From Phycisphaerae bacterium (lineage in GTDB: Bacteria; Planctomycetota; Phycisphaerae; UBA1845): 64,000 nt of DNA. The position numbers and the translations under genes were made by a program. Shown here piece after piece: positions 1-64,000 of the stretch. The notes under the pieces are model-generated. The model did not search any database, was not told where the DNA came from, and saw only the letters and a program-made list of their open reading frames with translations. Within the stretch, counting starts at the first letter, position 1. Each line of letters begins with the position of its first letter. The stretch covers positions 124,001-188,000 of the forward strand of contig JAJDDY010000023.1 of assembly GCA_029260075.1 (NCBI GenBank), given 5' to 3'.

Positions 1-957
1 GATGGTGTGGCCAACGGTGATCGACCGTGCGTTACCTCGGTATCGAACCCAACCTGCGTTGGCGCTGGGATTCTTAGTGAACGTGGTAGTCCCACGATTC
101 GGAACTGCATCCTTCGAAACAACAAAGCCGGTCGAGGTGGGGCGATGTATAGCGAGGGCAATGCTCCCGTCATTGTTGACACGATTTTCAGCGGAAACAT
201 TGCGGCTGAGGACGGCGGGGCGATGTTCAATATGGAAACAGCCGCTGGTTTGAATCGTTGCGATTTCTCGGGTAACAGCGCCGCAGCCGGCGGCGGCGTT
301 GCCGAGACGGGCACAGCGTCGCGCGGAACGTACACGGGTTGTCGCTTTACGAGTAATCGTGCTGGGAGTGACGGTGGTGGGTTCCACGGCGCGGCTGCAG
401 ACTCTTCATTTACGAACTGCTTGTTCCAGGGCAATACAGCCCAGGGCGACGGTGGTGGCGTGTGGCTTGGCGGAGCCTCGACCAGCCCGGTGAAGGTAAC
501 GAACTGCACGTTTTCCCTGAACGTCGCCGGGCTCCGGCAGAATTTCGGACTCGGCGGTGGAATCCTCGTTGGCGAGGTGGCCAGCCTAACGCTCATCAAC
601 TCCATCGTGTGGGGCAACTCGGCTCCGCTCGGCACCGTGCTGGATCAACAAGTCTCTGCGGACGGCATCGCGACGGTGACATTCAGTTGCGTTCAGGATG
701 ACGTTCCCGGCGACGGCACGATTCCGTTCGACGGCGCGGTCAACGGCAACATCGACCTCGACCCCGTGTTTGCCGACGTCGATCTGCGTTTGTGCGCGGG
801 GTCACCGTGCGTGGATGCGGGTGATGATAGCGCGGTGTCGCCCGGAGTCACGACCGATCTCGATCGCAGGCCTCGTGTCGTGGACGACGTTGCGCAGGGC
901 CCGCGCAACGTCGATATGGGAGCGTACGAGAGCCCGAGTCCAGACGGGTGCCAATGA
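1..957 (+). CDS. Secreted right-handed beta-helix protein, C-terminal part (5' end outside window)
   Basis: The frame is open from base 1, so only the C-terminal ~318 residues are seen. The visible part is a ladder of imperfect repeats of the form N-C-x-F-x-x-N-x-A-x-x-G-G-G/A, as in polymorphic outer-membrane or pectate-lyase-like parallel beta-helices. The end carries the pattern LCAGSPCVDAGD ... DLDRRPR ... VDMGAYE, which is the usual closing signature (choice-of-anchor Q type) of such secreted proteins in planctomycetes and related bacteria. It is probably an extracellular or surface protein; the ligand is unknown. No membrane segment or dockerin follows the GAYE motif. The family call is sure; the function is not. 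Confidence 0.85.
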   Translation, partial: DGVANGDRPCVTSVSNPTCVGAGILSERGSPTIRNCILRNNKAGRGGAMYSEGNAPVIVDTIFSGNIAAEDGGAMFNMETAAGLNRCDFSGNSAAAGGGVAETGTASRGTYTGCRFTSNRAGSDGGGFHGAAADSSFTNCLFQGNTAQGDGGGVWLGGASTSPVKVTNCTFSLNVAGLRQNFGLGGGILVGEVASLTLINSIVWGNSAPLGTVLDQQVSADGIATVTFSCVQDDVPGDGTIPFDGAVNGNIDLDPVFADVDLRLCAGSPCVDAGDDSAVSPGVTTDLDRRPRVVDDVAQGPRNVDMGAYESPSPDGCQ

Positions 958-983
958 TCTGGCGTCGTCGGTAATGGACGCTA

Positions 984-1013
984 CTGGATCTCCGACTGGA
1001 AGCCGGTGCCACT
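984..1013. repeat. Degenerate copy of the family B palindrome core
   Basis: The stretch contains CGACTGGAAGCCGGTGCCAC, which differs by little from the core CACCGGCTGGAAGCCGGTG seen at 25079, 34399, 43030 and 44014. No full-length element ends can be recognised, so it is a remnant or core-only copy. Confidence 0.55.
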
Positions 1014-1171
1014 CCAGAGCATCGGGTTCCATACCGGCAGGCTGGGCCGCGTTGTTCCATATCATCCTCGATCATCCTGCTTCGCGTGCAAACGCGACCG
1101 TTTCTTGCTAGGTTACCGGGCTCGACGCCACACTGGCTGACAATCTAGGACGAAAGGGACAGCAGAGCACG

Positions 1172-2530
1172 ATGACGATCGCACGACAGATGGCCCAATG
1201 GGTCACGAAGATGAAGTACGAAGAACTACCGGAGAAAACGATTCACGAGGTCAAGCGGCGGGTGATCGACTCGCTTGCCACGTGCCTCGGTGCTTACGGC
1301 GCCCGCCCAAGCAAAATCGCACGGGCGAAGGCGCGGGCCGTTAGTGACCCACCCCCGTCGGCTAGCGTGTGGGGCACGGACCACCACACCTCGCCCGATC
1401 TCGCCGCCTTCGCCAACGGTGCGATGGTGCGTTATCTGGATTACAACGATACGTATCTGAGCCTTGAGCCGGCCCATCCGTCGGACAACATCCCCGCAGC
1501 GGTCGCCGTAGCGCAGGGCGCCGGCAAGCCCGGTCGCGATGTGATCTTGGCTACGGTGATCGCCTACGAGATTCAATGTCGACTTTGTGACGCCGCGAGC
1601 TTGCGCGCCGGCGGTTGGGATCACGTCACCTACGGTGCTCTTTCGACAACCCTTGCGGCGGGCAAAATTTGGGGGCTGACTGAAGATGAACTCGAGCATG
1701 CGCTGGGAATCGCCGGCGTGTGCAACATCACAACGCGTCAAACGCGCACCGGCCAGATCTCAGATTGGAAGGCCTGCGCCTTCGCCAACGCCGCCCGCAA
1801 TGGCGTGTTCGCAGCCGACCTTGCGCGGCGCGGTATGACCGGTCCGTTCGAGATTTTCGAAGGGCCTAAGGGCTTAATGAACCAACTCGACATCGGTGGG
1901 GCGTCCGGCGTTGTCTTGGGCAGCGACGGCGACTTCATGATCGACAAGACGTACATCAAGTTCTGGCCGGCCGAGTACCACTCGCAGTCCGCTATCGATG
2001 CGTGCTTACAACTACGCCCAAGAATCGAGGGCAAAGACATTGCTGACATTCTGATCAAGAGCTTTGAGGCCGCCGTAAGCATCATCGGATCGGAGCCGGA
2101 AAAGCTGCGTCCCACGTCGCGCGAGACGGCTGACCACTCCATGTTCTATTGTTGTGCAGCCGCCCTCGTCGACGGCGACGTCACGCTCGCGACGTTCGAC
2201 GCCGACCGTCTGACCGATCCGAAACTGCTCGACTTGATCGACAAAACCAAGATCGTCGAAGACGGCGAGCTCAACAAGGGATACCCCAAAGGCATCCCCA
2301 ACGACGTGATCATCACCTGCACAGACGGCACGAAGGTCAACCAACGCGTCGATTTCCCGCGTGGCCACGCGGAGAACCCCATGACCGACGACGAGGTTGT
2401 CGCCAAGTTCAGACGAATGGCCGACGGTGTCATCACGGACGAAACCGCCGATGCGATTCTCGACAAGGCGTGGTCGCTGGACACTATGGAGGATGTGACG
2501 CCGCTGTTCGCGTTCAAGGTGATCGGATAG
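1172..2530 (+). CDS. MmgE/PrpD family protein (2-methylcitrate dehydratase-like)
   Basis: This 452-residue soluble protein matches the MmgE/PrpD family throughout its length (PrpD and MmgE are about 470-480 residues). Family features visible are the N-terminal helical domain with RRVIDSLATCLGAYG, the segment DYNDTYLS followed by HPSDNIPA, and the later WPAEYHSQSAIDA segment. Family members dehydrate 2-methylcitrate in propionate breakdown or decarboxylate cis-aconitate; the sequence alone does not separate these. There is no prpB or prpC nearby, so a methylcitrate-cycle role is not supported by context. The start is preceded by AAAGGGA at a reasonable distance. It appears to be transcribed alone. 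Confidence 0.9.
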   Translation: MTIARQMAQWVTKMKYEELPEKTIHEVKRRVIDSLATCLGAYGARPSKIARAKARAVSDPPPSASVWGTDHHTSPDLAAFANGAMVRYLDYNDTYLSLEPAHPSDNIPAAVAVAQGAGKPGRDVILATVIAYEIQCRLCDAASLRAGGWDHVTYGALSTTLAAGKIWGLTEDELEHALGIAGVCNITTRQTRTGQISDWKACAFANAARNGVFAADLARRGMTGPFEIFEGPKGLMNQLDIGGASGVVLGSDGDFMIDKTYIKFWPAEYHSQSAIDACLQLRPRIEGKDIADILIKSFEAAVSIIGSEPEKLRPTSRETADHSMFYCCAAALVDGDVTLATFDADRLTDPKLLDLIDKTKIVEDGELNKGYPKGIPNDVIITCTDGTKVNQRVDFPRGHAENPMTDDEVVAKFRRMADGVITDETADAILDKAWSLDTMEDVTPLFAFKVIG

Positions 2531-2631
2531 GTTTCCATCTGGTCGACGTGTGCTGATTAACCTCACGCGATTCGGTCGGCGGCGCTCGCGCGCACGTTGA
2601 CATGGCGCGACGGCTGTGCTACCAGCGTGGT

Positions 2632-5600
2632 ATGGCTGTTCGTTTTATCATCGGGCGGGCGGGTAGCGGAAAGACCCACCACTGTTTGGAGGCGATCCGC
2701 GACCGCTTGCGACATGACCCCGTCGATGGGTATCGCTTAGTTCTGCTTGTTCCCGAGCAGGCGAGCTTGCAGATGGAGCGCGCGATTCTCGAGCCGGGCG
2801 CGAACGCCGGCGAGGCGATGCGGGCCACGCACCGTGGTGAGGTGTTGTCGTTTCAACGGCTGGCGTTTCGCGTGCTCGATGCCGCCGGTCAGCTGGGCGG
2901 TGATGGTGCGGTGTTGTCGGAGACGGCGCGGGCGATGGTGCTGCGCCACCTCGTGTCTGAGCACGCCGATCAACTTCAATACTATCGTCGAGCGGCGAGG
3001 GCTTCGGTAGCGGGGGGGCTCATCACGCGGCTTGCCTCGACGCTGACGGAACTCATGCAAGAGGCTGTCGATCCGTCGGCGCTCCTCGAGTTGGCTGACG
3101 ACGACGGTGGTCGTGCGGGCGCCGATCCGGCGCAGCGTGCCAAGCTCCACGACATCCACCTGATCTACGAAGCCTACCTTGCATATCTCGCCACGGGCAA
3201 GCTGGACACCACGCAATATCTGGAACTCGCGCGCGAGCAATTACCGCACTGCTCTTGGTTGGCTGGGATGGAACTGTGGGTTGACGGGTTCGCGTCGTAT
3301 AGCGTGCAAGAGTCGCAGATGTTGGTCGCTCTGGCGAAGCTTGCCAAGCACGTAGACATCACGGTCATGGCCGATCCGTCGGTTTGCGTGGCGAGCGGTC
3401 GCGATGCGTCCGATCCCCGGACGCAGCTTTTCGCCCGACCGGTGGCTACGTATCGCGACTTGCGCCGCCGTTTCGAGAATGCCGGCGTCGCGGTCGATGA
3501 AGACCTCTCGCTGGAAGCGTCCGGTACGCCGCGCTTTCTCGATGGTGGGGCAATCGCAACGGTCGAGCGGTGCATATTCCAATCACCACCTGCAGACGAG
3601 GGCATCGCCGGCAGTCCACAGGACGAAGTCGAAATCGTTTCGCTTCCCACGCGCCGACTGGAGGCGGAGTACGCCGTGTCGCGCATTCACCGGTTTGTTC
3701 AGGATCATGGCGGTCGATATCGGTATCGCGATATCGCCATCATCTGTCGCGATCTGGGACCGTACCACGACCTGCTTAGTGCTGCGCTGACCGGTGCGCA
3801 CATTCCGTTCTTCATCGATCGACGTCGACCGGTCGTACATCACCCGTTGGTCGAACTACTTCGCGGTGGTGTTCAACTCGCAGCGCAGCCCATGGCGATC
3901 GAACCGGTGCGTCTGTTGCTCAAGACCGGCTTGCTCCCGGTTTCAATAGAGGACGGCGACGAGTTGGAGAACTACCTGATCGCCCACGGTGTTTCAGGAG
4001 AAACGGCGTGGTCCGGACCCGACTGGACGAACGAATCCCGATTCGGCAGTCGACGCGGCGGTTCGACTCCGTATGAGACGGCGTCGCTTTCGCGGATCAA
4101 CGCCGCGCGGCGGGTCGTGTCGGATCACGTTTCGGAATGGCTTGCCCTTACTACCGGCAACGATCGACCGACGGGCGAAGCGTGGTCGTCGGCGATTGTG
4201 TCGTGGTGGCAACGCCTTGGGGTTGGCGAGCAATTGGCTTCGTGGGCGGGCGACGCTGAGGACGACGGGGACCTTGATCAAGCGGAGGAGCACCGACAAG
4301 TCGAGCGCGACATTGCGGCGTTTTTGGATGACTTGGTCTTGGCACTTGGCGACGTCCGGCTTGACCCGGTCGAGTTGGCTGACGTCGTGGAAGCAGGTCT
4401 GGCTGGGCTCACGCTCGGACTGGTACCGCCCATGGTGGATCAAGTATTGGTCGGTTCCATCGAGCGCAGTCGACACCCGGATATCAAGGTGGCGTTGATC
4501 GTCGGTTTTAACGACGGCGTGTTCCCTATGCAGCTTTCGGAAGATCCGATTCTCAACGACGACGATCGCGGACTGCTCATCGAGCACGGTCTTGCGGTCC
4601 GACCGCCGTTGCGTCGGCGAATTGTGGACGAGCGAACGCTAGCGTATGTGGCATTGACCCGGGCGAGCGAGCACGTTGTGGTCAGCTACGCCCTCTCGGA
4701 TGATGACGGTCGATCCGCCCGCCCATCGCCATACTTGGGTGCTTTGAAGTCGGCGGGTCCGGGGATCGAGGTCAAGTGCTTGGCCGACCCGGTGCGATCG
4801 CGCCAGCCGTGGGATGTTAGAACGCTGGGTGACTTGACACGCCGATTCGCGTTGGAATTCAGGTCTCGGCTTCCTCGTACACAGGATGATCCGATCCTGC
4901 GCGGCAGATGGAACGAACTCTATGCGACGTCGCAGGTCGACCTCTCGACGGATTCGGTAACCGTTCGGGCGTTGCGATCGCTGGACGAGCCGGAAGATAC
5001 TCAGCTCTCGCCCAACGTACTCGAACGCCTGCACGCCGGACCACTGCGCACCAGCGTGTCGCAACTGGAGAGTTTCGCCGCCTGCCCCTTCCAACACTTC
5101 GCAAGGCATACGCTTCGTCTTCGTGAGCGTTCTGTCGCCCAACTCGCAGCCGTCGACATGGGATTAGTTCATCACGCGATTCTTGAAGATTTTATTGCGA
5201 CACTGGCTAAGGGTGAAGGGGGAATCGGTCAGCTCTCGGAGTCGCAGCTCACATCGGGGCTGGAAGAAAGCTGTTCGCGCGTGGCGGCTACGCTCCCGGA
5301 AGATGGCACGGTCAGCGACGCGCGCAATGCGTATCTGCTTCGACGATCGGCGTCGGACTTGGCTCGTGTGGTACACGCCCAGCGAAGCCGATCGCAGGCG
5401 GGTGGGTTGCGCGAGCGCAAGGTCGAGTTGCCTTTTGGCATGGCAGATGAGGGCAGTCTTCCGGCGCTGGTGTTGTCTACACCGAACGGTCGGCGTGTCA
5501 TGCTACGCGGTTACATCGACCGCGTGGACCTCGCGGAGCTTGGGGACGAACTGCTCGGCGTGGTCGTCGACTACAAACGCACGCGCGACAAACGTTTGGA

Positions 5601-6192
5601 CATGAGTCGTGTGTTCCACGGGCTATCACTGCAACTGCTCGCCTATCTGTTGGTTCTCGCGGAACAGGGGACGTCGATCGCCGGTCGACCCATTCGACCG
5701 ATCGGGGCTCTGTTCGTCAGCCTGACGGCGCACTACAACCTTGTGGATCACCCGACGGACGTCAACGATCGAAGCGTATCATTGAAGGGCACCGATCGCC
5801 CGCGTGGGTTGATCGACGCCGATCGATTTGGCGTGCTCGATTCGTCGGATGACAAGGGTTGGTCGCAGCACTACAGCCTGTACCGCAAGAAAGACGGCCA
5901 ACTCGGGAACATCGATCGTGGCGACGGCGTAGAGCGGTCGACGTTTGAGGCGATGCTGGAACACACGCGAACGCGGCTGGGCGGGTTGGCCGACAGTGTG
6001 CTCGATGGAATCGTCGCGGTGCGCCCCGTGCGACTCGGGTCGTTCTCTCCCTGTGCGTGGTGTACGATGCGCAGCGCTTGTCGATTCGAGCAGGGTATCA
6101 GCCCGATCGTCTATCTGGAATCGTTCAAACGATCGAGCGTGTTCGAGCGGTTGCAACAGTCACCAACGCCGCCGATTGGCCCTGATGCGTGA
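2632..6192 (+). CDS. addB: AddB-type helicase-nuclease subunit (PD-(D/E)XK nuclease with Fe-S staple)
   Basis: This is a 1186-residue protein of the AddB/RexB class, which pairs with AddA to resect double-strand DNA ends. A P-loop GRAGSGKT lies right at the N terminus (residues 8-15), which is why I prefer this ATG over one 30 bases upstream. The C-terminal nuclease shows GYIDRVD (about 960-966) and VVDYKR (about 979-983). Four cysteines, C818 and then C1141, C1144, C1150 (C-x2-C-x5-C), reproduce the iron-sulfur staple known from Bacillus AddB. No addA-like UvrD helicase lies beside it in this window: upstream is a PrpD-like gene and downstream an unrelated hydrolase-like gene. The partner must be elsewhere if it exists. 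Confidence 0.9.
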   Translation: MAVRFIIGRAGSGKTHHCLEAIRDRLRHDPVDGYRLVLLVPEQASLQMERAILEPGANAGEAMRATHRGEVLSFQRLAFRVLDAAGQLGGDGAVLSETARAMVLRHLVSEHADQLQYYRRAARASVAGGLITRLASTLTELMQEAVDPSALLELADDDGGRAGADPAQRAKLHDIHLIYEAYLAYLATGKLDTTQYLELAREQLPHCSWLAGMELWVDGFASYSVQESQMLVALAKLAKHVDITVMADPSVCVASGRDASDPRTQLFARPVATYRDLRRRFENAGVAVDEDLSLEASGTPRFLDGGAIATVERCIFQSPPADEGIAGSPQDEVEIVSLPTRRLEAEYAVSRIHRFVQDHGGRYRYRDIAIICRDLGPYHDLLSAALTGAHIPFFIDRRRPVVHHPLVELLRGGVQLAAQPMAIEPVRLLLKTGLLPVSIEDGDELENYLIAHGVSGETAWSGPDWTNESRFGSRRGGSTPYETASLSRINAARRVVSDHVSEWLALTTGNDRPTGEAWSSAIVSWWQRLGVGEQLASWAGDAEDDGDLDQAEEHRQVERDIAAFLDDLVLALGDVRLDPVELADVVEAGLAGLTLGLVPPMVDQVLVGSIERSRHPDIKVALIVGFNDGVFPMQLSEDPILNDDDRGLLIEHGLAVRPPLRRRIVDERTLAYVALTRASEHVVVSYALSDDDGRSARPSPYLGALKSAGPGIEVKCLADPVRSRQPWDVRTLGDLTRRFALEFRSRLPRTQDDPILRGRWNELYATSQVDLSTDSVTVRALRSLDEPEDTQLSPNVLERLHAGPLRTSVSQLESFAACPFQHFARHTLRLRERSVAQLAAVDMGLVHHAILEDFIATLAKGEGGIGQLSESQLTSGLEESCSRVAATLPEDGTVSDARNAYLLRRSASDLARVVHAQRSRSQAGGLRERKVELPFGMADEGSLPALVLSTPNGRRVMLRGYIDRVDLAELGDELLGVVVDYKRTRDKRLDMSRVFHGLSLQLLAYLLVLAEQGTSIAGRPIRPIGALFVSLTAHYNLVDHPTDVNDRSVSLKGTDRPRGLIDADRFGVLDSSDDKGWSQHYSLYRKKDGQLGNIDRGDGVERSTFEAMLEHTRTRLGGLADSVLDGIVAVRPVRLGSFSPCAWCTMRSACRFEQGISPIVYLESFKRSSVFERLQQSPTPPIGPDA

Positions 6193-6195
6193 TCC

Positions 6196-6317
6196 GAGCC
6201 GCGACCGTCAGGGAGCGTTCTTCAAACGTGCAACCGGACCGCTTCAAACGGAGCCGCGACTGTCAGGGAGCGGTTTTCGCGCTTGAGACCGGACCGCTTC
6301 CTTACGGGCGCCGCTCT
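6196..6317. repeat. Family A palindrome, double copy (A1)
   Basis: Two tandem, partly degenerate units of the dispersed palindrome. The first begins GAGCCGCGACCGTCAGGGAG at 6196; the second begins GAGCCGCGACTGTCAGGGAG at 6251 and closes with CCGCTTCCTTACGGGCGCCG. The arms can pair around a loop of about 20 bases. The unit starts four bases after the addB stop codon. Confidence 0.8.
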
Positions 6318-6397
6318 ACAAGAGACTTGCTAGACACGTTCTCATGGCAACACACCGAGGTATGAGTTTTCAGCGCAACCGTCACTGAGGCTAGACT

Positions 6398-7186
6398 ATG
6401 GGTATGCTGACTCATCGCGCGGCGTTCATCGCCGCGTACTTCGCCGAGCGATCTCGGCAAGGTCTACCCGAAGTGGTCGGACCGACCGATCGCGAGGTTG
6501 TGTTCATCGTGGACGGCGTCGGTGGATTTCAGGCTGCCCCGCTCATGGTGCGGCGTGCCCTGATTGATGGTGGGCATAATCTTGGCACGATGTGCTTCGA
6601 CTGGCAGTTCGGTCTGTGGGGAGAAATCTGGACGGACCTGATGTGGTATCGGCGCAACCGCGTGATGGGTGCGAGGCTCGCGAGAAAGATCGCATCGTTC
6701 TGCCGAGACAACCCCAAGACGCGCGTTCACCTGTTTGCCGTTAGTGCGGGAACCGGGGTTGCGGTCTTCGCGCTGGAATCACTTCGGCGCCGTCGGCTAA
6801 TCGACACGTTGGTCCTTGCGTGTCCCGCGCTCTCGCCGACGTACAACCTGTCTGCCGCACTGCAGTGTGTGCGGCGATGCTATGCGCTGATCAGCACCGG
6901 CGACCGGGTCGTGCTCGGATTGGGCACGCGTCTGTTCGGAACCGTGGATCGACGGTTCGGGCGCGCAGCCGGTCTGGTTGGATTTCATCGCCCCGAAGGA
7001 TTGAGTGCGGCCGATGCTGCGGTCTACGAGAAACTCCGTTCAATTCATTGGTCGCCGGAATTGCGGGGGGAGGGCCATTACGGTGGTCACGCCGGCTGGG
7101 TGAGCGCCCGCTTGCTACGCCGCCATTTGGTGCCGATGTTACGCGGCGAACCGTTGCTCCCGGTGCGACCGGGAATGGTCGATTGA
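6398..7186 (+). CDS. Alpha/beta-hydrolase-like protein
   Basis: A 262-residue protein without signal peptide or clear membrane segment. The segment VHLFAVSAGTGVAVFALES places Ser116 in an A-V-S-A-G turn after a beta strand, a variant of the nucleophile elbow GxSxG of alpha/beta hydrolases. An early strand VVFIVDGVGGF and a late GHYGGHAGW (His227, His231) would supply the oxyanion region and the catalytic histidine. This fits a small esterase or lipase-like fold, but the substrate is unknown and the first glycine of the elbow is absent, so a non-catalytic role is possible. It stands alone between the family A repeat and the YHS gene. Confidence 0.6.
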   Translation: MGMLTHRAAFIAAYFAERSRQGLPEVVGPTDREVVFIVDGVGGFQAAPLMVRRALIDGGHNLGTMCFDWQFGLWGEIWTDLMWYRRNRVMGARLARKIASFCRDNPKTRVHLFAVSAGTGVAVFALESLRRRRLIDTLVLACPALSPTYNLSAALQCVRRCYALISTGDRVVLGLGTRLFGTVDRRFGRAAGLVGFHRPEGLSAADAAVYEKLRSIHWSPELRGEGHYGGHAGWVSARLLRRHLVPMLRGEPLLPVRPGMVD

Positions 7187-7338
7187 GTTGAAGCGGCGGC
7201 GTTTGTCGATGGACAGTTACGTGCCTATGATCGGACGTTGGTTGCGCAGGTACATAGTGGACGCCGCCGAACGACACAGTCCGACTGGGATGAGTCCGGT
7301 AATGCCGCCGCTGCAGTTGTTTCCGTGTGTTGTTCTCG

Positions 7339-7379
7339 CTAGTGCGTGAATCGCTAGTGCGTGAATCCTTTCTCGCACT
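7339..7379. repeat. Hairpin with conserved loop TGAATCCTTTCT and a 15-bp direct repeat
   Basis: Stem AGTGCG (7356-7361), loop TGAATCCTTTCT (7362-7373), stem CGCACT (7374-7379). The 15-mer GCTAGTGCGTGAATC is duplicated head to tail at 7339-7353 and 7354-7368. The same 12-nt loop appears in two other hairpins at 48996-49019 and 49027-49050, each with a different but perfectly complementary 6-bp stem. The hairpin lies about 70 bases upstream of the YHS gene. Confidence 0.75.
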
Positions 7380-7450
7380 GTGTTTCGACAGCGCTCGGCC
7401 GATAGATAGGAAACCGTCCGTAATCGCGGCGGTATTGGGAGTATCAGCGT

Positions 7451-8374
7451 ATGAACACTACAGATAGCAATATGATTCGCCCGGCGAGCGAGCGATGGCC
7501 CTTCGTTGGGCGCCGCGTCGCGCCAGTGTTCGTCGCGCTGGCGATGGGCCTACTCTTGGCTCCGGTCGCGCTCGCGCAAGAAGCCAAGACGTCACCCGTT
7601 GAGAAGCAGGCGCAGACCGCTTCGCCGAAAGTTTCCAGCTCGATGAAACGGGTTATGCGTCCGGCAGATCGACCGGCGCTCGAAGGCTATTGTCCGGTGG
7701 CGTACTTCACCAAGGGCAAGGCCGTTCGTGGCGACGCCAAGTTTCGAACGCGCCATCAGGGGCAGGTGTATTACCTATCCAGCGCCGAAGCTAAGAAGAG
7801 TTTCGAGGCGGATCCCGCAAAATATCTTCCGCAGTTTGGTGGACTTTGTGCGACGGCGCTCGGGGGAAGTTATGGAAATCGACGTCGCTCCGACCCCACC
7901 GTGTTCGACGTGTTCGACGGCGAGCTCTTCCTGTTCTCGTCCGAGCGGGCGAAGCGGGCCTACGAGAAGGAACCCAAATTCTTCATCTATCGCGGGCGCA
8001 ACGTCTTTTCCGAGCCAGCGATAGACGGTTACTGTCCGGTAGCGTACCAACTGCGTGGTAAAGCTTTGAAGGGAAACGCGACGATCAAGCTTGTCTACGG
8101 CACAAGAGTCTACCAGTTTGTGACGGAGGCGGATCGAGACACGTTCGTCGCCGATCCCGTCAAGTATCTACCCGCATACGGCGGATACTGTGCCGAAGGC
8201 GTTTCGAAAGGTCGGCGCTACCCAGCTGATGCACGCCAATACGTGGTTCGTAACGGGCGAACGTATCTCTTCTTCGACGCCAAAGCCCAGTTGACGTTCC
8301 TTATGAACCCCGAGGAATACATCAGAATCGCAGACAAGAAATGGGCCAGTTTCGACGTGGAGGTCGAACCGTAG
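7451..8374 (+). CDS. Secreted YHS-domain repeat protein
   Basis: A 307-residue protein with an N-terminal export signal: hydrophobic stretch at about residues 24-40 ending in ALAQ. The mature part is a duplicated pair of YHS-like units. Units 1 and 3 carry the clear motif GYCPVAY (about residues 79-85 and again near 195) followed by GxxYxF/L, an F-x-A-D-P-x-K-Y-L-P block and G-G. Units 2 and 4 are degenerate (FDGELFLFSSE..., RNGRTYLFFDAK...) and lack the CPVAY core. YHS domains are often linked with metal handling, heavy-metal ATPases or heme proteins, but no cofactor can be assigned here. The neighbours give no hint of a pathway. Confidence 0.8.
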   Translation: MNTTDSNMIRPASERWPFVGRRVAPVFVALAMGLLLAPVALAQEAKTSPVEKQAQTASPKVSSSMKRVMRPADRPALEGYCPVAYFTKGKAVRGDAKFRTRHQGQVYYLSSAEAKKSFEADPAKYLPQFGGLCATALGGSYGNRRRSDPTVFDVFDGELFLFSSERAKRAYEKEPKFFIYRGRNVFSEPAIDGYCPVAYQLRGKALKGNATIKLVYGTRVYQFVTEADRDTFVADPVKYLPAYGGYCAEGVSKGRRYPADARQYVVRNGRTYLFFDAKAQLTFLMNPEEYIRIADKKWASFDVEVEP

Positions 8375-8739
8375 CAGCCTGTCAAACATCGATCGTGCAG
8401 AAGACGGTCGATGACTCTTCGTGATTCCGGATCGACACGGTCGGCGATTGTGTACGCAACGGTTCGTGGGCGAAGCCGTTCTCGAAGCCCTGACGCTCAT
8501 ACGCTCAACGATGGGCGGTCAACCGGGCCATAAACTGCTGCTGTTGCATGCGTGATAGTCCGTTTGGTGTGACACTTTCCCTCCAGCGTCTCCGCACACC
8601 CCGCCGATAAGGCCGAAAAGTGGTGGTTCATCCCTCTCCTAGTCGGAGCGCGGTTGGTTTGTGCGCCAACCAGTAAGGATGCACTGCATGATCCGTCGGC
8701 TCCAGTTCGGCCGGCCTTGGGCGATTGTTCGGTGTTGGC
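8375..8739. other. Intergenic region upstream of ftsK
   Basis: No convincing gene. One small hairpin GGTTGG/CCAACC (8652-8657 with 8666-8671) lies about 70 bases before the ftsK start. I see no recognisable promoter or repeat family copy. Confidence 0.4.
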
Positions 8740-11277
8740 ATGGTGAATGAGTCGCGTGAGTTCTCGTCGCGGTCGCTGTTGCTGTCGATCGGTGCGCTGA
8801 CTGCGTGCGCGTTTCTCTGGCCGGCGATCTTCTCGTTCGATTGGGGTGACTGGCCTAGCCCGAACCGTTTTCCCAACAACGTGCCAACGGCCAATGCATG
8901 CGGCGTTGTCGGCGCGTGGATTGCATATCACCTGCTCTACTGGCTCGGCGACGGCATCTTCCCGCTCATGCTCTTTCTGACGTTTGTTTCGATCGCCCGG
9001 CTCGCGCGCGGCCGGGTGAACGGGCTCATCGGGAAAGGCTTCGGGCTGGTTCTGTTGATCGCCTGCACAGCCGCTACGGCGCACCTGATTTCCGACCCGT
9101 TTACGGCGCCCTTACCGATTGGGCACGGGGGCGTTCTCGGGCGGTCGGTGGGCATGGCATTGCGTGGCCATCTTGATCGCCTCGGCACGATGATCGTGCT
9201 TACGTCGTCGATGATCGTAGGGTTGATTTTCGCCACCGAGGGTTGGGTGCTCAAGCTTCCAGTCTTCGTACGCGGCGTGGGTCGTGTGTCCGGTCGGGCT
9301 GTGGTCTCCGCGCGGCAGTTGGCCGGTCAGGCCGCCGGTCGGCTTCGAGATGAGTCGGGCGTAACGACGGAAGAGTCTGACCTGCTTCTCGACGAGGAAG
9401 ACGCGGAGGAGGAATCGGACGACGCCACGCTCTATGATGAGGCGGAACAAGAGCAAGAAGAGGAAACCGAGGAAGTTGACGAAGCCGAGGGCGAAGACGA
9501 GTCGGTCGAGGAGGAATCGACGCGATCTGCGAAGGATACTGCCCGCGCCCCGAAACGCCGGCGATCCAAGAAGCAAGCCAAAAGGCCGGTGGTCAATTAT
9601 CCCAAACCGGAAACTTCAAGGGAAACCTACCCCAAACAGATCGAAAACTGGCGATTGCCCTCGATCGACCTTCTTGCGGAACCGGAGTATGGATTCAGCG
9701 AGCAACAAGAAGACTACGTTCGCAAGCAAGCCCAGGTGCTTGAACGCACCCTGGAGGAGTTTCGACTTGACGCCAGGGTGGTGGAGATTGACACCGGACC
9801 TGTCATTACGATGTTCGAGCTTAGGCTTGGCGCGGGTATCAAAGTCTCTCAGATCGGAAGTCTTTCGAACGACATCGCTCGGGCGCTAAAGGCCCATGCG
9901 GTCCGCGTTGTGGCGCCCATCTCGGGAAAGAACACCGTGGGCATCGAAGTACCCAACATTACCAAGGAGAAGGTCCGCATTCGCGAGCTGATGACGCTCG
10001 CGGGCGGTAAGGCCAGTGGAATGGCGCTGCCGCTCTTCCTGGGGAAGGACGCGGGCGGCGCCGCGTTGGTGGTTGATCTGTCAGCCATGCCGCACGCGCT
10101 GGTCGCCGGTACGACCGGATCGGGTAAGAGTGTTTGCCTCAGTGCGATCATCTTGAGCTTGCTCATGACCAAGCGTCCGGACCACGTCAAAATGATCCTG
10201 ATCGACCCGAAGATGGTGGAGCTCAACCAGTTCAGGGTGGTTCCGCATTTGATGTGCCCGATCGTGACGGACATGGCCAAGGCCGAGAAGATTTTGGAGT
10301 GGGCTGTTACCAAAATGGATGAGCGGTACGAACTGCTCGCCGAAGCCCGCGTCAAGAACATCGCCGAGTACAACAAGCTAGGCCCGAAAGCCCTGTATGA
10401 GCGACTCGGAGCGACCACAGAGGGCGAGCAGTCGCGTGTCTTGACGTTCATGCCGTACATTGTGATCGTGATCGACGAACTCGCAGACCTCATGATGACG
10501 GCGGCGCGCGAGGTCGAACATCACCTGGCGCGATTGGCGCAAAAATCCCGCGCCGTAGGTGTTCACATTATCGTAGCTACGCAGCGTCCGGAGGCGAAGG
10601 TTGTGACGGGGCTGATCAAGTCCAACTTGCCCACGCGAGTTTGTTTTCGCGTTGCCTCACGTATGGACTCCCGTATCGTTCTGGATCAAAACGGTGGCGA
10701 GGTGTTGCTCGGCCAGGGTGATATGCTTTTCCTCCCGCCCGGATCGCACAAGCTGGTTCGTGCGCAGGGTACGTTCCTTGAGGAAACGGAGATTCTGAGC
10801 GTATTGTCGGACTTGGAATCTCGTGCCCAGCCCGAGTTCCACCCGCAACTTATGCGCATCAAGTCGCCAAATGCTAGCGTGCCGGGTGAACTTCGCGACG
10901 CTTTGTTCGATGAGGCTGTCCCACTGATCATCCGGTCCGGTCGCGGCAGTGTAAGTCTACTGCAACGCCGACTGACCATCGGCTATTCCCGAGCATCGCG
11001 GCTCGTCGAACAGATGGCTGACGCCGGGATCGTTGGCGACCACAAGGGTTCGCAGGCGCGCGAAGTGCTCATGACCATGGACGAATGGGGGGCTCTTCAG
11101 GAACAACTCGACGCCGACCTTGCCGCCGGATACGAGGCGGACGAAGAGTGCGAGCCTGAAGAAGCGGAGGCGGACGAGTGGGAGGACGAAGGCGAACGTG
11201 ATGACGATCCCTTGGCGTACGAGGAATCCGACGACGAATCAGGTCGCGCTGTCGAAGGTGCCGGAATATCGGACTAG
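8740..11277 (+). CDS. ftsK: DNA translocase FtsK/SpoIIIE
   Basis: An 845-residue septal DNA pump that segregates chromosome termini at division. The N terminus has about four membrane helices (residues ~10-170). A highly acidic linker of Glu/Asp runs from about 205 to 265. The motor domain has Walker A GTTGSGKS (457-464) and Walker B IVIVIDEL (Asp579-Glu580), and the HLARLAQKSRAVGVH segment typical of the family. The winged-helix gamma domain follows near residues 715-780 (LLQRRLTIGYSRASRLVEQM). A second acidic tail of about 65 residues ends the protein, which is longer than in most FtsK. The ATG chosen lies 15 bases inside a TTG-started frame. FtsK gamma normally reads KOPS sites. Confidence 0.95.
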   Translation: MVNESREFSSRSLLLSIGALTACAFLWPAIFSFDWGDWPSPNRFPNNVPTANACGVVGAWIAYHLLYWLGDGIFPLMLFLTFVSIARLARGRVNGLIGKGFGLVLLIACTAATAHLISDPFTAPLPIGHGGVLGRSVGMALRGHLDRLGTMIVLTSSMIVGLIFATEGWVLKLPVFVRGVGRVSGRAVVSARQLAGQAAGRLRDESGVTTEESDLLLDEEDAEEESDDATLYDEAEQEQEEETEEVDEAEGEDESVEEESTRSAKDTARAPKRRRSKKQAKRPVVNYPKPETSRETYPKQIENWRLPSIDLLAEPEYGFSEQQEDYVRKQAQVLERTLEEFRLDARVVEIDTGPVITMFELRLGAGIKVSQIGSLSNDIARALKAHAVRVVAPISGKNTVGIEVPNITKEKVRIRELMTLAGGKASGMALPLFLGKDAGGAALVVDLSAMPHALVAGTTGSGKSVCLSAIILSLLMTKRPDHVKMILIDPKMVELNQFRVVPHLMCPIVTDMAKAEKILEWAVTKMDERYELLAEARVKNIAEYNKLGPKALYERLGATTEGEQSRVLTFMPYIVIVIDELADLMMTAAREVEHHLARLAQKSRAVGVHIIVATQRPEAKVVTGLIKSNLPTRVCFRVASRMDSRIVLDQNGGEVLLGQGDMLFLPPGSHKLVRAQGTFLEETEILSVLSDLESRAQPEFHPQLMRIKSPNASVPGELRDALFDEAVPLIIRSGRGSVSLLQRRLTIGYSRASRLVEQMADAGIVGDHKGSQAREVLMTMDEWGALQEQLDADLAAGYEADEECEPEEAEADEWEDEGERDDDPLAYEESDDESGRAVEGAGISD

Positions 11278-11825
11278 TCACCAGGTCGCCGCGATTAAGT
11301 GCTGCGGTTTTCTCCACCCTTCCGTCCCAATCTCGCGCGGTTGAACAAGCCCGTGTCCCGTTTGCGGTCCGTGTTTGCTGGATCGAACACGTCGTCGCCA
11401 CCGTTCATGCAGTCAAGCAAACCTCTGGACAACGACCGTGGATTTGCCTATAATGCGCACAAGTTGGTTGGGCGAGTTGGAGCCTAGATTGGCTCCGGTT
11501 GGCTTCCACACCCGCAGGGGGGTTGCCTGCGTGGACGTTGTTCTCGGTTGCATCAGGTGCGAATTTGCGCTCCGCATGTTGCTTTGACGTGTGTCGTGGC
11601 GCAGGGGGTTCGCTGGGCCGGGGGCGTGCGCAATCGAGCCGCCTTTGGCGGTAAGTGTAGCGTTTTCTACGATGAAGTTTCCCATGGTGTACTCGGTGTC
11701 GTCGCTCGATGCCTAGGCTCGCTGTGGGTTGGTGTGTGTTGGAATTTCAATCTGAGTTGGGGCGGCAAGGTGGGGCATAACGTCAGCCGTCGCGACCACC
11801 ATGATCCAGTATTAGGGGATAAGCA
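11278..11825. other. Long leader/intergenic region before the secreted dockerin-like gene
   Basis: No supported gene. A good sigma70-like promoter sits at 11426-11454, giving an untranslated leader of roughly 360 bases. Two stable hairpins lie just after it: GGAGCC-TAGATT-GGCTCC near 11479-11496 and CGCAGG...CCTGCG near 11513-11532. Whether the leader is regulatory is unknown. Confidence 0.4.
11426..11454 (+). promoter_or_regulatory. Sigma70-like promoter
   Basis: TGGACA (11426-11431), a 17-base spacer, and a perfect TATAAT (11449-11454). It points at the secreted dockerin-like gene starting at 11826, with a long leader between. Confidence 0.55.
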
Positions 11826-13184
11826 ATGAGTAGCGTAGTGGGTCGCCCGTTGAAAGTAGCCTTAGCCGTAACGCTCTTTACCTCGGTGGGTTGGGCCGCG
11901 GTTGGTGTGCAGAATCCGACGATTTCGCTTCAGGCCGTTAAGCTGAATCCGGTGTGTATCGGTGGCAACGACGCCGGGTTTAGCTGCATGCAGGATTGCG
12001 ACTGCACGGGCGTCGGTGCGCGGTGTGGCGGTGAAATTACGCCGACGAACAATATTACGGCGAACCCCGGAGACATCATCGTGGCTGAAGTCTTTGCCCG
12101 TGAGTGGTCGCCGGTGGGTGAAAAGCTTCGCTCTTTCCAAGTAGAGATTCCGAACGAGACGACTGATGAGCGTGGATCGGTTCGCATTGCGGAGGCTCTT
12201 CATTGTTGTTCGGCCTCCACAGACTGCGCCATCTACTCGGCGTTTGCGACATGCTCGTCCGGTATTTGCGTGAATACGCCTCTACTCGACGCACGGGCCG
12301 GCGCCGTGTTTAGCGACGATACCCGCGCAGACTACGTGTTCCCATTCGTCAACCAGATTCGGGCCTTGGACCTTGCTCCGGACGCCGTGCGCTTTGCGAG
12401 TGTGGTCTTCAACCCCGCCCAAGCAGGGGTCTTCACCGCACCACCGAAGTACATTATGACGGTTGCATTCGTCGTTTCCGACGATGCTTGCGGCACGTTC
12501 GCCGTGGATATGGTAGACCAGAACTTCGCGACGGGCTTGTTTGATGATGGTGCCGTTTCCACTCCCATCACGCCACTTACGCTTGAAAACCTTACCATCA
12601 CCATGCAAAACCAGACGTGCAATTGCCGTCAAATCCTCGCGGCTGATCCTCCGAACTGTTCGATTGACGCCCGTCGCCCCGCGCCGTCCGGAGAAGCGTG
12701 GAAGACCTTCCGCCTGACCATGGACTGTGGCGATACGGCCGATGCGGCGAGCGTGGGCCTATGGGATGTTACCCAAACGGGCGGGTTCCCTCCCTCCGTA
12801 AGTAGCGTCGTGGCGGACGGCGCAGACGTCATTGTCACGCTCACCCGGCCGATCTCTTCCCAAAGATGGACATGCCTTATCTTTAACCCGGCGCCCTTCG
12901 GGACGAGGAATAGGGCTTGCTTTGGCATCCTTCCTGCGGACGTTGACGCGAGCCTCACGAGCGACATGGACGATGTCGGAAACGTGCTGGATTGCGTTCG
13001 GGGAGACGTTGTCGGCGGCTGTGGCGATTGGCAGTGTGATGCGAATCGAAGTGGTTTGTGTACGCCGTCCGACATGCTTACGGCTATTGACCTGCTCAAC
13101 GGCGGCTCGCCGTTCGCTCCCTGGGATGGCGAATCTATCGGGAACAACACGCAGACATTGATTTGCCCTGCGGACGGTCTGTAG
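11826..13184 (+). CDS. Secreted Cys-rich protein with dockerin-like C terminus
   Basis: A 452-residue exported protein with an N-terminal signal (about residues 8-25, ending GWAA). The N-terminal half contains Cys-rich inserts such as CIGGNDAGFSCMQDCDC and CCSASTDCAIYS, then a cohesin-like or adhesion-like beta region (VRFASVVFNPAQAGVF). The C terminus has two Ca-binding-loop-like segments, PADVDASLTSDMDD and CDANRSGLCTPSDML, each followed by a short helix with a hydrophobic pattern (LTAIDLLNGG), which resembles a type I dockerin. Such tails are frequent in planctomycete secreted proteins. Function unknown. It has its own promoter and is followed by a terminator-like hairpin. Confidence 0.75.
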   Translation: MSSVVGRPLKVALAVTLFTSVGWAAVGVQNPTISLQAVKLNPVCIGGNDAGFSCMQDCDCTGVGARCGGEITPTNNITANPGDIIVAEVFAREWSPVGEKLRSFQVEIPNETTDERGSVRIAEALHCCSASTDCAIYSAFATCSSGICVNTPLLDARAGAVFSDDTRADYVFPFVNQIRALDLAPDAVRFASVVFNPAQAGVFTAPPKYIMTVAFVVSDDACGTFAVDMVDQNFATGLFDDGAVSTPITPLTLENLTITMQNQTCNCRQILAADPPNCSIDARRPAPSGEAWKTFRLTMDCGDTADAASVGLWDVTQTGGFPPSVSSVVADGADVIVTLTRPISSQRWTCLIFNPAPFGTRNRACFGILPADVDASLTSDMDDVGNVLDCVRGDVVGGCGDWQCDANRSGLCTPSDMLTAIDLLNGGSPFAPWDGESIGNNTQTLICPADGL

Positions 13185-13654
13185 CGTTTGAGTATTCCGT
13201 CGTGGCCGCCGTCCGTGCGGCTTGCGAATCGGTGGTATTCCTGCGATTCGTCGCTTGGGCGAATCGCTGATCGAGTATTCAGATGGGTGGCGCGGTCCGG
13301 TGGGCTGTGCCACCCGTTTTCTATTACGTCGCCCTTCGGAGCCTACTCCGGTGATGTCCCTCCTGCATGCCCGCGTCTCGTATTCTGTGGAAACCGCGTA
13401 CGCTTCAGTCGCGCCATTGTCAGGGACCGGGCCTCCGGATGTGGTGATCGCAGCGACTCGCAGTTCCACGTCCGCCCGCAAGTCAGTCTCCTTCCGGCCG
13501 ATAAGCACCTGTGGACTACGCTAGCGGGCCGTTCGACTGATGCCGATGATATCAGATTGGTGTGCGGTTGCGGGTGTTTGGCGCGTGCTCTATGATACAA
13601 GCGACCGGGGACGAGGGCGTGCTCGGGCCGTTCGAGGCTTCCAGGAGACCTGTT
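13185..13654. other. Intergenic region upstream of metK
   Basis: Apart from the hairpin at 13285-13320 I see no gene. I looked for a SAM-type riboswitch because metK follows and found no match to the conserved SAM-I core. A frame upstream of metK is open back to 13562 but lacks family similarity. Confidence 0.4.
13285..13320 (+). terminator. Rho-independent-like terminator
   Basis: GGGTGGC (13285-13291) pairs with GCCACCC (13309-13315), followed by GTTTTCTATT. The loop is long (17 bases) and the U-run modest. It lies about 100 bases after the dockerin-like gene. Confidence 0.5.
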
Positions 13655-14896
13655 GTGCCTAATTCAGTAGGGGCTGTGGCCCATCTATTTACCTCGGAAT
13701 CCGTGTCCATGGGGCACCCCGACAAGCTGGCGGATCAGGTTTCCGACGCCCTTCTGGACAGTCTCCTGGAACACGACCCGCAAGTTCGCGCCGCGATTGA
13801 GACGCTGGTGACTACCGGTCTGGTTGTCGTGGCCGGTGAAGTCACGGTCCACAACGCCGAAGCCAACGAAGCCCTGGGGCGTGCTGAGGAGACCATCCGC
13901 GACACGATCCGGCGCATCGGATACACCGACGCCGCAGCGGGATTTGACTACCGAAGTTGTGGTGTGCTACGTACGCTTCACTCGCAATCTCCGGATATCA
14001 GCCAGGGCGTCACGGCTGGCGAAGGCCTGCACACCGAACAGGGTGCGGGCGATCAGGGTCTGATGTTCGGTTTCGCCTGCAACGAAACCAGGTCGCTCAT
14101 GCCGTTGCCGATTCACCTCGCCCATCGTCTTGTCGAGCGTATGGCGGAAGTTCGCGAGAGTGGCGAGTTGGACTGGCTGCGCCCGGACTCCAAGTCGCAA
14201 GTCACCGCTAGCTACGCCGACCGTGTTCCGGTCGGTTTGAACACCATCGTAATCTCCACGCAACATACCGAAGACGTTGTGGACTCCACCTCGGGGCGGA
14301 TGACGAAAGAGGCCACTCAGCAGATTCGCGACGCGATCATTCAGCCGGTTCTTGCGAGCGAATGTCCGCAGTTCGCGGGCAACGATCTGATCATGCATAT
14401 CAATCCCACCGGTCGATTTGTTATTGGTGGTCCGCACGGAGACAGCGGCCTCACCGGTCGCAAGATCATCGTCGATACATACGGCGGCCGTGGTCGCCAT
14501 GGCGGCGGCGCTTTTTCAGGAAAAGATCCATCGAAGGTCGACCGTTCGGCTGCGTACATGGCGCGCCATGTGGCCAAGAACATTGTCGCGGCGGAACTGG
14601 CCACCGAGTGCGAAGTTCAGCTTGCCTACGCGATCGGCGTGGCCGATCCGGTGAGTGTGGCGGTCGACACATTCGGTAGTGGAACGGTTTCGCCGGAGCG
14701 ATTGGAACTCATCGTTCGCGACGTGTTCCCCCTGCAGCCCGCCGCCATTATCGATTACCTCGATCTACGTCGACCGATCTACTTCGAGACGGCGCGTCAT
14801 GGTCACTTCGGGCGTGAGGGCGACGGGTTTACCTGGGAGCGTACACACCGCGTGGCTGATCTTCGCTCAGCGGCCAAGGTGCTTCAAACCGCATAG
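13655..14896 (+). CDS. metK: S-adenosylmethionine synthetase
   Basis: MetK makes S-adenosylmethionine from methionine and ATP in the cytoplasm. The 413-residue product has the family signatures: [13 protein letters not shown] near residues 12-24, [12 protein letters not shown] in the middle, and [20 protein letters not shown] chose the GTG at 13655 because AGGAGA lies 6 bases upstream and the family similarity begins only about ten residues later; the frame stays open to 13562, which would add 31 residues that look unrelated. Length is slightly above the usual ~385-400. It appears monocistronic. This SAM supply serves the window's methyltransferase and radical SAM enzyme only in the general sense. 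Confidence 0.95.
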
Positions 14897-15426
14897 CCGT
14901 ATGCAACATCGAAATCTCAAAGCGTCGTGACGTCGAAACGCGCAAGATCTGACGGGTCACCTGTTCGTCGCGACTCTTCGGGGTGATTCTCGCGACGCGG
15001 TCGGGGCCTACAACGAAGTATCCATGATGACCGTGAGCGCCGGCATCGTTACGCACACGGTCGGCTCTCTCGGTATTGGTCTCGACTAACCGTCAACTAT
15101 GTTTGGCGCGTTGCCGTCGCCCCACCTTGGCAAATTCCATACCCAGTCAACGATCTTCCGGATGGCTCAAGTGACCGGTTTTGACCCACCCACCTGCCGG
15201 ACTAAACAATCAAAACTTAGGTACCACGAAGTTTGAAGTTGCATGGAACTAGTAAATGTTGTATCGTTCGCTCAGGTTTGTGGTGCGGGTCTCTGGGAAT
15301 TCGTTTGGGTACTTGCGGCGTCGTTGTACGGTCGTCGCGTCAGAGCAGCGGATGCTCTTGCGCAGTCTCGGGCGTCGTTTGACTAGAGGCCTGGTTCACT
15401 CGAGACGTAAGGAAGGACATGAGGCG
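14897..15426. other. Intergenic region between metK and the outer-membrane-type gene
   Basis: No supported gene. A 52-codon open stretch without a standard start (14931-15089, + strand) reads with protein-like composition and ends in TAA, and could be a gene remnant, but stretches of that length occur by chance in GC-rich DNA. The frame of the following gene is also open from 15256, but that extension is Arg-rich and precedes the better start. Confidence 0.35.
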
Positions 15427-16329
15427 ATGAAGTCACTCCCTGGACATGGCGTAGGTCGTAGTATGGTGGGCTTGGTTCTAGGTGCGAATGTTTGGTCGAC
15501 CTGTGCGACCGTAGCGTTCGCTTATGCGGATGGCCCGCGGCAGGACGCGCCGGGAAATCAACACGGCGGTTTCATGTCAGACGCTGCGCCGCTGATTGGA
15601 CCGTTGGTCACTGATCGACCAGATTTCACCGAGAGCACTGAAGCGGTTGCACGTGGTCACGTGCAGCTCGAGCTTGGCTACACGTTCACCTACGACCGAG
15701 AGAGTGACCGCAGGGTTCGCGAGGACACTGCGCCGGAGTTATTGATTCGCGCCGGTGTGGCGGACGACCTCGAGCTTCGCATCGGCTGGGATGGTTTTAC
15801 GTCGTCCGATGAGCTCCTGGTCTCTCGGGCCGGTCTGAGATCAATCGAGGACACAACGGAAGGGGCTAGCGACCTTGCTCTGGGGCTCAAATTGAAACTC
15901 GTCGACCAGGAGGGCTGGCGTCCGCACTTCGGCGTTATCGCCGAACTGTCCTTGCCGGTTGGCGGTGCGCCGACCACTTCAGACGATGTCGATCCCGCGG
16001 TCAGTTTGCTTTGGGCTTACGATGTGAGCGATTCGTTTTCGGTGGCTGGCAATATCAACTTGACACTGCCCACGCAGGAGGGAGACCGTTTTGTTCAGGC
16101 CGGCGCGTCGTTGTCAGTGGCTGCGACACTGTCGGAATCGCTCGGGAGCTACATCGAGTATTTTGGCGCCTACCCGGCGAGCGACGGGGCGGACGCGGCG
16201 CACGTGCTCAACGGCGGATTCACGTTTTTGATCAGCGACAACCTCCAATTCGATATCCGCGTCGGGTTCGGTTTGACTGAAGAAGCGCCGGACTTGATAG
16301 CGGGCGCGGGATTTGCCGTTCGATTCTGA
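15427..16329 (+). CDS. Outer-membrane transporter-like protein (MetA-pathway phenol degradation family)
   Basis: A 300-residue exported beta-rich protein. The start at 15427 is preceded by GGAAGG and gives a signal peptide of about 35 residues ending in AFAYA. The mature part begins with LIGPLVTDRPDFTESTEAV, the hallmark opening of the transporter family linked with the meta-pathway of phenol degradation, and continues with alternating amphipathic strands (GHVQLELGYTFTYD, DLELRIGWDGF) to a terminal aromatic GAGFAVRF, typical of a beta-barrel. Despite the family name, no phenol catabolic genes are near, so the cargo is unknown. An upstream ATG at 15256 would add 57 Arg-rich residues and is unlikely. 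Confidence 0.75.
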   Translation: MKSLPGHGVGRSMVGLVLGANVWSTCATVAFAYADGPRQDAPGNQHGGFMSDAAPLIGPLVTDRPDFTESTEAVARGHVQLELGYTFTYDRESDRRVREDTAPELLIRAGVADDLELRIGWDGFTSSDELLVSRAGLRSIEDTTEGASDLALGLKLKLVDQEGWRPHFGVIAELSLPVGGAPTTSDDVDPAVSLLWAYDVSDSFSVAGNINLTLPTQEGDRFVQAGASLSVAATLSESLGSYIEYFGAYPASDGADAAHVLNGGFTFLISDNLQFDIRVGFGLTEEAPDLIAGAGFAVRF

Positions 16330-16365
16330 TGACGCACGTCAGATCGGACGGTACCATGTCGCATC

Positions 16366-18465
16366 ATGGCGTGTGCAGATTTGCTATCCAAGGAGGGGTG
16401 CATCGCGCGCGAGTTGCCGGGTTACGAGCCGCGCCCTCAGCAAATCGAGATGGCCGGTGCGGTGGCTGACGCGTTTGAGGCGGGTGAACATCTTCTGGTT
16501 GAGGCTGGCACCGGCGTCGGCAAGAGTTTCGCCTATCTGATTCCTGCTATCGATCGCGTCATGAACAACGGTGGCCGCGTCGTCATCAGCACCCACACGA
16601 TCGCCCTTCAAGAGCAACTGTTCAATAAAGATATACCCTTCCTCCGGTCGGCACTCGGTAAAGACTTCTCGGCTGTCTTGGTGAAGGGGCGTTCGAATTA
16701 CGTCGGGCTTCGCCGCCTGACGCGATCGAGCGCGAAGCAGGATAAACTGTTCGACACAAAGGGGCAGCGTTCGGAGCTCTGGGCGTTGGAGGATTGGGCC
16801 TACAAGACGGCGGACGGTTCGCTCGCAGACCTGTCTCGTCAACCCGATCCCTCTGTGTGGGAGCGAGTGAGAAGCGACGGCGACGACTGCTTCGGTCGAA
16901 AGTGTGCACATTATGCCAAGTGCTTCTACCAACGAGCCCGCAAGGAGGCCGCCGCCGCCCAATTGCTCATTGTCAATCACGCTTTGCTTTTTTCCGATCT
17001 CGCGGTACGGCAACAGGCGGCCGGCGAAACGCTTCCCGCAGAAAAAGAATCCGTCGATCAGCGTGATGACAAGCGGGCCAACGGCGCCTCACCCGGTTCG
17101 GGACCTGCTGCGCAAGGTGACGCCGCGCCGCGCGGTGTACACGCCTCGATTCTTCCGGATTACGACTATCTGATACTTGACGAGGCCCACACGGTTGAAC
17201 GTGTCGCCGGCGAGCACATGGGTTTTGGCACGTCGAGCACGCAGGTACACCACTTGTTGAACATGCTGTTCAACGAGAAAACGCAGCGCGGGGCTGTAGC
17301 GACCAAACCGGGCAAGCCGGTCATACGCCTGGTTGCTCAGGTTCGCGGTGTGGCGGCGGTATACTTCGCGAACCTCATGGCATGGTTTGTATCGCAGGGG
17401 AATTTCAACGGTCGCCTGCGCGAGCCGCCGCCGGTTGATCAGGGGTTATCGCATGGACTGATCGACCTTCGTGACGGTATTCGCGAGCTACGCGAGGGGA
17501 TGGTCGACGAGGAGGATCGTTCGGAACTGTCGTCGTTGATGGAACGGTGCAAGGCGATTTCGATCGCGGTTGAGAATTGGCACGAGCAGCGAGGGGTCGA
17601 TTGGGTGTATTGGATGAGCCCGCAGAACCCGCGAGCGAGGGGCGATGCACGTCCGAGCTCCGGGCTGCCTGGCCGTGTGACGCTCAGTGCCCGTCCGATT
17701 GACATCGGCCCGCAGCTAAGGGCGCAGTTGTTCGACCGACTTCGAAGCGTGGTGTTGACGTCAGCCACGTTGACGTCGGGAACGGACGATCCGTTCGCGT
17801 ATATGTCCAGTCGACTTTGCCTCGACGATGCCACGAAGTTGATACTCGGTTCGCCGTTCAATTTTCGCGAGCAGCTTACGACGTATGTGGAGCGATCGAT
17901 GCCGAACCCTAGTAACGGCGCGGTGTTCACCGAAGCGGCGTGTACGGCGATTTCCAAATACGTTCGCAAGACCGACGGTGGGGCGTTCGTGTTGTTTACG
18001 AGCTATAGCATGTTGCGGGACTGTGCCGAGCGTTTGGCATCGTTTTTCGAAGACCAACAGATGCCGTTCTTCGTTCATGGTGCGGGCGTGCCGCGTACGC
18101 TTATGCTCGATCAATTCCGCGCGACGCAGCGAGGCGTATTGTTCGGTACCGACACGTTTTGGACTGGCGTGGATGTACCCGGTCCGGCGCTGCGGAACGT
18201 GATCATCGTGAAGCTGCCGTTCGCCGTGCCCAACGAACCCATGACTGAAGCCCGGATCGAGCGAATCCGCGAAACCGGGGGCAATCCGTTCATGGATTTT
18301 CAAGTGCCGGAAGCTGTGCTCAAATTCCGGCAGGGGGTCGGTCGACTCATCCGAACACAGAACGATACCGGCATCGTAGCGATTCTCGATCCGCGCGTAC
18401 GCACGAAGCCGTATGGGCGGCGGTTTCTCGGCGCACTTCCCGATTGTGAGGTCGTCGTGGAGTGA
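16366..18465 (+). CDS. DinG-family ATP-dependent helicase
   Basis: A 699-residue superfamily 2 helicase of the XPD/DinG group, acting on DNA with 5' tails or structures. Walker A is EAGTGVGKS (46-54); the DEAH box is LDEAH (271-275); later motifs are GTDTFWTGVDVPG and QGVGRLIRT. Three cysteines, C175, C180, C186 (C-x4-C-x5-C), match three of the four Fe-S ligands of DinG/XPD. The first ligand, normally the Cys in the GRxNYxC segment, is Gly114 here (KGRSNYVGLRRL). The cluster may therefore be absent, labile or use another ligand. The gene starts 37 bases after the outer-membrane gene and may be co-transcribed with it. Confidence 0.9.
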   Translation: MACADLLSKEGCIARELPGYEPRPQQIEMAGAVADAFEAGEHLLVEAGTGVGKSFAYLIPAIDRVMNNGGRVVISTHTIALQEQLFNKDIPFLRSALGKDFSAVLVKGRSNYVGLRRLTRSSAKQDKLFDTKGQRSELWALEDWAYKTADGSLADLSRQPDPSVWERVRSDGDDCFGRKCAHYAKCFYQRARKEAAAAQLLIVNHALLFSDLAVRQQAAGETLPAEKESVDQRDDKRANGASPGSGPAAQGDAAPRGVHASILPDYDYLILDEAHTVERVAGEHMGFGTSSTQVHHLLNMLFNEKTQRGAVATKPGKPVIRLVAQVRGVAAVYFANLMAWFVSQGNFNGRLREPPPVDQGLSHGLIDLRDGIRELREGMVDEEDRSELSSLMERCKAISIAVENWHEQRGVDWVYWMSPQNPRARGDARPSSGLPGRVTLSARPIDIGPQLRAQLFDRLRSVVLTSATLTSGTDDPFAYMSSRLCLDDATKLILGSPFNFREQLTTYVERSMPNPSNGAVFTEAACTAISKYVRKTDGGAFVLFTSYSMLRDCAERLASFFEDQQMPFFVHGAGVPRTLMLDQFRATQRGVLFGTDTFWTGVDVPGPALRNVIIVKLPFAVPNEPMTEARIERIRETGGNPFMDFQVPEAVLKFRQGVGRLIRTQNDTGIVAILDPRVRTKPYGRRFLGALPDCEVVVE

Positions 18466-18593
18466 TGTGCGAAAATGGTCGCGTGCTACGGTCGTCGCGA
18501 TTGTGGACCTGCACAGTTGTAGTGAAACGTCGTAGCTCGAAAATCGGACGGTGACGATTTCGATCGCGATAATGATGGCTCCCGCATCGGTAT

Positions 18594-18622
18594 TTGAATC
18601 GGGTCGAGCCATCGGGTATCAT
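18594..18622 (+). promoter_or_regulatory. Possible sigma70-like promoter
   Basis: TTGAAT (18594-18599), 17-base spacer, TATCAT (18617-18622), about 95 bases upstream of the metalloprotease start. Confidence 0.4.
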
Positions 18623-18717
18623 GCAGGTCGCTGTCGCACGTCCGGAACGTGCGATATCGTTTGATACCAAGGCGTCAAGAACAAGGCATCGTGCCGTAAC
18701 GAGGAAGAAGACCAAAT

Positions 18718-20661
18718 ATGACACGAGAATTGTGCGACCACGATTCACCAACGTCTGTTACTAACACTACCATCGAGCACCCACGTCGTTCTCGTCGGGT
18801 GAGCATTTCGATCATCGGCCGAAGTATGGTAGTGCGAATGTCTGTCTTGACACTGGCACTGACCGCTGTGTCGGTCGGTCAGTCGACTGCGGCGGCGCAG
18901 GGGCGACAGGTCGTTTCTGATCGCGGCGAGCGATTGGATCGCCTGGCTGCAGCAATGGATCTTAAGGATGGTCGCTTGGTGCGACTTTCGATCGACGGCA
19001 CGGTTGGGGCCCGCGTTCGGACTACGGTCGCGATCGATGGCGTGGACCGCACGTTGGAACTCCTGCCGCATTCGGTTCGGTCTGACGGCTTCGAATTGAA
19101 GGCTCAAGTCGAAGGCGGATCTTACGTGACGCTGGAGCCGCCGCCCGTTCGCACACTTCGCGGTACGGTCGTTGGGATTGAGGGCAGTGTCGTGGCGGCG
19201 TCGTTGTTGGAGGAGGGTCTGTATGCACGGATCATGATGCCAAACGATACGCAGTATTGGATCGAACCCGTGCAGGCACGCCTGGCTGATGCGGCTGTGG
19301 ATGAATACGTGATCTATCGCGGCGTCGATGTGATTCCAAGCAACGGGCAATGCTTGGCGATCGAACACAACGAACAACAGGCGAAGGGATCGGCGTCCGG
19401 TGTCGTGCTCAGTGGTGGTCAGTCGTTCATTGCCGAAGTGGCCGTAGATGCCGACTTCGAGTTTTTTCAGCGCTGGGGTTCGGGGACCACGGCGCGAATG
19501 GAAAGCGTCATCAACTCGATGAACATCCAGTACATCCGGGATGTGGGCATCGAGCACCAGATTGTGACAACCATCATCCGCACAGTCTCCGGTGCGCCAT
19601 ACGATAGTACGAACCCCAACACGCTGCTCAATCAGGTCCGGACGCAGTGGCGCAACAATCACACGACCATCGCACGTGATACGGTGGAGATGTTCACGGG
19701 TAAGAACATTGACGGAAGCGTGATCGGTATCGCATGGGTCGGCGTCGTTTGCTCCACGAATTTTGGATACAGCGTGGTACAGTCTGATTGCTGCGGAAGC
19801 TTCGGATGCGCGACTGATTTGTCCGCCCACGAAATCGGGCACAACTGGAACGCCTCGCACTGTTCGTGCAGTGGGTTTACGATGAACTCGGGACTTCAGT
19901 GCGCGAATCGATTTCAGCCGTCCGCGACCATTCCGAGCATTTTGAACCACCGCAACACGCGAACGTGCCTGGACGTCGGTCCCGGATTCACGTGCCCGAC
20001 CAGTAATCCCATATTGAGCGAGGCTGTCGTTGTTTCGAAGAACCGTTACCTTTCGATTCGCCCCAACAACCCGGGTGAGCTGACGGCGATTCGGGTTGTC
20101 GCTGTTGACCTGCCCGTTCCGTTCGATGTGCTTAACGGTCAGTCCATGTGGCTTGCCGAATCGGCGCTGATCAGTGAGAACCCCGGAACGATCGACCCCG
20201 CGGGGGCGCCGGGTTTCCCCACGCTTCGGTCGGCGGGGCTAGCGTGCGAACCGTTTTTTGCCGATTGGGGCGCTCTTGGCACCATCAACGTAGCGAGTAG
20301 TTGGATCGTTCCGGGCGCGACTTATCAAGTCGACGAGGTCAACGCGGTCTGTTCCGTTAGCGATCCGACGTCGTTTTCCATTCCGCTGGGCGTGGGCACG
20401 AGTGTCTTTGGTGATGTCGTGGAGAACTGTGCTACTTCGCCGTGCCCACCACCTGACGGCATCGTGGGTTTTGCTACGGACGTTGTAGCCATTTTGACGA
20501 AGTTTGTCAGCGATCCGGGTGCCCCGAGCAAGGCGCGGGTCGATCTCGTACCGGCCATCCCCGATGGGCTAGTCGGCATCACCGATGTCCTGTTCGCACA
20601 GGATGCGTTCCTGGGATTCGGCTACCCGTTCGCACCGGTCTCGTCCACACTCTGTCCGTAG
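18718..20661 (+). CDS. Secreted zinc metalloprotease (M12B/reprolysin-like) with dockerin-like tail
   Basis: A 647-residue exported protein. A hydrophobic segment at about residues 38-58 ending AAAQG is the likely signal. The catalytic motif HEIGHNWNASH gives zinc ligands His371, His375, His381 with Glu372, and GFTMNS (Met389) is the Met-turn, so this is a metzincin of the ADAM-like M12B type. The N-terminal ~190 residues resemble a propeptide. After the catalytic domain comes a beta-rich region and a C-terminal part with two repeats (PPDGIVGFATDVVAILTKF and IPDGLVGITDVLFAQDAF) that look like a degenerate dockerin. The start is supported by GAGGAAG upstream. A protein-degrading extracellular role is likely; targets unknown. 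Confidence 0.85.
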   Translation: MTRELCDHDSPTSVTNTTIEHPRRSRRVSISIIGRSMVVRMSVLTLALTAVSVGQSTAAAQGRQVVSDRGERLDRLAAAMDLKDGRLVRLSIDGTVGARVRTTVAIDGVDRTLELLPHSVRSDGFELKAQVEGGSYVTLEPPPVRTLRGTVVGIEGSVVAASLLEEGLYARIMMPNDTQYWIEPVQARLADAAVDEYVIYRGVDVIPSNGQCLAIEHNEQQAKGSASGVVLSGGQSFIAEVAVDADFEFFQRWGSGTTARMESVINSMNIQYIRDVGIEHQIVTTIIRTVSGAPYDSTNPNTLLNQVRTQWRNNHTTIARDTVEMFTGKNIDGSVIGIAWVGVVCSTNFGYSVVQSDCCGSFGCATDLSAHEIGHNWNASHCSCSGFTMNSGLQCANRFQPSATIPSILNHRNTRTCLDVGPGFTCPTSNPILSEAVVVSKNRYLSIRPNNPGELTAIRVVAVDLPVPFDVLNGQSMWLAESALISENPGTIDPAGAPGFPTLRSAGLACEPFFADWGALGTINVASSWIVPGATYQVDEVNAVCSVSDPTSFSIPLGVGTSVFGDVVENCATSPCPPPDGIVGFATDVVAILTKFVSDPGAPSKARVDLVPAIPDGLVGITDVLFAQDAFLGFGYPFAPVSSTLCP

Positions 20662-20693
20662 TGCTCCGTCAGACATCGAATGACGAGTTTACT

Positions 20694-20771
20694 TAGCCGC
20701 GCCCGTAACGGTGCGGACGTTTGAAATCAGCCCGTGCCGGCTTGAAAACGCTCCCGCACGGTCGCGGGCCG
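20694..20771. repeat. Family A palindrome (A2)
   Basis: Degenerate copy: TAGCCGCGCCCGTAACG on the left and CTCCCGCACGGTCGCGGGCC on the right. The flanks (AATGACGAGTTTAC left, CGGACGAACCCGTCAC right) are shared with A3 and A4. It sits between two convergent genes, where it could also help end transcription from both sides. Confidence 0.7.
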
Positions 20772-20826
20772 GATCGGACGAACCCGTCACTTGAGTCGTG
20801 ACAAAGCCGTAGTTTCGCGTGATGCG

Positions 20827-22080
20827 TTAGTCCGGTGTCAGCGTGACTGACTTGACGAGTGTCGTGGCGGTTGCGGGTCCGGTCATTCCGCCAACGGTAA
20901 CCCATACACCGTCGAACCACACCAAACCGCGATGGTCCATGGTCGGCGGTGGTATGCCCTTGCGTTTCGTGGTTGAGTTTGTAGGAGCGTCGATCTTCCG
21001 CGTATTCGTTGAGTTGACACGGGCGGCGTCTAACTTGCTCCGGCCACCCAATTTCGTCCACCGCGAATGAAGTGGATCGAACGTGACTATCTGGTCGAGC
21101 GGTCGGGATGCGTGTCCATCGTATCCTGTTCCGTTGTAGTTGTACGGTCGGTCCGTTCCTCCGACGAATATGATGCCGCCTTGAAATGGCGAGCGTGGCG
21201 GCGTTCGCAACGATAGTTCCATGGTCTTCTGCGTCGAAGTTATGTTCGCATCGCGGTTTTCTTCGGCTTGAGCATTTCGACTGGCCATCGAGTTGGCCGC
21301 ACGATACGTGGGGCGAAACGGACTCGGGGGCGCGGATTTCCAAGCGATGCTCGTAGGATCATCGCGCGAAATGCGACCGACCCAGGTATCATGCTGAATA
21401 GGATAGCCCGGCGTCGAGGCGCATCCGTCAATCATGACGAGCATATTGTCGACCGCTCCCCCGGCGTGGCCGAACCTTCCGGCGGCGGGGACGGCTGTCG
21501 CTTGTTGCCATCTACCCGTTTTCGTGTCGTAAACCTGAACCGCATTCGTGTTGGCGTTCGCAGGGCCATGCCACCCGCTGATCAAGTAGATATATCGATC
21601 TTGGTAGACGCCCACGACCGTGTCATCGACCGGTATGGGTACGTCGGTCAGACACACAAACCGATCACGCTTTGGATCATATCGAAAGAACCGGTGTTCC
21701 GAAGTTTCCTTGTTGCCTTCAACCGTATACCCGCCGATCAAATACACGTGGCCGTTACATGTCGCAGCCGAGGCAGCAATCTTCGCCAGACCGTTCAGGC
21801 GAGGTGCGTCGGCGCTACGAATCCACGGACCGGTTCCGGGAGACGACAGTTTGTACGACGCGGGGGTGATGGACTTGGGGTCGGTGGGGCGAGTCATTCC
21901 CATGAAGCTGTAGATCGTGCATGCTCCATTCGTGCAGACGCTTGTGACGGCGTTGTTGGTGATGGGTGTGGGGTAAGGCGCCAGCTTGCCGATAGTGACT
22001 TCGCCGTGCGTCTGTAGAGCGAATGGCGTGGATGACAGCACCGCGAACACGCCCAACACTGTATGAATTCGTAATCGCAT
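20827..22080 (-). CDS. Secreted kelch-repeat protein
   Basis: A 417-residue protein predicted to be exported, with a signal near residues 5-20 (VLGVFAVLSSTPFAL). It contains several kelch blades: GHVYLIGGYT ... FFRYDPKRDRFVCL, DRYIYLISGWHG ... VQVYDTKTGRWQQ, RFGHAGGAVDNMLVMIDG, GGIIFVGGTDRP ... VTFDPLHSRWTKLG, and GLVWFDGVWVTVGGMTGP, consistent with a beta-propeller. Kelch propellers mediate binding or sit in galactose-oxidase-like enzymes; no catalytic residues are recognised. I chose ATG at 22080; ATG at 22113 is an alternative adding 11 residues, and the frame is open further, but that would run into the divergent gene at 22245. Confidence 0.75.
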   Translation of the reverse strand: MRLRIHTVLGVFAVLSSTPFALQTHGEVTIGKLAPYPTPITNNAVTSVCTNGACTIYSFMGMTRPTDPKSITPASYKLSSPGTGPWIRSADAPRLNGLAKIAASAATCNGHVYLIGGYTVEGNKETSEHRFFRYDPKRDRFVCLTDVPIPVDDTVVGVYQDRYIYLISGWHGPANANTNAVQVYDTKTGRWQQATAVPAAGRFGHAGGAVDNMLVMIDGCASTPGYPIQHDTWVGRISRDDPTSIAWKSAPPSPFRPTYRAANSMASRNAQAEENRDANITSTQKTMELSLRTPPRSPFQGGIIFVGGTDRPYNYNGTGYDGHASRPLDQIVTFDPLHSRWTKLGGRSKLDAARVNSTNTRKIDAPTNSTTKRKGIPPPTMDHRGLVWFDGVWVTVGGMTGPATATTLVKSVTLTPD

Positions 22081-22244
22081 GACGACGAATATGGTAGCGG
22101 CGGGGATGGCCATTGGGCAACAGTTCTTGTGGAAGCGTACGTGTAGACGATCTGCGCGCGTCCGTGTACGTTGGCCGTGACGATCGTTTGCGACTATGTG
22201 GGTTGGCTCGCATGGTCGTAGGCGTGTGACGTGTTGGTGGTCCC

Positions 22245-22718
22245 ATGAGGTCGGACAAAGCGGCAACGAACGGAACCGAAGTTGATCGAGCGGTTGACGT
22301 GGGGAACTCTCGTTCGCGAGGTCGCAAGAAGCTTCTGATGCGCCAGCGCCGTTTGCCGGTCGCACTCGCGGGACTCATCACGCTTCTCTTGCTCCCGGTG
22401 CTCATCTTTCTGTTCATTCTTGCGGGCAACTACGTCATCGGTTTTGCCATGAATTCAATGCGCATGGACGCTCTGTTCAAGCATCCGAGCGCGGTCATCG
22501 ACGGTGGCTTACTTCTGTCGATCATGGTCGCAGTTCTCGTTTCGGGATCGGTGTTCCGTCGACTTCGCTGGCGAGTCTTTCCGTATGACGGGTCGATTTG
22601 CGGCGGGTGCGGATACGACCTGCGCGGTAGCGTAACCGGTCTGTGCCCGGAATGTGGCAGGAAGCCGCAACCGGATATTGAGCCATCCGTCGAACGCGAA
22701 CCCGACGTTCACGCGTGA
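22245..22718 (+). CDS. Small membrane protein with C-terminal GYDLRG zinc ribbon
   Basis: A 157-residue protein with a basic N terminus, two membrane helices (about residues 42-68 and 83-102), and a cytosolic-type zinc ribbon CGGCGYDLRG ... LCPECG at about 119-140. The same short ribbon occurs in three other otherwise unrelated membrane proteins in this window. Function unknown. It is divergent from the kelch gene (165-base gap) and precedes the sigma factor by 184 bases. Confidence 0.7.
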   Translation: MRSDKAATNGTEVDRAVDVGNSRSRGRKKLLMRQRRLPVALAGLITLLLLPVLIFLFILAGNYVIGFAMNSMRMDALFKHPSAVIDGGLLLSIMVAVLVSGSVFRRLRWRVFPYDGSICGGCGYDLRGSVTGLCPECGRKPQPDIEPSVEREPDVHA

Positions 22719-22902
22719 GTCACTTGTCGCACGCGCCCTTCTTGTCCTCACGCCTTGCATTGGGCTGATAACCTTTCGGCCATTTGGGCGGTACGGACGT
22801 GTTCGACACCGCCAAGCCCTCTTGTGGATCGGGTGCATCGCCCGCGCGAAAAACTCTGGAGAAGTGTTGAACCCGCCGGCGAGCTGTGCGACTGTAGTTG
22901 TG

Positions 22903-23469
22903 ATGCCCATGGGAAGAACACATGAGGACATTCAGGATGAGTTGCTGGTGTTGCAGTGTCAGGACGGCGACGACGCGGCGCTGAAGACGCTGGTTAGTCG
23001 GTGGCAGCCTCGATTGGCACGTTTCGCATGGCGACTGACGTCGGAGCGCGACGCTGCGCGCGACATAGTGCAAGATTCCTGGCTGGCCATTGTACGCGGA
23101 ATAAGGCGACTCGACGATCCCGCTCGTTTTCGATCGTGGGCCTATCGAATCGTCAGCAACAAATGTGCCGACTGGATCCGCCGTCGAAGCGCGCAGCGAA
23201 AGGCTGCGAAAGAGTTGCAGGGCGATACCGTTACGGACTACGAGCCTCGCACCGTCGATGGAGACTCGGCGGACGACGTGGACCGACTGAGGGTCGCGCT
23301 CAGGCAGCTACCTAGCCAGCAAAGAGCCATCCTGTCGCTTCATTACCTTGACGGGATCGGCGTGGCGGAAATCGCCCGCGTACTCGACGTGGCCGTGGGC
23401 ACGGTGAAGTCCCGACTTCATCACGCAAGAAATGGTCTTAGGAAGTCATTAGAAAGGAAGAGATCATGA
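22903..23469 (+). CDS. ECF-type RNA polymerase sigma factor
   Basis: A 188-residue sigma-70 family protein. Region 2 is visible as LVSRWQPRLARFAWRLTSERDAARDIVQDSWLAIVRG and FRSWAYRIVSNKCADWIRRR; region 4 as LRQLPSQQRAILSLHYLDGIGVAEIARVLDVAVGTVKSRLHHARNGLRKSL with its helix-turn-helix. I start at ATG 22903; 22909 is also possible and the frame is open to 22654, but the upstream part overlaps the preceding gene and lacks similarity. Its stop overlaps the next start (ATGA), so it is translationally coupled to a small membrane protein that may control it. Confidence 0.9.
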   Translation: MPMGRTHEDIQDELLVLQCQDGDDAALKTLVSRWQPRLARFAWRLTSERDAARDIVQDSWLAIVRGIRRLDDPARFRSWAYRIVSNKCADWIRRRSAQRKAAKELQGDTVTDYEPRTVDGDSADDVDRLRVALRQLPSQQRAILSLHYLDGIGVAEIARVLDVAVGTVKSRLHHARNGLRKSLERKRS

Positions 23470-23843
23470 ATGAACTAGACAAGAAAATTCGTGCGGCGCT
23501 CAGCAAGGAAGACGCCGATGCTCTCGACGACCTCGGGGGTGAGCCGTCCATGTTTGCGATGGTCGTGGAAGCCTTTCGCGGTCGACACCGGTGGCTTATG
23601 TGGTTAACGATGTTCTGGTCGCTCGTGTTTTTCGCGCTGAGCGTCGTGTCAGCCATCCAGTTCTTCAAGACTGAGGATCCGCGCGACATGCAGCTTTGGG
23701 GGCTTGGCTTCTTCCTTTGCATCGCGGCTGTTTCGATGTTCAAGATCTGGTTTTGGATGGAGTTGGTCAAGAACGCGATCATGCGCGAGATCAAACGCCT
23801 CGAACTGCAGGTCGCGCGACTCAGCGGTCGCATCAAGGACTGA
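23466..23843 (+). CDS. Small membrane protein coupled to the sigma factor (DUF6768-like)
   Basis: A 125-residue protein with an acidic N-terminal part (MNELDKKIRAALSKEDADAL), two membrane helices (about 45-66 and 77-96) and a C-terminal basic helix (IMREIKRLELQVARLSGRIKD) that may form a coiled coil. The arrangement and position right after an ECF sigma gene match proteins annotated as DUF6768. It shares four bases with the sigma gene. A role in holding the sigma factor at the membrane is an inference from context; no zinc-binding anti-sigma motif (HxxxCxxC) is present. Confidence 0.75.
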   Translation: MNELDKKIRAALSKEDADALDDLGGEPSMFAMVVEAFRGRHRWLMWLTMFWSLVFFALSVVSAIQFFKTEDPRDMQLWGLGFFLCIAAVSMFKIWFWMELVKNAIMREIKRLELQVARLSGRIKD

Positions 23844-23940
23844 GTCTTGGGGGTCCGCGAGACGATACGCATCGCGCCGAAGCGCGGCGGGTATGAACGT
23901 GGTTGCGCGTCGGCCGTCCGAGTTTTTGACGGCCCGCGCG

Positions 23941-24843
23941 CTATGGTAGTCGCCATCGAATCGTGGCGGCGACGCCGAGATGGTCGGATATTTTTTCGGG
24001 CCATACGGCGTAGTCGACGAATTCAAGCGCGTGTGAGATGAGAATCCAATCGATACGCCGGACCGGGGCGTTCGACGGAAACGTTAGCAGTGTTGGCCGG
24101 TCAACGGACTCGGCTAACTGTGAATGTGTGCCGTTGTTGGAGTCGGGTTGGAACGCCTGGAGTTTGAGTCGCGTTGCGATCATTCGGACGGCGTCGGTTT
24201 CCGACGTCCAGCGGCTGTTGAAGTCGCCCATGACGATTAGCGGTTGCTTCAGTGCGGACAAGATGTCGATTATATTCCTTGCCTCTTGGCGCCGTGCATC
24301 CGCTGACGAAGAGTCGAGGTGAAGCGAGACGACGACGACTAGGTGACCACTGAAGTCCAATTCGGCCGTGACGAACCCCTTGGTGTGGAACTGATGCACG
24401 ATGGAGCGGTGCGACGCTTTCGATCGCAATGGGCGATTTGACAGTAGCGCCGTGCCGTACCGGACCGAAAAATCTCCGATTCCGGTTTCAAAGTGTATTC
24501 CGTGGTGGACGAACTCATAGCCGGCGCGGTCGGCGATGTAGTCCACATGATGAAACAGTCCACTCCATGCCGATCGTCCGTCCGCCTCCTGCAAAGCGAT
24601 TACGTCCGGATTCTTGGTTCGGATTGCTACGGCTATCGCTTCGATGTTCGTTCGGAATTCCTCGACTGTGGGCGTGAATTGACTGACCGATAGGCCGCGA
24701 CCGTGCGCCAAATTGAGCGTGGCTACACGAAGCACCGTCGAGGCACTCGCCGGTTGATCTTCGCGTGCGTCTGCTCCGCTCGTCGTTTGCATCCCGGTCA
24801 TGCTGAGAAGGACTACTACGAAGATGAATCGTTCGATGTGCAT
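23941..24843 (-). CDS. Exported endonuclease/exonuclease/phosphatase (EEP) family hydrolase
   Basis: A 300-residue protein with a signal peptide (FIFVVVLLSMTGMQTTSGAD). EEP motifs appear in order: VATLNLAHGRG, DVIALQEADGRS (catalytic Glu region), VVVVSLHLDSSS, LIVMGDFNSRW (Asp-x-Asn), and ISDHLGVAATI (terminal Asp-His). The family hydrolyses phosphodiesters or phosphomonoesters in nucleic acids, lipids or sugars; export suggests an extracellular or periplasmic substrate. I start at ATG 24843 because the signal peptide follows directly; 42 more codons upstream are open. It is convergent with the sigma factor pair. Confidence 0.85.
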   Translation of the reverse strand: MHIERFIFVVVLLSMTGMQTTSGADAREDQPASASTVLRVATLNLAHGRGLSVSQFTPTVEEFRTNIEAIAVAIRTKNPDVIALQEADGRSAWSGLFHHVDYIADRAGYEFVHHGIHFETGIGDFSVRYGTALLSNRPLRSKASHRSIVHQFHTKGFVTAELDFSGHLVVVVSLHLDSSSADARRQEARNIIDILSALKQPLIVMGDFNSRWTSETDAVRMIATRLKLQAFQPDSNNGTHSQLAESVDRPTLLTFPSNAPVRRIDWILISHALEFVDYAVWPEKISDHLGVAATIRWRLP

Positions 24844-25262
24844 AGGGCGTTTGGTGACCTCGGCTGGCACGCGGGTCTCTCCGTACTCGGTCGATCGGAG
24901 CGGTTCAATGCTTCGCTTGGCGTTCGCGACGATCGCTCGTTTTTCGCATGGTACAGCGCACGATCTCAAATGCGAGACTGACAGCCTGTTGATTAAGGCT
25001 GGTATTCAATCACGTCGCCGCGAACACACCCGTGACAACGGGACTTGTCCCCGTCAAGAGGCGGAAATCGCTAATGGATCACCGGCTGGAAGCCGGTGCC
25101 ACACTTGTTCAACAGCCTGCTAAGCCGAAGGGGTAAGGCGACGTGCGGGTCGTGGAGCGCGGGATTGGCCGGATCTCGACGGTTCGCGTATGATGCGCTT
25201 TCGGAGACGTTGTTACGATCAAACCGCGCATGAATACACGCAGGATCGGAGGATTCAAGCCA
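24844..25262. other. Intergenic region holding family B element B1
   Basis: The region between the divergent EEP and PLP-enzyme genes. It contains the ~143-bp family B element at 24980-25122; the rest shows no gene. Confidence 0.5.
24980..25122. repeat. Family B element (B1), reverse orientation
   Basis: Ends ACAGCCTGTTGATTAA on the left and TTGTTCAACAGCCTGCTA on the right. Inside it carries GGATCACCGGCTGGAAGCCG (palindrome CACCGGCT-GGA-AGCCGGTG). Reverse-complemented, it aligns along its whole length with the copies at 34375 and 43990, including the shared stretches GCGATTTCCGCCTC, TTCGNGGCGACGTG and TTGAATAC. Confidence 0.85.
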
Positions 25263-26222
25263 ATGCCCAGATACGCAGCCGGTCTGCAGGACGTACGCGA
25301 CGCCCAGGAACGGATCGCGCCCCACGCCCATGTCACACCCGTGATGACTTCCAGTACGCTCGATTCGCTTGCGGGTCGAAGCTTGAGCTTCAAGTGCGAG
25401 AATTTCCAAAAAGTCGGTGCCTTCAAGACGCGCGGTGCATGCAACGCCATTCTCAATCTCTCACCCGAGGATGCGGCACGCGGTGTCGTAACGCACAGCT
25501 CGGGAAACCATGCTCAAGCCGTTGCGCGTGCGGCCGCCATTCGAGGGATCGATGCACACATCGTAATGCCCCGCACCGCGCCGTCTGTGAAGCGTGCGGC
25601 GGTTGAGGGGTACGGCGCCAAGGTCTACCCGTGCGAGCCGAATCTTACGGCTCGGCAAGCGCTTGCCGACGAGGCTGTTCAGGAAACCGGCGCCACACTC
25701 ATCTCACCGTTCGACGATCCGTTTATTATCGCCGGTCAGGGGACGGTTGCGCTCGAACTCATCGAGCAGGTCGATCATCGGTTGGATGCGATCATCGCGC
25801 CGATTGGCGGCGGGGGGCTTATGTCCGGGCTGTGCATCGCAGCTAAAGGCGTCGACGCAAACATGCGCCTGTTTGCGGCGGAACCCGCCGGAGCGGATGA
25901 CGCCGCCCGGTCGATGGCGGCGGGGCGGATGATCCCCCAGACGAGCCCGGACACCATAGCAGATGGTTTGTTGACCAGCATGGGCGAAAACACTTGGCCG
26001 ATCGTGCGCGATCATGTCGAGCAAGTGATTACGGTTACCGAAGTCCAGATCGTCAGCGCCATGCGGCTCGTTTGGGAACGAATGAAGATCATTATCGAGC
26101 CCAGCTCCGCCGTCGCGGTGGCCGCTGTGCTTTGCGATCAGTTCCGAGCCGTGAGCGGCCTCAACCATGTAGGCGTAGTGCTGACCGGCGGCAACGTCGA
26201 TCTCAACAAACTGCCGTGGTAA
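25263..26222 (+). CDS. PLP-dependent threonine/serine dehydratase or serine racemase
   Basis: A 319-residue fold-type II PLP enzyme. The PLP lysine is Lys55 in ENFQKVGAFKTRGA, the phosphate-contact loop is SSGNHAQA, and the glycine-rich loop is IGGGGLMSG. There is no C-terminal ACT domain, so it is the short form, as in catabolic threonine dehydratase or serine racemase; these cannot be told apart from sequence by eye. I chose ATG 25263 because GGAGG lies 10 bases upstream; an ATG at 25230 adds 11 residues. It is followed after 76 bases by the UbiB-like gene. Confidence 0.85.
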   Translation: MPRYAAGLQDVRDAQERIAPHAHVTPVMTSSTLDSLAGRSLSFKCENFQKVGAFKTRGACNAILNLSPEDAARGVVTHSSGNHAQAVARAAAIRGIDAHIVMPRTAPSVKRAAVEGYGAKVYPCEPNLTARQALADEAVQETGATLISPFDDPFIIAGQGTVALELIEQVDHRLDAIIAPIGGGGLMSGLCIAAKGVDANMRLFAAEPAGADDAARSMAAGRMIPQTSPDTIADGLLTSMGENTWPIVRDHVEQVITVTEVQIVSAMRLVWERMKIIIEPSSAVAVAAVLCDQFRAVSGLNHVGVVLTGGNVDLNKLPW

Positions 26223-26298
26223 CGGTCGAGTCTCTGCTTCATGTCGGTGTTCACGTCGGTGCGATTGACGCGCGGGCCGTCAGGGGCGACCCTACGGC

Positions 26299-28002
26299 AT
26301 GATGACGCCGATTCAACTCACACGAAGCGTTCGTAGCCTCAATCGCTTGCGACTCATCGCTCAGGTGCTCACGCGCCACGGGTTCGGCTTCATCGTCGCG
26401 CAGATCAACCTGACTAGATTCGTGCCTGTCTGGATGCTTGGTCGAAAGGCCATGGCCGAGCCGCCGCAGCAGGGCGGGTCGGAAATGGGGCGAAGGCTTG
26501 CTCAGGTCTGCACTGAACTCGGGCCGACGTTCGTCAAGCTGGGTCAGATCATGAGCACGCGGCTGGACCTGGTGCCGCCCGAGGTCGCGATCGAGTTGCG
26601 ATCGTTGCAAGATGAGGTGCCACCATTCGATTCGTCCGTGGCGATGGACATTATCGAGCGCGAGCTCTCACGCCCTGTTTCGGAATGTTTCAGCAGTATC
26701 GGCGACGAGCCCATCGCCAGCGCGTCGATTGGGCAGGTGTATCGGGCTAAGGGTTTGGATGGCGCCAACCTAATCGTCAAAGTGCAGCGCCCCGACGTCG
26801 CCGAGGTCATCCGACTGGATATGCACCTGCTTGCGTGGCTGGCTGAGTCGCTCGAAGGCGTAATGCCGGAACTGCGGATGTATCACCCAACGATGCTGGT
26901 TGACGAACTCGACCGCATGCTGACGCGGGAGCTCGACTACATCAACGAAGCCGCCACGACGCAACGAATCGGCCACGCCTTTCGCAATCGCCAGGGCGTT
27001 CGCGTTCCGGAAGTCGTGTGGTCGCTTTCCGGTCCGCGCGTGCTGACCATGCACGCGATCGCAGGCCGCAACCTCGACGTCGTGCTGGCCGAGGGCGACG
27101 ACTCGCTCATCAACCGCCCGCTCATCGGGAAGCGACTCATCGACTGCTACTTGGAACAGATCTTCGAACTCGGCGTGTTTCATGCCGATCCACACCCCGG
27201 AAACATCTTGGTCGAGCCACCGGCCAGTGTCGCGCTGATCGACTTCGGTCAGGTCGGGACGATCACGCAATCGCTGATGGACGACTTGGTGGTGCTCATC
27301 TACGCCTGCGCGAACAACGAGTTCGATGCGGCTGTGGACACGCTGGCGGACATGGGCGCGCTGGGTGAACACACGGATCGCCGCAACCTTTGCCGTTCGC
27401 TACAAGAGATGGCCCACAAGTACGCCGGTCTTCCCGTCAAGCGACTGGACTTCTCCACGCTCTTCGCGGAGTTTTCTGATGTCATGCGCCGCCACGATGT
27501 CGTCGTGCCGCGCGATCTCGCCGGGCTCATCAAGGCCCTCAGTACACTCGGTGTCGTAGCGACGAAGCTTAGCCCCGACCTCAATTTGCTTGAGCATATG
27601 ACGCCGAGAATCAAACGTCTGCTCACCGAGCGCATCTCGCCCGCACAGATCGCACGAAGCTCGGTGCGATTGGGTTGGGACGTGCTCAGCATTCTACGGC
27701 GGGCTCCCGGTCAAATTCGCGAGACCCTGCGCCGCATGTCCACCGGTCGGATCGAAATCAATGTACGGCATGAGAACATCGAGCGTCTGATTCGCGAGAT
27801 CGATCGGTCCGGAAATCGTTTGGCGTTCGCTGTTGTGATTGCTGCCATCATCATCGGTAGTTCCGTTGTCCTCGGTGTGGGTAGTGACACCACCGTGTTG
27901 GGCATCGAAGTGCGGTACATCGGCGTGGCCGGCTTCTTGATGGCCGGCGTGCTTGGCTTGGGGCTCGGATGGGCGATCTTCAGAAGCGGCAGACTGCACT
28001 GA
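26299..28002 (+). CDS. ubiB: ABC1/UbiB family atypical kinase
   Basis: A 567-residue member of the ABC1/AarF/UbiB family, which supports quinone biosynthesis and lipid handling with an unusual kinase-like fold. The diagnostic KxGQ motif is Lys80-Leu-Gly-Gln83 (FVKLGQIMSTR), followed by the Ala-rich nucleotide loop ASASIGQVYRA. Later motifs are HADPHPGNILV and LIDFGQVG. Two C-terminal membrane helices (about 510-530 and 538-560) match the family. No other ubiquinone or menaquinone genes are nearby. Family assignment is firm; gene symbol follows the family, the precise quinone role is not shown. Confidence 0.9.
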   Translation: MMTPIQLTRSVRSLNRLRLIAQVLTRHGFGFIVAQINLTRFVPVWMLGRKAMAEPPQQGGSEMGRRLAQVCTELGPTFVKLGQIMSTRLDLVPPEVAIELRSLQDEVPPFDSSVAMDIIERELSRPVSECFSSIGDEPIASASIGQVYRAKGLDGANLIVKVQRPDVAEVIRLDMHLLAWLAESLEGVMPELRMYHPTMLVDELDRMLTRELDYINEAATTQRIGHAFRNRQGVRVPEVVWSLSGPRVLTMHAIAGRNLDVVLAEGDDSLINRPLIGKRLIDCYLEQIFELGVFHADPHPGNILVEPPASVALIDFGQVGTITQSLMDDLVVLIYACANNEFDAAVDTLADMGALGEHTDRRNLCRSLQEMAHKYAGLPVKRLDFSTLFAEFSDVMRRHDVVVPRDLAGLIKALSTLGVVATKLSPDLNLLEHMTPRIKRLLTERISPAQIARSSVRLGWDVLSILRRAPGQIRETLRRMSTGRIEINVRHENIERLIREIDRSGNRLAFAVVIAAIIIGSSVVLGVGSDTTVLGIEVRYIGVAGFLMAGVLGLGLGWAIFRSGRLH

Positions 28003-28029
28003 GGCCGTCAATCCGCATCCGCCGAAGTC

Positions 28030-28407
28030 CTACTCGACTAATCCGGGTTTTCCCGTGCCGCGTTCGCAGGCGTAGCGGCTGACTTTGTCGTACGTTGTGG
28101 CAAGGAAACCGATCAGCGGAAACTCGCCGCGTTCGAAGGGTGATGGGCCCAGGTTTTCCAGGATGGCTAGCGGTCGCTCGGGCATTCGGACCTGAATCGA
28201 CAAGTCCTGGAATGCTTCGCCCAGTCGCCAGAATTGTTCGAGGGATTCTTCGGGCGGCGGCGAGGTCGGATATATCGTTGGTACGATCTTTAGCGTTGGT
28301 GGCAAGTCGCCGCCGGAATCCGTCCGATCAGCAACGGGTTGTTTCGGCGCGAATTCCTTGTCGTTCCGTCCGTCGTCGTTATTGGATTTCGCCGGGTTCA
28401 TGTTCAT
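28030..28407 (-). CDS. Hypothetical protein
   Basis: A 125-residue soluble protein with a polar N-terminal third (NNDDGRNDKEF) and a more ordered C-terminal part (EESLEQFWRLGEAFQDLSIQVRMPERPLAILENLGPSPF ... GFLATTYDKVSRYA). I do not recognise a family. The chosen start gives MNMNPAKSNN with GAGAGA upstream; the frame is open to 28488. It is convergent with ubiB with only 27 bases between the stops and lies downstream of the SNF2 gene on the same strand, separated by a family A repeat. Confidence 0.55.
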   Translation of the reverse strand: MNMNPAKSNNDDGRNDKEFAPKQPVADRTDSGGDLPPTLKIVPTIYPTSPPPEESLEQFWRLGEAFQDLSIQVRMPERPLAILENLGPSPFERGEFPLIGFLATTYDKVSRYACERGTGKPGLVE

Positions 28408-28507
28408 GTGTGTTCTCTCGTTCCAGCGTGCGGTCTGTCCGTGTGGCGCTTGGCCATGGCACCCGATGACGCCGGCGGTGTGTTGCACGTCGAATGACGG
28501 GCGTACT

Positions 28508-28584
28508 GAGCCGCGCCCGTAAGGAAGCGGACGATTGAAAGCCTGTGGTGACCGGACGGAAACGCTCCCTCACGGTCGCGGCTC
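28508..28584. repeat. Family A palindrome (A3)
   Basis: GAGCCGCGCCCGTAAGGAAG on the left, CTCCCTCACGGTCGCGGCTC on the right, pairing around a ~35-base centre. Flanks CGAATGACGGGCGTACT and CGAACCCGTCAAC are shared with A2 and A4. Confidence 0.85.
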
Positions 28585-28617
28585 GGCCGAACCCGTCAAC
28601 GGATCGATGACAAATCG

Positions 28618-31600
28618 CTAGCGCTCTGCGACGGCTTCACGCGATAGTTCAAACACTTCACGTAGCTTATCGGTGGAGAGTTCCGTAAGCCATTCCTCCC
28701 CGCCGCCGACCACATGGTCCGCCAATGATCGTTTTGTCTCCAACAGGGCGTCAATGCGCTCTTCGAGCGTTCCGATGCTCACGAATTTATGGACCTGCAC
28801 GCGCTTCGTCTGACCGATTCGGTGGGCGCGGTCCGTAGCTTGGTCCTCGACGGCGGGGTTCCACCAGCGGTCGAAGTGGAACACGTGGCTCGCTGCCGTC
28901 AGGTTCAAACCGTATCCGCCGGCTTTGAGGGATAGGATGAACAGCGGCATTGCGTCGCCTTCGGTCTGGAATCGCTCGACCATGGCGTCTCGCGCCTTTC
29001 GGTTCGTACCACCGTGAAGGAACTGCACGCCGCATCCTAGCGTGTCTTGCAAGAGTGGCTGAAGCAGGGCACCCATTTGCCGAAACTGCGTGAAGATGAT
29101 GGCTTGGTCGCCTTCGGCGATGACCTCCTCGAGCATCTCCGTTAGCCGGTCGCACTTGCCGCTACGGTGGGGTAGGCTGGACCCGTCGGCGAGGTACTGC
29201 GCCGGGTGGTTGCAGATTTGCTTGAGACGCACAAGCGCCGCCAAGATCAGTCCACGGCGTTGGATGCCGCCGGCCTCATCAATGGCGCCTAGCATGCCGT
29301 CGACCACGGTCTTGTATAGGGCGGCTTGCTCTTCGGTAAGATTGCAAAACACCTTCATTTCCATCTTCGCCGGCAGGTCGACTTCGATCGTTGGATCGGA
29401 CTTGAGCCGCCGGAGGATGAATGGTCGGATGAGCTGCCGCAGGCGCGTCGCCCGATCGGCGTCGTGGTGACGCTCGATGGGGACGGCGAATCTGCGGCGG
29501 AAATCTGCGGCCGTACCGATATAGCCCGTGTTCAGAAATTCCATGATCGACCATAGTTCGCTCAGGCGATTTTCGACCGGCGTACCGGTGAGCGCCAGTT
29601 TGTGTACCGCCCGAAGCGATCGAACGGCGATGGACTGTTTGGCGGCCGGGTTCTTAATGTTCTGGGCTTCGTCCAAAGCGATGCGGAACCACGAGACCTC
29701 GTCAAGGTGTTTCCAATCGCGGTGAATCAGCCCGTAGGTACTGATGACCACGTCGTGGCGGGACACCTCGCGGACGAATTCATCGCCGGACAGACGTTCT
29801 GCGCCGTGATGGATCATCGTGCGCAGCGACGGCCCGAACCGCTCGATTTCCCGATTCCAGTTACCCACTAGGGACATCGGCACGACCAGAAGGGTCGGAC
29901 CGACCGGTTGATCAGATTCGCGTTCATAAAGCCACAACGCGATCAGTTGGATCGTCTTACCCAGACCCATGTCGTCAGCCAGACACCCGCCGATGCCCAC
30001 GTGTTTCAGAAAACCAAGCCACTCCAATCCGCGAAGCTGATACGGACGAAGCTCGCCGACGAAGTGCTTCGGCGGCACGAGATGTTCTATTGATTCGCAG
30101 GCGTTCGTGGCGTCAAGTAATTTGCTGACCCATCCGTGCGTCCGCAGTCCCCCGACTGCGATTCCGGTGTTGAGATCGTCCGCGACGTAGCTTTGACGCA
30201 GTGCTTCAAACACCGTCATCGTGCCGGAACGCTGACGTTTCAAAAATGCCAGCGCTGCGGCCACGTCGGGCGCGTGTACCTCGGTCCAACGATTGCGGAT
30301 TTTCACCAACGGGTCTTTCGCGGAGGAGAGTTCGAGGAGCTCCTCGGCGGTCATCTCATCGTTACCAACCGCTACCCGCCAGTCGTACTCGACAAGGGCG
30401 TCAAGCCCCATTCCGGACGTAGCTGTTGACGAAGAACCGGCGATCGGTCTGACGTCTAGCCAAAGGCGCAACTTGGGTTGATCGTTACGCCACCACCGTG
30501 GCACCCAAACGCCGAAACCTTCCATTTCCAAAATTGGCGTCACGTCGCGGAGAAAGGTGTACGCTTCTTCGAGCGATAGCGGTACGGACACCGGGCCGTC
30601 CGGTTCTGCGCACGGCGCTAACGGTGGAAAGCGACGCGCGGCGACGCCGACGGCCTGACGTAACTCGGCGGCGGCGTTGTCGAACGGTCGTTTGAGAATG
30701 CGCGGGTCATCGTCGGCGCCGGGATCAAATAGCTTTTCCGCGTCGATGATCAAGCTTTCGTCTTCGACGGCTTGAACGTGCAGGGTCAATCGCCACCCGC
30801 GCTGGCGACCGCGCCGGCTGTCCTCAGCATCGCCGTCCGGTGCGTGCAGTTGGACGCACGTCCGGCTCGTTCGGTCTTTGATCGAGGGTTCCAACTTGGT
30901 GAGCCAACCGCGTACGGTTTCGAGCGTGCGTTGCTGTTCATCCGGCTCGCCGCTTAGTGTCGGATGCGGACCGACCAGCGATCGAAGCCAGAGCATTTGG
31001 GGTGAGCAGTGCTCATCGTTCCGATCGTGGATGGCGTGGGTCAGCTCGTCGCCGTCCATGCATCGTCGCACCAGCGCGTCGACGGAAGTCCAAAGAAAGT
31101 TTTCCGTCAACGTAGACGCTTGGATTGGCGTGTCGGAGGTCGGAAGAGCGCGACAGATTGGTGGCATGGAGGCGATCAGTTTGCCGAGACGCACTGATGT
31201 TTCCTTGTCGTCAACGACGACACGCCAATAGGCAAGGAAGCGTTCGCCGGCGCCGTGGTGGATCGAGGGTACGAATCGCTGATTGGCCAATAGTTCGAGC
31301 ACAAGGTCCGCCGCACGCGACCAGAAACGAATGGAGTCGCCGAAAGCGATGTCGGCTCCGCCCGCCGCTGAGTCGCTGGTCAACAGATCGATGGCGTCGG
31401 CGGCTCCGAACGCCAACGCCGGTACCGTTGTCGTGCGTAGCGGCGAGGCGTCGTCCGATGGTTCCGGCCGCTGTTCGTCACTCGTTTCGTCGATTGATTC
31501 CGATGGGCCACGACTCGGAAGTCGCAACGTAAGCTCAGCATCAGTCGAACCGGAAACGAGCAGGCCGTCGTACACGTCCCCCGCAATGCGCCGGAGGGTG

Positions 31601-31800
31601 GAGGCCGAAATAGCGCGAGCAGGATGCCAGTTGTCGAAATGGTCACGACCGGCGGCGTCAGAGGCGGTGGCGGGGTTCGATATCATGAAGCGGGAAGGTG
31701 CGTCGACATCATCCTCAGCCCTGCGGCTGCCCCATAGGTATAGCATTCCCTCGGTGAAGATTGAGTGCAGCGTGATCGCGTATGCCGTATCTTCGTTCAT
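28618..31800 (-). CDS. SNF2/Swi2-family DNA-dependent ATPase
   Basis: A 1060-residue (from ATG 31800) SNF2 translocase. The N terminus ITLHSIFTEGMLYLWGSR fits the start of the bacterial SNF2-associated (DUF3670-type) region. The motor has LADDMGLGKTIQL (Walker A), LDEAQNIKN (a DEAQ box rather than DEAH), LTGTPVENRLSELW, and in lobe 2 FHFDRWWNPAVEDQATDRAHRIGQT. Such proteins remodel protein-DNA or RNA polymerase complexes. The frame remains open to 32214, adding 138 residues of poor, Arg/Ser/Pro-rich composition, so I use the later ATG; 31821 is a further option. It is divergent from the TatD gene. Confidence 0.85.
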   Translation of the reverse strand: MNEDTAYAITLHSIFTEGMLYLWGSRRAEDDVDAPSRFMISNPATASDAAGRDHFDNWHPARAISASTLRRIAGDVYDGLLVSGSTDAELTLRLPSRGPSESIDETSDEQRPEPSDDASPLRTTTVPALAFGAADAIDLLTSDSAAGGADIAFGDSIRFWSRAADLVLELLANQRFVPSIHHGAGERFLAYWRVVVDDKETSVRLGKLIASMPPICRALPTSDTPIQASTLTENFLWTSVDALVRRCMDGDELTHAIHDRNDEHCSPQMLWLRSLVGPHPTLSGEPDEQQRTLETVRGWLTKLEPSIKDRTSRTCVQLHAPDGDAEDSRRGRQRGWRLTLHVQAVEDESLIIDAEKLFDPGADDDPRILKRPFDNAAAELRQAVGVAARRFPPLAPCAEPDGPVSVPLSLEEAYTFLRDVTPILEMEGFGVWVPRWWRNDQPKLRLWLDVRPIAGSSSTATSGMGLDALVEYDWRVAVGNDEMTAEELLELSSAKDPLVKIRNRWTEVHAPDVAAALAFLKRQRSGTMTVFEALRQSYVADDLNTGIAVGGLRTHGWVSKLLDATNACESIEHLVPPKHFVGELRPYQLRGLEWLGFLKHVGIGGCLADDMGLGKTIQLIALWLYERESDQPVGPTLLVVPMSLVGNWNREIERFGPSLRTMIHHGAERLSGDEFVREVSRHDVVISTYGLIHRDWKHLDEVSWFRIALDEAQNIKNPAAKQSIAVRSLRAVHKLALTGTPVENRLSELWSIMEFLNTGYIGTAADFRRRFAVPIERHHDADRATRLRQLIRPFILRRLKSDPTIEVDLPAKMEMKVFCNLTEEQAALYKTVVDGMLGAIDEAGGIQRRGLILAALVRLKQICNHPAQYLADGSSLPHRSGKCDRLTEMLEEVIAEGDQAIIFTQFRQMGALLQPLLQDTLGCGVQFLHGGTNRKARDAMVERFQTEGDAMPLFILSLKAGGYGLNLTAASHVFHFDRWWNPAVEDQATDRAHRIGQTKRVQVHKFVSIGTLEERIDALLETKRSLADHVVGGGEEWLTELSTDKLREVFELSREAVAER

Positions 31801-32231
31801 GCTTCCGCGCCACCGGTCCATAAGCCCATGATCGAGCGTGACTGGCCTAACAATACTCAACACCTCGTCGGTTGTAGGAAGACGGCGCGGACTGGGAAGA
31901 CCCCGTCGCCGTTCGCTCGGTACCCGATTGTTTGATCCGGCTCCGTTCCATTGAGCGAAATCGAGCCCCGTAGGATAGCAGACGCTCGGACGGTGTCCAC
32001 CGAACGGCGACCGATCTTCGAGCGTAGTTGGCGGCGAAACGGTTTCGAGGCGTGTTCCGGCATGTTCGTGCAACGATTCGCTGCCCCAGGGCACGAACGT
32101 CTTCTCGCAATTCCGGCGACTCCGCGTCCTGAAATCCACGCACCGTTGACCCGCCATGGCTCCGCCGCCATGATCTTCCGCATCGTGATTAGTTGACGCA
32201 TCGGTCTTGCCCACGCACGGAGGCCATATTC
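31801..32231. other. Region between the divergent SNF2 and TatD genes
   Basis: The SNF2 frame is open through most of it but its translation lacks family similarity. No repeat family copy and no clear promoter seen. It may hold the promoters of both genes or an N-terminal extension of the SNF2 protein. Confidence 0.4.
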
Positions 32232-33065
32232 ATGTATTACATAGACCCGCATATTCACATGGTCTCGCGAACGACGGATGACTACGTCCGCATGGCCCGG
32301 GCCGGTTGCGTCGCGGTTTCTGAGCCGGCATTCTGGGCCGGGTTCGATCGCGGGTCGTCCCAAGCCTTTGCTGATTACTTCCGCCAGCTTACCGAGTATG
32401 AGCCAGCTCGCGCCGCTCAGTTCGACGTCCATCACATGTGCTGGCTGTGCATCAACGCCAAGGAAGCCGAAAACGTCTCACTCTCGCGCGAAGTGATTGC
32501 GATGATCCCCGAATTTCTCGATCGACCCGGCGTGCTCGGCGTCGGCGAGATTGGACTCAACAAGAACACGAAGAACGAAGTGACCATCTTCGAGGAGCAG
32601 GTTGACCTGGCCATGAAGACCAATGAACTCATCCTGGTCCACACGCCGCATCTTCAAGACAAGCTGCGCGGCACGCGAATGATCGTGGACATCCTTACAA
32701 GCGACGCCCGCATTCAACCCGAGCGGGTCTTGATCGACCACGTTGAGGAACACACGATCCAATACGCGCGTGAGGCCGGGTTTTGGGTCGGCATGACCCT
32801 GTACCCCACGACCAAGTGTACTCCCGACCGGGCTGTGGACATGATCGAGCGACACGGAACCGACCGAATCATGGCCAACAGCGCCGGCGACTGGGGCCCG
32901 AGCAATCCGATGAACATGCCCGAGTTGATCCGCACCCTGCGTGCCCGCGGACACGACGCCATGACCATTCACAAGCTTGTGTACGAGAACCCGCTACGAT
33001 TCATGATGCAGGCCCGGCGGTTCAACTTTTCGCCGCCGCTTCCGGTTCGCCCCGAGGGTCAGTAG
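32232..33065 (+). CDS. TatD-family metal-dependent hydrolase
   Basis: A 277-residue TIM-barrel hydrolase. The N-terminal metal motif is DPHIH (Asp5, His7, His9); GVGEIGLN carries the conserved Glu; LVHTPH and VLIDHVEE give further metal ligands; NSAGDWG holds the late Asp. TatD enzymes are known as deoxyribonucleases or general hydrolases. The wording of the N terminus (DPHIHMVSRTTDDY ... EPAFWAG) resembles the TatD-like member of the bacterial ebo cluster, but no other ebo genes are present. The start was chosen at ATG 32232, just before the metal motif. A family A element begins two bases after the stop. Confidence 0.85.
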   Translation: MYYIDPHIHMVSRTTDDYVRMARAGCVAVSEPAFWAGFDRGSSQAFADYFRQLTEYEPARAAQFDVHHMCWLCINAKEAENVSLSREVIAMIPEFLDRPGVLGVGEIGLNKNTKNEVTIFEEQVDLAMKTNELILVHTPHLQDKLRGTRMIVDILTSDARIQPERVLIDHVEEHTIQYAREAGFWVGMTLYPTTKCTPDRAVDMIERHGTDRIMANSAGDWGPSNPMNMPELIRTLRARGHDAMTIHKLVYENPLRFMMQARRFNFSPPLPVRPEGQ

Positions 33066-33067
33066 TA

Positions 33068-33210
33068 CTCTGTCACGGTTGGAATGACGTGTTTACCGAG
33101 CCGCGACCGTAAGGAAGCGGACGCCGTAAATCCTATCGGGACAGCTTGAAATCGCTCCCTAACGGTCGCGGTTCGGATCGGACGAACCCGTTAGTTAAGT
33201 CGTGACAGAG
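33068..33210. repeat. Family A palindrome, long form with inverted ends (A4)
   Basis: The core runs GAGCCGCGACCGTAAGGAAG to CCCTAACGGTCGCGGTTC. The outer ends CTCTGTCACG and CGTGACAGAG are perfect inverted repeats, so this copy shows an element of about 143 bp. The flanks AATGACG...GTTTAC and GGACGAACCCGTTA are shared with A2 and A3. Confidence 0.85.
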
Positions 33211-33273
33211 CACTGGCGGGCGGCGACTGCGGGTCGCTGATGGCTCACACGTCAACAGCCGATACTCTCGTAC

Positions 33274-34377
33274 ATGAGCATATCGACGACAACTTCGATC
33301 GAACAGGAAGTCCGAGCCCGACGCTTGTGGTACAACGATATCCAAATCACGCCGAGTGTTCGCACGCGATTTCCCGAAGACTACGATGCCAACCCCGTCT
33401 TGCGCGCCGTCGATGACAACAATCGGGCGATGATCGATTGGCTTTCCTCGCGATTGCCGGATTCGCTTGAGGGATCGAGCGTGCTTGATGTCGGCTGTGC
33501 GGACGGGTTGTATTCGTTCTGGGCCGCACGGCGAGGCGCTGCCCGTATCGTGGGCGTCGAGCGGAACCGGTACAATTGGCAGCGCGCCGATTGGTTGCGA
33601 GGTGTGATCGGCGCGGATCGGGTCGAGTTTGTTCACGGAAGCCTCGAGCGTCACGTGCCGTCCGAACAATTTGACTACGTCTTCTGTCTGAGCTTGCTCT
33701 ACCACTTGGTTGATCCCCTCGGCGCACTTCATCAAATCCGGCAGCGGTGTCGACGTTCGATGGTCCTCGTGACCGCGATCGACTTGCCCGAGGGCGATGG
33801 GTCACCGATGTCACGCTTGGATCGATACGCCACGGGGGCGCACGGTGTATGGTCGTTCAATACCGCCATGGTGCAGCAACTCTTATCCACCGCCGGGTTC
33901 GAAACGAAAGAGGAAGGGTTCGAGCGGCTCGGTGAGATCGGGGGGCGATACACCGCCCTTTGCATTCCCGGCGACGTTGGACAGCACCACATTTTCGAAG
34001 ACCGAATCGATCAGGAGTTTCCGATCAGCATAGACAAGCGGCGCGATCAGGTTCGGGCTGCTTGGATGCGATTGGGTCGACGTGCCAAGAAACCAATCGC
34101 TATCTTCGGAGCGGGTACGCACACGCCGTGGCTGCTGAGGCAAGTCGAAGACATAGTCGGCGTTCGTGTCTCCTGCATCATGGACGACCGAATCCCGCTC
34201 AATCCCGTGGTCACCGGTCTTCCCGTGCGTCGTCCTTCGGAAGTTGACATGGCAGACCTCGATGCGGTCGTGATATCTTCGTGGCATCAACAGGACGTCT
34301 TAATCCGCCGGGCGAAGGAGCTGTACGGTGATCGCGTGCCGATCATGACGTTGACGGGCTCACGTGAAGAGCACTAA
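33274..34377 (+). CDS. SAM-dependent methyltransferase with C-terminal Rossmann-like domain
   Basis: A 367-residue protein. The N-terminal half is a class I methyltransferase: motif I VLDVGCADGLYSFWAARRG, then VGVERN and FDYVFCLSLLYHLVDPLGAL, resembling the CmoB/DUF1698 group. The C-terminal ~100 residues form a second Rossmann-like unit (KPIAIFGAGTHTPWLLRQV ... VVISSWHQQDVLIRRAKELYG) similar to domains that follow sugar C-methyltransferases. The substrate is unknown; tRNA or sugar nucleotide are both possible. The stop codon TAA is the first three bases of a family B element. Confidence 0.75.
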   Translation: MSISTTTSIEQEVRARRLWYNDIQITPSVRTRFPEDYDANPVLRAVDDNNRAMIDWLSSRLPDSLEGSSVLDVGCADGLYSFWAARRGAARIVGVERNRYNWQRADWLRGVIGADRVEFVHGSLERHVPSEQFDYVFCLSLLYHLVDPLGALHQIRQRCRRSMVLVTAIDLPEGDGSPMSRLDRYATGAHGVWSFNTAMVQQLLSTAGFETKEEGFERLGEIGGRYTALCIPGDVGQHHIFEDRIDQEFPISIDKRRDQVRAAWMRLGRRAKKPIAIFGAGTHTPWLLRQVEDIVGVRVSCIMDDRIPLNPVVTGLPVRRPSEVDMADLDAVVISSWHQQDVLIRRAKELYGDRVPIMTLTGSREEH

Positions 34378-34517
34378 CAGCCTGTTGAAAAAGTGTGGCA
34401 CCGGCTTCCAGCCGGTGATCCAATAGCGATTTCCGCCTCCTAATCGGGACGCGGCCCTTCGTCACGGACGGGTTCGAGGCGACGTGCTTGAATACAAGCA
34501 CTATTCAAGAAGCTGCT
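34375..34517. repeat. Family B element (B2)
   Basis: Begins TAACAGCCTGTTGAAAAAG, carries GGCACCGGCTTCCAGCCGG, and ends near ATTCAAGAAGCTGCT. Its first TAA is the stop codon of the methyltransferase gene. It aligns along its length with the copies at 24980 and 43990. Confidence 0.85.
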
Positions 34518-34728
34518 CACACTCGGTCATAAAGTTGTCGACTTGCTATGAACGTGTTCAAGAAGTCCCCTTCAGAGCCGCGCCCGCAAGGAAGCGGTCC
34601 GGTGTCAGGTGCAAAAACCGCTCCCTGACAGTCGCGGCTCGGTTTGAGGCAACCCATCTTAAACACGCTCAAAGAATACGCGGTACTGGATTCCGTTCGG
34701 TGATGCCGTTTGCCGATGATGGAAACAA
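34378..34728. other. Repeat-filled intergenic region
   Basis: Nearly the whole gap is taken by elements B2 and A5 placed side by side, with about 30 bases between them. No gene. Confidence 0.7.
34550..34670. repeat. Family A palindrome with inverted ends (A5)
   Basis: Core GAGCCGCGCCCGCAAGGAAG (34575) to CCCTGACAGTCGCGGCTC (34640). Outer ends GAACGTGTTCAAGA and TCTTAAACACGCTC are near-perfect inverted repeats, giving an element of 121 bp. These outer ends differ from those of A4, so family A has at least two end types; A6 shares the left end. Confidence 0.85.
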
Positions 34729-35208
34729 GTGAAACGAAGGCGACTCCACTTCATGTTGGCTATGGCGGCGTTTCCGCTGGGCTTGATCGGTGCATTTTTT
34801 GTATTGCGCGAGCCGATGGAGCCGCTCACGCACGAAGTCCTAGCGAACGCCAAGCAGCTTTGGGATTCCTCCGGCGTACGCAGCTATGATCTCAGCTATC
34901 AGATGCACGGAAGCTATTACGAAGTTGTCGTGCGCGATGGAATCGTGACCAGCGCGACGGTCAACGGGCAACCCGTGCGTACCGCCGAGATTCGTGCGTA
35001 TGCGATTGACGGACTGTTCGACATGCTGGCCTTGGAGCTCGACAACCTCGACAATCCCGCTGGGCCATTTGCAGGGTCGTCCGGATCTGTTCTGATGCGC
35101 GTTCGTTTCCATGATCAGCTCGGATATGTCGAGCGATATCTACGCGGCTCCGGTGGCGTGGGTCGGAGCGTGAGTCTGGAGCAGTTGGTGTTCACCAAAG
35201 TTCCCTAG
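34729..35208 (+). CDS. Membrane-anchored hypothetical protein (DUF6174-like)
   Basis: A 159-residue protein with a basic start (MKRRRLHF) and a single N-terminal hydrophobic segment (about residues 8-26) that may be a signal anchor. The rest contains LWDSSGVRSYDLSYQ, YYEVVVRDGIVTSATVNG and IDGLFDMLALELD, a pattern seen in DUF6174 proteins. Function unknown. The family link is by eye only. It stands between a repeat block and the giant secreted-protein gene. Confidence 0.6.
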   Translation: MKRRRLHFMLAMAAFPLGLIGAFFVLREPMEPLTHEVLANAKQLWDSSGVRSYDLSYQMHGSYYEVVVRDGIVTSATVNGQPVRTAEIRAYAIDGLFDMLALELDNLDNPAGPFAGSSGSVLMRVRFHDQLGYVERYLRGSGGVGRSVSLEQLVFTKVP

Positions 35209-35499
35209 AGGCCGGTCTATCAGGGCGGACAGGTCGTTGCAGGACCATGTTACAGCAGGTTGGGCGTCTCTTGCGACCCGTAAGACCGACTGGAAAATCG
35301 GTCCCACATCAGACTCGGGGGACGCCGTGGTACGCGGGCGAATACCGTGCGGCCTGATTCGCGAAACAGCCGATATACCTGCTATTGATCGTTGTGCGCG
35401 GGTTGTGCCGTCAAACGGCAGCTAGAAGCCGACCGCACAGCCCGGCTTGGCCGTAACAATCTGTGGCAACAACCCGCATCGGCATGGAGGCATTGGGGT

Positions 35500-38400
35500 T
35501 TGGTGCATCGTTTCCAGCAACATCACGGTCCAACTTGTGGTAACGCACGCTGGCGGCTTGCTGCGGTCGTCGCCATTGCGAGCGTGTGGCCATCGCTCTC
35601 CTTCGCGGGCGAGCCTTCCTTTGTGTTCATCCCCGCCGCCGATCAGCAGCCCACCGGACCGGCGCACGACTACCGCATCACCCGCTACGAGATTCGTAAC
35701 GACGAGTTCGTAGCGTTTCTCAACGACGCCCTGACCAACCCGGGTAACGAACGCGGCGAGCACCTCTACTTCGACACCGCTAGCGGCGACGTCTATCTCA
35801 ACACGAGCACGACCGGCGGGAGCGGTGTCGGTTCCAGCGAGCGGTCGGTGCGAATGTTCACGCCGAGTATCGCCGGTCAAATCGAATTCGTCGGCGGCGC
35901 GTACGCCGTTGCACTAGCTCCCGTCGATTTCACGGAACACCCCGTTGTCGGCGTAACGTGGTTCGGTGCGGTCAAGTATTGCAACTGGTTGACCGTTTCG
36001 TCCGGATTATCACCAGGCGATCGTGCCTATTCCGAAACGCCGGCACCGGACTTGGACGGGTGGCATCCTGTAACCACGACGTCGGAGGACTGGGCGGTCG
36101 GTGATCTTAACGCCGTGGATCGGGCGGCGCTGATCAAGAGAGTTGGGTTTCGTTTGCCAATGGACGACGGCGTCCCCGGCGCGAGTTCGTACAGTGAGTG
36201 GTACAAAGCGGCCGCGTGGGACGAAGCAGGGCAGGTCAATCATACATTCGGCTTTGGTCGCGATTCGCTGGGTGGGTCCGACGCGAACTATCGTAGTAGT
36301 GGCGACCCGTTCGATCCCGGTTCGACGCCGGTTGGTTACTACGATGGGTCGGACCACGGCGGTGCGTTCGCCACGACCGCTAACGACAACGGCTATCAAG
36401 CGTTTGATTTTTCCGGCAACGTCTGGGAATGGGTGCAGGACCAATCGCCGACGGACGTCGGTCGCAGACGAACGCGCGGTGGGTCGTGGCGAAGCTTTAC
36501 GTCTTCGCTCGAACTCACCTTCGAGGGTGACGCGAGCGTGTCATTCGCAGACGTAGCCATCGGGTTTCGTGTCGTCCAATCGGTGATCGACCCGCTGCTC
36601 ATTACGCCATTCGCTGAGCTGTCTGTCACCGGACCTTGGGGTGGCACGTACGATCCGCCGGGTGACAGCACGATCACGTATTCGCTGCGCAACGTGGTTG
36701 ATGTGCCGGTTGTGTTTACCGCAACAACGAGCGCAGCATGGATTGCCGTCGAGCCAGGTTTTGGTGTTGTCCAACGTGGGGCTGTCGTCGACGTGGTGGT
36801 TACGATCGAACCGGGTTGCGCGGATGGGCTTACGGTCGGAAGCAACGCTGACACCGTTGTCTTTGCGCTGGATAACGGGACGACTGTGGCTGAGCGGTCG
36901 GTGACGTTACAGGTGCGCGAGCCGCTTTCGCTTGCCCCTGTTGCGGACTTCGTTTCGACGCTCGAGTTTTCCTCTGGATCGCCAAGTCCGTCCAACACGT
37001 TCTACAGTTTCACGAACGCTTCGATCGTGAGTGTCAACTGGTCGGCACGATGGGTGGACACGAGCGATGTGCCGGCGGGGCGGTCATGGTTGTTGTTGGG
37101 TGGTGCAGCTACTTCTACAGGCAGTGTTCCACCCCGGGGCGTCTGGCCGATCGTGGTAGGCATTGATGGCTCCGAGGCGAGTCAACTCTCGCCTGGCCTG
37201 TACACCGCTGACGTTACGCTGACTGACGACTGTACCGGTAGGACGTTCGTTCGGGCGGTACGCCTCGACGTCACCGCGCCGCTGATCGTGACGCCTGAAG
37301 TGCCTACAGTGTTGACCGGCGTCTCCGGTGGGCCGTTCGACCCGACCGGCGTCGCGTTCGATCTTCAAAACGGTTTCTTGAGATCGATCACGTGGACGGC
37401 TGAACTCTGTGTGGAGTCGCCGGGGGCAGCGACGTGCACGCCGCCGGTGTCGCCGACTTGGCTGACGCTCGACCGCACCGGCAATACGCTCGTAGCCGAG
37501 GCGGTAGATCGCGTCCTGGTGGATCTTACGCCCGGCGCGGCCAACCTCGAAGCCGGCATCCATGTGCTCACGGTGCGATTTACGGACGTCGGCACGGGTC
37601 TCGTTGTCGATCGACAAGTGATACTCGACGTCACGGGCATTGCGGTCGAACCAAGTTCGGACGTGACGTTTCGTGGCCCGCTCGGCGGACCGTTCCAACC
37701 TTCGTCGCTTATCTACACTGTTCGCAACGCCGGTCGACCTGAGATGAACTGGGCGGCGCAGGTGGTCTTTGATCCGCCACTGATTGATCTTGGAAATCTG
37801 AATTGGTTGACCGTAGCTCCGTCGTCCGGCGTCATATTCGACAAGGGCGATGTCGACGAGGTCACGATCAGTCTATCCTCCGACGCTGTTCAGCTTGATC
37901 CCGATCAAAGCTATTCAGCCACCATCACCTTCACCGCCGACAACAACGCCGCTACGAGTGCGACACGCCGGGTGACGCTCATTGTCGGGAGCGAGTCGTT
38001 TTCCGTCTCGATGATGACCGTTCCCGGCGCTGACGCTCAACCGCTCGGTCCTGACTACACATTTCGCCTTGGCGAATTTGAAGTGAGGAACAGCGAATTC
38101 GCTCGCTTTCTCAACAACGCACGGCGCAACGCGATCGACCCTACACCCGGCATCGCCGACGCGAGAAGCGCCTTTATGTATTTCGATCGCGATAGCGGCG
38201 ATGTCTACATCAACGATCAAGCCGCAGGCGAAGAGGGCGGCGACCCCGCCGGCGTGCTGACCACTCGGCTGTTTCGAGCGGCGGTCAGCGGCGAGGTTTC
38301 TTTCGTCAACAATGAATTCGTCGTTTCGACTGGCAAGGAGAACTTCCCCGTTGTCGGCGTAAGTTGGTACGGAGCGGTCAAGTTCTGCAATTGGCTTACA

Positions 38401-41400
38401 CTGCTCTCGGGAATGGATCCGGGGCAGCGGGCGTATGTCGAGGGAACATCGCCGGCGGCTTGGATTGCCGTGGCGCCGGCGGCGACGCTGACTGAACGTC
38501 GCGGCTTTCGCCTTCCCATGGACGATGGAGCCGCCGCGGCGTCAGCGTTCAACGAATGGTACAAGGGGGCTGCATGGCGTGCGGACCTTTCGTCGGATAC
38601 GGTCTATGGTTTCGGGCGCGATACGCTCACGTCGACCGATGCCAACTATCGCGAAAGCGGTGATGCACACGAGCCGGGTTCGTCGCCGGTAGGTTTCTTC
38701 ACCACCGAGAACGGCTATCGTCTCTTCGACATGACCGGCAATGTGGCTGAGTGGATGCACGACGCCGGCGTGACGTCGGCTGATCGCGCCACGCGCGGCG
38801 GTCACTACAACAACGTCGTCGACTCGCCGTTTCTCAAGAATGACGGTCGAAGTTCCGTTCCTGCGGATCAAGCGTTCAACTTCGTCGGGTTTCGCGTGGC
38901 GCAGGTGGTCGCCCCGGTTGAACTTGACGTCGTAATCGATCCGGTTTCGGCGCGAGGGTTCGTGGGCGAGCCGTTGCTTTCGAGCGGAACGCAAACGATC
39001 AACGTTACGATTACGAATCCGAGCGAGCAGACCATTGATCAGGTCGTGGTAAGCGTGAGTCCCGATTGGTTTGAAGTGGACGGAATCGCGCCCACGCAAA
39101 TCCCAGCCGGCGCGTCTGTCGTTGTGCCGTTCCGAGTGTCGCCGTCGGGGTTGAACGCCGGTGTGTCGCCGGCGCCGCCCGGTGATTTTACGTTGGTGTT
39201 GGGGAGCGAGCAGCAGAGCGAGGGACTCCCGGGCGCTGAAGTCCTAGGCCCGACTCACGATTTTTGGATCAGTGAGATCGAAGTGACGAACTCTTCGTTC
39301 GTATCCTTCCTCAATGGCGCAACGGTGGATGCCCAGCGCGACGCACCGTCGATTCGAAGTGAGTACATGTATTTCGACACGGGCTCGGGGAGTGTGTACG
39401 TCAACGACGCCCGCACGCCCGCGATCGGCACGACAGTGCCAATTCCTGGCACGATGATGTACGACGGTGGTGTTGGGCGAATCCAGCTTGTTGGCGGAAC
39501 GTACGTCGTCGACGCAGGATTCGCAGCGCACCCGGTCGTTGGCGTTACGTGGTATGGCGCGATCAAATATTGCAATTGGCTTACGATAGAAACCGGTCTA
39601 CCCCCATCGCTCCGGGCGTACGAAGAGGCGCCGAGCCATCGGTTGGACGGGTGGCATCCGGTCGTGATTACCGACAGCGTTTGGACGACCACGGGGCTAC
39701 CGGACGCAGCTCGTCGCTTTCTCGTCGAAGACACGCTCGGATACCGCCTACCCATGGACGACGGGGCGACAACCGCGTCACCGCATAACGAGTGGTACAA
39801 AGCCGCATCGCGAACGGACGGAACGACCAACACCGCACCGATATTTGGGTCAGTCTACGGTTTCGGACGTGACGTGCTCACTTCAGCAGATGCCAATTTC
39901 TTCAAGAGCGGCGATACGGCTACGGACGGTACGACCTCGGTTCGATTCTTCGATGGCACGAACAATCTCTTTCAAGAACCGTCTACCGGTTGCTTTGGCG
40001 ACACGACGGAAGCGACACCGACCGCAGACACGGCCAACGGATACCATCTGTTTGACTTGACGGGCAACGTGGCGGAGTGGATGCAGGACCTCGGTACGGA
40101 CATTGCGGACCGAGCCACACGCGGCGGCGGATGGCGCGATGCGAGCACGCAGTCGACGTTGCGAACGGACACGCGTATTGCGATAGCCCCGGATGTAGCC
40201 AGTGACGATGTTGGTTTTCGGGTCGTGCGCGGCACCGGGCACGTGGTCACGTTTACGGTGACGGATACGCTCGCCGACAGCCGCCACGATCGCCAGTTCA
40301 TTCTTGACCTGCGCGAGCCGCTCCAACTGACACCGCTCACGGACGAGTCGGTGTCTGGGGGTTATGGCGACCTCGATGTGTTTTCGACCATCACACGCAT
40401 CTACACGTTGACCAATAAGTCGTCGGGCGAGATGAATTGGTCGATCGCTAGCGATGCGCCTTGGCTTGACGTACGCGGCCCGGTCGTGGGCGAATTGTCC
40501 GGCACGATCGCTGGCGACGGAGTGGTCGAGCTCGACTTGGCCACCAATGCGCTGGCTGATGATCTAGGACCGGGCAATCACAGCGGCACGCTTGAAGTGA
40601 CGAACGTGGTTACAGGAGGCGTCCATCGTCGAATGGTCGAACTTTCTATTGATGAGCCGATCAGTTCGACGACGCTCGATGTCGATCCTCAACCGTTTTC
40701 CGGACCATTGGGTGGTCCGTTCGATGCGCCGGTCTTGGATCGATCCTTTCGATTTGTCAATGATGCTGCGTTCGACCTGTCCTACGAAATCACGTCCGAC
40801 CGGACTTGGTTAACGCTGACGTCGGCGCTCACGGGTACGCTCGCCGGTGGCGGCGACGTCACCGTGACCGCTACAGTGGGCGCGGACGCCGACGTGTTGG
40901 CCGTCGGCAAGTACGATGCGAACGTGAATCTTCTGTGGACCGATCTCGCAGCGAGCAATCTCAGTAGCGCCGTGTCACAGTTGGTTCGCCTCATCGTCGA
41001 AGATCCCGTGGCGATCACACAGTCGGTCGACCCCTGGCCCACACAAATCAATCCCGACCCGAGCGAACACGTTGAGCAAGTGTTCACGTTGACCAATCGA
41101 ACGACTACTCCGGTCGAGTTGATGATTGACGTGGACGTCACTTGGATCGATGTGGATCAAACGGTTGTGGAAGTCTTGCCCGGGTTACCGGTTGGCGCCA
41201 CCGTTCGCGCGGTGCTCAACGACAATGCGTCTGCCCTCGTGGACGGTGTGTATGTCGGCACGATATCCTGGACCGATACGATCACCAACATCAAGCAGTG
41301 CAGCGTGTTCGAGCTTACGATCAACGAGGGATTGTCCGTCACACCGTTCGCCGACTTCCTCGCGTTCGGCGCCACCGGTCGCGCGGCGGTGCCGTCCATA

Positions 41401-42915
41401 TCGACATATCAGGTTACGAATGTTCCACGTGTTGTCGATGGTGGGATTGACTGGACCGTCTCGACATCGGCCAACTGGTTGACGGTCATTCGCACGACCG
41501 ATCCCGGTGTGTTGTTGGACGACGGATCGAGTGCCGGCGCCGTCGTCCTGCTCAACCCTGATGCGGTCGCGTTGCTTCCTGCGGGCGTCCATCGCGCCGA
41601 CGTGGAAATCTCGGATTTGACGGGGGGGACGTCGCAACTCGCCGCAGTTCGGACGGTCGTGCTTACGCTAACCGACGCGATCCTTACGCCCAATGAGTCA
41701 ACCGTTTCGGCAGCGATAACGCAACCCGGCGGCCCAGGGTACGGCTACGTGATGGGCACGTTCCACACCACCAACGCCGAGTTCGTCAGCTTCCTCAACG
41801 ATGCTAGGGCCAATTTTGCCGGCGAGCGTGGGCAGTACATGTTCTTCGACTCGACAGCCGGTGACGTCTACGTCAACACGATGATGAACGGATCGATCGG
41901 CGCCGATCCCGGTGGACGAACGACGAAAATGTTCGCACCGGCGGCGGCCAATCAGATCGCTTACGTTGGTGGCGTCTACGAAGTGATCACGACGCCGACC
42001 GACTTCTCGCGTCACCCGGTGGCTGGCGTGAGTTGGTACGGCGCCGTGAAGTATTGCAACTGGTTGACGTTGGATCAGGGCATGCCGTCGGATCAACGAT
42101 GCTACACCGAGTCAACCGATGCGTCGTTGGCGGGTTGGCGTCCGGTCGTAGTGACCAAGACCAACTGGATCGCGCGCGATCTTACGGACAGCGAGCGGCA
42201 ATCATTGGTTACGAAGTACCGTGGCTATCGTTTGCCCATGGACGACGGCGCCGCCAACTTCGATCCATCGACCGACGGCGTGGATGGGTACAACGAGTGG
42301 TACAAGGTCGCGGCGTGGGACGCGGTGCTCAGGAACAACCGCTACGGGTTTGGGCCGGATCCGGATCCGCTCACCGGCGCGTTCGCGAATTACCGATGCA
42401 GTGAAGACCCATTTGAATCGTCGCTCGACTGCCTCGCCGGAGGTACAACGCCCGTCGGGTTCTTTGACGGCGTCAACATGTTGGCGGACGGCGTGACGGT
42501 GACGGTCGATACCGCCAACGCCTTCGGCTTGTACGACCTGTCCGGCAACCTTTACCAATGGGTGCAGGGGCGGTTCACGACAAGCGCCGACGTCTTGCGC
42601 CGGGGGACGATACGCGGTGGCAGCTTCAACAGCGTTCCGATCCACATCGAAGCCGGCTTTCGCCAAATGACGCCGCCTGATACGACTGATGTGCAGGTCG
42701 GTTACCGAGTGGTACGCGCTGTCCCCACGGCCAGTGGAGATATTAATTACGACGGCGTCGTGGACGTTCGCGATTACGCGGGTGCGGCCGTTTGTTTGAG
42801 CGGTCCGGCTAATGCACAAATTCCCGGATGTGAGCAATTGGACGTCAACGGTGACGGGCGATTCGACTTGCTCGACATCGCGACGATGTTCCGAGACTTC
42901 ACCGGCAATCCCTGA
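35500..42915 (+). CDS. Giant secreted protein with four FGE/SUMF1-like modules, Ig-like repeats and a dockerin
   Basis: About 2471 residues. A signal peptide (WRLAAVVAIASVWPSLSFA) is near the N terminus. Four formylglycine-generating-enzyme-like modules lie at about 35610-36580, 37995-38910, 39180-40235 and 41700-42725; each has R/VxNxEFVxFLN, GVTWYGAVKYCNWLT, GFRLPMDDG ... EWYKAAAW, GFGRD ... ANY, FDLTGNVAEWMQD, RGG and VGFRVV. They are separated by repeated BACON/Ig-like beta domains. The C terminus is a classic dockerin: GDINYDGVVDVRDY and LDVNGDGRFDLLDI. None of the modules has the paired cysteines that follow RGGSF/W in active enzymes, so they are probably binding or structural. The start is uncertain: the frame is open from a TTG at 35392; TTG 35500 has GGAGG nine bases upstream, and GTG 35503 is possible. 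Confidence 0.8.
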   Translation: MVHRFQQHHGPTCGNARWRLAAVVAIASVWPSLSFAGEPSFVFIPAADQQPTGPAHDYRITRYEIRNDEFVAFLNDALTNPGNERGEHLYFDTASGDVYLNTSTTGGSGVGSSERSVRMFTPSIAGQIEFVGGAYAVALAPVDFTEHPVVGVTWFGAVKYCNWLTVSSGLSPGDRAYSETPAPDLDGWHPVTTTSEDWAVGDLNAVDRAALIKRVGFRLPMDDGVPGASSYSEWYKAAAWDEAGQVNHTFGFGRDSLGGSDANYRSSGDPFDPGSTPVGYYDGSDHGGAFATTANDNGYQAFDFSGNVWEWVQDQSPTDVGRRRTRGGSWRSFTSSLELTFEGDASVSFADVAIGFRVVQSVIDPLLITPFAELSVTGPWGGTYDPPGDSTITYSLRNVVDVPVVFTATTSAAWIAVEPGFGVVQRGAVVDVVVTIEPGCADGLTVGSNADTVVFALDNGTTVAERSVTLQVREPLSLAPVADFVSTLEFSSGSPSPSNTFYSFTNASIVSVNWSARWVDTSDVPAGRSWLLLGGAATSTGSVPPRGVWPIVVGIDGSEASQLSPGLYTADVTLTDDCTGRTFVRAVRLDVTAPLIVTPEVPTVLTGVSGGPFDPTGVAFDLQNGFLRSITWTAELCVESPGAATCTPPVSPTWLTLDRTGNTLVAEAVDRVLVDLTPGAANLEAGIHVLTVRFTDVGTGLVVDRQVILDVTGIAVEPSSDVTFRGPLGGPFQPSSLIYTVRNAGRPEMNWAAQVVFDPPLIDLGNLNWLTVAPSSGVIFDKGDVDEVTISLSSDAVQLDPDQSYSATITFTADNNAATSATRRVTLIVGSESFSVSMMTVPGADAQPLGPDYTFRLGEFEVRNSEFARFLNNARRNAIDPTPGIADARSAFMYFDRDSGDVYINDQAAGEEGGDPAGVLTTRLFRAAVSGEVSFVNNEFVVSTGKENFPVVGVSWYGAVKFCNWLTLLSGMDPGQRAYVEGTSPAAWIAVAPAATLTERRGFRLPMDDGAAAASAFNEWYKGAAWRADLSSDTVYGFGRDTLTSTDANYRESGDAHEPGSSPVGFFTTENGYRLFDMTGNVAEWMHDAGVTSADRATRGGHYNNVVDSPFLKNDGRSSVPADQAFNFVGFRVAQVVAPVELDVVIDPVSARGFVGEPLLSSGTQTINVTITNPSEQTIDQVVVSVSPDWFEVDGIAPTQIPAGASVVVPFRVSPSGLNAGVSPAPPGDFTLVLGSEQQSEGLPGAEVLGPTHDFWISEIEVTNSSFVSFLNGATVDAQRDAPSIRSEYMYFDTGSGSVYVNDARTPAIGTTVPIPGTMMYDGGVGRIQLVGGTYVVDAGFAAHPVVGVTWYGAIKYCNWLTIETGLPPSLRAYEEAPSHRLDGWHPVVITDSVWTTTGLPDAARRFLVEDTLGYRLPMDDGATTASPHNEWYKAASRTDGTTNTAPIFGSVYGFGRDVLTSADANFFKSGDTATDGTTSVRFFDGTNNLFQEPSTGCFGDTTEATPTADTANGYHLFDLTGNVAEWMQDLGTDIADRATRGGGWRDASTQSTLRTDTRIAIAPDVASDDVGFRVVRGTGHVVTFTVTDTLADSRHDRQFILDLREPLQLTPLTDESVSGGYGDLDVFSTITRIYTLTNKSSGEMNWSIASDAPWLDVRGPVVGELSGTIAGDGVVELDLATNALADDLGPGNHSGTLEVTNVVTGGVHRRMVELSIDEPISSTTLDVDPQPFSGPLGGPFDAPVLDRSFRFVNDAAFDLSYEITSDRTWLTLTSALTGTLAGGGDVTVTATVGADADVLAVGKYDANVNLLWTDLAASNLSSAVSQLVRLIVEDPVAITQSVDPWPTQINPDPSEHVEQVFTLTNRTTTPVELMIDVDVTWIDVDQTVVEVLPGLPVGATVRAVLNDNASALVDGVYVGTISWTDTITNIKQCSVFELTINEGLSVTPFADFLAFGATGRAAVPSISTYQVTNVPRVVDGGIDWTVSTSANWLTVIRTTDPGVLLDDGSSAGAVVLLNPDAVALLPAGVHRADVEISDLTGGTSQLAAVRTVVLTLTDAILTPNESTVSAAITQPGGPGYGYVMGTFHTTNAEFVSFLNDARANFAGERGQYMFFDSTAGDVYVNTMMNGSIGADPGGRTTKMFAPAAANQIAYVGGVYEVITTPTDFSRHPVAGVSWYGAVKYCNWLTLDQGMPSDQRCYTESTDASLAGWRPVVVTKTNWIARDLTDSERQSLVTKYRGYRLPMDDGAANFDPSTDGVDGYNEWYKVAAWDAVLRNNRYGFGPDPDPLTGAFANYRCSEDPFESSLDCLAGGTTPVGFFDGVNMLADGVTVTVDTANAFGLYDLSGNLYQWVQGRFTTSADVLRRGTIRGGSFNSVPIHIEAGFRQMTPPDTTDVQVGYRVVRAVPTASGDINYDGVVDVRDYAGAAVCLSGPANAQIPGCEQLDVNGDGRFDLLDIATMFRDFTGNP

Positions 42916-42925
42916 AACGTCCGGC

Positions 42926-43045
42926 GCATCCAAGTATGGCAGCGATCGACCCAGTTGATCCAAGTGTAGCACCAGCCAACCCGCCTGATCCAAGTGTGCC
43001 GCCAGCCAACCGGGCTGATCCATGTGTGGCACCGGCTTCCAGCCG
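42926..43045. repeat. Tandem repeat of a 30-bp unit, about four copies
   Basis: Units start at 42926, 42956, 42986 and 43016. The best conserved part is TGATCCAAGTGTxGCxCCAG. The last unit runs into the family B core (GGCACCGGCTTCCAGCCGG), as if the array arose from the end of a family B copy. It begins 11 bases after the stop of the giant gene. Confidence 0.75.
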
Positions 43046-43152
43046 GTGATCAAAAATACTGACCGCAAGACCGATCCCACATTGCAACGTTAGAAGAGTG
43101 CAACGAGTAGCAAGCCGTTGACAGAGAACCGCAACTCACACACACTACGCCG

Positions 43153-43992
43153 ATGAATATATGCATCGCGCAAACACACATGACAACGGATTTGGACGCC
43201 AACCACCAGGCGGTTAGCAGCTTGATTCGACAAGCCGCCGAGGCCGGCGCAGATGTCGTTCTGTTTCCGGAAATGTCGGTGACCGAGTTTTTCCCGCGAC
43301 ACCCGCACCGATACGAATTCTTTGACCTAGCTGAACCGATGCCCGGTCCGACCACGGATCGGTTCGCTGCCCTCGCCAAGAAACACCACATCGCCGTCGT
43401 CTACAACCACTACGAGCGATCCGACGAGCATTTGTTTTTCGACGCCTGCGCAGTGATCGACGCCGACGGACGCTTCGTTGGCCGACAGCGAATGATGCAC
43501 ATCGCAGAAGAGCCGGGGTACAACGAGAAGTTTTACTACACGCCCGGCTGGGATCGGTATCACGTTTTCGAGCTGGGCGGCTGGAAGTTCGGAATCGCGA
43601 TCTGCTACGACCGGCATTTCCCCGAGGTGTTTCGCAGCTTCGTTCTACAGGGCGCCGAGTTCGTGCTGATCCCGACAGCCGTCGCGGGCAGCGATATTTA
43701 CGCGGGCACGTACGAACTTGAAATGCGAGCGGCGGCGGTGACGCATGGCGTGTACATCGCGATGGCCAATCGCGCGGGTCGCGAAGACCCCATGACGTTC
43801 ATGGGGCAATCCATGATCATCAACCCGCAAGGCGAGGTCGTAGCCGCGCTCGACGAAAAACCCGATCAGATCCTCACCCACGAACTTTCCAAGACCGTCG
43901 TTACCAAGACACGAACGCTCTTCCCATTCCTTAGGGACCGTCGACCGGAAACGTACGAACTCTTGACGGAACATCGCCGCGCGGATGGCTAA
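43153..43992 (+). CDS. Carbon-nitrogen hydrolase (nitrilase superfamily)
   Basis: A 279-residue nitrilase-fold protein, closest in style to N-carbamoylputrescine amidase or beta-ureidopropionase. Catalytic Glu40 is in LFPEMSVTEF and nucleophile Cys151 in GIAICYDRHFPEVFR. The catalytic lysine, normally in YRKxHI, is replaced: the segment reads GRQRMMHIAEEPGYNEKFYYTPG, with Met114 at the expected place. Other family marks such as YELEMRAAAVTHGVYIAMANRAG are intact. Either another Lys serves or the enzyme is unusual or inactive. The TAA stop is the first three bases of a family B element. Confidence 0.85.
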   Translation: MNICIAQTHMTTDLDANHQAVSSLIRQAAEAGADVVLFPEMSVTEFFPRHPHRYEFFDLAEPMPGPTTDRFAALAKKHHIAVVYNHYERSDEHLFFDACAVIDADGRFVGRQRMMHIAEEPGYNEKFYYTPGWDRYHVFELGGWKFGIAICYDRHFPEVFRSFVLQGAEFVLIPTAVAGSDIYAGTYELEMRAAAVTHGVYIAMANRAGREDPMTFMGQSMIINPQGEVVAALDEKPDQILTHELSKTVVTKTRTLFPFLRDRRPETYELLTEHRRADG

Positions 43993-44133
43993 CAGCCTGT
44001 TGGAAAAGTGTGGCACCGGCTTCCAGCCGGTGATCCATTTGCGATTTCGTCCTCTTGATGAGAACGCAGGACGTCATCGCGTGCGAGTTCTCGGTGACGG
44101 GTTTGAATACCTGGATTGTTCAACACCCTGCTA
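43990..44133. repeat. Family B element (B3)
   Basis: Begins TAACAGCCTGTTGGAAAAG, carries GGCACCGGCTTCCAGCCGG, and ends TTGTTCAACACCCTGCTA. The ends are imperfect inverted repeats and the element is bounded by TA on both sides. Its first three bases are the stop codon of the nitrilase-family gene. Confidence 0.85.
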
Positions 44134-44157
44134 AGTAAGGAACGAGCGCAGAACCAC

Positions 44158-46212
44158 TTACCGCGCCCTCTTGCCGCCCTTGTTCTTCCCCTTTCGCGGC
44201 GCCACCGACGCCATTCCCTTATCCGTCGCGGGGACGATGTGTAGTTCCGGCGTGTCCTTCAGTTCGATGATTCGGTCGCGGAGGCGTGCGGCTTTTTCGA
44301 ATTCGAGGGCCTCGGCCGCTTCGAGCATTTCCTTCTCCAATAGATTGATCAGTTCACTCTTTTCGAGCTGGGCTTCTGATGCGTGGATGGCCTCGGCGGC
44401 GACTTTGTGGGCCTTAACCGTTTTCTCCAAGCTCGATCGAATTTCCTTCTTGATCGTCTCCGGCGTAATGTTGTGCTCCTCGTTGTATTCCTCTTGAATC
44501 TTTCGACGTCGGTCGGTTTCGTCCATGGCCCGTCGCATGCTCGGTGTGATCTTGTCCGCGTAGAGTTTGACTTCGGCGTCGATGTGTCGCGCGGTGCGCC
44601 CGATCATCTGAATCAACGACGTTTCGCTTCGCAGAAATCCTTCCTTGTCCGCGTCTAGGATACAAACCAGCGACACTTCCGGCAGGTCCAGCCCTTCGCG
44701 CAGTAGATTCACGCCCACCAACACATCGAACTTCCCCTCGCGCAGCTCGCGTAAGATGCTTACCCGTTCGAGCGTATCAATGTCCGCGTGCATGTATCGC
44801 CCACGAAGACCTTCCTGCTCGATATACTGAGCAAGGTCCTCAGCCAATCGTTTGGTGAGCGTCGACACCAACACACGCTGGCCCGCAGCCGCCCGCTGAG
44901 CGATGCGTTCCAATAAGTCCGGCACTTGGCCGCGAGCGGGAAGCACTTCGATCGGCGGATCGACCAATCCCGTCGGGCGGATGATCTGTTCGACCACTTC
45001 GCCGCCGCATCGCTCAAGTTCGTATGGACCGGGCGTCGCCGAGACGAACAACACCTGGTCCCACATTTGCTCAAATTCTTCGAAACGCATCGGTCGGTTG
45101 TCCAAGCAGCTTGGCAGACGAAATCCGTGCTCGACCAGCGTTTCCTTTCTCGCCCGGTCGCCGTTGTACATGGCTCGAATCTGCGGGATGCTTGCGTGCG
45201 ATTCATCAATGAACAGCAGCAAGTCCTTTGGGAAATAGTCCACAAGCGTATAGGGTTTGGCCCCCGGCTCGGTGCCGTTGAGGTGACGCGAGTAGTTTTC
45301 GATACCAGAGCAATAGCCCACCTCGCGCAACATTTCGACGTCGTACTTGGTCCGCGCCAAAATCCGCTGAGCTTCCAGCAGTTTGCCGAGACGGCGGAAC
45401 TGTTTCACGCGTAAGTCCAACTCGTCGAGAATGCTCTTGGCCGCATCTTCCACCCGGTCTTCGGGAATGACATAGTGGACCGCCGGGTAGACGAACAGGC
45501 GCTCGAGCTTGCCAAGCGAAGCCCCGGTGATGGGGCTGATGGCTTCGAGGTTGTCGATCTCGTCGCCGAACAATTCGATTCGATAGCCCGTCTCCTCGTA
45601 CGCAGGGTAGAGCTCGACAATGTCGCCGCGAACGCGAAACGTGCCGCGCTTGAAGTCCATGTCGTTCCGCGAATACTGCAAGTCGACGAAGCGGCGGAGC
45701 AGTACGTCACGCTCGATCGTCTCGCCGAGGCTGAGCACGATCACACTGGCCTTGTAATCGTCGGGACTACCGAGACCGAAAATGCACGAGACGCTGGCAA
45801 CGATCAAGGCATCACGCCGGGCGACAAGCGTGCTTGTCGTGCTAAGTCGTAGGCGGTCGAGGTCGTCATTGCGCGAGGCGTCTTTTTCGATATAGATGTC
45901 GCGTTGCGGGATGTAGGCTTCCGGCTGGTAGTAGTCGTAGTAGCTGACGAAAAACTCGACGGCGTTTTCGGGGAAAAGGCCTCTGAACTCTTCGTAAAGC
46001 TGGGCGGCAAGCGTTTTGTTGTGTGAAATCACTAGCGTGGGGCGATTGAGCTGCTCGACCACGTTGGCCATCGTAAACGTCTTGCCCGATCCCGTGACCC
46101 CGAGCAAGCACTGCGATTGCTGGCTATCGCGGAATCGTGACGTGATCCGTTTGATCGCCGCCGGCTGATCACCGGTCGGTTGGAACGGGCTAACAAGTTT
46201 GAATTGATCCAT
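44158..46212 (-). CDS. uvrB: Excinuclease ABC subunit B
   Basis: UvrB verifies DNA damage and recruits UvrC in nucleotide excision repair. The 684-residue product starts MDQFKLVSPFQPTGDQPAAI and has Walker A GVTGSGKT (38-45), the beta-hairpin region YYDYYQPEAYIP, helicase motifs including DESHASIPQ and IGRTARH, and a C-terminal UVR motif (EAAEALEFEKAARLRDRI) followed by a short basic tail. An in-frame ATG 120 bases upstream is rejected because that stretch reaches into the tRNA gene on the other strand and lacks similarity. uvrA and uvrC are not in the window. Confidence 0.95.
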   Translation of the reverse strand: MDQFKLVSPFQPTGDQPAAIKRITSRFRDSQQSQCLLGVTGSGKTFTMANVVEQLNRPTLVISHNKTLAAQLYEEFRGLFPENAVEFFVSYYDYYQPEAYIPQRDIYIEKDASRNDDLDRLRLSTTSTLVARRDALIVASVSCIFGLGSPDDYKASVIVLSLGETIERDVLLRRFVDLQYSRNDMDFKRGTFRVRGDIVELYPAYEETGYRIELFGDEIDNLEAISPITGASLGKLERLFVYPAVHYVIPEDRVEDAAKSILDELDLRVKQFRRLGKLLEAQRILARTKYDVEMLREVGYCSGIENYSRHLNGTEPGAKPYTLVDYFPKDLLLFIDESHASIPQIRAMYNGDRARKETLVEHGFRLPSCLDNRPMRFEEFEQMWDQVLFVSATPGPYELERCGGEVVEQIIRPTGLVDPPIEVLPARGQVPDLLERIAQRAAAGQRVLVSTLTKRLAEDLAQYIEQEGLRGRYMHADIDTLERVSILRELREGKFDVLVGVNLLREGLDLPEVSLVCILDADKEGFLRSETSLIQMIGRTARHIDAEVKLYADKITPSMRRAMDETDRRRKIQEEYNEEHNITPETIKKEIRSSLEKTVKAHKVAAEAIHASEAQLEKSELINLLEKEMLEAAEALEFEKAARLRDRIIELKDTPELHIVPATDKGMASVAPRKGKNKGGKRAR

Positions 46213-46281
46213 CCAGCCTAACTCCGCAATGGGTTTCTCAGGCCGCCGCGTACGAACCTCCCGCCCATGGTACCCGAAGGC

Positions 46282-46310
46282 TTGACGATCGGCAGCCCGC
46301 GCGACACAAT
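46282..46310 (+). promoter_or_regulatory. Possible promoter of the tRNA gene
   Basis: TTGACG (46282-46287), 17-base spacer, CACAAT (46305-46310), 15 bases before the tRNA 5' end. Confidence 0.45.
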
Positions 46311-46324
46311 CCGCCCAACTTAGC

Positions 46325-46397
46325 GCCCCCATCGTCTAGTGGCCTAGGATATCAGGTTCTCATCCTGGAGACAGGGGTTCGACTCCCCTTGGGGGTA
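46325..46397 (+). tRNA. tRNA-Glu (CTC)
   Basis: The cloverleaf can be drawn by eye: acceptor GCCCCCA with TGGGGGT, anticodon arm TCAGG-TTCTCAT-CCTGG with anticodon CTC, T arm AGGGG-TTCGACT-CCCCT, discriminator A. The D arm GTCTAGTGGCCTAGGAT matches bacterial tRNA-Glu. No CCA is encoded. It is divergent from uvrB. Confidence 0.95.
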
Positions 46398-46583
46398 GTT
46401 CGATTGAACCCGTCGTGGCGATGTCGTCGCGGCGGTTTCTGCGTAGCTTCGACGTTGCAGTGCTCACTGGTCATGGCCGGGTCAAGGGGATTCTGGCGGT
46501 CTTGCGCACGTGGACAATGAGCCCGAGCCCGACTAGAGTATGGGGCCGTTGGGGCCGAAGGATTTCCCTAAGTATGGAGCATT

Positions 46584-47078
46584 ATGAGGCGTAGCATCCA
46601 CAAAACCTACGGTGGTCCTGTTGCGACAGCGTTGGTCGTGGCTCTGCTGGCCCGGGTGACGTCCGCCGACGTCGTGCTTCTGCATGACCACGGTGAAGAG
46701 GGATTCCACTCGCACGCCGTTACGCTTGATGATCTTCACGGTAGTGATCTCTCGGTAGACTGGCACAGTCACCACGACGACATACCGGATGATCAGCACG
46801 ACAACAGTGAAGATGGTTCGCGCCGCAGTGAGCACGCTGAACCGTTGGTCATTTTTGTAAATGCTCCTGCTGTGGCGACCGGAGTCTTTGGATCATTCGG
46901 TTCGTCGCTCGCCTCGATGTGTCATGCTTCCTTTCGGGCGATGCCCCGGTCGACGCGCCAGAGCGATCGGCCAAGTCCGTCCCGTTTCTTACCTGCTCCA
47001 TTTCATACGGCGCCACCCTTGCGCGCCGCGTTTGCCCTCGACGCCCTTTTGCAAAGCAGCGGCGCACTTCTGCTCTGA
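46584..47078 (+). CDS. Exported His-rich protein, probably metal-related
   Basis: A 164-residue protein with a signal-like N terminus (ATALVVALLARVTSA). The mature part is rich in His and Asp: LLHDHGEEGFHSH, DWHSHHDDIPDDQHDNSED. A later part (APAVATGVFGSFGSSLASMCH) is hydrophobic. No family is recognised. It lies just before a His-rich RND adaptor and an RND pump on the same strand, so a role as a periplasmic metal buffer or accessory factor is inferred. Confidence 0.65.
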   Translation: MRRSIHKTYGGPVATALVVALLARVTSADVVLLHDHGEEGFHSHAVTLDDLHGSDLSVDWHSHHDDIPDDQHDNSEDGSRRSEHAEPLVIFVNAPAVATGVFGSFGSSLASMCHASFRAMPRSTRQSDRPSPSRFLPAPFHTAPPLRAAFALDALLQSSGALLL

Positions 47079-47187
47079 TTCCTTCGCGTAGTTGAACTTG
47101 TCTCGTTCTCTGCCGGCGCTGAGCGCGGTGGACGTTGTTCCCGCGTGTTGTGCGCGGAATTGGCACGCGAATCATAAGAGTATACTC

Positions 47188-48963
47188 ATGCAAGACTGCT
47201 TACGAATGCTGGCGCTCGTGGCCACACTGACGTTGGTCATGGCCGCAGGGTGCGATCGCCAAACTCAAGGCCAATCGGAACTACACGGGCACGACCATCA
47301 CGGCGGAGGACGGGGCCATGGCGGCGGCGGGCATGAACAGGATGGCGGTGGCGACGAAGGCCTAGAGCCGATCAGCGTCACCATGTTCACGCCAGAATTG
47401 CTCCTATTCATGGAATATCCGCACCTTGTGGTGGGGGAACCGGCGGACTTCCTCGCTCATTTTTCCGTGCTATCCACGGGTGAACCTGTTCGCTCCGGAT
47501 CACTCACGTTTGAGGTGACACCGCCGAACGGACCGCGCGTGAAGTCTACGCTGGATGGACCGCGGCGCGATGGTCTCTTCGTGCCGAGTTGGGTTTTCAA
47601 AACCTCCGGCGAGCACAAAATTCGGTTGATCATCAGCGGCCCCCAGGCGCAGGACGTCGTGCACGTCGACAACGTCATCGTCCACGCCAACGTACACGAC
47701 GCCGAGCATCTTGCTGAATCTATGGCCGCGAAGGAGCCGGGCTATGTCGTGCCGTTCCTGCTGGAACAACAGTGGAAGGTCCAGTTGCTTCTCGCGACGG
47801 CTACTCGCCGAACGATGACCCATCGAATTACAGCTCCGGCGCGGATTGTGCCAAAGCATGGCACGTCGGCGGTGGTCAGTCCACCGGTCGCCGGACGATT
47901 TTCACCCCCAAGAGACGAACATTTCCCGCGTGTGGGGCAGCGCGTAGAAGCTGGCGAGGTCTTGGCCTATGTCGAACCGCCCCTGCCTGCCACCGACGCC
48001 GTCCAACTCATGGCGAACCAAACTTGGATGCAATCGCTAGTGCTTGAAATTGCATTCCGCAAGCTTGCTCTCGACACGAAAGCTGCGGAAATCGAAAATG
48101 AAGTCCGGGCGGCCACGGCTAAGTTGGTTTTCGCAAAGAAAGCTAAGGACCGCGAGCATGAGCTACTTAACAAGGGCATTGGCACAGATCAAAGACACGA
48201 TAAGGCGGAGCAGGACCTGAAGCTCGCGCAGGCTGGGTACGATGCGGCAATGGCTTCGAAGCGCGCCAACGACGAAGTGCGAAAGCAACTGGGCGATCTG
48301 CACGCCAAAGCGGATATCGGTTTCGACATAAGTGCCGGCCGAGCGGCGCGCCAACACCTACCGATCAAGGCACCGATTTCCGGCGTGGTCGTTATGTCAG
48401 CCAGCGTCGAAGGTGAGCAAGTCGAAGAACACACTCCGGTGTTTAGAATCGTCAACGCCGATCGCGTCTGGGTCAGAGCGAATGTATCGGAGTTCGACCT
48501 CGGCTTGCTGAGTGCCAGTCCCGACGCGACGTTGAGCCTTCCTGCCTTTCCCGGGTGGCAGACTGAAATTCTCGGAGAGGCTGACGGTCGATTCGTACAC
48601 CTCGGAACCGTCGTAGATGAAGTGTCGCGCGTCGTCCCCATCACTTACGAACTGCCCAACCCGGATGGCCGCCTCCGCGTCGGCATGCTGGCCGAGGTTC
48701 AGGTGGCCACCAAGAGGGCGGAGGATGTTGTGGCGATTCCGCAAGAAGCAGTCGTAATGGACAACGGAAGACCTATCGCGTTCGTCATGCTGGAGGGAGA
48801 GACCTTCCAACGACGGGAGCTCGAACTCGGCATACGCGACAGCGGTTTCGTGGAGATTGTGAGTGGCGTTGAGGCTGGGGAACGCGTGGCCACAAGGGGT
48901 TCCTACGCACTCAAGCTCGCGTCGCAGTCACCATCATCATTCGGCGCGGGGCATGTTCACTAG
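47188..48963 (+). CDS. RND efflux periplasmic adaptor lipoprotein with His-rich N terminus
   Basis: A 591-residue membrane-fusion protein of the CusB/CzcB type. A lipobox (LTLVMAAGC) follows the ATG at 47188. Directly after it is a Gly/His stretch (HGHDHHGGGRGHGGGGHEQDGG) that could bind metal. A beta-sandwich region follows, then the adaptor core: barrel-sandwich strand PARIVPKHGTSAVVSPPVAG, an alpha-hairpin coiled coil (about residues 290-400) and KAPISGVVVMSASVEGEQV, with the beta-barrel after it. The final HVH may be another metal site. The stop TAG is the first three bases of a 128-bp inverted-repeat element that separates it from the pump gene. Confidence 0.85.
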   Translation: MQDCLRMLALVATLTLVMAAGCDRQTQGQSELHGHDHHGGGRGHGGGGHEQDGGGDEGLEPISVTMFTPELLLFMEYPHLVVGEPADFLAHFSVLSTGEPVRSGSLTFEVTPPNGPRVKSTLDGPRRDGLFVPSWVFKTSGEHKIRLIISGPQAQDVVHVDNVIVHANVHDAEHLAESMAAKEPGYVVPFLLEQQWKVQLLLATATRRTMTHRITAPARIVPKHGTSAVVSPPVAGRFSPPRDEHFPRVGQRVEAGEVLAYVEPPLPATDAVQLMANQTWMQSLVLEIAFRKLALDTKAAEIENEVRAATAKLVFAKKAKDREHELLNKGIGTDQRHDKAEQDLKLAQAGYDAAMASKRANDEVRKQLGDLHAKADIGFDISAGRAARQHLPIKAPISGVVVMSASVEGEQVEEHTPVFRIVNADRVWVRANVSEFDLGLLSASPDATLSLPAFPGWQTEILGEADGRFVHLGTVVDEVSRVVPITYELPNPDGRLRVGMLAEVQVATKRAEDVVAIPQEAVVMDNGRPIAFVMLEGETFQRRELELGIRDSGFVEIVSGVEAGERVATRGSYALKLASQSPSSFGAGHVH

Positions 48964-49088
48964 TACCGCGTTTCACAAGTAGTACGACTCTTGCTGTGCC
49001 GTGAATCCCTTCTCGGCACGTGCCAAGGAGCGAGAAAGGATTCACGCTCCAGCGATGATAGTTGCGTTTCTTATGAAACGCGGTACTA
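48961..49088. mobile_element. 128-bp MITE-like element with perfect 15-bp inverted ends and two loop-conserved hairpins
   Basis: Left end TAGTACCGCGTTTCA (48961-48975) and right end TGAAACGCGGTACTA (49074-49088) are perfect reverse complements, and similarity continues for a few more bases. Inside are two hairpins in opposite orientation: GTGCCG-12 nt-CGGCAC (48996-49019) and GGAGCG-12 nt-CGCTCC (49027-49050), whose loops are TGAATCCCTTCT and the complement of TGAATCCTTTCT. No coding capacity. TA at both ends would fit a TA-targeting transposase such as IS630/Tc1, which is inference. Confidence 0.85.
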
Positions 49089-49103
49089 GGCGGAACCACT
49101 ACA

Positions 49104-52100
49104 ATGATTAACGCACTGATTCGCTGGTCACTGGCCAACCGCCTCGCCGTCATTATTCTGTCGGCGATGCTCCTGGTCGTTGGCGCTTTCGTGACCACCA
49201 CAGTCCCCGTGGATGTATTTCCCGACCTAACCGCGCCCACCGTGTCCATACTCGTCGAGGGCCACGGAATGGCACCGGAAGAGATGGAGATGCTCGTCAC
49301 CTTCCCAATCGAAACCGCCGTCAACGGCGCTGCCAATGTCCGGCGCGTTCGATCCGCCACGGCGGTGGGGATCGCCGTCGTATGGGTGGAGTTCGAGTGG
49401 GGAACGGACATCTACCGCGCACGGCAGACCGTCACGGAACGATTGGCCACGGTCTCCGGCAGGCTGCCGTCGCAGGTCGAGCCGCCCATGCTCGCGCCGA
49501 TGTCGTCGATCATGGGCGAGATACTGTTCATTTCGCTCACCTCGGACAGGCACAGCCCGCTGGAGCTTCGGACGATTGCGACGACCGATCTTCTCAGGCG
49601 ACTACAGTCAGTCCCCGGCGTCTCAAAGGTCACACCCATCGGCGGGGACGAGAAACAGTATCAGGTTGTCCTGTCTCCAGCACGACTTCGAGCGTACGAC
49701 CTCAACGTGCTGCAAGTGATCGAGGCGCTGCGTGAGGCCAACGAGAATGTGTCAGCGGGATTTATTGTCCAAGGCGGCCAAGAGTCGATTCTGCAAGGAA
49801 TCGGACGCATTCAGACGGTGCGCGATATCGCGGATACGGTCGTCGCGATGCGCGGGGACCGCCCAGGCGGCTTGCCGTCGCCCGTCACCGTGTCCGACCT
49901 CGGCATCGTCAGAATTGGAGCGGCCATCAAACGCGGTACGGCTGCGGCGTCGTGGCGTGGGCCGAAATGGGAGCCGATCACCGAACCCGCCGTCATTTTG
50001 GCGATCCAGAAGCAGCCCGGCACCAATACGCTGACGCTCACGGAGCAGCTCGACGCGGCGCTGGACGAGATGCAGGCTTCGCTGCCGAACGGAATGCTCA
50101 TCAATAAGAGTCTTTTTCGTCAAGCGGACTTCATATTCGTTTCGATTCACAACACCATCGAAGCGCTCCGCGACGGTGGCGTCATGGTCGTCTTGGTCGT
50201 GATCGCGTTTCTGGCGAGCATGAGGTCGAGCATCATCACGCTTCTGGCCATCCCCATCTCGCTCATCGTCACCGTGCTGGCGCTGAAGATGTTTGGGGCG
50301 AGCATCAATACCATGACACTTGGCGGTATGGCGATTGCCATCGGAGCGCTCGTCGATGACGCCATCATCGATGTGGAAAACATTGTGCGCCGACTGCGCG
50401 AGAACGCCGCGCTGCCGAGCGAGAAGAAACGCTCCCCCGTCGAGATCGTCTTTAAGGCAAGTGTGGAAGTGAGGGCGTCTATCGTCTTCGCTACGCTCAT
50501 CATCCTCCTGGTTTTCCTACCGTTGTTCTTCCTCTCCGGTGTCGAAGGTCGCCTGCTGCAACCGCTCGGCGTTGCGTTTATGGTCTCTCTGGCGGCGTCG
50601 CTCCTTGTCGCCCTGACAGTGACCCCCGCCCTGAGTTACTACCTGCTGCCGACAAGCAAAGCGGTCACACGGCCTACCGAGCCGTGGGTCGTGCGGCTGT
50701 TCAAGCGAATCTATGACAAACCGCTTCGGTGGGCGATGAGGCATCCGTGGCTGGTGGCGTTGCCCACCGCGCTGCTGCTCGGCTTGGCCGTCGTCGGCGG
50801 CGCTTCTCTGGGCCGGAGCTTTCTGCCGGAGTTCAACGAGGGAGCGCTCGTGGTTGGTGTCGTGACGCTGCCCGGCACTTCGCTCGTGGAAAGTGACCGC
50901 TTGACCAACATTATCCAGACGACGCTCATGCAACACCCGGAGATTGCCTCCATCGGTCGGCGTACCGGGCGCGCGCAAGAGGACGAGCATGTTCAGGGCG
51001 TCGAGGCCAGCGAGATCGATCTCACCCTCGATATGGATGCGCCTGCGCGGCTGGGCCTTGAGCGACGAAGCAAGGCGGAGCTACTGGAATCGCTGAGAAA
51101 TAGTCTGGCTGCGATCCCCGGCGTACAGACAACCTTTGGACAACCCATCGGGCATCGCGTTGACCACATGCTGTCCGGCACACGCGCCAACATCGCCGTT
51201 AAGATTTTCGGGAGCAATCTCAAGAAGCTGCGGTCGGTGGCCACGCAGATCGAAAACACGATTCGCCCGATCCCCGGCGTCGTTGATCTATCCACGGAGC
51301 AGCAGACGGATATTTCCATGTTGCGCGTCGAGTTTGATCGCCTCGCAATGGCCCGTTTCGGGTTGACGAGTGGTGACGCGTCAACCGCCCTCGAAGCAGC
51401 CTTCCAAGGCGTGGAGGCCACACAGATTCTTGAAAGGCGGAGAGCGTATGACCTTGTCGTACGCGTCGGCGAGACGACGGCAGCGGACTCGTGGATGAAG
51501 GCGTCATCACGGGAAGTCCGCGAAGTGTTGGTCGATGTGCCAGCGGACGCCGGGACAAAGATACCGCTCAAGGCGCTGGCTCGTATCAGCGAGGAACGAA
51601 GCCCAAACCTCATCATGAGGGAGAACGCCCAGCGTCGTATCATCGTCCAGTGCAATGTGGCAGGGCGCGATCTGGGGGGCGTCGTTGATGATATTCGCAT
51701 TGCCGTCGCGGATCAGGTTGAACTCCCGCAGGGATACTATGTGGAATACGGGGGCCAGTTCGAAAGCGCGGAACAGACCAGACGCCGACTTGCGATTCTG
51801 GGAATTGCGGTCATTCTTGGAATAGGATTCTTGCTCCATATCGTGTTCCGAAGCGCACGCGATGCCGCGCTCATCATGTTGAACCTTCCGCTTGCGCTGA
51901 TTGGCGGCGTTGTCGGAGTATTTCTATCCGGCGGGGTTCTGTCTGTGGCGTCGTTGATCGGGTTCATTGGCGTGTTCGGCATCGCAGCCCGAAACGGGAT
52001 CATGATGGTCTCACACATCCGCCACCTTCAGCGTTTCGAAGGCGTAACCAACTTCACCGAAGCCGTGAGGCAAGGTGCCATGGAGCGTCTCGCGCCCATT

Positions 52101-52352
52101 CTGATGACAGCCATGGGATCGGGCTTGGCACTCATTCCGCTTGTGGTCGGCGGTGACGAACCCGGCAAGGAAATCCTCAGTCCGATGGCGATGGTGATTC
52201 TATTCGGCTTGCTCTCTTCCACCTTCCTGAACATGATCGTCGTTCCAGCGTTGTTCGTACGCTTAGCCCGCCCGGTCGAAGCTGAGTCGCCCGTCGGGAT
52301 TGAAAACGACGTCAAACGAATCGCGCACGCGCTGCCGGCCGCGCCGATCTGA
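49104..52352 (+). CDS. RND efflux pump, heavy-metal (CzcA/CusA) type
   Basis: A 1082-residue inner-membrane proton-driven pump. The N terminus INALIRWSLANRLAVIILS with VDVFPDLTAPTVSI is typical of the heavy-metal RND group. The TM4 proton-relay region reads GGMAIAIGALVDDAIIDVENIVRR, with paired Asp. The second half starts at about residue 545 (RHPWLVALPTALLLGLAVV) and ends GLLSSTFLNMIVVPALFVRLA. The metal cannot be named from the sequence by eye. The adaptor gene is upstream, split off by the 128-bp inverted-repeat element; no outer-membrane TolC-like gene is in the window. Confidence 0.9.
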   Translation: MINALIRWSLANRLAVIILSAMLLVVGAFVTTTVPVDVFPDLTAPTVSILVEGHGMAPEEMEMLVTFPIETAVNGAANVRRVRSATAVGIAVVWVEFEWGTDIYRARQTVTERLATVSGRLPSQVEPPMLAPMSSIMGEILFISLTSDRHSPLELRTIATTDLLRRLQSVPGVSKVTPIGGDEKQYQVVLSPARLRAYDLNVLQVIEALREANENVSAGFIVQGGQESILQGIGRIQTVRDIADTVVAMRGDRPGGLPSPVTVSDLGIVRIGAAIKRGTAAASWRGPKWEPITEPAVILAIQKQPGTNTLTLTEQLDAALDEMQASLPNGMLINKSLFRQADFIFVSIHNTIEALRDGGVMVVLVVIAFLASMRSSIITLLAIPISLIVTVLALKMFGASINTMTLGGMAIAIGALVDDAIIDVENIVRRLRENAALPSEKKRSPVEIVFKASVEVRASIVFATLIILLVFLPLFFLSGVEGRLLQPLGVAFMVSLAASLLVALTVTPALSYYLLPTSKAVTRPTEPWVVRLFKRIYDKPLRWAMRHPWLVALPTALLLGLAVVGGASLGRSFLPEFNEGALVVGVVTLPGTSLVESDRLTNIIQTTLMQHPEIASIGRRTGRAQEDEHVQGVEASEIDLTLDMDAPARLGLERRSKAELLESLRNSLAAIPGVQTTFGQPIGHRVDHMLSGTRANIAVKIFGSNLKKLRSVATQIENTIRPIPGVVDLSTEQQTDISMLRVEFDRLAMARFGLTSGDASTALEAAFQGVEATQILERRRAYDLVVRVGETTAADSWMKASSREVREVLVDVPADAGTKIPLKALARISEERSPNLIMRENAQRRIIVQCNVAGRDLGGVVDDIRIAVADQVELPQGYYVEYGGQFESAEQTRRRLAILGIAVILGIGFLLHIVFRSARDAALIMLNLPLALIGGVVGVFLSGGVLSVASLIGFIGVFGIAARNGIMMVSHIRHLQRFEGVTNFTEAVRQGAMERLAPILMTAMGSGLALIPLVVGGDEPGKEILSPMAMVILFGLLSSTFLNMIVVPALFVRLARPVEAESPVGIENDVKRIAHALPAAPI

Positions 52353-52434
52353 GAACGTGTTGAAGGAGTCTCATGCAGAGCCGCGCCCGTAAGGAAGCGG
52401 TCCGGTGTCAAGTGTGCATACTGCCCACTGACGG
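52353..52434. repeat. Family A palindrome, left part only (A6)
   Basis: Begins GAACGTGTTGAAGGAGTC directly after the pump stop codon and shows GAGCCGCGCCCGTAAGGAAG at 52378, but the right arm is missing: the sequence turns into family C at 52435. The left end matches that of A5. Confidence 0.75.
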
Positions 52435-52505
52435 GTGGCCAACCTCTTCAGAGGTGGAGGAGTCGAATCGGGCGCCGATTCATCCCCCTCCCCATGGCCC
52501 AAGCC
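52435..52505. repeat. Family C element, degenerate (C1)
   Basis: GTGGCCAACCTCTTCAGAGG at the left and CCCCATGGCCCAAGCC at the right, with GAGTCGAATCGGGCGCCG between. It matches C2 and C3 in the centre but the right end is altered. It directly follows the truncated A6, suggesting insertion into it. The first codons of the next gene's longest frame lie in it. Confidence 0.65.
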
Positions 52506-53822
52506 ATCAGCACAACAACCGAATCGACGTCGAGCGGACCAACCGGTAACATGTCGCGATCAATAGGCGTCTTCGCATGCATGTTGGGCGTAGCCAACCT
52601 AGCAATCATTCTCATCGCGAAAGGAAAGTTGCCCGTGCCAACTCGACAGTTGTTCTTGCGAATCATGCTTTGGTCGCTGCCATTGGCGGCTGTGGGTGGG
52701 GTGTTGGCGGTGTTTACGCAAAGCCGAAGCCTCGCCGAAAGGGTCGTCTGGACAGGAATCACTACGGCCATTGCGTGTGCGCTCTTGATGCCGGTTGGCA
52801 CCCTCGTGGATCGCAGGGAGACTCGGTCGACCGGCCTGTTCGGAATGAGTGCGGTGCTCACTGAATTCTTCTTGGCAATTCTGCTCCTTTGGGATGTACC
52901 GCAGTTGTTGGTTTGGGCTCGACTGGAAGAAGAAATTGCGCTCACGATGATTCTGGTTTTCGTGGTATTCGTTTTCGGGTTTTGCTCGTTGCTTCTTTCC
53001 GGTCGATCGTATGGCCTGTGGGCGGGTCGTATAGGTGTGGTTTTCTCCCTCGCTTCGTTTGTTGCCTGGATGATTTCCGTATGGATACCGAGCAATAGCT
53101 CCTACGGGCCTGTTCGCGACGAATGGATGGAGACCGGTTTCGCACTACTGGTCTGGGGCGTTTTGGCTGGTTTGTGTCTCATTGGGACCCGGTCGGAACG
53201 GCCCCGACGGTGGCGATACGTCGGCATTGCGGCGGGCACCGTGTCCTGCTGTATGTGGTTGATTGATATCTGGGTTGGTGCGGGAAGCGAGCTTGGATAC
53301 ATAGTCTTCTATGGTCTGTTGAGCCTAGCCACGATCTTGGCGCACGCCAACATCTGCGTTCGCGCGGCGATGGCGCCCGACCACGTATGGGTGCGCACTT
53401 GTACGCTTGTCGCCGCAGCGTTCACGGCAATTATGATTGAACTGTCTGTCATTTTCGAAGGACGAGCGGCAATGGTGGGCTACATCGGCATGATAGAGCG
53501 CTGCGCAGCAGCCGGAGGCATCGTGGCGGGATGCGGAACATTGGCTATTGTCGTGTTTGCACGGTTCGATCGCCGCGTCGACTATCAGCCTGCGACGACA
53601 GATCTATCGTGCATCTCAATCGTCTGTCCACGATGTAACAAGAAGCAACAGATCGGTGTGGGTAAATCCGTCTGCGTGAGTTGTCAATTGCGCATCTCCA
53701 TTCGCCTCGAAGAGCCACGATGCCCGACGTGCGAGTATCTACTCTTCGGTCTCACGTCCGACCGCTGCCCGGAGTGCGGCACACCAATCGCCCAGGACAG
53801 CTCGCCGTCGACGGCTTCCTGA
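52494..53822 (+). CDS. Polytopic membrane protein with C-terminal zinc ribbons
   Basis: A 442-residue protein with about ten hydrophobic helices in residues 25-360 and a soluble C-terminal tail carrying two zinc ribbons: CPRCNKKQQIGVGKSVCVSC and CPTCEYLLFGLTSDRCPECG. The second is the same ribbon type as in the proteins at 22245, 53976 and 60858. I recognise no transporter family. The longest frame starts at ATG 52494 inside repeat C1; ATG 52551 (MSRSIGVF) just before the first helix may be the true start. It is convergent with the kinase gene. Confidence 0.65.
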   Translation: MAQAISTTTESTSSGPTGNMSRSIGVFACMLGVANLAIILIAKGKLPVPTRQLFLRIMLWSLPLAAVGGVLAVFTQSRSLAERVVWTGITTAIACALLMPVGTLVDRRETRSTGLFGMSAVLTEFFLAILLLWDVPQLLVWARLEEEIALTMILVFVVFVFGFCSLLLSGRSYGLWAGRIGVVFSLASFVAWMISVWIPSNSSYGPVRDEWMETGFALLVWGVLAGLCLIGTRSERPRRWRYVGIAAGTVSCCMWLIDIWVGAGSELGYIVFYGLLSLATILAHANICVRAAMAPDHVWVRTCTLVAAAFTAIMIELSVIFEGRAAMVGYIGMIERCAAAGGIVAGCGTLAIVVFARFDRRVDYQPATTDLSCISIVCPRCNKKQQIGVGKSVCVSCQLRISIRLEEPRCPTCEYLLFGLTSDRCPECGTPIAQDSSPSTAS

Positions 53823-53879
53823 TTTCGAAACGACGCGCGCGGTCGACACTTCTGAAGTGTGTTTAGGGAGACTCTTTCG

Positions 53880-53945
53880 TAGTCGCGCCCGTAAGGAAGC
53901 GGTCCGGTGTCAAGTGCGAAGACCGCTCCCTGACAGTCGCGGCTC
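53880..53945. repeat. Family A palindrome (A7)
   Basis: TAGTCGCGCCCGTAAGGAAG on the left and CCCTGACAGTCGCGGCTC on the right, with GGTCCGGTGTCAAGTGCGAA in the centre. It lies between two convergent genes. Confidence 0.8.
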
Positions 53946-53975
53946 GGTTCGAAGCACGTCTTTCTTGGGTACCCT

Positions 53976-56048
53976 CTATGCAGAGAGAGGACCGACTTCG
54001 TCCGGCACATCGCCGAAGATCGTGTTATGGGAAACGGCCACGGAAATCACTCGCTTGATAGACCGACCATACGCGGCCATCAAGGACCAATACAGAAACA
54101 CGATCGCGATAAACAGAATAGAAGGAATGCCGATGCTTGCCGTGCGGAGCCAGAACATTAGTCCCTCGTTCGCCACGGAGTCGGCGGATATGAACGTGGC
54201 ATTGAGGGTTCGACACAGAAGCGTCACGGGGACCAATGCATACAGTAGCCAGGTCAATTGCCGAGTTGTACGGAGTAGTTTCTCATTCGGAATTCGCTCG
54301 GCCAGTTTCCGGAGATACAGCAGAAGAACCGTACATCCGATCAGGCAAGCGGCGAGGGTTATCGGTTTTAGCCATCCGGCATTGGCGACGAGCCCCGAGC
54401 GCGGAGGCCCGTCCCCCGTCAGTGATACGGATACGTTGGCGCTTGCGATCACTCCGAACACGCCCACCGCGGCGCACACCCGAGCGATCCAACGGATTAC
54501 GGATAGAGATTGTGGCGGTTCGAACGCCGGTTCTCGCCGTGTCGACAGGAACACCCCGATCGCGATTCCACCGGTGACGACGGCGCCCGACACGAACATG
54601 AGCAGGACCATTGTGAACTGAAAGCCGTCAGTGTTACCCTGCGGCGCCAAAGCGCCCGCGACCATTGCGATCACCACGGGGGCAATCGGTATTGCGGTTA
54701 TGGCGGCGAAGATGATTGCTTGTCCGCGCGCGATCGTCGCAAGCCACTTCGGATTCGCAAACAACAACCGGTTCCTCCGGATACTTGAGTCGATCGGTTC
54801 ACCGCACTCGGGGCATCGCCCAACCGCTGTAAGACCGCGGAGGTTGTAATCGCATTTCGCGCAAGGGACGTCGTCGATCAGAGTAGCCGCCACCGACGGA
54901 TCCGTTTTCGATTCAGCTTCTACGGGGTGATCACCACGCGAGACGGGCAACACTTCCGCGCAATGCTCCGTCTGCGGTCGCTCTTGCGGCACCTCATCCG
55001 TGGACCCTCGCGAAGAACGCTTCTCGCCCGCGATCTCAGCCAAGCGGTCGAAGTACACCGTAGTCGGCGTGCCCGGGTTGGTACCTTCGGTCGTCGCGTT
55101 CGGTTCCGTAGTCGGTGAACGACGCACGAGTTGCTGTAGCTCGACCGCCCCCGTTCGCAGCAGCTCATCGGTAATGATGGCCGGCTTCAACGCGCTCAAG
55201 AAATGTCGAGCCGTCTTGTAGCGAAACATCGCTTGCTTGTGCGTGGCGCGTTCGAGCATCTCAATCATCGTGCCGTCGAGACCGAGCCGCCGAAGCGGAT
55301 CAACCGGGAGCGGTTCACGCTGGTGTTGCTCACGAACTTCGTCGAGCGTTCCTGTGTATGCCAACTCGCCGGTCACCATTGCGTAAACCATCATGCCCAG
55401 AGCGTACACGTCGCTTTGAAGCGAAACCTCGCCTGTGAACATTTCCGGGGCCATGTAGGCGGGTGTGCCACCCAAGCGTGTGTTCGATGGGCCTCGACGT
55501 CCCAGCGGTCGCGCGAGCGCCAATCCAAAGTCGGTGACCACAACCCGACCATCAAGACCTAGAATGACGTTACCAGGCTTGATGTCGCGATGGATAATCC
55601 CGCGATCGTGCAACTCGCCGATCGCCTCCGAAACGGATTCGAGAATGGCGAGCGTAACGGGCAGGCTTAGCGGTCCCGACAGTTTCAATACGTCGCTTAG
55701 CGCGGGACCATCGACATACTGCATCACGAGGTAGGGAATATCATCGACCACGTCGGCGTGGTGGATCGTAGTAAGCCCCGGATGTTCCAGTCTCGCCGCA
55801 GCGCGAGCACCTTCAACGAAACCGGCGAAACCGGGATCATCAGGACCGGCTACCGCATTAAGTAGGAACTTCACCGCGACGTCTCGATCGAGCATTTGAT
55901 GCCGCCCGAGATACACGACACCCATTCCGCCGCGTCCGATTTCACGTACGAGGCGAACCGGTCCCAGTTCGCGCGGAATCGTCACGTCACCCGGTCGAAT
56001 GTTCCCGGTGGTCGATCCCGTAAGTGTGATCGTGTTTTGTGAACCCAT
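53976..56048 (-). CDS. Membrane Ser/Thr protein kinase (PknB-like) with zinc ribbon
   Basis: A 690-residue protein. The kinase domain (about 30-290) has GRGGMGVVYLG (38-48), Lys60 in VAVKFL, HRDIKPGNVI (His153-Arg-Asp155), DFGLA (Asp173) and GTPAYMAPE, so it should be active. A linker of about 90 residues follows, then a zinc ribbon CAKCDYNLRG ... RCPECGEPID and several membrane helices (about 430-680). No extracellular sensor domain is evident. The ribbon is shared with three other membrane proteins here. The gene is divergent from the proline-rich lipoprotein gene with a 443-base gap. Confidence 0.9.
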   Translation of the reverse strand: MGSQNTITLTGSTTGNIRPGDVTIPRELGPVRLVREIGRGGMGVVYLGRHQMLDRDVAVKFLLNAVAGPDDPGFAGFVEGARAAARLEHPGLTTIHHADVVDDIPYLVMQYVDGPALSDVLKLSGPLSLPVTLAILESVSEAIGELHDRGIIHRDIKPGNVILGLDGRVVVTDFGLALARPLGRRGPSNTRLGGTPAYMAPEMFTGEVSLQSDVYALGMMVYAMVTGELAYTGTLDEVREQHQREPLPVDPLRRLGLDGTMIEMLERATHKQAMFRYKTARHFLSALKPAIITDELLRTGAVELQQLVRRSPTTEPNATTEGTNPGTPTTVYFDRLAEIAGEKRSSRGSTDEVPQERPQTEHCAEVLPVSRGDHPVEAESKTDPSVAATLIDDVPCAKCDYNLRGLTAVGRCPECGEPIDSSIRRNRLLFANPKWLATIARGQAIIFAAITAIPIAPVVIAMVAGALAPQGNTDGFQFTMVLLMFVSGAVVTGGIAIGVFLSTRREPAFEPPQSLSVIRWIARVCAAVGVFGVIASANVSVSLTGDGPPRSGLVANAGWLKPITLAACLIGCTVLLLYLRKLAERIPNEKLLRTTRQLTWLLYALVPVTLLCRTLNATFISADSVANEGLMFWLRTASIGIPSILFIAIVFLYWSLMAAYGRSIKRVISVAVSHNTIFGDVPDEVGPLSA

Positions 56049-56491
56049 ACGACTTCGCCGTCCGATATTTTCACGTACCTGCTATTCCACCCAAACCGAC
56101 GACGATGCATCCCCATCAGGCGCTTCCGGTTCGTGCCTCGCATGCAGTCCGAGCACAGTTCGGTGAATGCTACGCCAGATCGATCGAATGTTCGAGTGAC
56201 GGCGTGAACCAGAGGCGGAGCCCTCGCGACAAGTGAACATTGGCTCGCGTCAACCGCACACACCGCGGTGTGCTCCGAATCACTACGGGAATACCCGTCG
56301 CCCCGGAATCCGGTGGCGTCCCTGAGCGCGGCGAGCTGTTCGTTCACTCCTGCTGAACTTCGATCACCAGCCTGCCGATATGCCAATCGTTCGGCGGAAA
56401 ATATTCTCAATTCCGAAGTTATCGGGCGACGCGTCAGGACGCAGTGGGCCACGTCGCCGACATCGAGGTACCTGTAACAGGAGCACATTTC
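56049..56491. other. Region between the divergent kinase and proline-rich lipoprotein genes
   Basis: No supported gene and no repeat family copy. It presumably contains promoters for both genes, but I see no convincing consensus. Confidence 0.4.
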
Positions 56492-58921
56492 ATGGCAGCT
56501 TGGATAGGGCACAAACAGAAATTCACGGCCGCGCTCATGGCCGCATTTGGGGTTGCGATCTCAGGATGCGGTATGGACGTCACCGATGGCGCCGGAGGCG
56601 ACACGACCGCCGCCGCGTCGGCCAAACGAGACTACAAGAGCCCCGGTGGCTCGTCAGGCTTGAAGCTGGCGTCGGCAGACTCGGGCGCAGCCACGATCAC
56701 ATCCTTCGACCCCGGAGCCTTCGCTCAGGTGGCAAGCGTGGGCACTGAAGAGCTGCTAGACCCGGCACAGTTTGACGGCGGGGCACCTCCTCCTCCGCCA
56801 CCACCGCCACCACCTCCTCCTCCACCGCCGCCGCCGGCTGACGGAGGAGGAGCTCCGCCGCCGCCGCCTCCTCCACCGGATGACGGTGGGGCCGCGCCGC
56901 CTCCACCACCCCCGCCTGCTGACGGCGGTGCGCCACCACCCCCGGGTGATGGAACTGCGCCGCCTCCGCCCGACGGCGGAAGTGTTCCGCCACCGGATGG
57001 CAGCGCTCCGCCACCGCCGGATGGCGACGTTCCTCCTCCGGACGGTGGGTTCCCCCCTCCGCCCGATGGAAGTGCTCCACCACCGCCTGACGGCGACTTC
57101 CCGCCGCCCCCCGAAGGTGACTTCCCGCCGCCCGCAGATGGCGGTTTTCCGCCACCTCCCGACGGCGGTTTTCCGCCACCGGACGGAGGTTTCCCACCGC
57201 CGCCCGATGGTGGTTTCCCGCCGCCGGACGGAGACTTCCCGCCGCCGCCACCAGACGGGGCGTTCCCACCACCACTGGATGGTGACTTTCTACCGCCGCC
57301 CCCGGACGGCGACTTCTTTCCACCTCCAGACTTCGCCGCTGACGGCGGTCTCTTCACGATCGAAGCGCCGACAGATGGATTCGTAGGCGATGGCGGATTC
57401 TTCGCGCCGCCGGAAGGTTTCGATCCCGACGGTGTGCTGTTCGTTCCGCCGGACGGATTCGTAGGCGATGCGATCTTCCTCCCGCCGCCACCTGAAGGTT
57501 TTGACGGTGATGGGTTCTTCTTCCCGCCACCTGACGGGAACGTGAATGGTCCCGGATTCGACGCGCCTCCGGACTTCTTTGATGTCTACGACGGCTTCCC
57601 GCCGCCGCCTCCGGAATTCGAAGGTAACTGGCAGCCGCCGCCCCCCAACGAGTGGGATGGTGGAAGCGACTGGGCGCCGCCGCCGCCCGACTTGTTGTAC
57701 TCTGATGGCGAATGGTATCCTCCGCCGCCGCCTCCGGGTTGGGATGGTGAGTGGTTCCCGCCGCCGCCGCCGCCCGAGGGTCTTGAGGAATTCCCCGGTG
57801 ATATGTTCTTCTCGAACAAGTTCGATGAGTTCTTCACGCCCGATCTCTTCGTAGAGCAGGGGTTCGAGGATGGTCCGCCTCCGTTCGCGGAATTCCCGTT
57901 CGAGGCGTTCCTGGAAGATCATCCGCTACAAGACATCTTCCCCGACGCGCCGCCGGAGTTTGTACGGGGCTTCTTTGGTGAGTTTGCGTTCGGTGAACTT
58001 CCGCCGCCGCCGGAAGGGTTTCTGGATTTCCCTCCGCCCCCGGAATCTTTCGAGGGACTTAACGGTATTGACTTCCAGTTCGACGAAGCCCTGAATGATT
58101 TCAACGGATTCCTCGAGGGTCTCGACGTGCCACTACCGCCGGGTCGCGACGAGAACGGTCTTCCAAACGGTCCGGATGAACTTGGATTCATTCCGTTCGA
58201 GGACGTGGTGGACCAATTGCCACAGGACTTCCTGTTTCCTGACGAAGCGGTAGCGCTTTTCGATGACTTCGGCGGGACCAATCCGCTCATCAGCGAAGAT
58301 GGTGAGGTCAACCCGGACTTGGAGCAGGCGTTCGCAGATCGGCCGCCATTGCCCGAGGGTTTCGATGGATTCGATTTCGAAGGCGACAGTCCGCAGTTCG
58401 ACGACATGTTCACGAAGTATGACGCCGAGATGGCTGGCGAAACCAACCGCGGTCAAGTGATGACCACGTTTGGGGAAACCGCTGCGGACGGATCGAGCGT
58501 CAAGTGCAGCGAGACTACGCTGCTCGAAGTTGTTCAGGGTAAGGCTACGCCGCTTGTTGAGATGGCGCCAGGCGTCTTCCAAACACAGTGGACAGTTGAC
58601 ATCCGTCAGCAGACTAGTGCCAGTTTCTTGTTCGAGGATCCGAATGATCCGAACGCAGAAGTGCAATTCGACCAAACCAGAGAAGTCGTCAGTCAGATGG
58701 TTTGGACGATGGTGATGCAGGATGTCGATACGGACGGCGATGGTATTCCCGACGAAGTCAGGGTTACCGGATCCAATGCCGTCGAAATCCTGGACGAAAC
58801 GGTCGACGGCGAAGCCCCTGACGGCTTCCCGGAACTGCGACCTCCGCCGGAGCTTCTGCTCGACCTTGGTTTCGAGGGTGTGCTCGGCGTTCAAGAGCCC
58901 GAGCCGAACCCGACGCAGTAG
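56492..58921 (+). CDS. Proline-rich low-complexity lipoprotein
   Basis: An 809-residue protein. It starts at ATG 56492 with AGGAG nine bases upstream and has a lipobox (GVAISGC, Cys26). From about residue 95 a run of 17 prolines begins, followed by some 200 residues of P3-8 blocks split by DGG, DGS, DGD and then DGGF, and then a long stretch of PPPxGF/DGDGFFFPPP repeats rich in Phe, Asp and Glu. Proline codons are mixed (CCT, CCG, CCA, CCC). The C-terminal ~150 residues look globular (GQVMTTFGETAADGSSVKC ... SQMVWTMVMQDVDTDGDGIPDEV), with a DxDGDGxxD calcium-type loop. Net charge is strongly acidic. No family is recognised; a cell-surface spacer or matrix protein is inferred. Confidence 0.75.
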   Translation: MAAWIGHKQKFTAALMAAFGVAISGCGMDVTDGAGGDTTAAASAKRDYKSPGGSSGLKLASADSGAATITSFDPGAFAQVASVGTEELLDPAQFDGGAPPPPPPPPPPPPPPPPPADGGGAPPPPPPPPDDGGAAPPPPPPPADGGAPPPPGDGTAPPPPDGGSVPPPDGSAPPPPDGDVPPPDGGFPPPPDGSAPPPPDGDFPPPPEGDFPPPADGGFPPPPDGGFPPPDGGFPPPPDGGFPPPDGDFPPPPPDGAFPPPLDGDFLPPPPDGDFFPPPDFAADGGLFTIEAPTDGFVGDGGFFAPPEGFDPDGVLFVPPDGFVGDAIFLPPPPEGFDGDGFFFPPPDGNVNGPGFDAPPDFFDVYDGFPPPPPEFEGNWQPPPPNEWDGGSDWAPPPPDLLYSDGEWYPPPPPPGWDGEWFPPPPPPEGLEEFPGDMFFSNKFDEFFTPDLFVEQGFEDGPPPFAEFPFEAFLEDHPLQDIFPDAPPEFVRGFFGEFAFGELPPPPEGFLDFPPPPESFEGLNGIDFQFDEALNDFNGFLEGLDVPLPPGRDENGLPNGPDELGFIPFEDVVDQLPQDFLFPDEAVALFDDFGGTNPLISEDGEVNPDLEQAFADRPPLPEGFDGFDFEGDSPQFDDMFTKYDAEMAGETNRGQVMTTFGETAADGSSVKCSETTLLEVVQGKATPLVEMAPGVFQTQWTVDIRQQTSASFLFEDPNDPNAEVQFDQTREVVSQMVWTMVMQDVDTDGDGIPDEVRVTGSNAVEILDETVDGEAPDGFPELRPPPELLLDLGFEGVLGVQEPEPNPTQ

Positions 58922-58946
58922 CAAAGCGTAAGGTCACATAGTTTCA

Positions 58947-58984
58947 GGGGCGGTTGCGGGTCCCACCGCAGCCGCCCCTTTTTT
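58947..58984 (+). terminator. Strong Rho-independent terminator
   Basis: GGGGCGG (58947-58953) pairs with CCGCCCC (58972-58978) with further inner pairing TTGCGG/CCGCAG, followed by six T. It ends transcription of the proline-rich lipoprotein gene. Confidence 0.9.
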
Positions 58985-59056
58985 GTTCGATGCTCATCAT
59001 AGCATGTCGCGCACACTGTAGGGATATGGATACACCATTGGCGGACTGTCGGTCGC

Positions 59057-59133
59057 GTGGCCCATCTCTTTAGAGGTGGGGAAATCGAATCGGCGCCGGA
59101 TGCGACTCCCCCACGGCTGAAGCCATGGGCCAC
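59057..59133. repeat. Family C element (C2)
   Basis: Ends GTGGCCCAT and ATGGGCCAC are perfect inverted repeats; the inside reads CTCTTTAGAGGTGGGG and CCCCCACGGCTGAAGC. 77 bp, no coding capacity. Confidence 0.85.
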
Positions 59134-59171
59134 TCGACCATGGTTAGAGGGTGTTTGAGAAGTTTCTTTCA

Positions 59172-59237
59172 GAGCCGCGCCCGTAAGGAAGCGGTCCGAT
59201 TGTAAGCGCCAAGACCGCTCCCTCACGGTCGCGGCTC
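59172..59237. repeat. Family A palindrome (A8)
   Basis: GAGCCGCGCCCGTAAGGAAG to CCCTCACGGTCGCGGCTC around GGTCCGATTGTAAGCGCCAA. Outer flanks GGGTGTTTGAGAAG and TCAAGAACCCT look like degenerate inverted ends. Confidence 0.85.
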
Positions 59238-59332
59238 GGTTTGAAACAACCCCGTCAAGAACCCTGTAGGAAGCGGTCCGACGATATCGCCACGCGGTCG
59301 CGACGAACCGCGTGGGAAGGTACACTGCGGCC

Positions 59333-60883
59333 GTGACCATCGAACATGCAAACGACTCTTCCCAAGTGACACGCAACGACGGCGACGCGTGCGCGGTTCA
59401 CATCGACCCAGTCCCCATACGTTTCTGGTGGCTGAAACGTCTGTCGGTGCTTTCGTGTCTGCTGCTCGTCGGCCTGGTCGTTCTGCGTCTCTGGTGGGGA
59501 TATGTCGCAGACGCACGGCTTCAAGCCCAACTCGACCACTATCGCTCACTCGGTCAACCCGTCACTGTGGAAGACTTCAACGCAGAACTGGACGCCGTCG
59601 ATCCGGATCAGAATGCGGCCTTGCTCTACGAGAAGGCGATGGACGCGTATGTGGGGACGACGCCATCGGGGGCGCTTCTGAGCGATTACGGTTATTTCGA
59701 TCCGGCCGCCATAGATCGTGACATGGACACAGTGGCCGAGCTCATGGCGTTGAATGAGGACGCCTTGGCCCTCATGCACGAGGCACGCGAGCGCCCGGAC
59801 GTGGCCTGGAGCTGTTGGACGAATTCTCCTGAATGTGGTGGAAGTCTCACTTCTCGTCGTGTGATCGCCGAATTACTGTGGGTGTCGGCGTACCATCACC
59901 ATCGCGCGGGTGACAGTGTTCAAACGGTGGTATCGCTGCTCGACTACTTTCGTTTTGCCGAAGCTGTCGCCGACAATCCGACGTTCATTTCAAGCTTGGT
60001 GGGTTGGTCGATTGAAGCCCGCGGTGGACGGCTCATTGAGGAAATGAGTGTCGCAGTCCCGACTGCTGATGTGACGTCGAGTAGCCAAGACATTGCTCGT
60101 GTACGCGCAGGCATTGTGCGACTCATCATCGAATTGTCTGACGAAAAATCGTACCGCCGCATGGCGGTCCGCGCCTACCTCGGTGACAGAGCATACAGCC
60201 TGCACGTACTCGATGAGATCGGCGCTGTCTCGATAGCGATGCTAGGATCCGGATCCAGACCCGGTAACTGGGGCTTCGCTTATCTTCTCGATGCCACCGT
60301 CCGCCCCTCGCTAATACTGGACATGAGGCGTCATTCGCAAAATGCTACACTCTTGTCCGACACATTTCTGTTACCGAATTGGGCGTGGGCGGAACGAGAG
60401 CTGTCTGATCGAAATCTGTATTCGTCGTTGGTGGACATAGGCGCAAGACCTCTCACGGCATCGTCCGCTGGAATGTTCTCCCGATCTCCCAATCGCGGTC
60501 TATTCTGGTTCTTCCAGCATCTGGCCAATCGGCGCATGGCGGTGGTTGCACTGGCCATTCGCCTATTCGTGATCGATCATGGTAAGCGACCGGAGACGCT
60601 TGGTGAACTCGTTCCAGAATACTTGTCCGTCGTGCCGCTCGATCCGCTGGGCGAAGACGGCGTTGAGATTCGCTACACACCGCACGGCGAACACGCGCTG
60701 CTCTACAGTGTCGGCGAGAATGGCGTTGATGATGGTGGTGTCGACAGAGATATCACAGTGGTGTCCGATCTTCCGAAGCTCGACGACGTCCTCTTCTACC
60801 TCGACGGCCGCCCACGAACGGATGAACCGGTCGTGCAGAAGCAGCCGCCCCCGACCACTACCCCAAGCTCGCCATCACAATGA
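59333..60883 (+). CDS. Membrane-anchored hypothetical protein
   Basis: A 516-residue protein starting at GTG 59333 (GGAAGG upstream; a GTG at 59312 is possible). One membrane helix near residues 38-58 (LKRLSVLSCLLLVGLVVLRLWW) anchors a large helical domain that begins NAELDAVDPDQNAALLYEKAMDAY. The C terminus reads RLFVIDHGKRPETLGELVPEYL ... DPLGEDGVEIRYT ... LYSVGENGVDDGG, a pattern common at the ends of planctomycete proteins of unknown function. It overlaps the convergent downstream gene by 26 bases. Confidence 0.7.
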   Translation: MTIEHANDSSQVTRNDGDACAVHIDPVPIRFWWLKRLSVLSCLLLVGLVVLRLWWGYVADARLQAQLDHYRSLGQPVTVEDFNAELDAVDPDQNAALLYEKAMDAYVGTTPSGALLSDYGYFDPAAIDRDMDTVAELMALNEDALALMHEARERPDVAWSCWTNSPECGGSLTSRRVIAELLWVSAYHHHRAGDSVQTVVSLLDYFRFAEAVADNPTFISSLVGWSIEARGGRLIEEMSVAVPTADVTSSSQDIARVRAGIVRLIIELSDEKSYRRMAVRAYLGDRAYSLHVLDEIGAVSIAMLGSGSRPGNWGFAYLLDATVRPSLILDMRRHSQNATLLSDTFLLPNWAWAERELSDRNLYSSLVDIGARPLTASSAGMFSRSPNRGLFWFFQHLANRRMAVVALAIRLFVIDHGKRPETLGELVPEYLSVVPLDPLGEDGVEIRYTPHGEHALLYSVGENGVDDGGVDRDITVVSDLPKLDDVLFYLDGRPRTDEPVVQKQPPPTTTPSSPSQ

Positions 60884-61790
60884 GCACGTAGTACACAGCA
60901 GATGGCAGCACGACCAGAATCAAACCGGCCAGCACAACCCACGCGCCCGGCGCCAATACCGCCAGGCCGATCCGCCGACCCCTTGCCCGTGGCATGACAC
61001 AACCGGCCACGCGGAGCAGATTGACCCACCAAACTACTACCGCGAGCAGCGCAGCACCGCCCATCGCTATCAGCAGGATCGTCCACTGTTCGCTTGTCAC
61101 CGATTGCCTACCCGTGCCGAGGAAGTGCAAGTGGCCGAACCCCAAGGTGTCCAGCGCAGCCACGATCGGAACGCCCGCTATCGCCATCGGTGCGCAAAGA
61201 TAATAGCTCATCGCGATACCGGTGTTCTGCATTCTCGTGGACAGGCCCTTCGGATGAAACCAATAGCTTGGCACACCGGTCGCGGCAATGAGGTACAGCA
61301 AGAAGCAGACATGCAGCAGCGCGACCGGCCACACTTCCTCGAAGGCGAGTTCCATCTGCGTCGGGCCGGTTGGCATGAAGAACTGCATCGTTCCTGGCAT
61401 CGGCTTGGGTGCGAACTGCGGCGGTCCCCACAGATATATGGCCAGCGTGTACACCAGAAACGGAAGGTACAAATGCAGCACGGTGACCAACTGAAACAGG
61501 CGGGCGTCGCGATACGCCACACGTCGGGCGGATTCCTCGCGGAATCTCCGGGGCTGCTTGATGACCATCCACATCGTTCGCCAGTACGCACGGAATCGGC
61601 CTAGTTCTTTCCTGTGGACCCACGGTATCCGGCTGACTGGCGACCCCATGTCCACAAGCGAGTAGCCACACTCGGAGCATCGATCGCTGACCGATCCGCT
61701 CAGGTTGTATCCGCACACCGGACAGTTGACGTCCGCGTCGAAGGATGTCGCGCTCGGCGGGGAGGGAAGGCCGTTGGTTGTTGTAATCAA
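60858..61790 (-). CDS. Yip1-like membrane protein with N-terminal zinc ribbon
   Basis: A 310-residue protein. The zinc ribbon is at the N terminus (CPVCGYNLSG ... RCSECGYSL, about residues 23-44). It is followed by RAYWRTMWMVIKQPRRFREE, a typical entry into Yip1-type domains, and about five membrane helices. The family function in bacteria is unknown. The ribbon is the same short type as in the proteins at 22245, 52494 and 53976, where it is C-terminal or internal. Confidence 0.7.
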   Translation of the reverse strand: MITTTNGLPSPPSATSFDADVNCPVCGYNLSGSVSDRCSECGYSLVDMGSPVSRIPWVHRKELGRFRAYWRTMWMVIKQPRRFREESARRVAYRDARLFQLVTVLHLYLPFLVYTLAIYLWGPPQFAPKPMPGTMQFFMPTGPTQMELAFEEVWPVALLHVCFLLYLIAATGVPSYWFHPKGLSTRMQNTGIAMSYYLCAPMAIAGVPIVAALDTLGFGHLHFLGTGRQSVTSEQWTILLIAMGGAALLAVVVWWVNLLRVAGCVMPRARGRRIGLAVLAPGAWVVLAGLILVVLPSAVYYVLIVMASLG

Positions 61791-61899
61791 GAACCTCCTG
61801 TTCGCATGAACAGCGTATCAACATCACCGTCGCAGCCGGTGTATCATAACGGCCGTGGGTGGCCAACGCGACACGTATGTGTGTGAGTTGCCTCTTACA

Positions 61900-61967
61900 G
61901 AGCCGCGCCCGTGAGGAAGCGGTCCGGTTTCAAGTGCAAGAAAACCGCTTCCTTACGGTCGCGGCTC
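61900..61967. repeat. Family A palindrome (A9)
   Basis: GAGCCGCGCCCGTGAGGAAG to CTTCCTTACGGTCGCGGCTC, arms nearly perfect. Confidence 0.9.
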
Positions 61968-62040
61968 GGTTCATCGCAAACCCTCTAATGCATATGCTGG
62001 GACGTGATTCCCATCTCGTCCCTCCGCCCGAGCAGCCACT

Positions 62041-62070
62041 GGATCACCGGACGGAAGCCGGTGCCACACC
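62041..62070. repeat. Family B core (partial copy)
   Basis: GGATCACCGGACGGAAGCCG followed by GTGCCACACC, matching the core of family B with one change; the outer ends are absent. Confidence 0.7.
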
Positions 62071-62123
62071 TTGGCAGCGTGCCAAATGGGACTGGGGCAC
62101 GAGCGTCGATTCCACACATTGCC

Positions 62124-62208
62124 CCGGGTGGCCCATCTCTTTAGAGGTGGGGGAGCCGAATCCGGCGCCGATTCCACTCCTCCACGGCTGAAGCCATGGG
62201 CCACCCGG
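62124..62208. repeat. Family C element (C3)
   Basis: Ends CCGGGTGGCCCAT and ATGGGCCACCCGG are perfect 13-bp inverted repeats; the centre matches C2. Confidence 0.9.
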
Positions 62209-62236
62209 CACGTATGTGTGGGAGCAGCCTCTTTCA

Positions 62237-62302
62237 GAGCCGCGCCCGTGAGGAAGCGGTCCGTTTTCATTTGCGAAAACCGCTTCCTCACGGTCGCGGC
62301 TC
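62237..62302. repeat. Family A palindrome (A10)
   Basis: GAGCCGCGCCCGTGAGGAAG to CTTCCTCACGGTCGCGGCTC, perfect except for one mismatch. An extra half-site TTACGGTCGCGGCTC follows at 62321. Confidence 0.9.
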
Positions 62303-62389
62303 GGTTCTTCGCAATCAGTCTTACGGTCGCGGCTCGGCTCTTCGCTAACCGTCTACTTCATCTTCTCGCACACGGACTAAGCGACGATA

Positions 62390-63076
62390 TCACTTACCGC
62401 GAACGTTGCCGTATAACGCGATGTGCAGACGAGGGCTGTATCGAAAACCACGATTCTTGCAGATGTCCGCGACCATCGGAGCACGCGAATCCAGTTCTTC
62501 AGCGGTGACACCTTGTGGCATCAGCATGACGTTACCCGGTTCACAGTCGCCGACCTGTTCGAGCAGGGCGTCAATTTCAACAAGATCGCTCGGCGAGTCG
62601 ACAACGAACTTGAGTTGATGGTCGGGGAATTCCATGAACCGGCGAATTGTGGTGACATTGATGCGCGCCTTCTCATGGGCTGCGGACCAGCGGCCGCCGT
62701 CGCGCGTATGTGGCGTGGAATGGGAGAGTTTGGGACTGATACTCGCGAGATCACATACGACGTCCTTCCATACCGTGGCTGCGGTTTCGATAGTAATGTG
62801 ATGGTCGGCGTCGCGGAGCCGATGCGTCAGTTCGGTGATGTCCGAATCAATCATCGGCTCGCCGCCGGTGACGACAACGTGACGCGCGCCGAACGATCGC
62901 GCTTGTTGAACTATATCGCCGACCGTCATAGTCTCACCTTCCGGCGTCCACGACGTGTATGGTGTGTCGCACCATACGCACCGAAGGTTACACCCCGACG
63001 TGCGCACAAAAACGCTCGGCACGCCGATGAGCTTGCCCTCGCCCTGAATGCTGTAGAATATCTCGCTGATTTTCAT
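62390..63076 (-). CDS. queE: 7-carboxy-7-deazaguanine synthase (radical SAM)
   Basis: QueE makes 7-carboxy-7-deazaguanine in the pathway to preQ0 and queuosine. The 228-residue protein starts MKISEIFYSIQGEG, with the 4Fe-4S motif C29-x3-C33-x2-C36 (SGCNLRCVWCDT), and TGGEP. I start at ATG 63076 because the family begins exactly there. The preceding gene's TGA overlaps this ATG (ATGA). No queC, queD or queF is in the window. Confidence 0.92.
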   Translation of the reverse strand: MKISEIFYSIQGEGKLIGVPSVFVRTSGCNLRCVWCDTPYTSWTPEGETMTVGDIVQQARSFGARHVVVTGGEPMIDSDITELTHRLRDADHHITIETAATVWKDVVCDLASISPKLSHSTPHTRDGGRWSAAHEKARINVTTIRRFMEFPDHQLKFVVDSPSDLVEIDALLEQVGDCEPGNVMLMPQGVTAEELDSRAPMVADICKNRGFRYSPRLHIALYGNVRGK

Positions 63077-64000
63077 GGCGTGCGCGGCGCCACTGATCGA
63101 GGCCAGCGCACTAGTAATTCCGGCGACGTAGAGAATTGGATTCCGCACAGCGTGCCATCATCGGATGATCGACCAATCGAAGCCAACACCTCCATCACTT
63201 GCACCAACGACTGCAGCGAATACGTTGCGGTCGTGACGATCGCGTCCATTTGCGAAGGGCTGCACCGGCAGAGCAGTGTGGTGATGTGGCGTGCTGTGCG
63301 ATCGATGTAGACGTAGGGGCCCATGGGAATGGGTCCGTCTTCGATGATTCGCGGCACGACGGACTCAGCCGTATCGCTTTCGATGGCGTGCCGTCGTCCT
63401 GTCAGCGGCGGACCGTAGCGATCTTCAGCTTCGAGTTCGAGCGACGAGCTGACGTACAGCATGCGCGGATTGGCGCGCGACGTCGGTTCACCCGTGCATC
63501 GACCGATTTCCCACAACAACGGAAATCCGTCGTCGCCCACCACGGCACGGATCGCGCCGGCGGCCATGCACGCTTTCAAGTTGGTCCGGTCTTCATGGAA
63601 CCACACGAACGTCACCGTCTGGAACTTGACGCCACGCAACTCGATTTGACCGGTGCCCGCGTAGATCGTCGGGCGTGTCGTATCTATTGTGAGTTGTCCG
63701 TTGTCCGAAGGTTCGATTGCGCCGAACTGTGGAAAAGTGGCGTAACCGAGACCGTCGACGGTGGCTTCGATAACGATCAACGGTGCCAACTCACCCGCCC
63801 CGTCTGCTATCGATGTGGCACTCGGTTTGAAGAACGCGGCGTTGGCGAAGTTGCGCTCTGTTCGCTGATAGATCGTGGCGAATACATCGCCCGATGGATT
63901 CTCGGTCGCACGCTTGGTAGACGCACGTGCTTCATGTCTTGGTGCGAAGTTCAGGTGGTGGTGGCATGCGGACATCGTCACCGGAACCAGCGACATTAGA
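63073..64000 (-). CDS. Probable lipoprotein, unknown function (5' end may lie outside window)
   Basis: About 307 residues from ATG at 63996; the frame remains open to the window edge, so the true start may be beyond it. The first residues MSLVPVTMSAC look like the end of a lipoprotein signal with lipobox TMSAC. The rest has beta-rich segments (APLIVIEATVDGLGYATFPQ, GQIELRGVKFQTVTFVWF, MGPYVYIDRTARHITTLL). I recognise no family. Its stop overlaps the queE start, so the two are translationally coupled. Confidence 0.6.
   Translation of the reverse strand, partial: LMSLVPVTMSACHHHLNFAPRHEARASTKRATENPSGDVFATIYQRTERNFANAAFFKPSATSIADGAGELAPLIVIEATVDGLGYATFPQFGAIEPSDNGQLTIDTTRPTIYAGTGQIELRGVKFQTVTFVWFHEDRTNLKACMAAGAIRAVVGDDGFPLLWEIGRCTGEPTSRANPRMLYVSSSLELEAEDRYGPPLTGRRHAIESDTAESVVPRIIEDGPIPMGPYVYIDRTARHITTLLCRCSPSQMDAIVTTATYSLQSLVQVMEVLASIGRSSDDGTLCGIQFSTSPELLVRWPRSVAPRTP

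Follow-up and report, generated by a model that had tools for sequence, protein, structure and literature searches.

The closest described systems are lipoproteins in which a spacer separates a lipid anchor from a folded domain. RcsF, an outer-membrane lipoprotein of E. coli, combines a lipidated N-terminal cysteine with a proline-rich disordered N-terminal region and a folded C-terminal domain (PMC9907809). In LpoB, a flexible linker bridges the gap in the envelope, and the length of this linker is required to reach the partner (PMC12826056). YceB of E. coli is a lipid-anchored TULIP protein with a spacer of 10 residues; TULIP domains are defined as a six-element alpha-beta4-alpha super-roll of at least 175 residues, in which elements 1 and 6 are helical (PMC5507252). 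Regarding polyproline, it is established that stalling at PPP is relieved by EF-P (e.g. PMC4176338, PMC4890201), and E. coli is reported to lack proteins that contain three or more PPP units (PMC4218817). Here we analyse a gene for a proline-rich lipoprotein of Phycisphaerae, representing a family of which we found no description in Planctomycetota in the open-access papers.

Gene structure and proline content

The gene is located at 56492-58921 on the forward strand of the window (the whole analysed stretch of 64,000 nucleotides, to which coordinates refer unless stated otherwise). It starts with ATG and, as judged from the sequence and the orthologues, encodes a predicted lipoprotein of 809 amino acids, the mature chain of which has a net charge of about -135. 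An alternative GTG start 48 bases upstream also leaves the frame open; the ATG is favoured by the signal peptide that begins there and by an AGGAG-like site directly before it.

The first 25 residues (56492-56566) form a putative lipoprotein signal peptide with the lipobox VAISG followed by Cys26. The mature N-terminal region (aa 26-97, 56567-56782) contains the motif Y.SPGG.SGL...SGAA..(S)FDPGAF, recognised by comparison of the orthologues. It is followed by an array of PPP(P)DG(G/D)x units (aa 98-290, 56783-57361), the length of which differs among orthologues, and by an aromatic PPPP module (aa 286-440, 57347-57811), delimited by orthologue comparison and containing PPEGF...GDGFFFPPP, WQPPPP, EWDG and GEWFPPPPPP. 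The remainder consists of a conserved segment, PF..FPF..FL...IIP..PP.F...FG.F.FG..PPPP.GF, with a variable linker (aa 463-565, 57878-58186), and of the C-terminal domain (aa 566-798, 58187-58885), for which the alignment and models indicate short helices, then an antiparallel beta-meander, and a DTDGDGIPDE loop. The order of segments agrees with the initial annotation, i.e. a PPP-DGG array (approximately aa 98-290), a PPPxGF array rich in Phe, Asp, Glu and Trp (approximately aa 291-462) and then the C-terminal part.

Proline accounts for 183 of the 809 residues (22.6 %) and there are two cysteines. We counted 31 runs of PPP or longer. The reported run of 17 prolines was found at aa 99-115 (56786-56836) within the first array, and the further runs are P8, P7, twice P6 and twice P5; no run of P5 or longer is present in any other frame or place of the window. 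The proline codons are mixed, as had been claimed, with all four in use across the gene (CCG 98, CCA 31, CCT 28 and CCC 26) and CCT, CCG and CCA within the P17 run itself. EF-P is encoded in the same genome, with a tip loop that by eye is of the lysine type (GNKGS), and it is therefore reasonable to predict that translation of the lipoprotein depends heavily on EF-P.

An intrinsic terminator on the forward strand, consisting of a 14-bp GC-rich stem and T6, is located at 58946-58979, 25 bases past the stop codon, and its folding z-score is -5.2. The gene upstream is a divergent Ser/Thr kinase gene and there is no close same-strand neighbour upstream. Because of this layout and the strong terminator, the lipoprotein gene looks like a monocistronic unit with its own terminator, as far as the sequence can tell.

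Orthologues and distribution

Using the C-terminal 291 amino acids as a query, we found orthologues in 10 of the 51 genomes of the same GTDB family, its own genome included. A profile of the C-terminal domain (233 residues) matched 10 of the 114 genomes examined from the order, each a member of this one family, and no homologue of the domain was recovered in 391 other genomes sampled from the phylum. An N-terminal profile added two carriers, G030 and G032, in which the gene is at contig ends, raising the count in the family to 12 of 51, which is a lower bound for MAGs as proline-rich genes break assemblies. The same profile recovered the missing N-termini of two truncated orthologues, and the translations from L078 and L081 agree. 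When genome contigs were searched with a single sequence there was no match, while the profile search gave nine loci, from the same organisms as the whole-genome search. In four genomes (L078, L079, L080 and L081) the contig stops near the N-terminus of the lipoprotein, as would be expected if assembly failed in the proline array. The carriers are listed in GTDB r220 as uncultured MAGs (Planctomycetota, Phycisphaerae or Phycisphaerales bacterium) and originate from sediment and groundwater.

We considered the possibility that there is no real gene here, but only a GC-rich low-complexity stretch, or that the true gene is a poly-Gly frame on the opposite strand. Such an antisense frame exists at 56725-57357, and long CCN runs in these genomes mostly represent poly-Gly on the other strand. 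However, the sense frame is kept across at least 10 genera and pN is far smaller than pS in each of its regions; the frame opens with a lipobox and closes with a conserved domain, behind which a terminator follows. We therefore rejected the antisense gene on the grounds of sense-frame conservation and regard this whole explanation as scarcely credible. As judged by their sequences, the proline-rich lipoproteins are a real, conserved and lineage-restricted family in one bacterial family.

Long CCN runs are frequent in the 51 family genomes, where true long polyproline was rarer than poly-Gly encoded on the other strand. The poly-Gly proteins (examples include L049, L050 and L067), with runs up to G31, comprise secreted proteases, GG-rich RNA-binding proteins and lipoproteins with CxGGGGGG, then a cytochrome-like CxxCH.

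Conserved parts and selection

Full-length alignment showed a signal peptide with lipobox, and that the N-terminal motif, the proline-rich array and the C-terminal domain are kept in all orthologues, despite the varying length of the array. All 8 orthologues that have a complete N-terminus share the Gly-Cys of the lipobox (Gly25-Cys26) without variation, which supports the proposed lipid anchor at the level of prediction. The N-terminal motif reads Y.SPGGTSGL.IGS..SGAATL.SFDPGAF in the orthologues (in short, YESPGGTSGL...SFDPGAF). At the other end, the C-terminal domain (233 residues) displays 51-74 % identity among orthologues with 62 invariant columns, and the segment upstream of it is conserved as FPF..FL...IIP..PP.F...FG.F.FG.VPPPP.GF. 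The aromatic (Trp-PPPP) module is present in four orthologues, where it is 66-81 % identical, and is missing from at least 6 of the 10 sequences. The net charge is strongly negative in every orthologue. The initial annotation pointed to a small globular end; this part is indeed a conserved domain, but the N-terminal motif, and also the Trp-PPPP module in the four species that have it, are equally or better conserved.

We compared the gene with its nearest orthologue (G067) using Nei-Gojobori counts. The values of pN/pS were 0.26/0.57 for the N-terminal region, 0.16/0.70 for the PPP array (the least certain value, because the repeat alignment is not unique), 0.10/0.68 for the aromatic module, which is the slowest-evolving part, 0.24/0.62 for the linker segment and 0.16/0.69 for the C-terminal domain; only the direction of these values should be trusted, because synonymous differences are near saturation for more distant pairs. 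Since the ratio is below 0.5 in each comparison, all regions, repeats included, are by these counts under purifying selection.

Regarding the history of the repeats, Tandem Repeats Finder detected a decayed DNA array at 57041-57249 (period 24, 9 copies, 69 % match) and a second one at 56784-56832 (period 24, 2 copies, 88 %). The longest proline run varies from 5 to 21 among the orthologues, total proline is 21-28 %, and the unit types differ by species, with PPPPDGGF here, DPNNPPPDGEFPPF in G033 and PPPPPPDGT in G016. The decayed arrays and the differences in run length indicate that the array grew and shrank by duplication long ago and has since diverged. The view that the repeats are kept at the protein level and did not arise by recent slippage is supported by the low pN relative to pS that the repeats also show, with the qualification that decayed duplication arrays persist in the DNA. 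The 17 prolines are present but hardly a hallmark: given the range of 5-21, the number is incidental and the conserved property is proline richness. Expansion and contraction of the array suggest that its approximate length and composition are selected, rather than an exact proline count.

The C-terminal domain

Searches of Pfam, NCBIfam and PDB sequences resulted in no family or solved structure matching the lipoprotein or its C-terminal domain, and PHROGs gave nothing better than E 0.016. The latter hit, a minor-tail match over 25 residues around the DTDGDG loop, and PDB-sequence matches at E 0.27-0.52 were treated as chance. Neither LpoB nor Pal/OmpA nor any other Pfam family matched the sequence, and no C-terminal domain homologous to that of RcsF or LpoB was detected in Pfam, NCBIfam or PDB sequences. 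The statement that no described family looks like this one therefore holds for Pfam, NCBIfam, PHROGs and PDB sequences, and the domain on its own matched no known enzyme or adhesin family. The DTDGDGIPDE loop resembles calcium-binding (EF-hand-like) loops in sequence; the calcium-binding repeat TSP3_bac scored 13.1 bits, under its cut-off of 25, and the best EF-hand match (E 0.0013, in one orthologue) was below the curated cut-offs.

In an AlphaFold2 model of the domain from ten sequences (pLDDT 73.5, pTM 0.59), two short helices precede a long beta-meander of antiparallel strands, and most of the sheet has pLDDT 74-88. Confidence was lower when the model was extended to aa 463-798 (pLDDT 57.6), yet the same sheet strands appeared in this second independent run. 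Searching with the model of the domain, Foldseek gave no match with E below 0.001, and a fold search against viral structures gave no match. The best Foldseek match was JHBP (E 2.7e-3, probability 0.91), at a Foldseek TM of 0.26-0.28. In VIA-align, TULIP proteins dominated the best rows for both models, at Z values that the tool deems typical of models without true relatives: LBP 7.9 and 8.1, BPI 7.8 and 7.9, CETP 7.2, Der p/f 7 about 7, bacterial P47 6.7 and JHBP about 6.5, with rmsd of 4.5-5 A.

These matches raise the possibility that the domain is a TULIP-like lipid carrier, moving hydrophobic cargo between envelope layers on a long proline boom. TULIP proteins lead VIA-align for both models and JHBP is the best hit of Foldseek. 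However, beta-barrel membrane proteins score almost equally well in VIA-align, no TULIP family of Pfam matches, and in the moderate-confidence models the helical first and last elements are absent, the longest helix having 10 residues and preceding the sheet. As such Z values are common for models without true relatives and the defining helical elements are absent from the models, we keep TULIP as a lead rather than an assignment, and we consider a lipid carrier unlikely.

Genomic context

No neighbour was common to the ten loci, and we therefore rejected a conserved operon. A distant kinase similarity between the neighbours in G000 and G016 was dismissed as a common domain. In genus g10 the gene is present in one of three species (G067); the other two, G009 and G068, do not have it and are collinear with each other for 11 kb surrounding the isochorismatase gene, which in G067 is the flanking neighbour of the lipoprotein gene. 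G067 follows them for approximately 5.5 kb on one side, and the match ends about 340 bases upstream of the ATG. Because the neighbours are not conserved and congeners are without the gene, comparison of the loci identifies it as an accessory gene, at differing genomic places. Its patchy presence may reflect either gain by transfer or repeated loss.

Several other elements were noticed around these loci. The neighbour at L020:3047-6181 (+) in G067 encodes a protein of 1044 aa with a dockerin-type module at its C-terminus; each genome contains dozens of copies of this module. In the window, the divergent Ser/Thr protein kinase (53976-56048, reverse strand) contains membrane segments and, in its C-terminal part, a zinc-ribbon-like CxxC..CPECG motif, and its motif CPxCxYxLxGL...CPECG recurs in the genes at 52494-53822 and 60858-61790. 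A dispersed palindromic intergenic repeat of approximately 65-95 bases, with the end AGCCGCGCCCGTAAGGAAGCGGTC and its inverted copy, occurs at about nine places, several as facing pairs (52379-52402, 53881-53904, 59173-59236, 61901-61966 and 62238-62301, with further copies at 6292-6315, 28509-28532, 33099-33122 and 34576-34599). It gave 12 matches, with none expected by chance.

Proposed function and alternatives

The best reading, to which we give an even chance, is a lipid-anchored, acidic, polyproline-II-like stalk presenting a beta-sheet head. The lipoprotein would be secreted and lipidated on its N-terminal cysteine, most likely residing in the outer membrane. Short PPP(P)-[DE]G-aromatic units, repeated in tandem over approximately 370 residues, would form an extended, negatively charged stalk with a polyproline-II-like conformation. 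The stalk would act as a spacer, keeping the conserved head with its EF-hand-like acidic loop off the membrane, either spanning the peptidoglycan or exposed on the cell, and there the head may bind a partner. The outer membrane is favoured because the +2 residue after the lipobox is Gly here and never Asp in any orthologue, although this criterion of Lol sorting was derived from E. coli and Planctomycetota may not follow it. There is a tension in this model, as the number of residues far exceeds what a periplasm of 25-35 nm would need if the stalk were fully extended. Moreover, the aromatic Trp-PPPP module evolves slower than the head, which suggests a binding role rather than a mere spacer.

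The main alternative takes this last point further and regards the repeats as the working part. The protein would then be a surface or matrix scaffold (an adhesin, or a cation- or mineral-binding polymer) with multivalent ligand binding, and the C-terminal domain an assembly or capping module. In the sequences that have it, the aromatic module evolves slowest (pN 0.10, compared to 0.16 in the head; 81 % identity). The net charge is about -135, and an array of about 30 similar units would suit avidity. On the other hand, the module is missing from at least 6 of 10 sequences whereas the C-terminal domain and N-terminal motif are universal, and family searches found no adhesin family and no sortase- or T9SS-type sorting domain. 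We hold this scaffold to be possible but doubtful. Rather improbable, in our estimate, is a more novel reading, a new class of envelope protein in which the array is a selected, structured binding device (a polyproline-II bundle or a multivalent ligand) joined to a head fold new to bacterial lipoproteins, the whole being an exchangeable accessory of one Phycisphaerae family.

The surface protein ActA of Listeria carries acidic-aromatic-PPPP repeats, and the (D/E)FPPPP units could in the same manner mimic ligands of EVH1 domains, or serve a GYF-type reader, in contact with another cell. Ten [FWY]PxPhiP matches, one of them an exact [DE]FPPPPx[DE], occur here, and Trp/Tyr-PPPPPP blocks are conserved in four species. 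However, FPPPP itself is not conserved, with 8 copies here against 1-3 in most orthologues, and the exact ActA form (D/E)FPPPPx(D/E) is present as a single copy in just two of the 10 orthologues. No WH1/EVH1 domain was found in the 51 family genomes (the control was likewise without a match), GYF_2 occurs in nearly all genomes of the family irrespective of whether they carry the gene, and the hosts are MAGs from sediment and groundwater. Having no support across the 51 genomes, both readers were rejected, and we judge mimicry to be very improbable.

This undescribed family concentrates about 30 polyproline stall sites in one bacterial chain, whereas E. coli is reported to have no chain with as many as three PPP units, and it offers a natural extreme test for EF-P and its helpers. 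It is likewise a test of the way in which Planctomycetota span their unusual envelope. The aromatic module evolves slowly, which suggests that low-complexity arrays can be binding devices and not filler, and a patchy, accessory family may point to differing lifestyles among close relatives.

Comparison with known systems

Returning to the stalk that presents a head, RcsF is alike in its lipid anchor, proline-rich region and folded C-terminal head. Its proline-rich part is approximately 33 residues long compared to approximately 370 here, its core has disulfides whereas the head of the stalk lipoprotein is without a conserved cysteine pair, and no Rcs partner genes adjoin the locus. Lipoproteins of the LpoB and Pal type share the spacer design, but the array described here is far longer, acidic and aromatic; the known RcsF, LpoB or Pal designs have about a tenth of its stalk length. 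YceB and other TULIP lipoproteins are similar in combining a lipoprotein with a beta-rich C-terminal domain, with a weak TULIP-like fold score, although our models are without the defining helical elements. ActA has the same type of repeat, but the motif is not conserved among our orthologues, and anchor, domain and lifestyle differ. The TonB spacer, PrpA and the streptococcal proline-rich regions also place a long, extended proline-rich segment near the envelope; they have no homologous domain and a different type of anchor. A predicted lipid anchor, a proline-rich spacer and a head, the latter modelled with pLDDT 73.5, are all found in the present lipoprotein, and it resembles an extreme version of the established design of anchor, flexible proline-rich spacer and head rather than a wholly new system. 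What is new is the undescribed, lineage-restricted family; the anchor-spacer-head architecture was already known and is here taken to an extreme.
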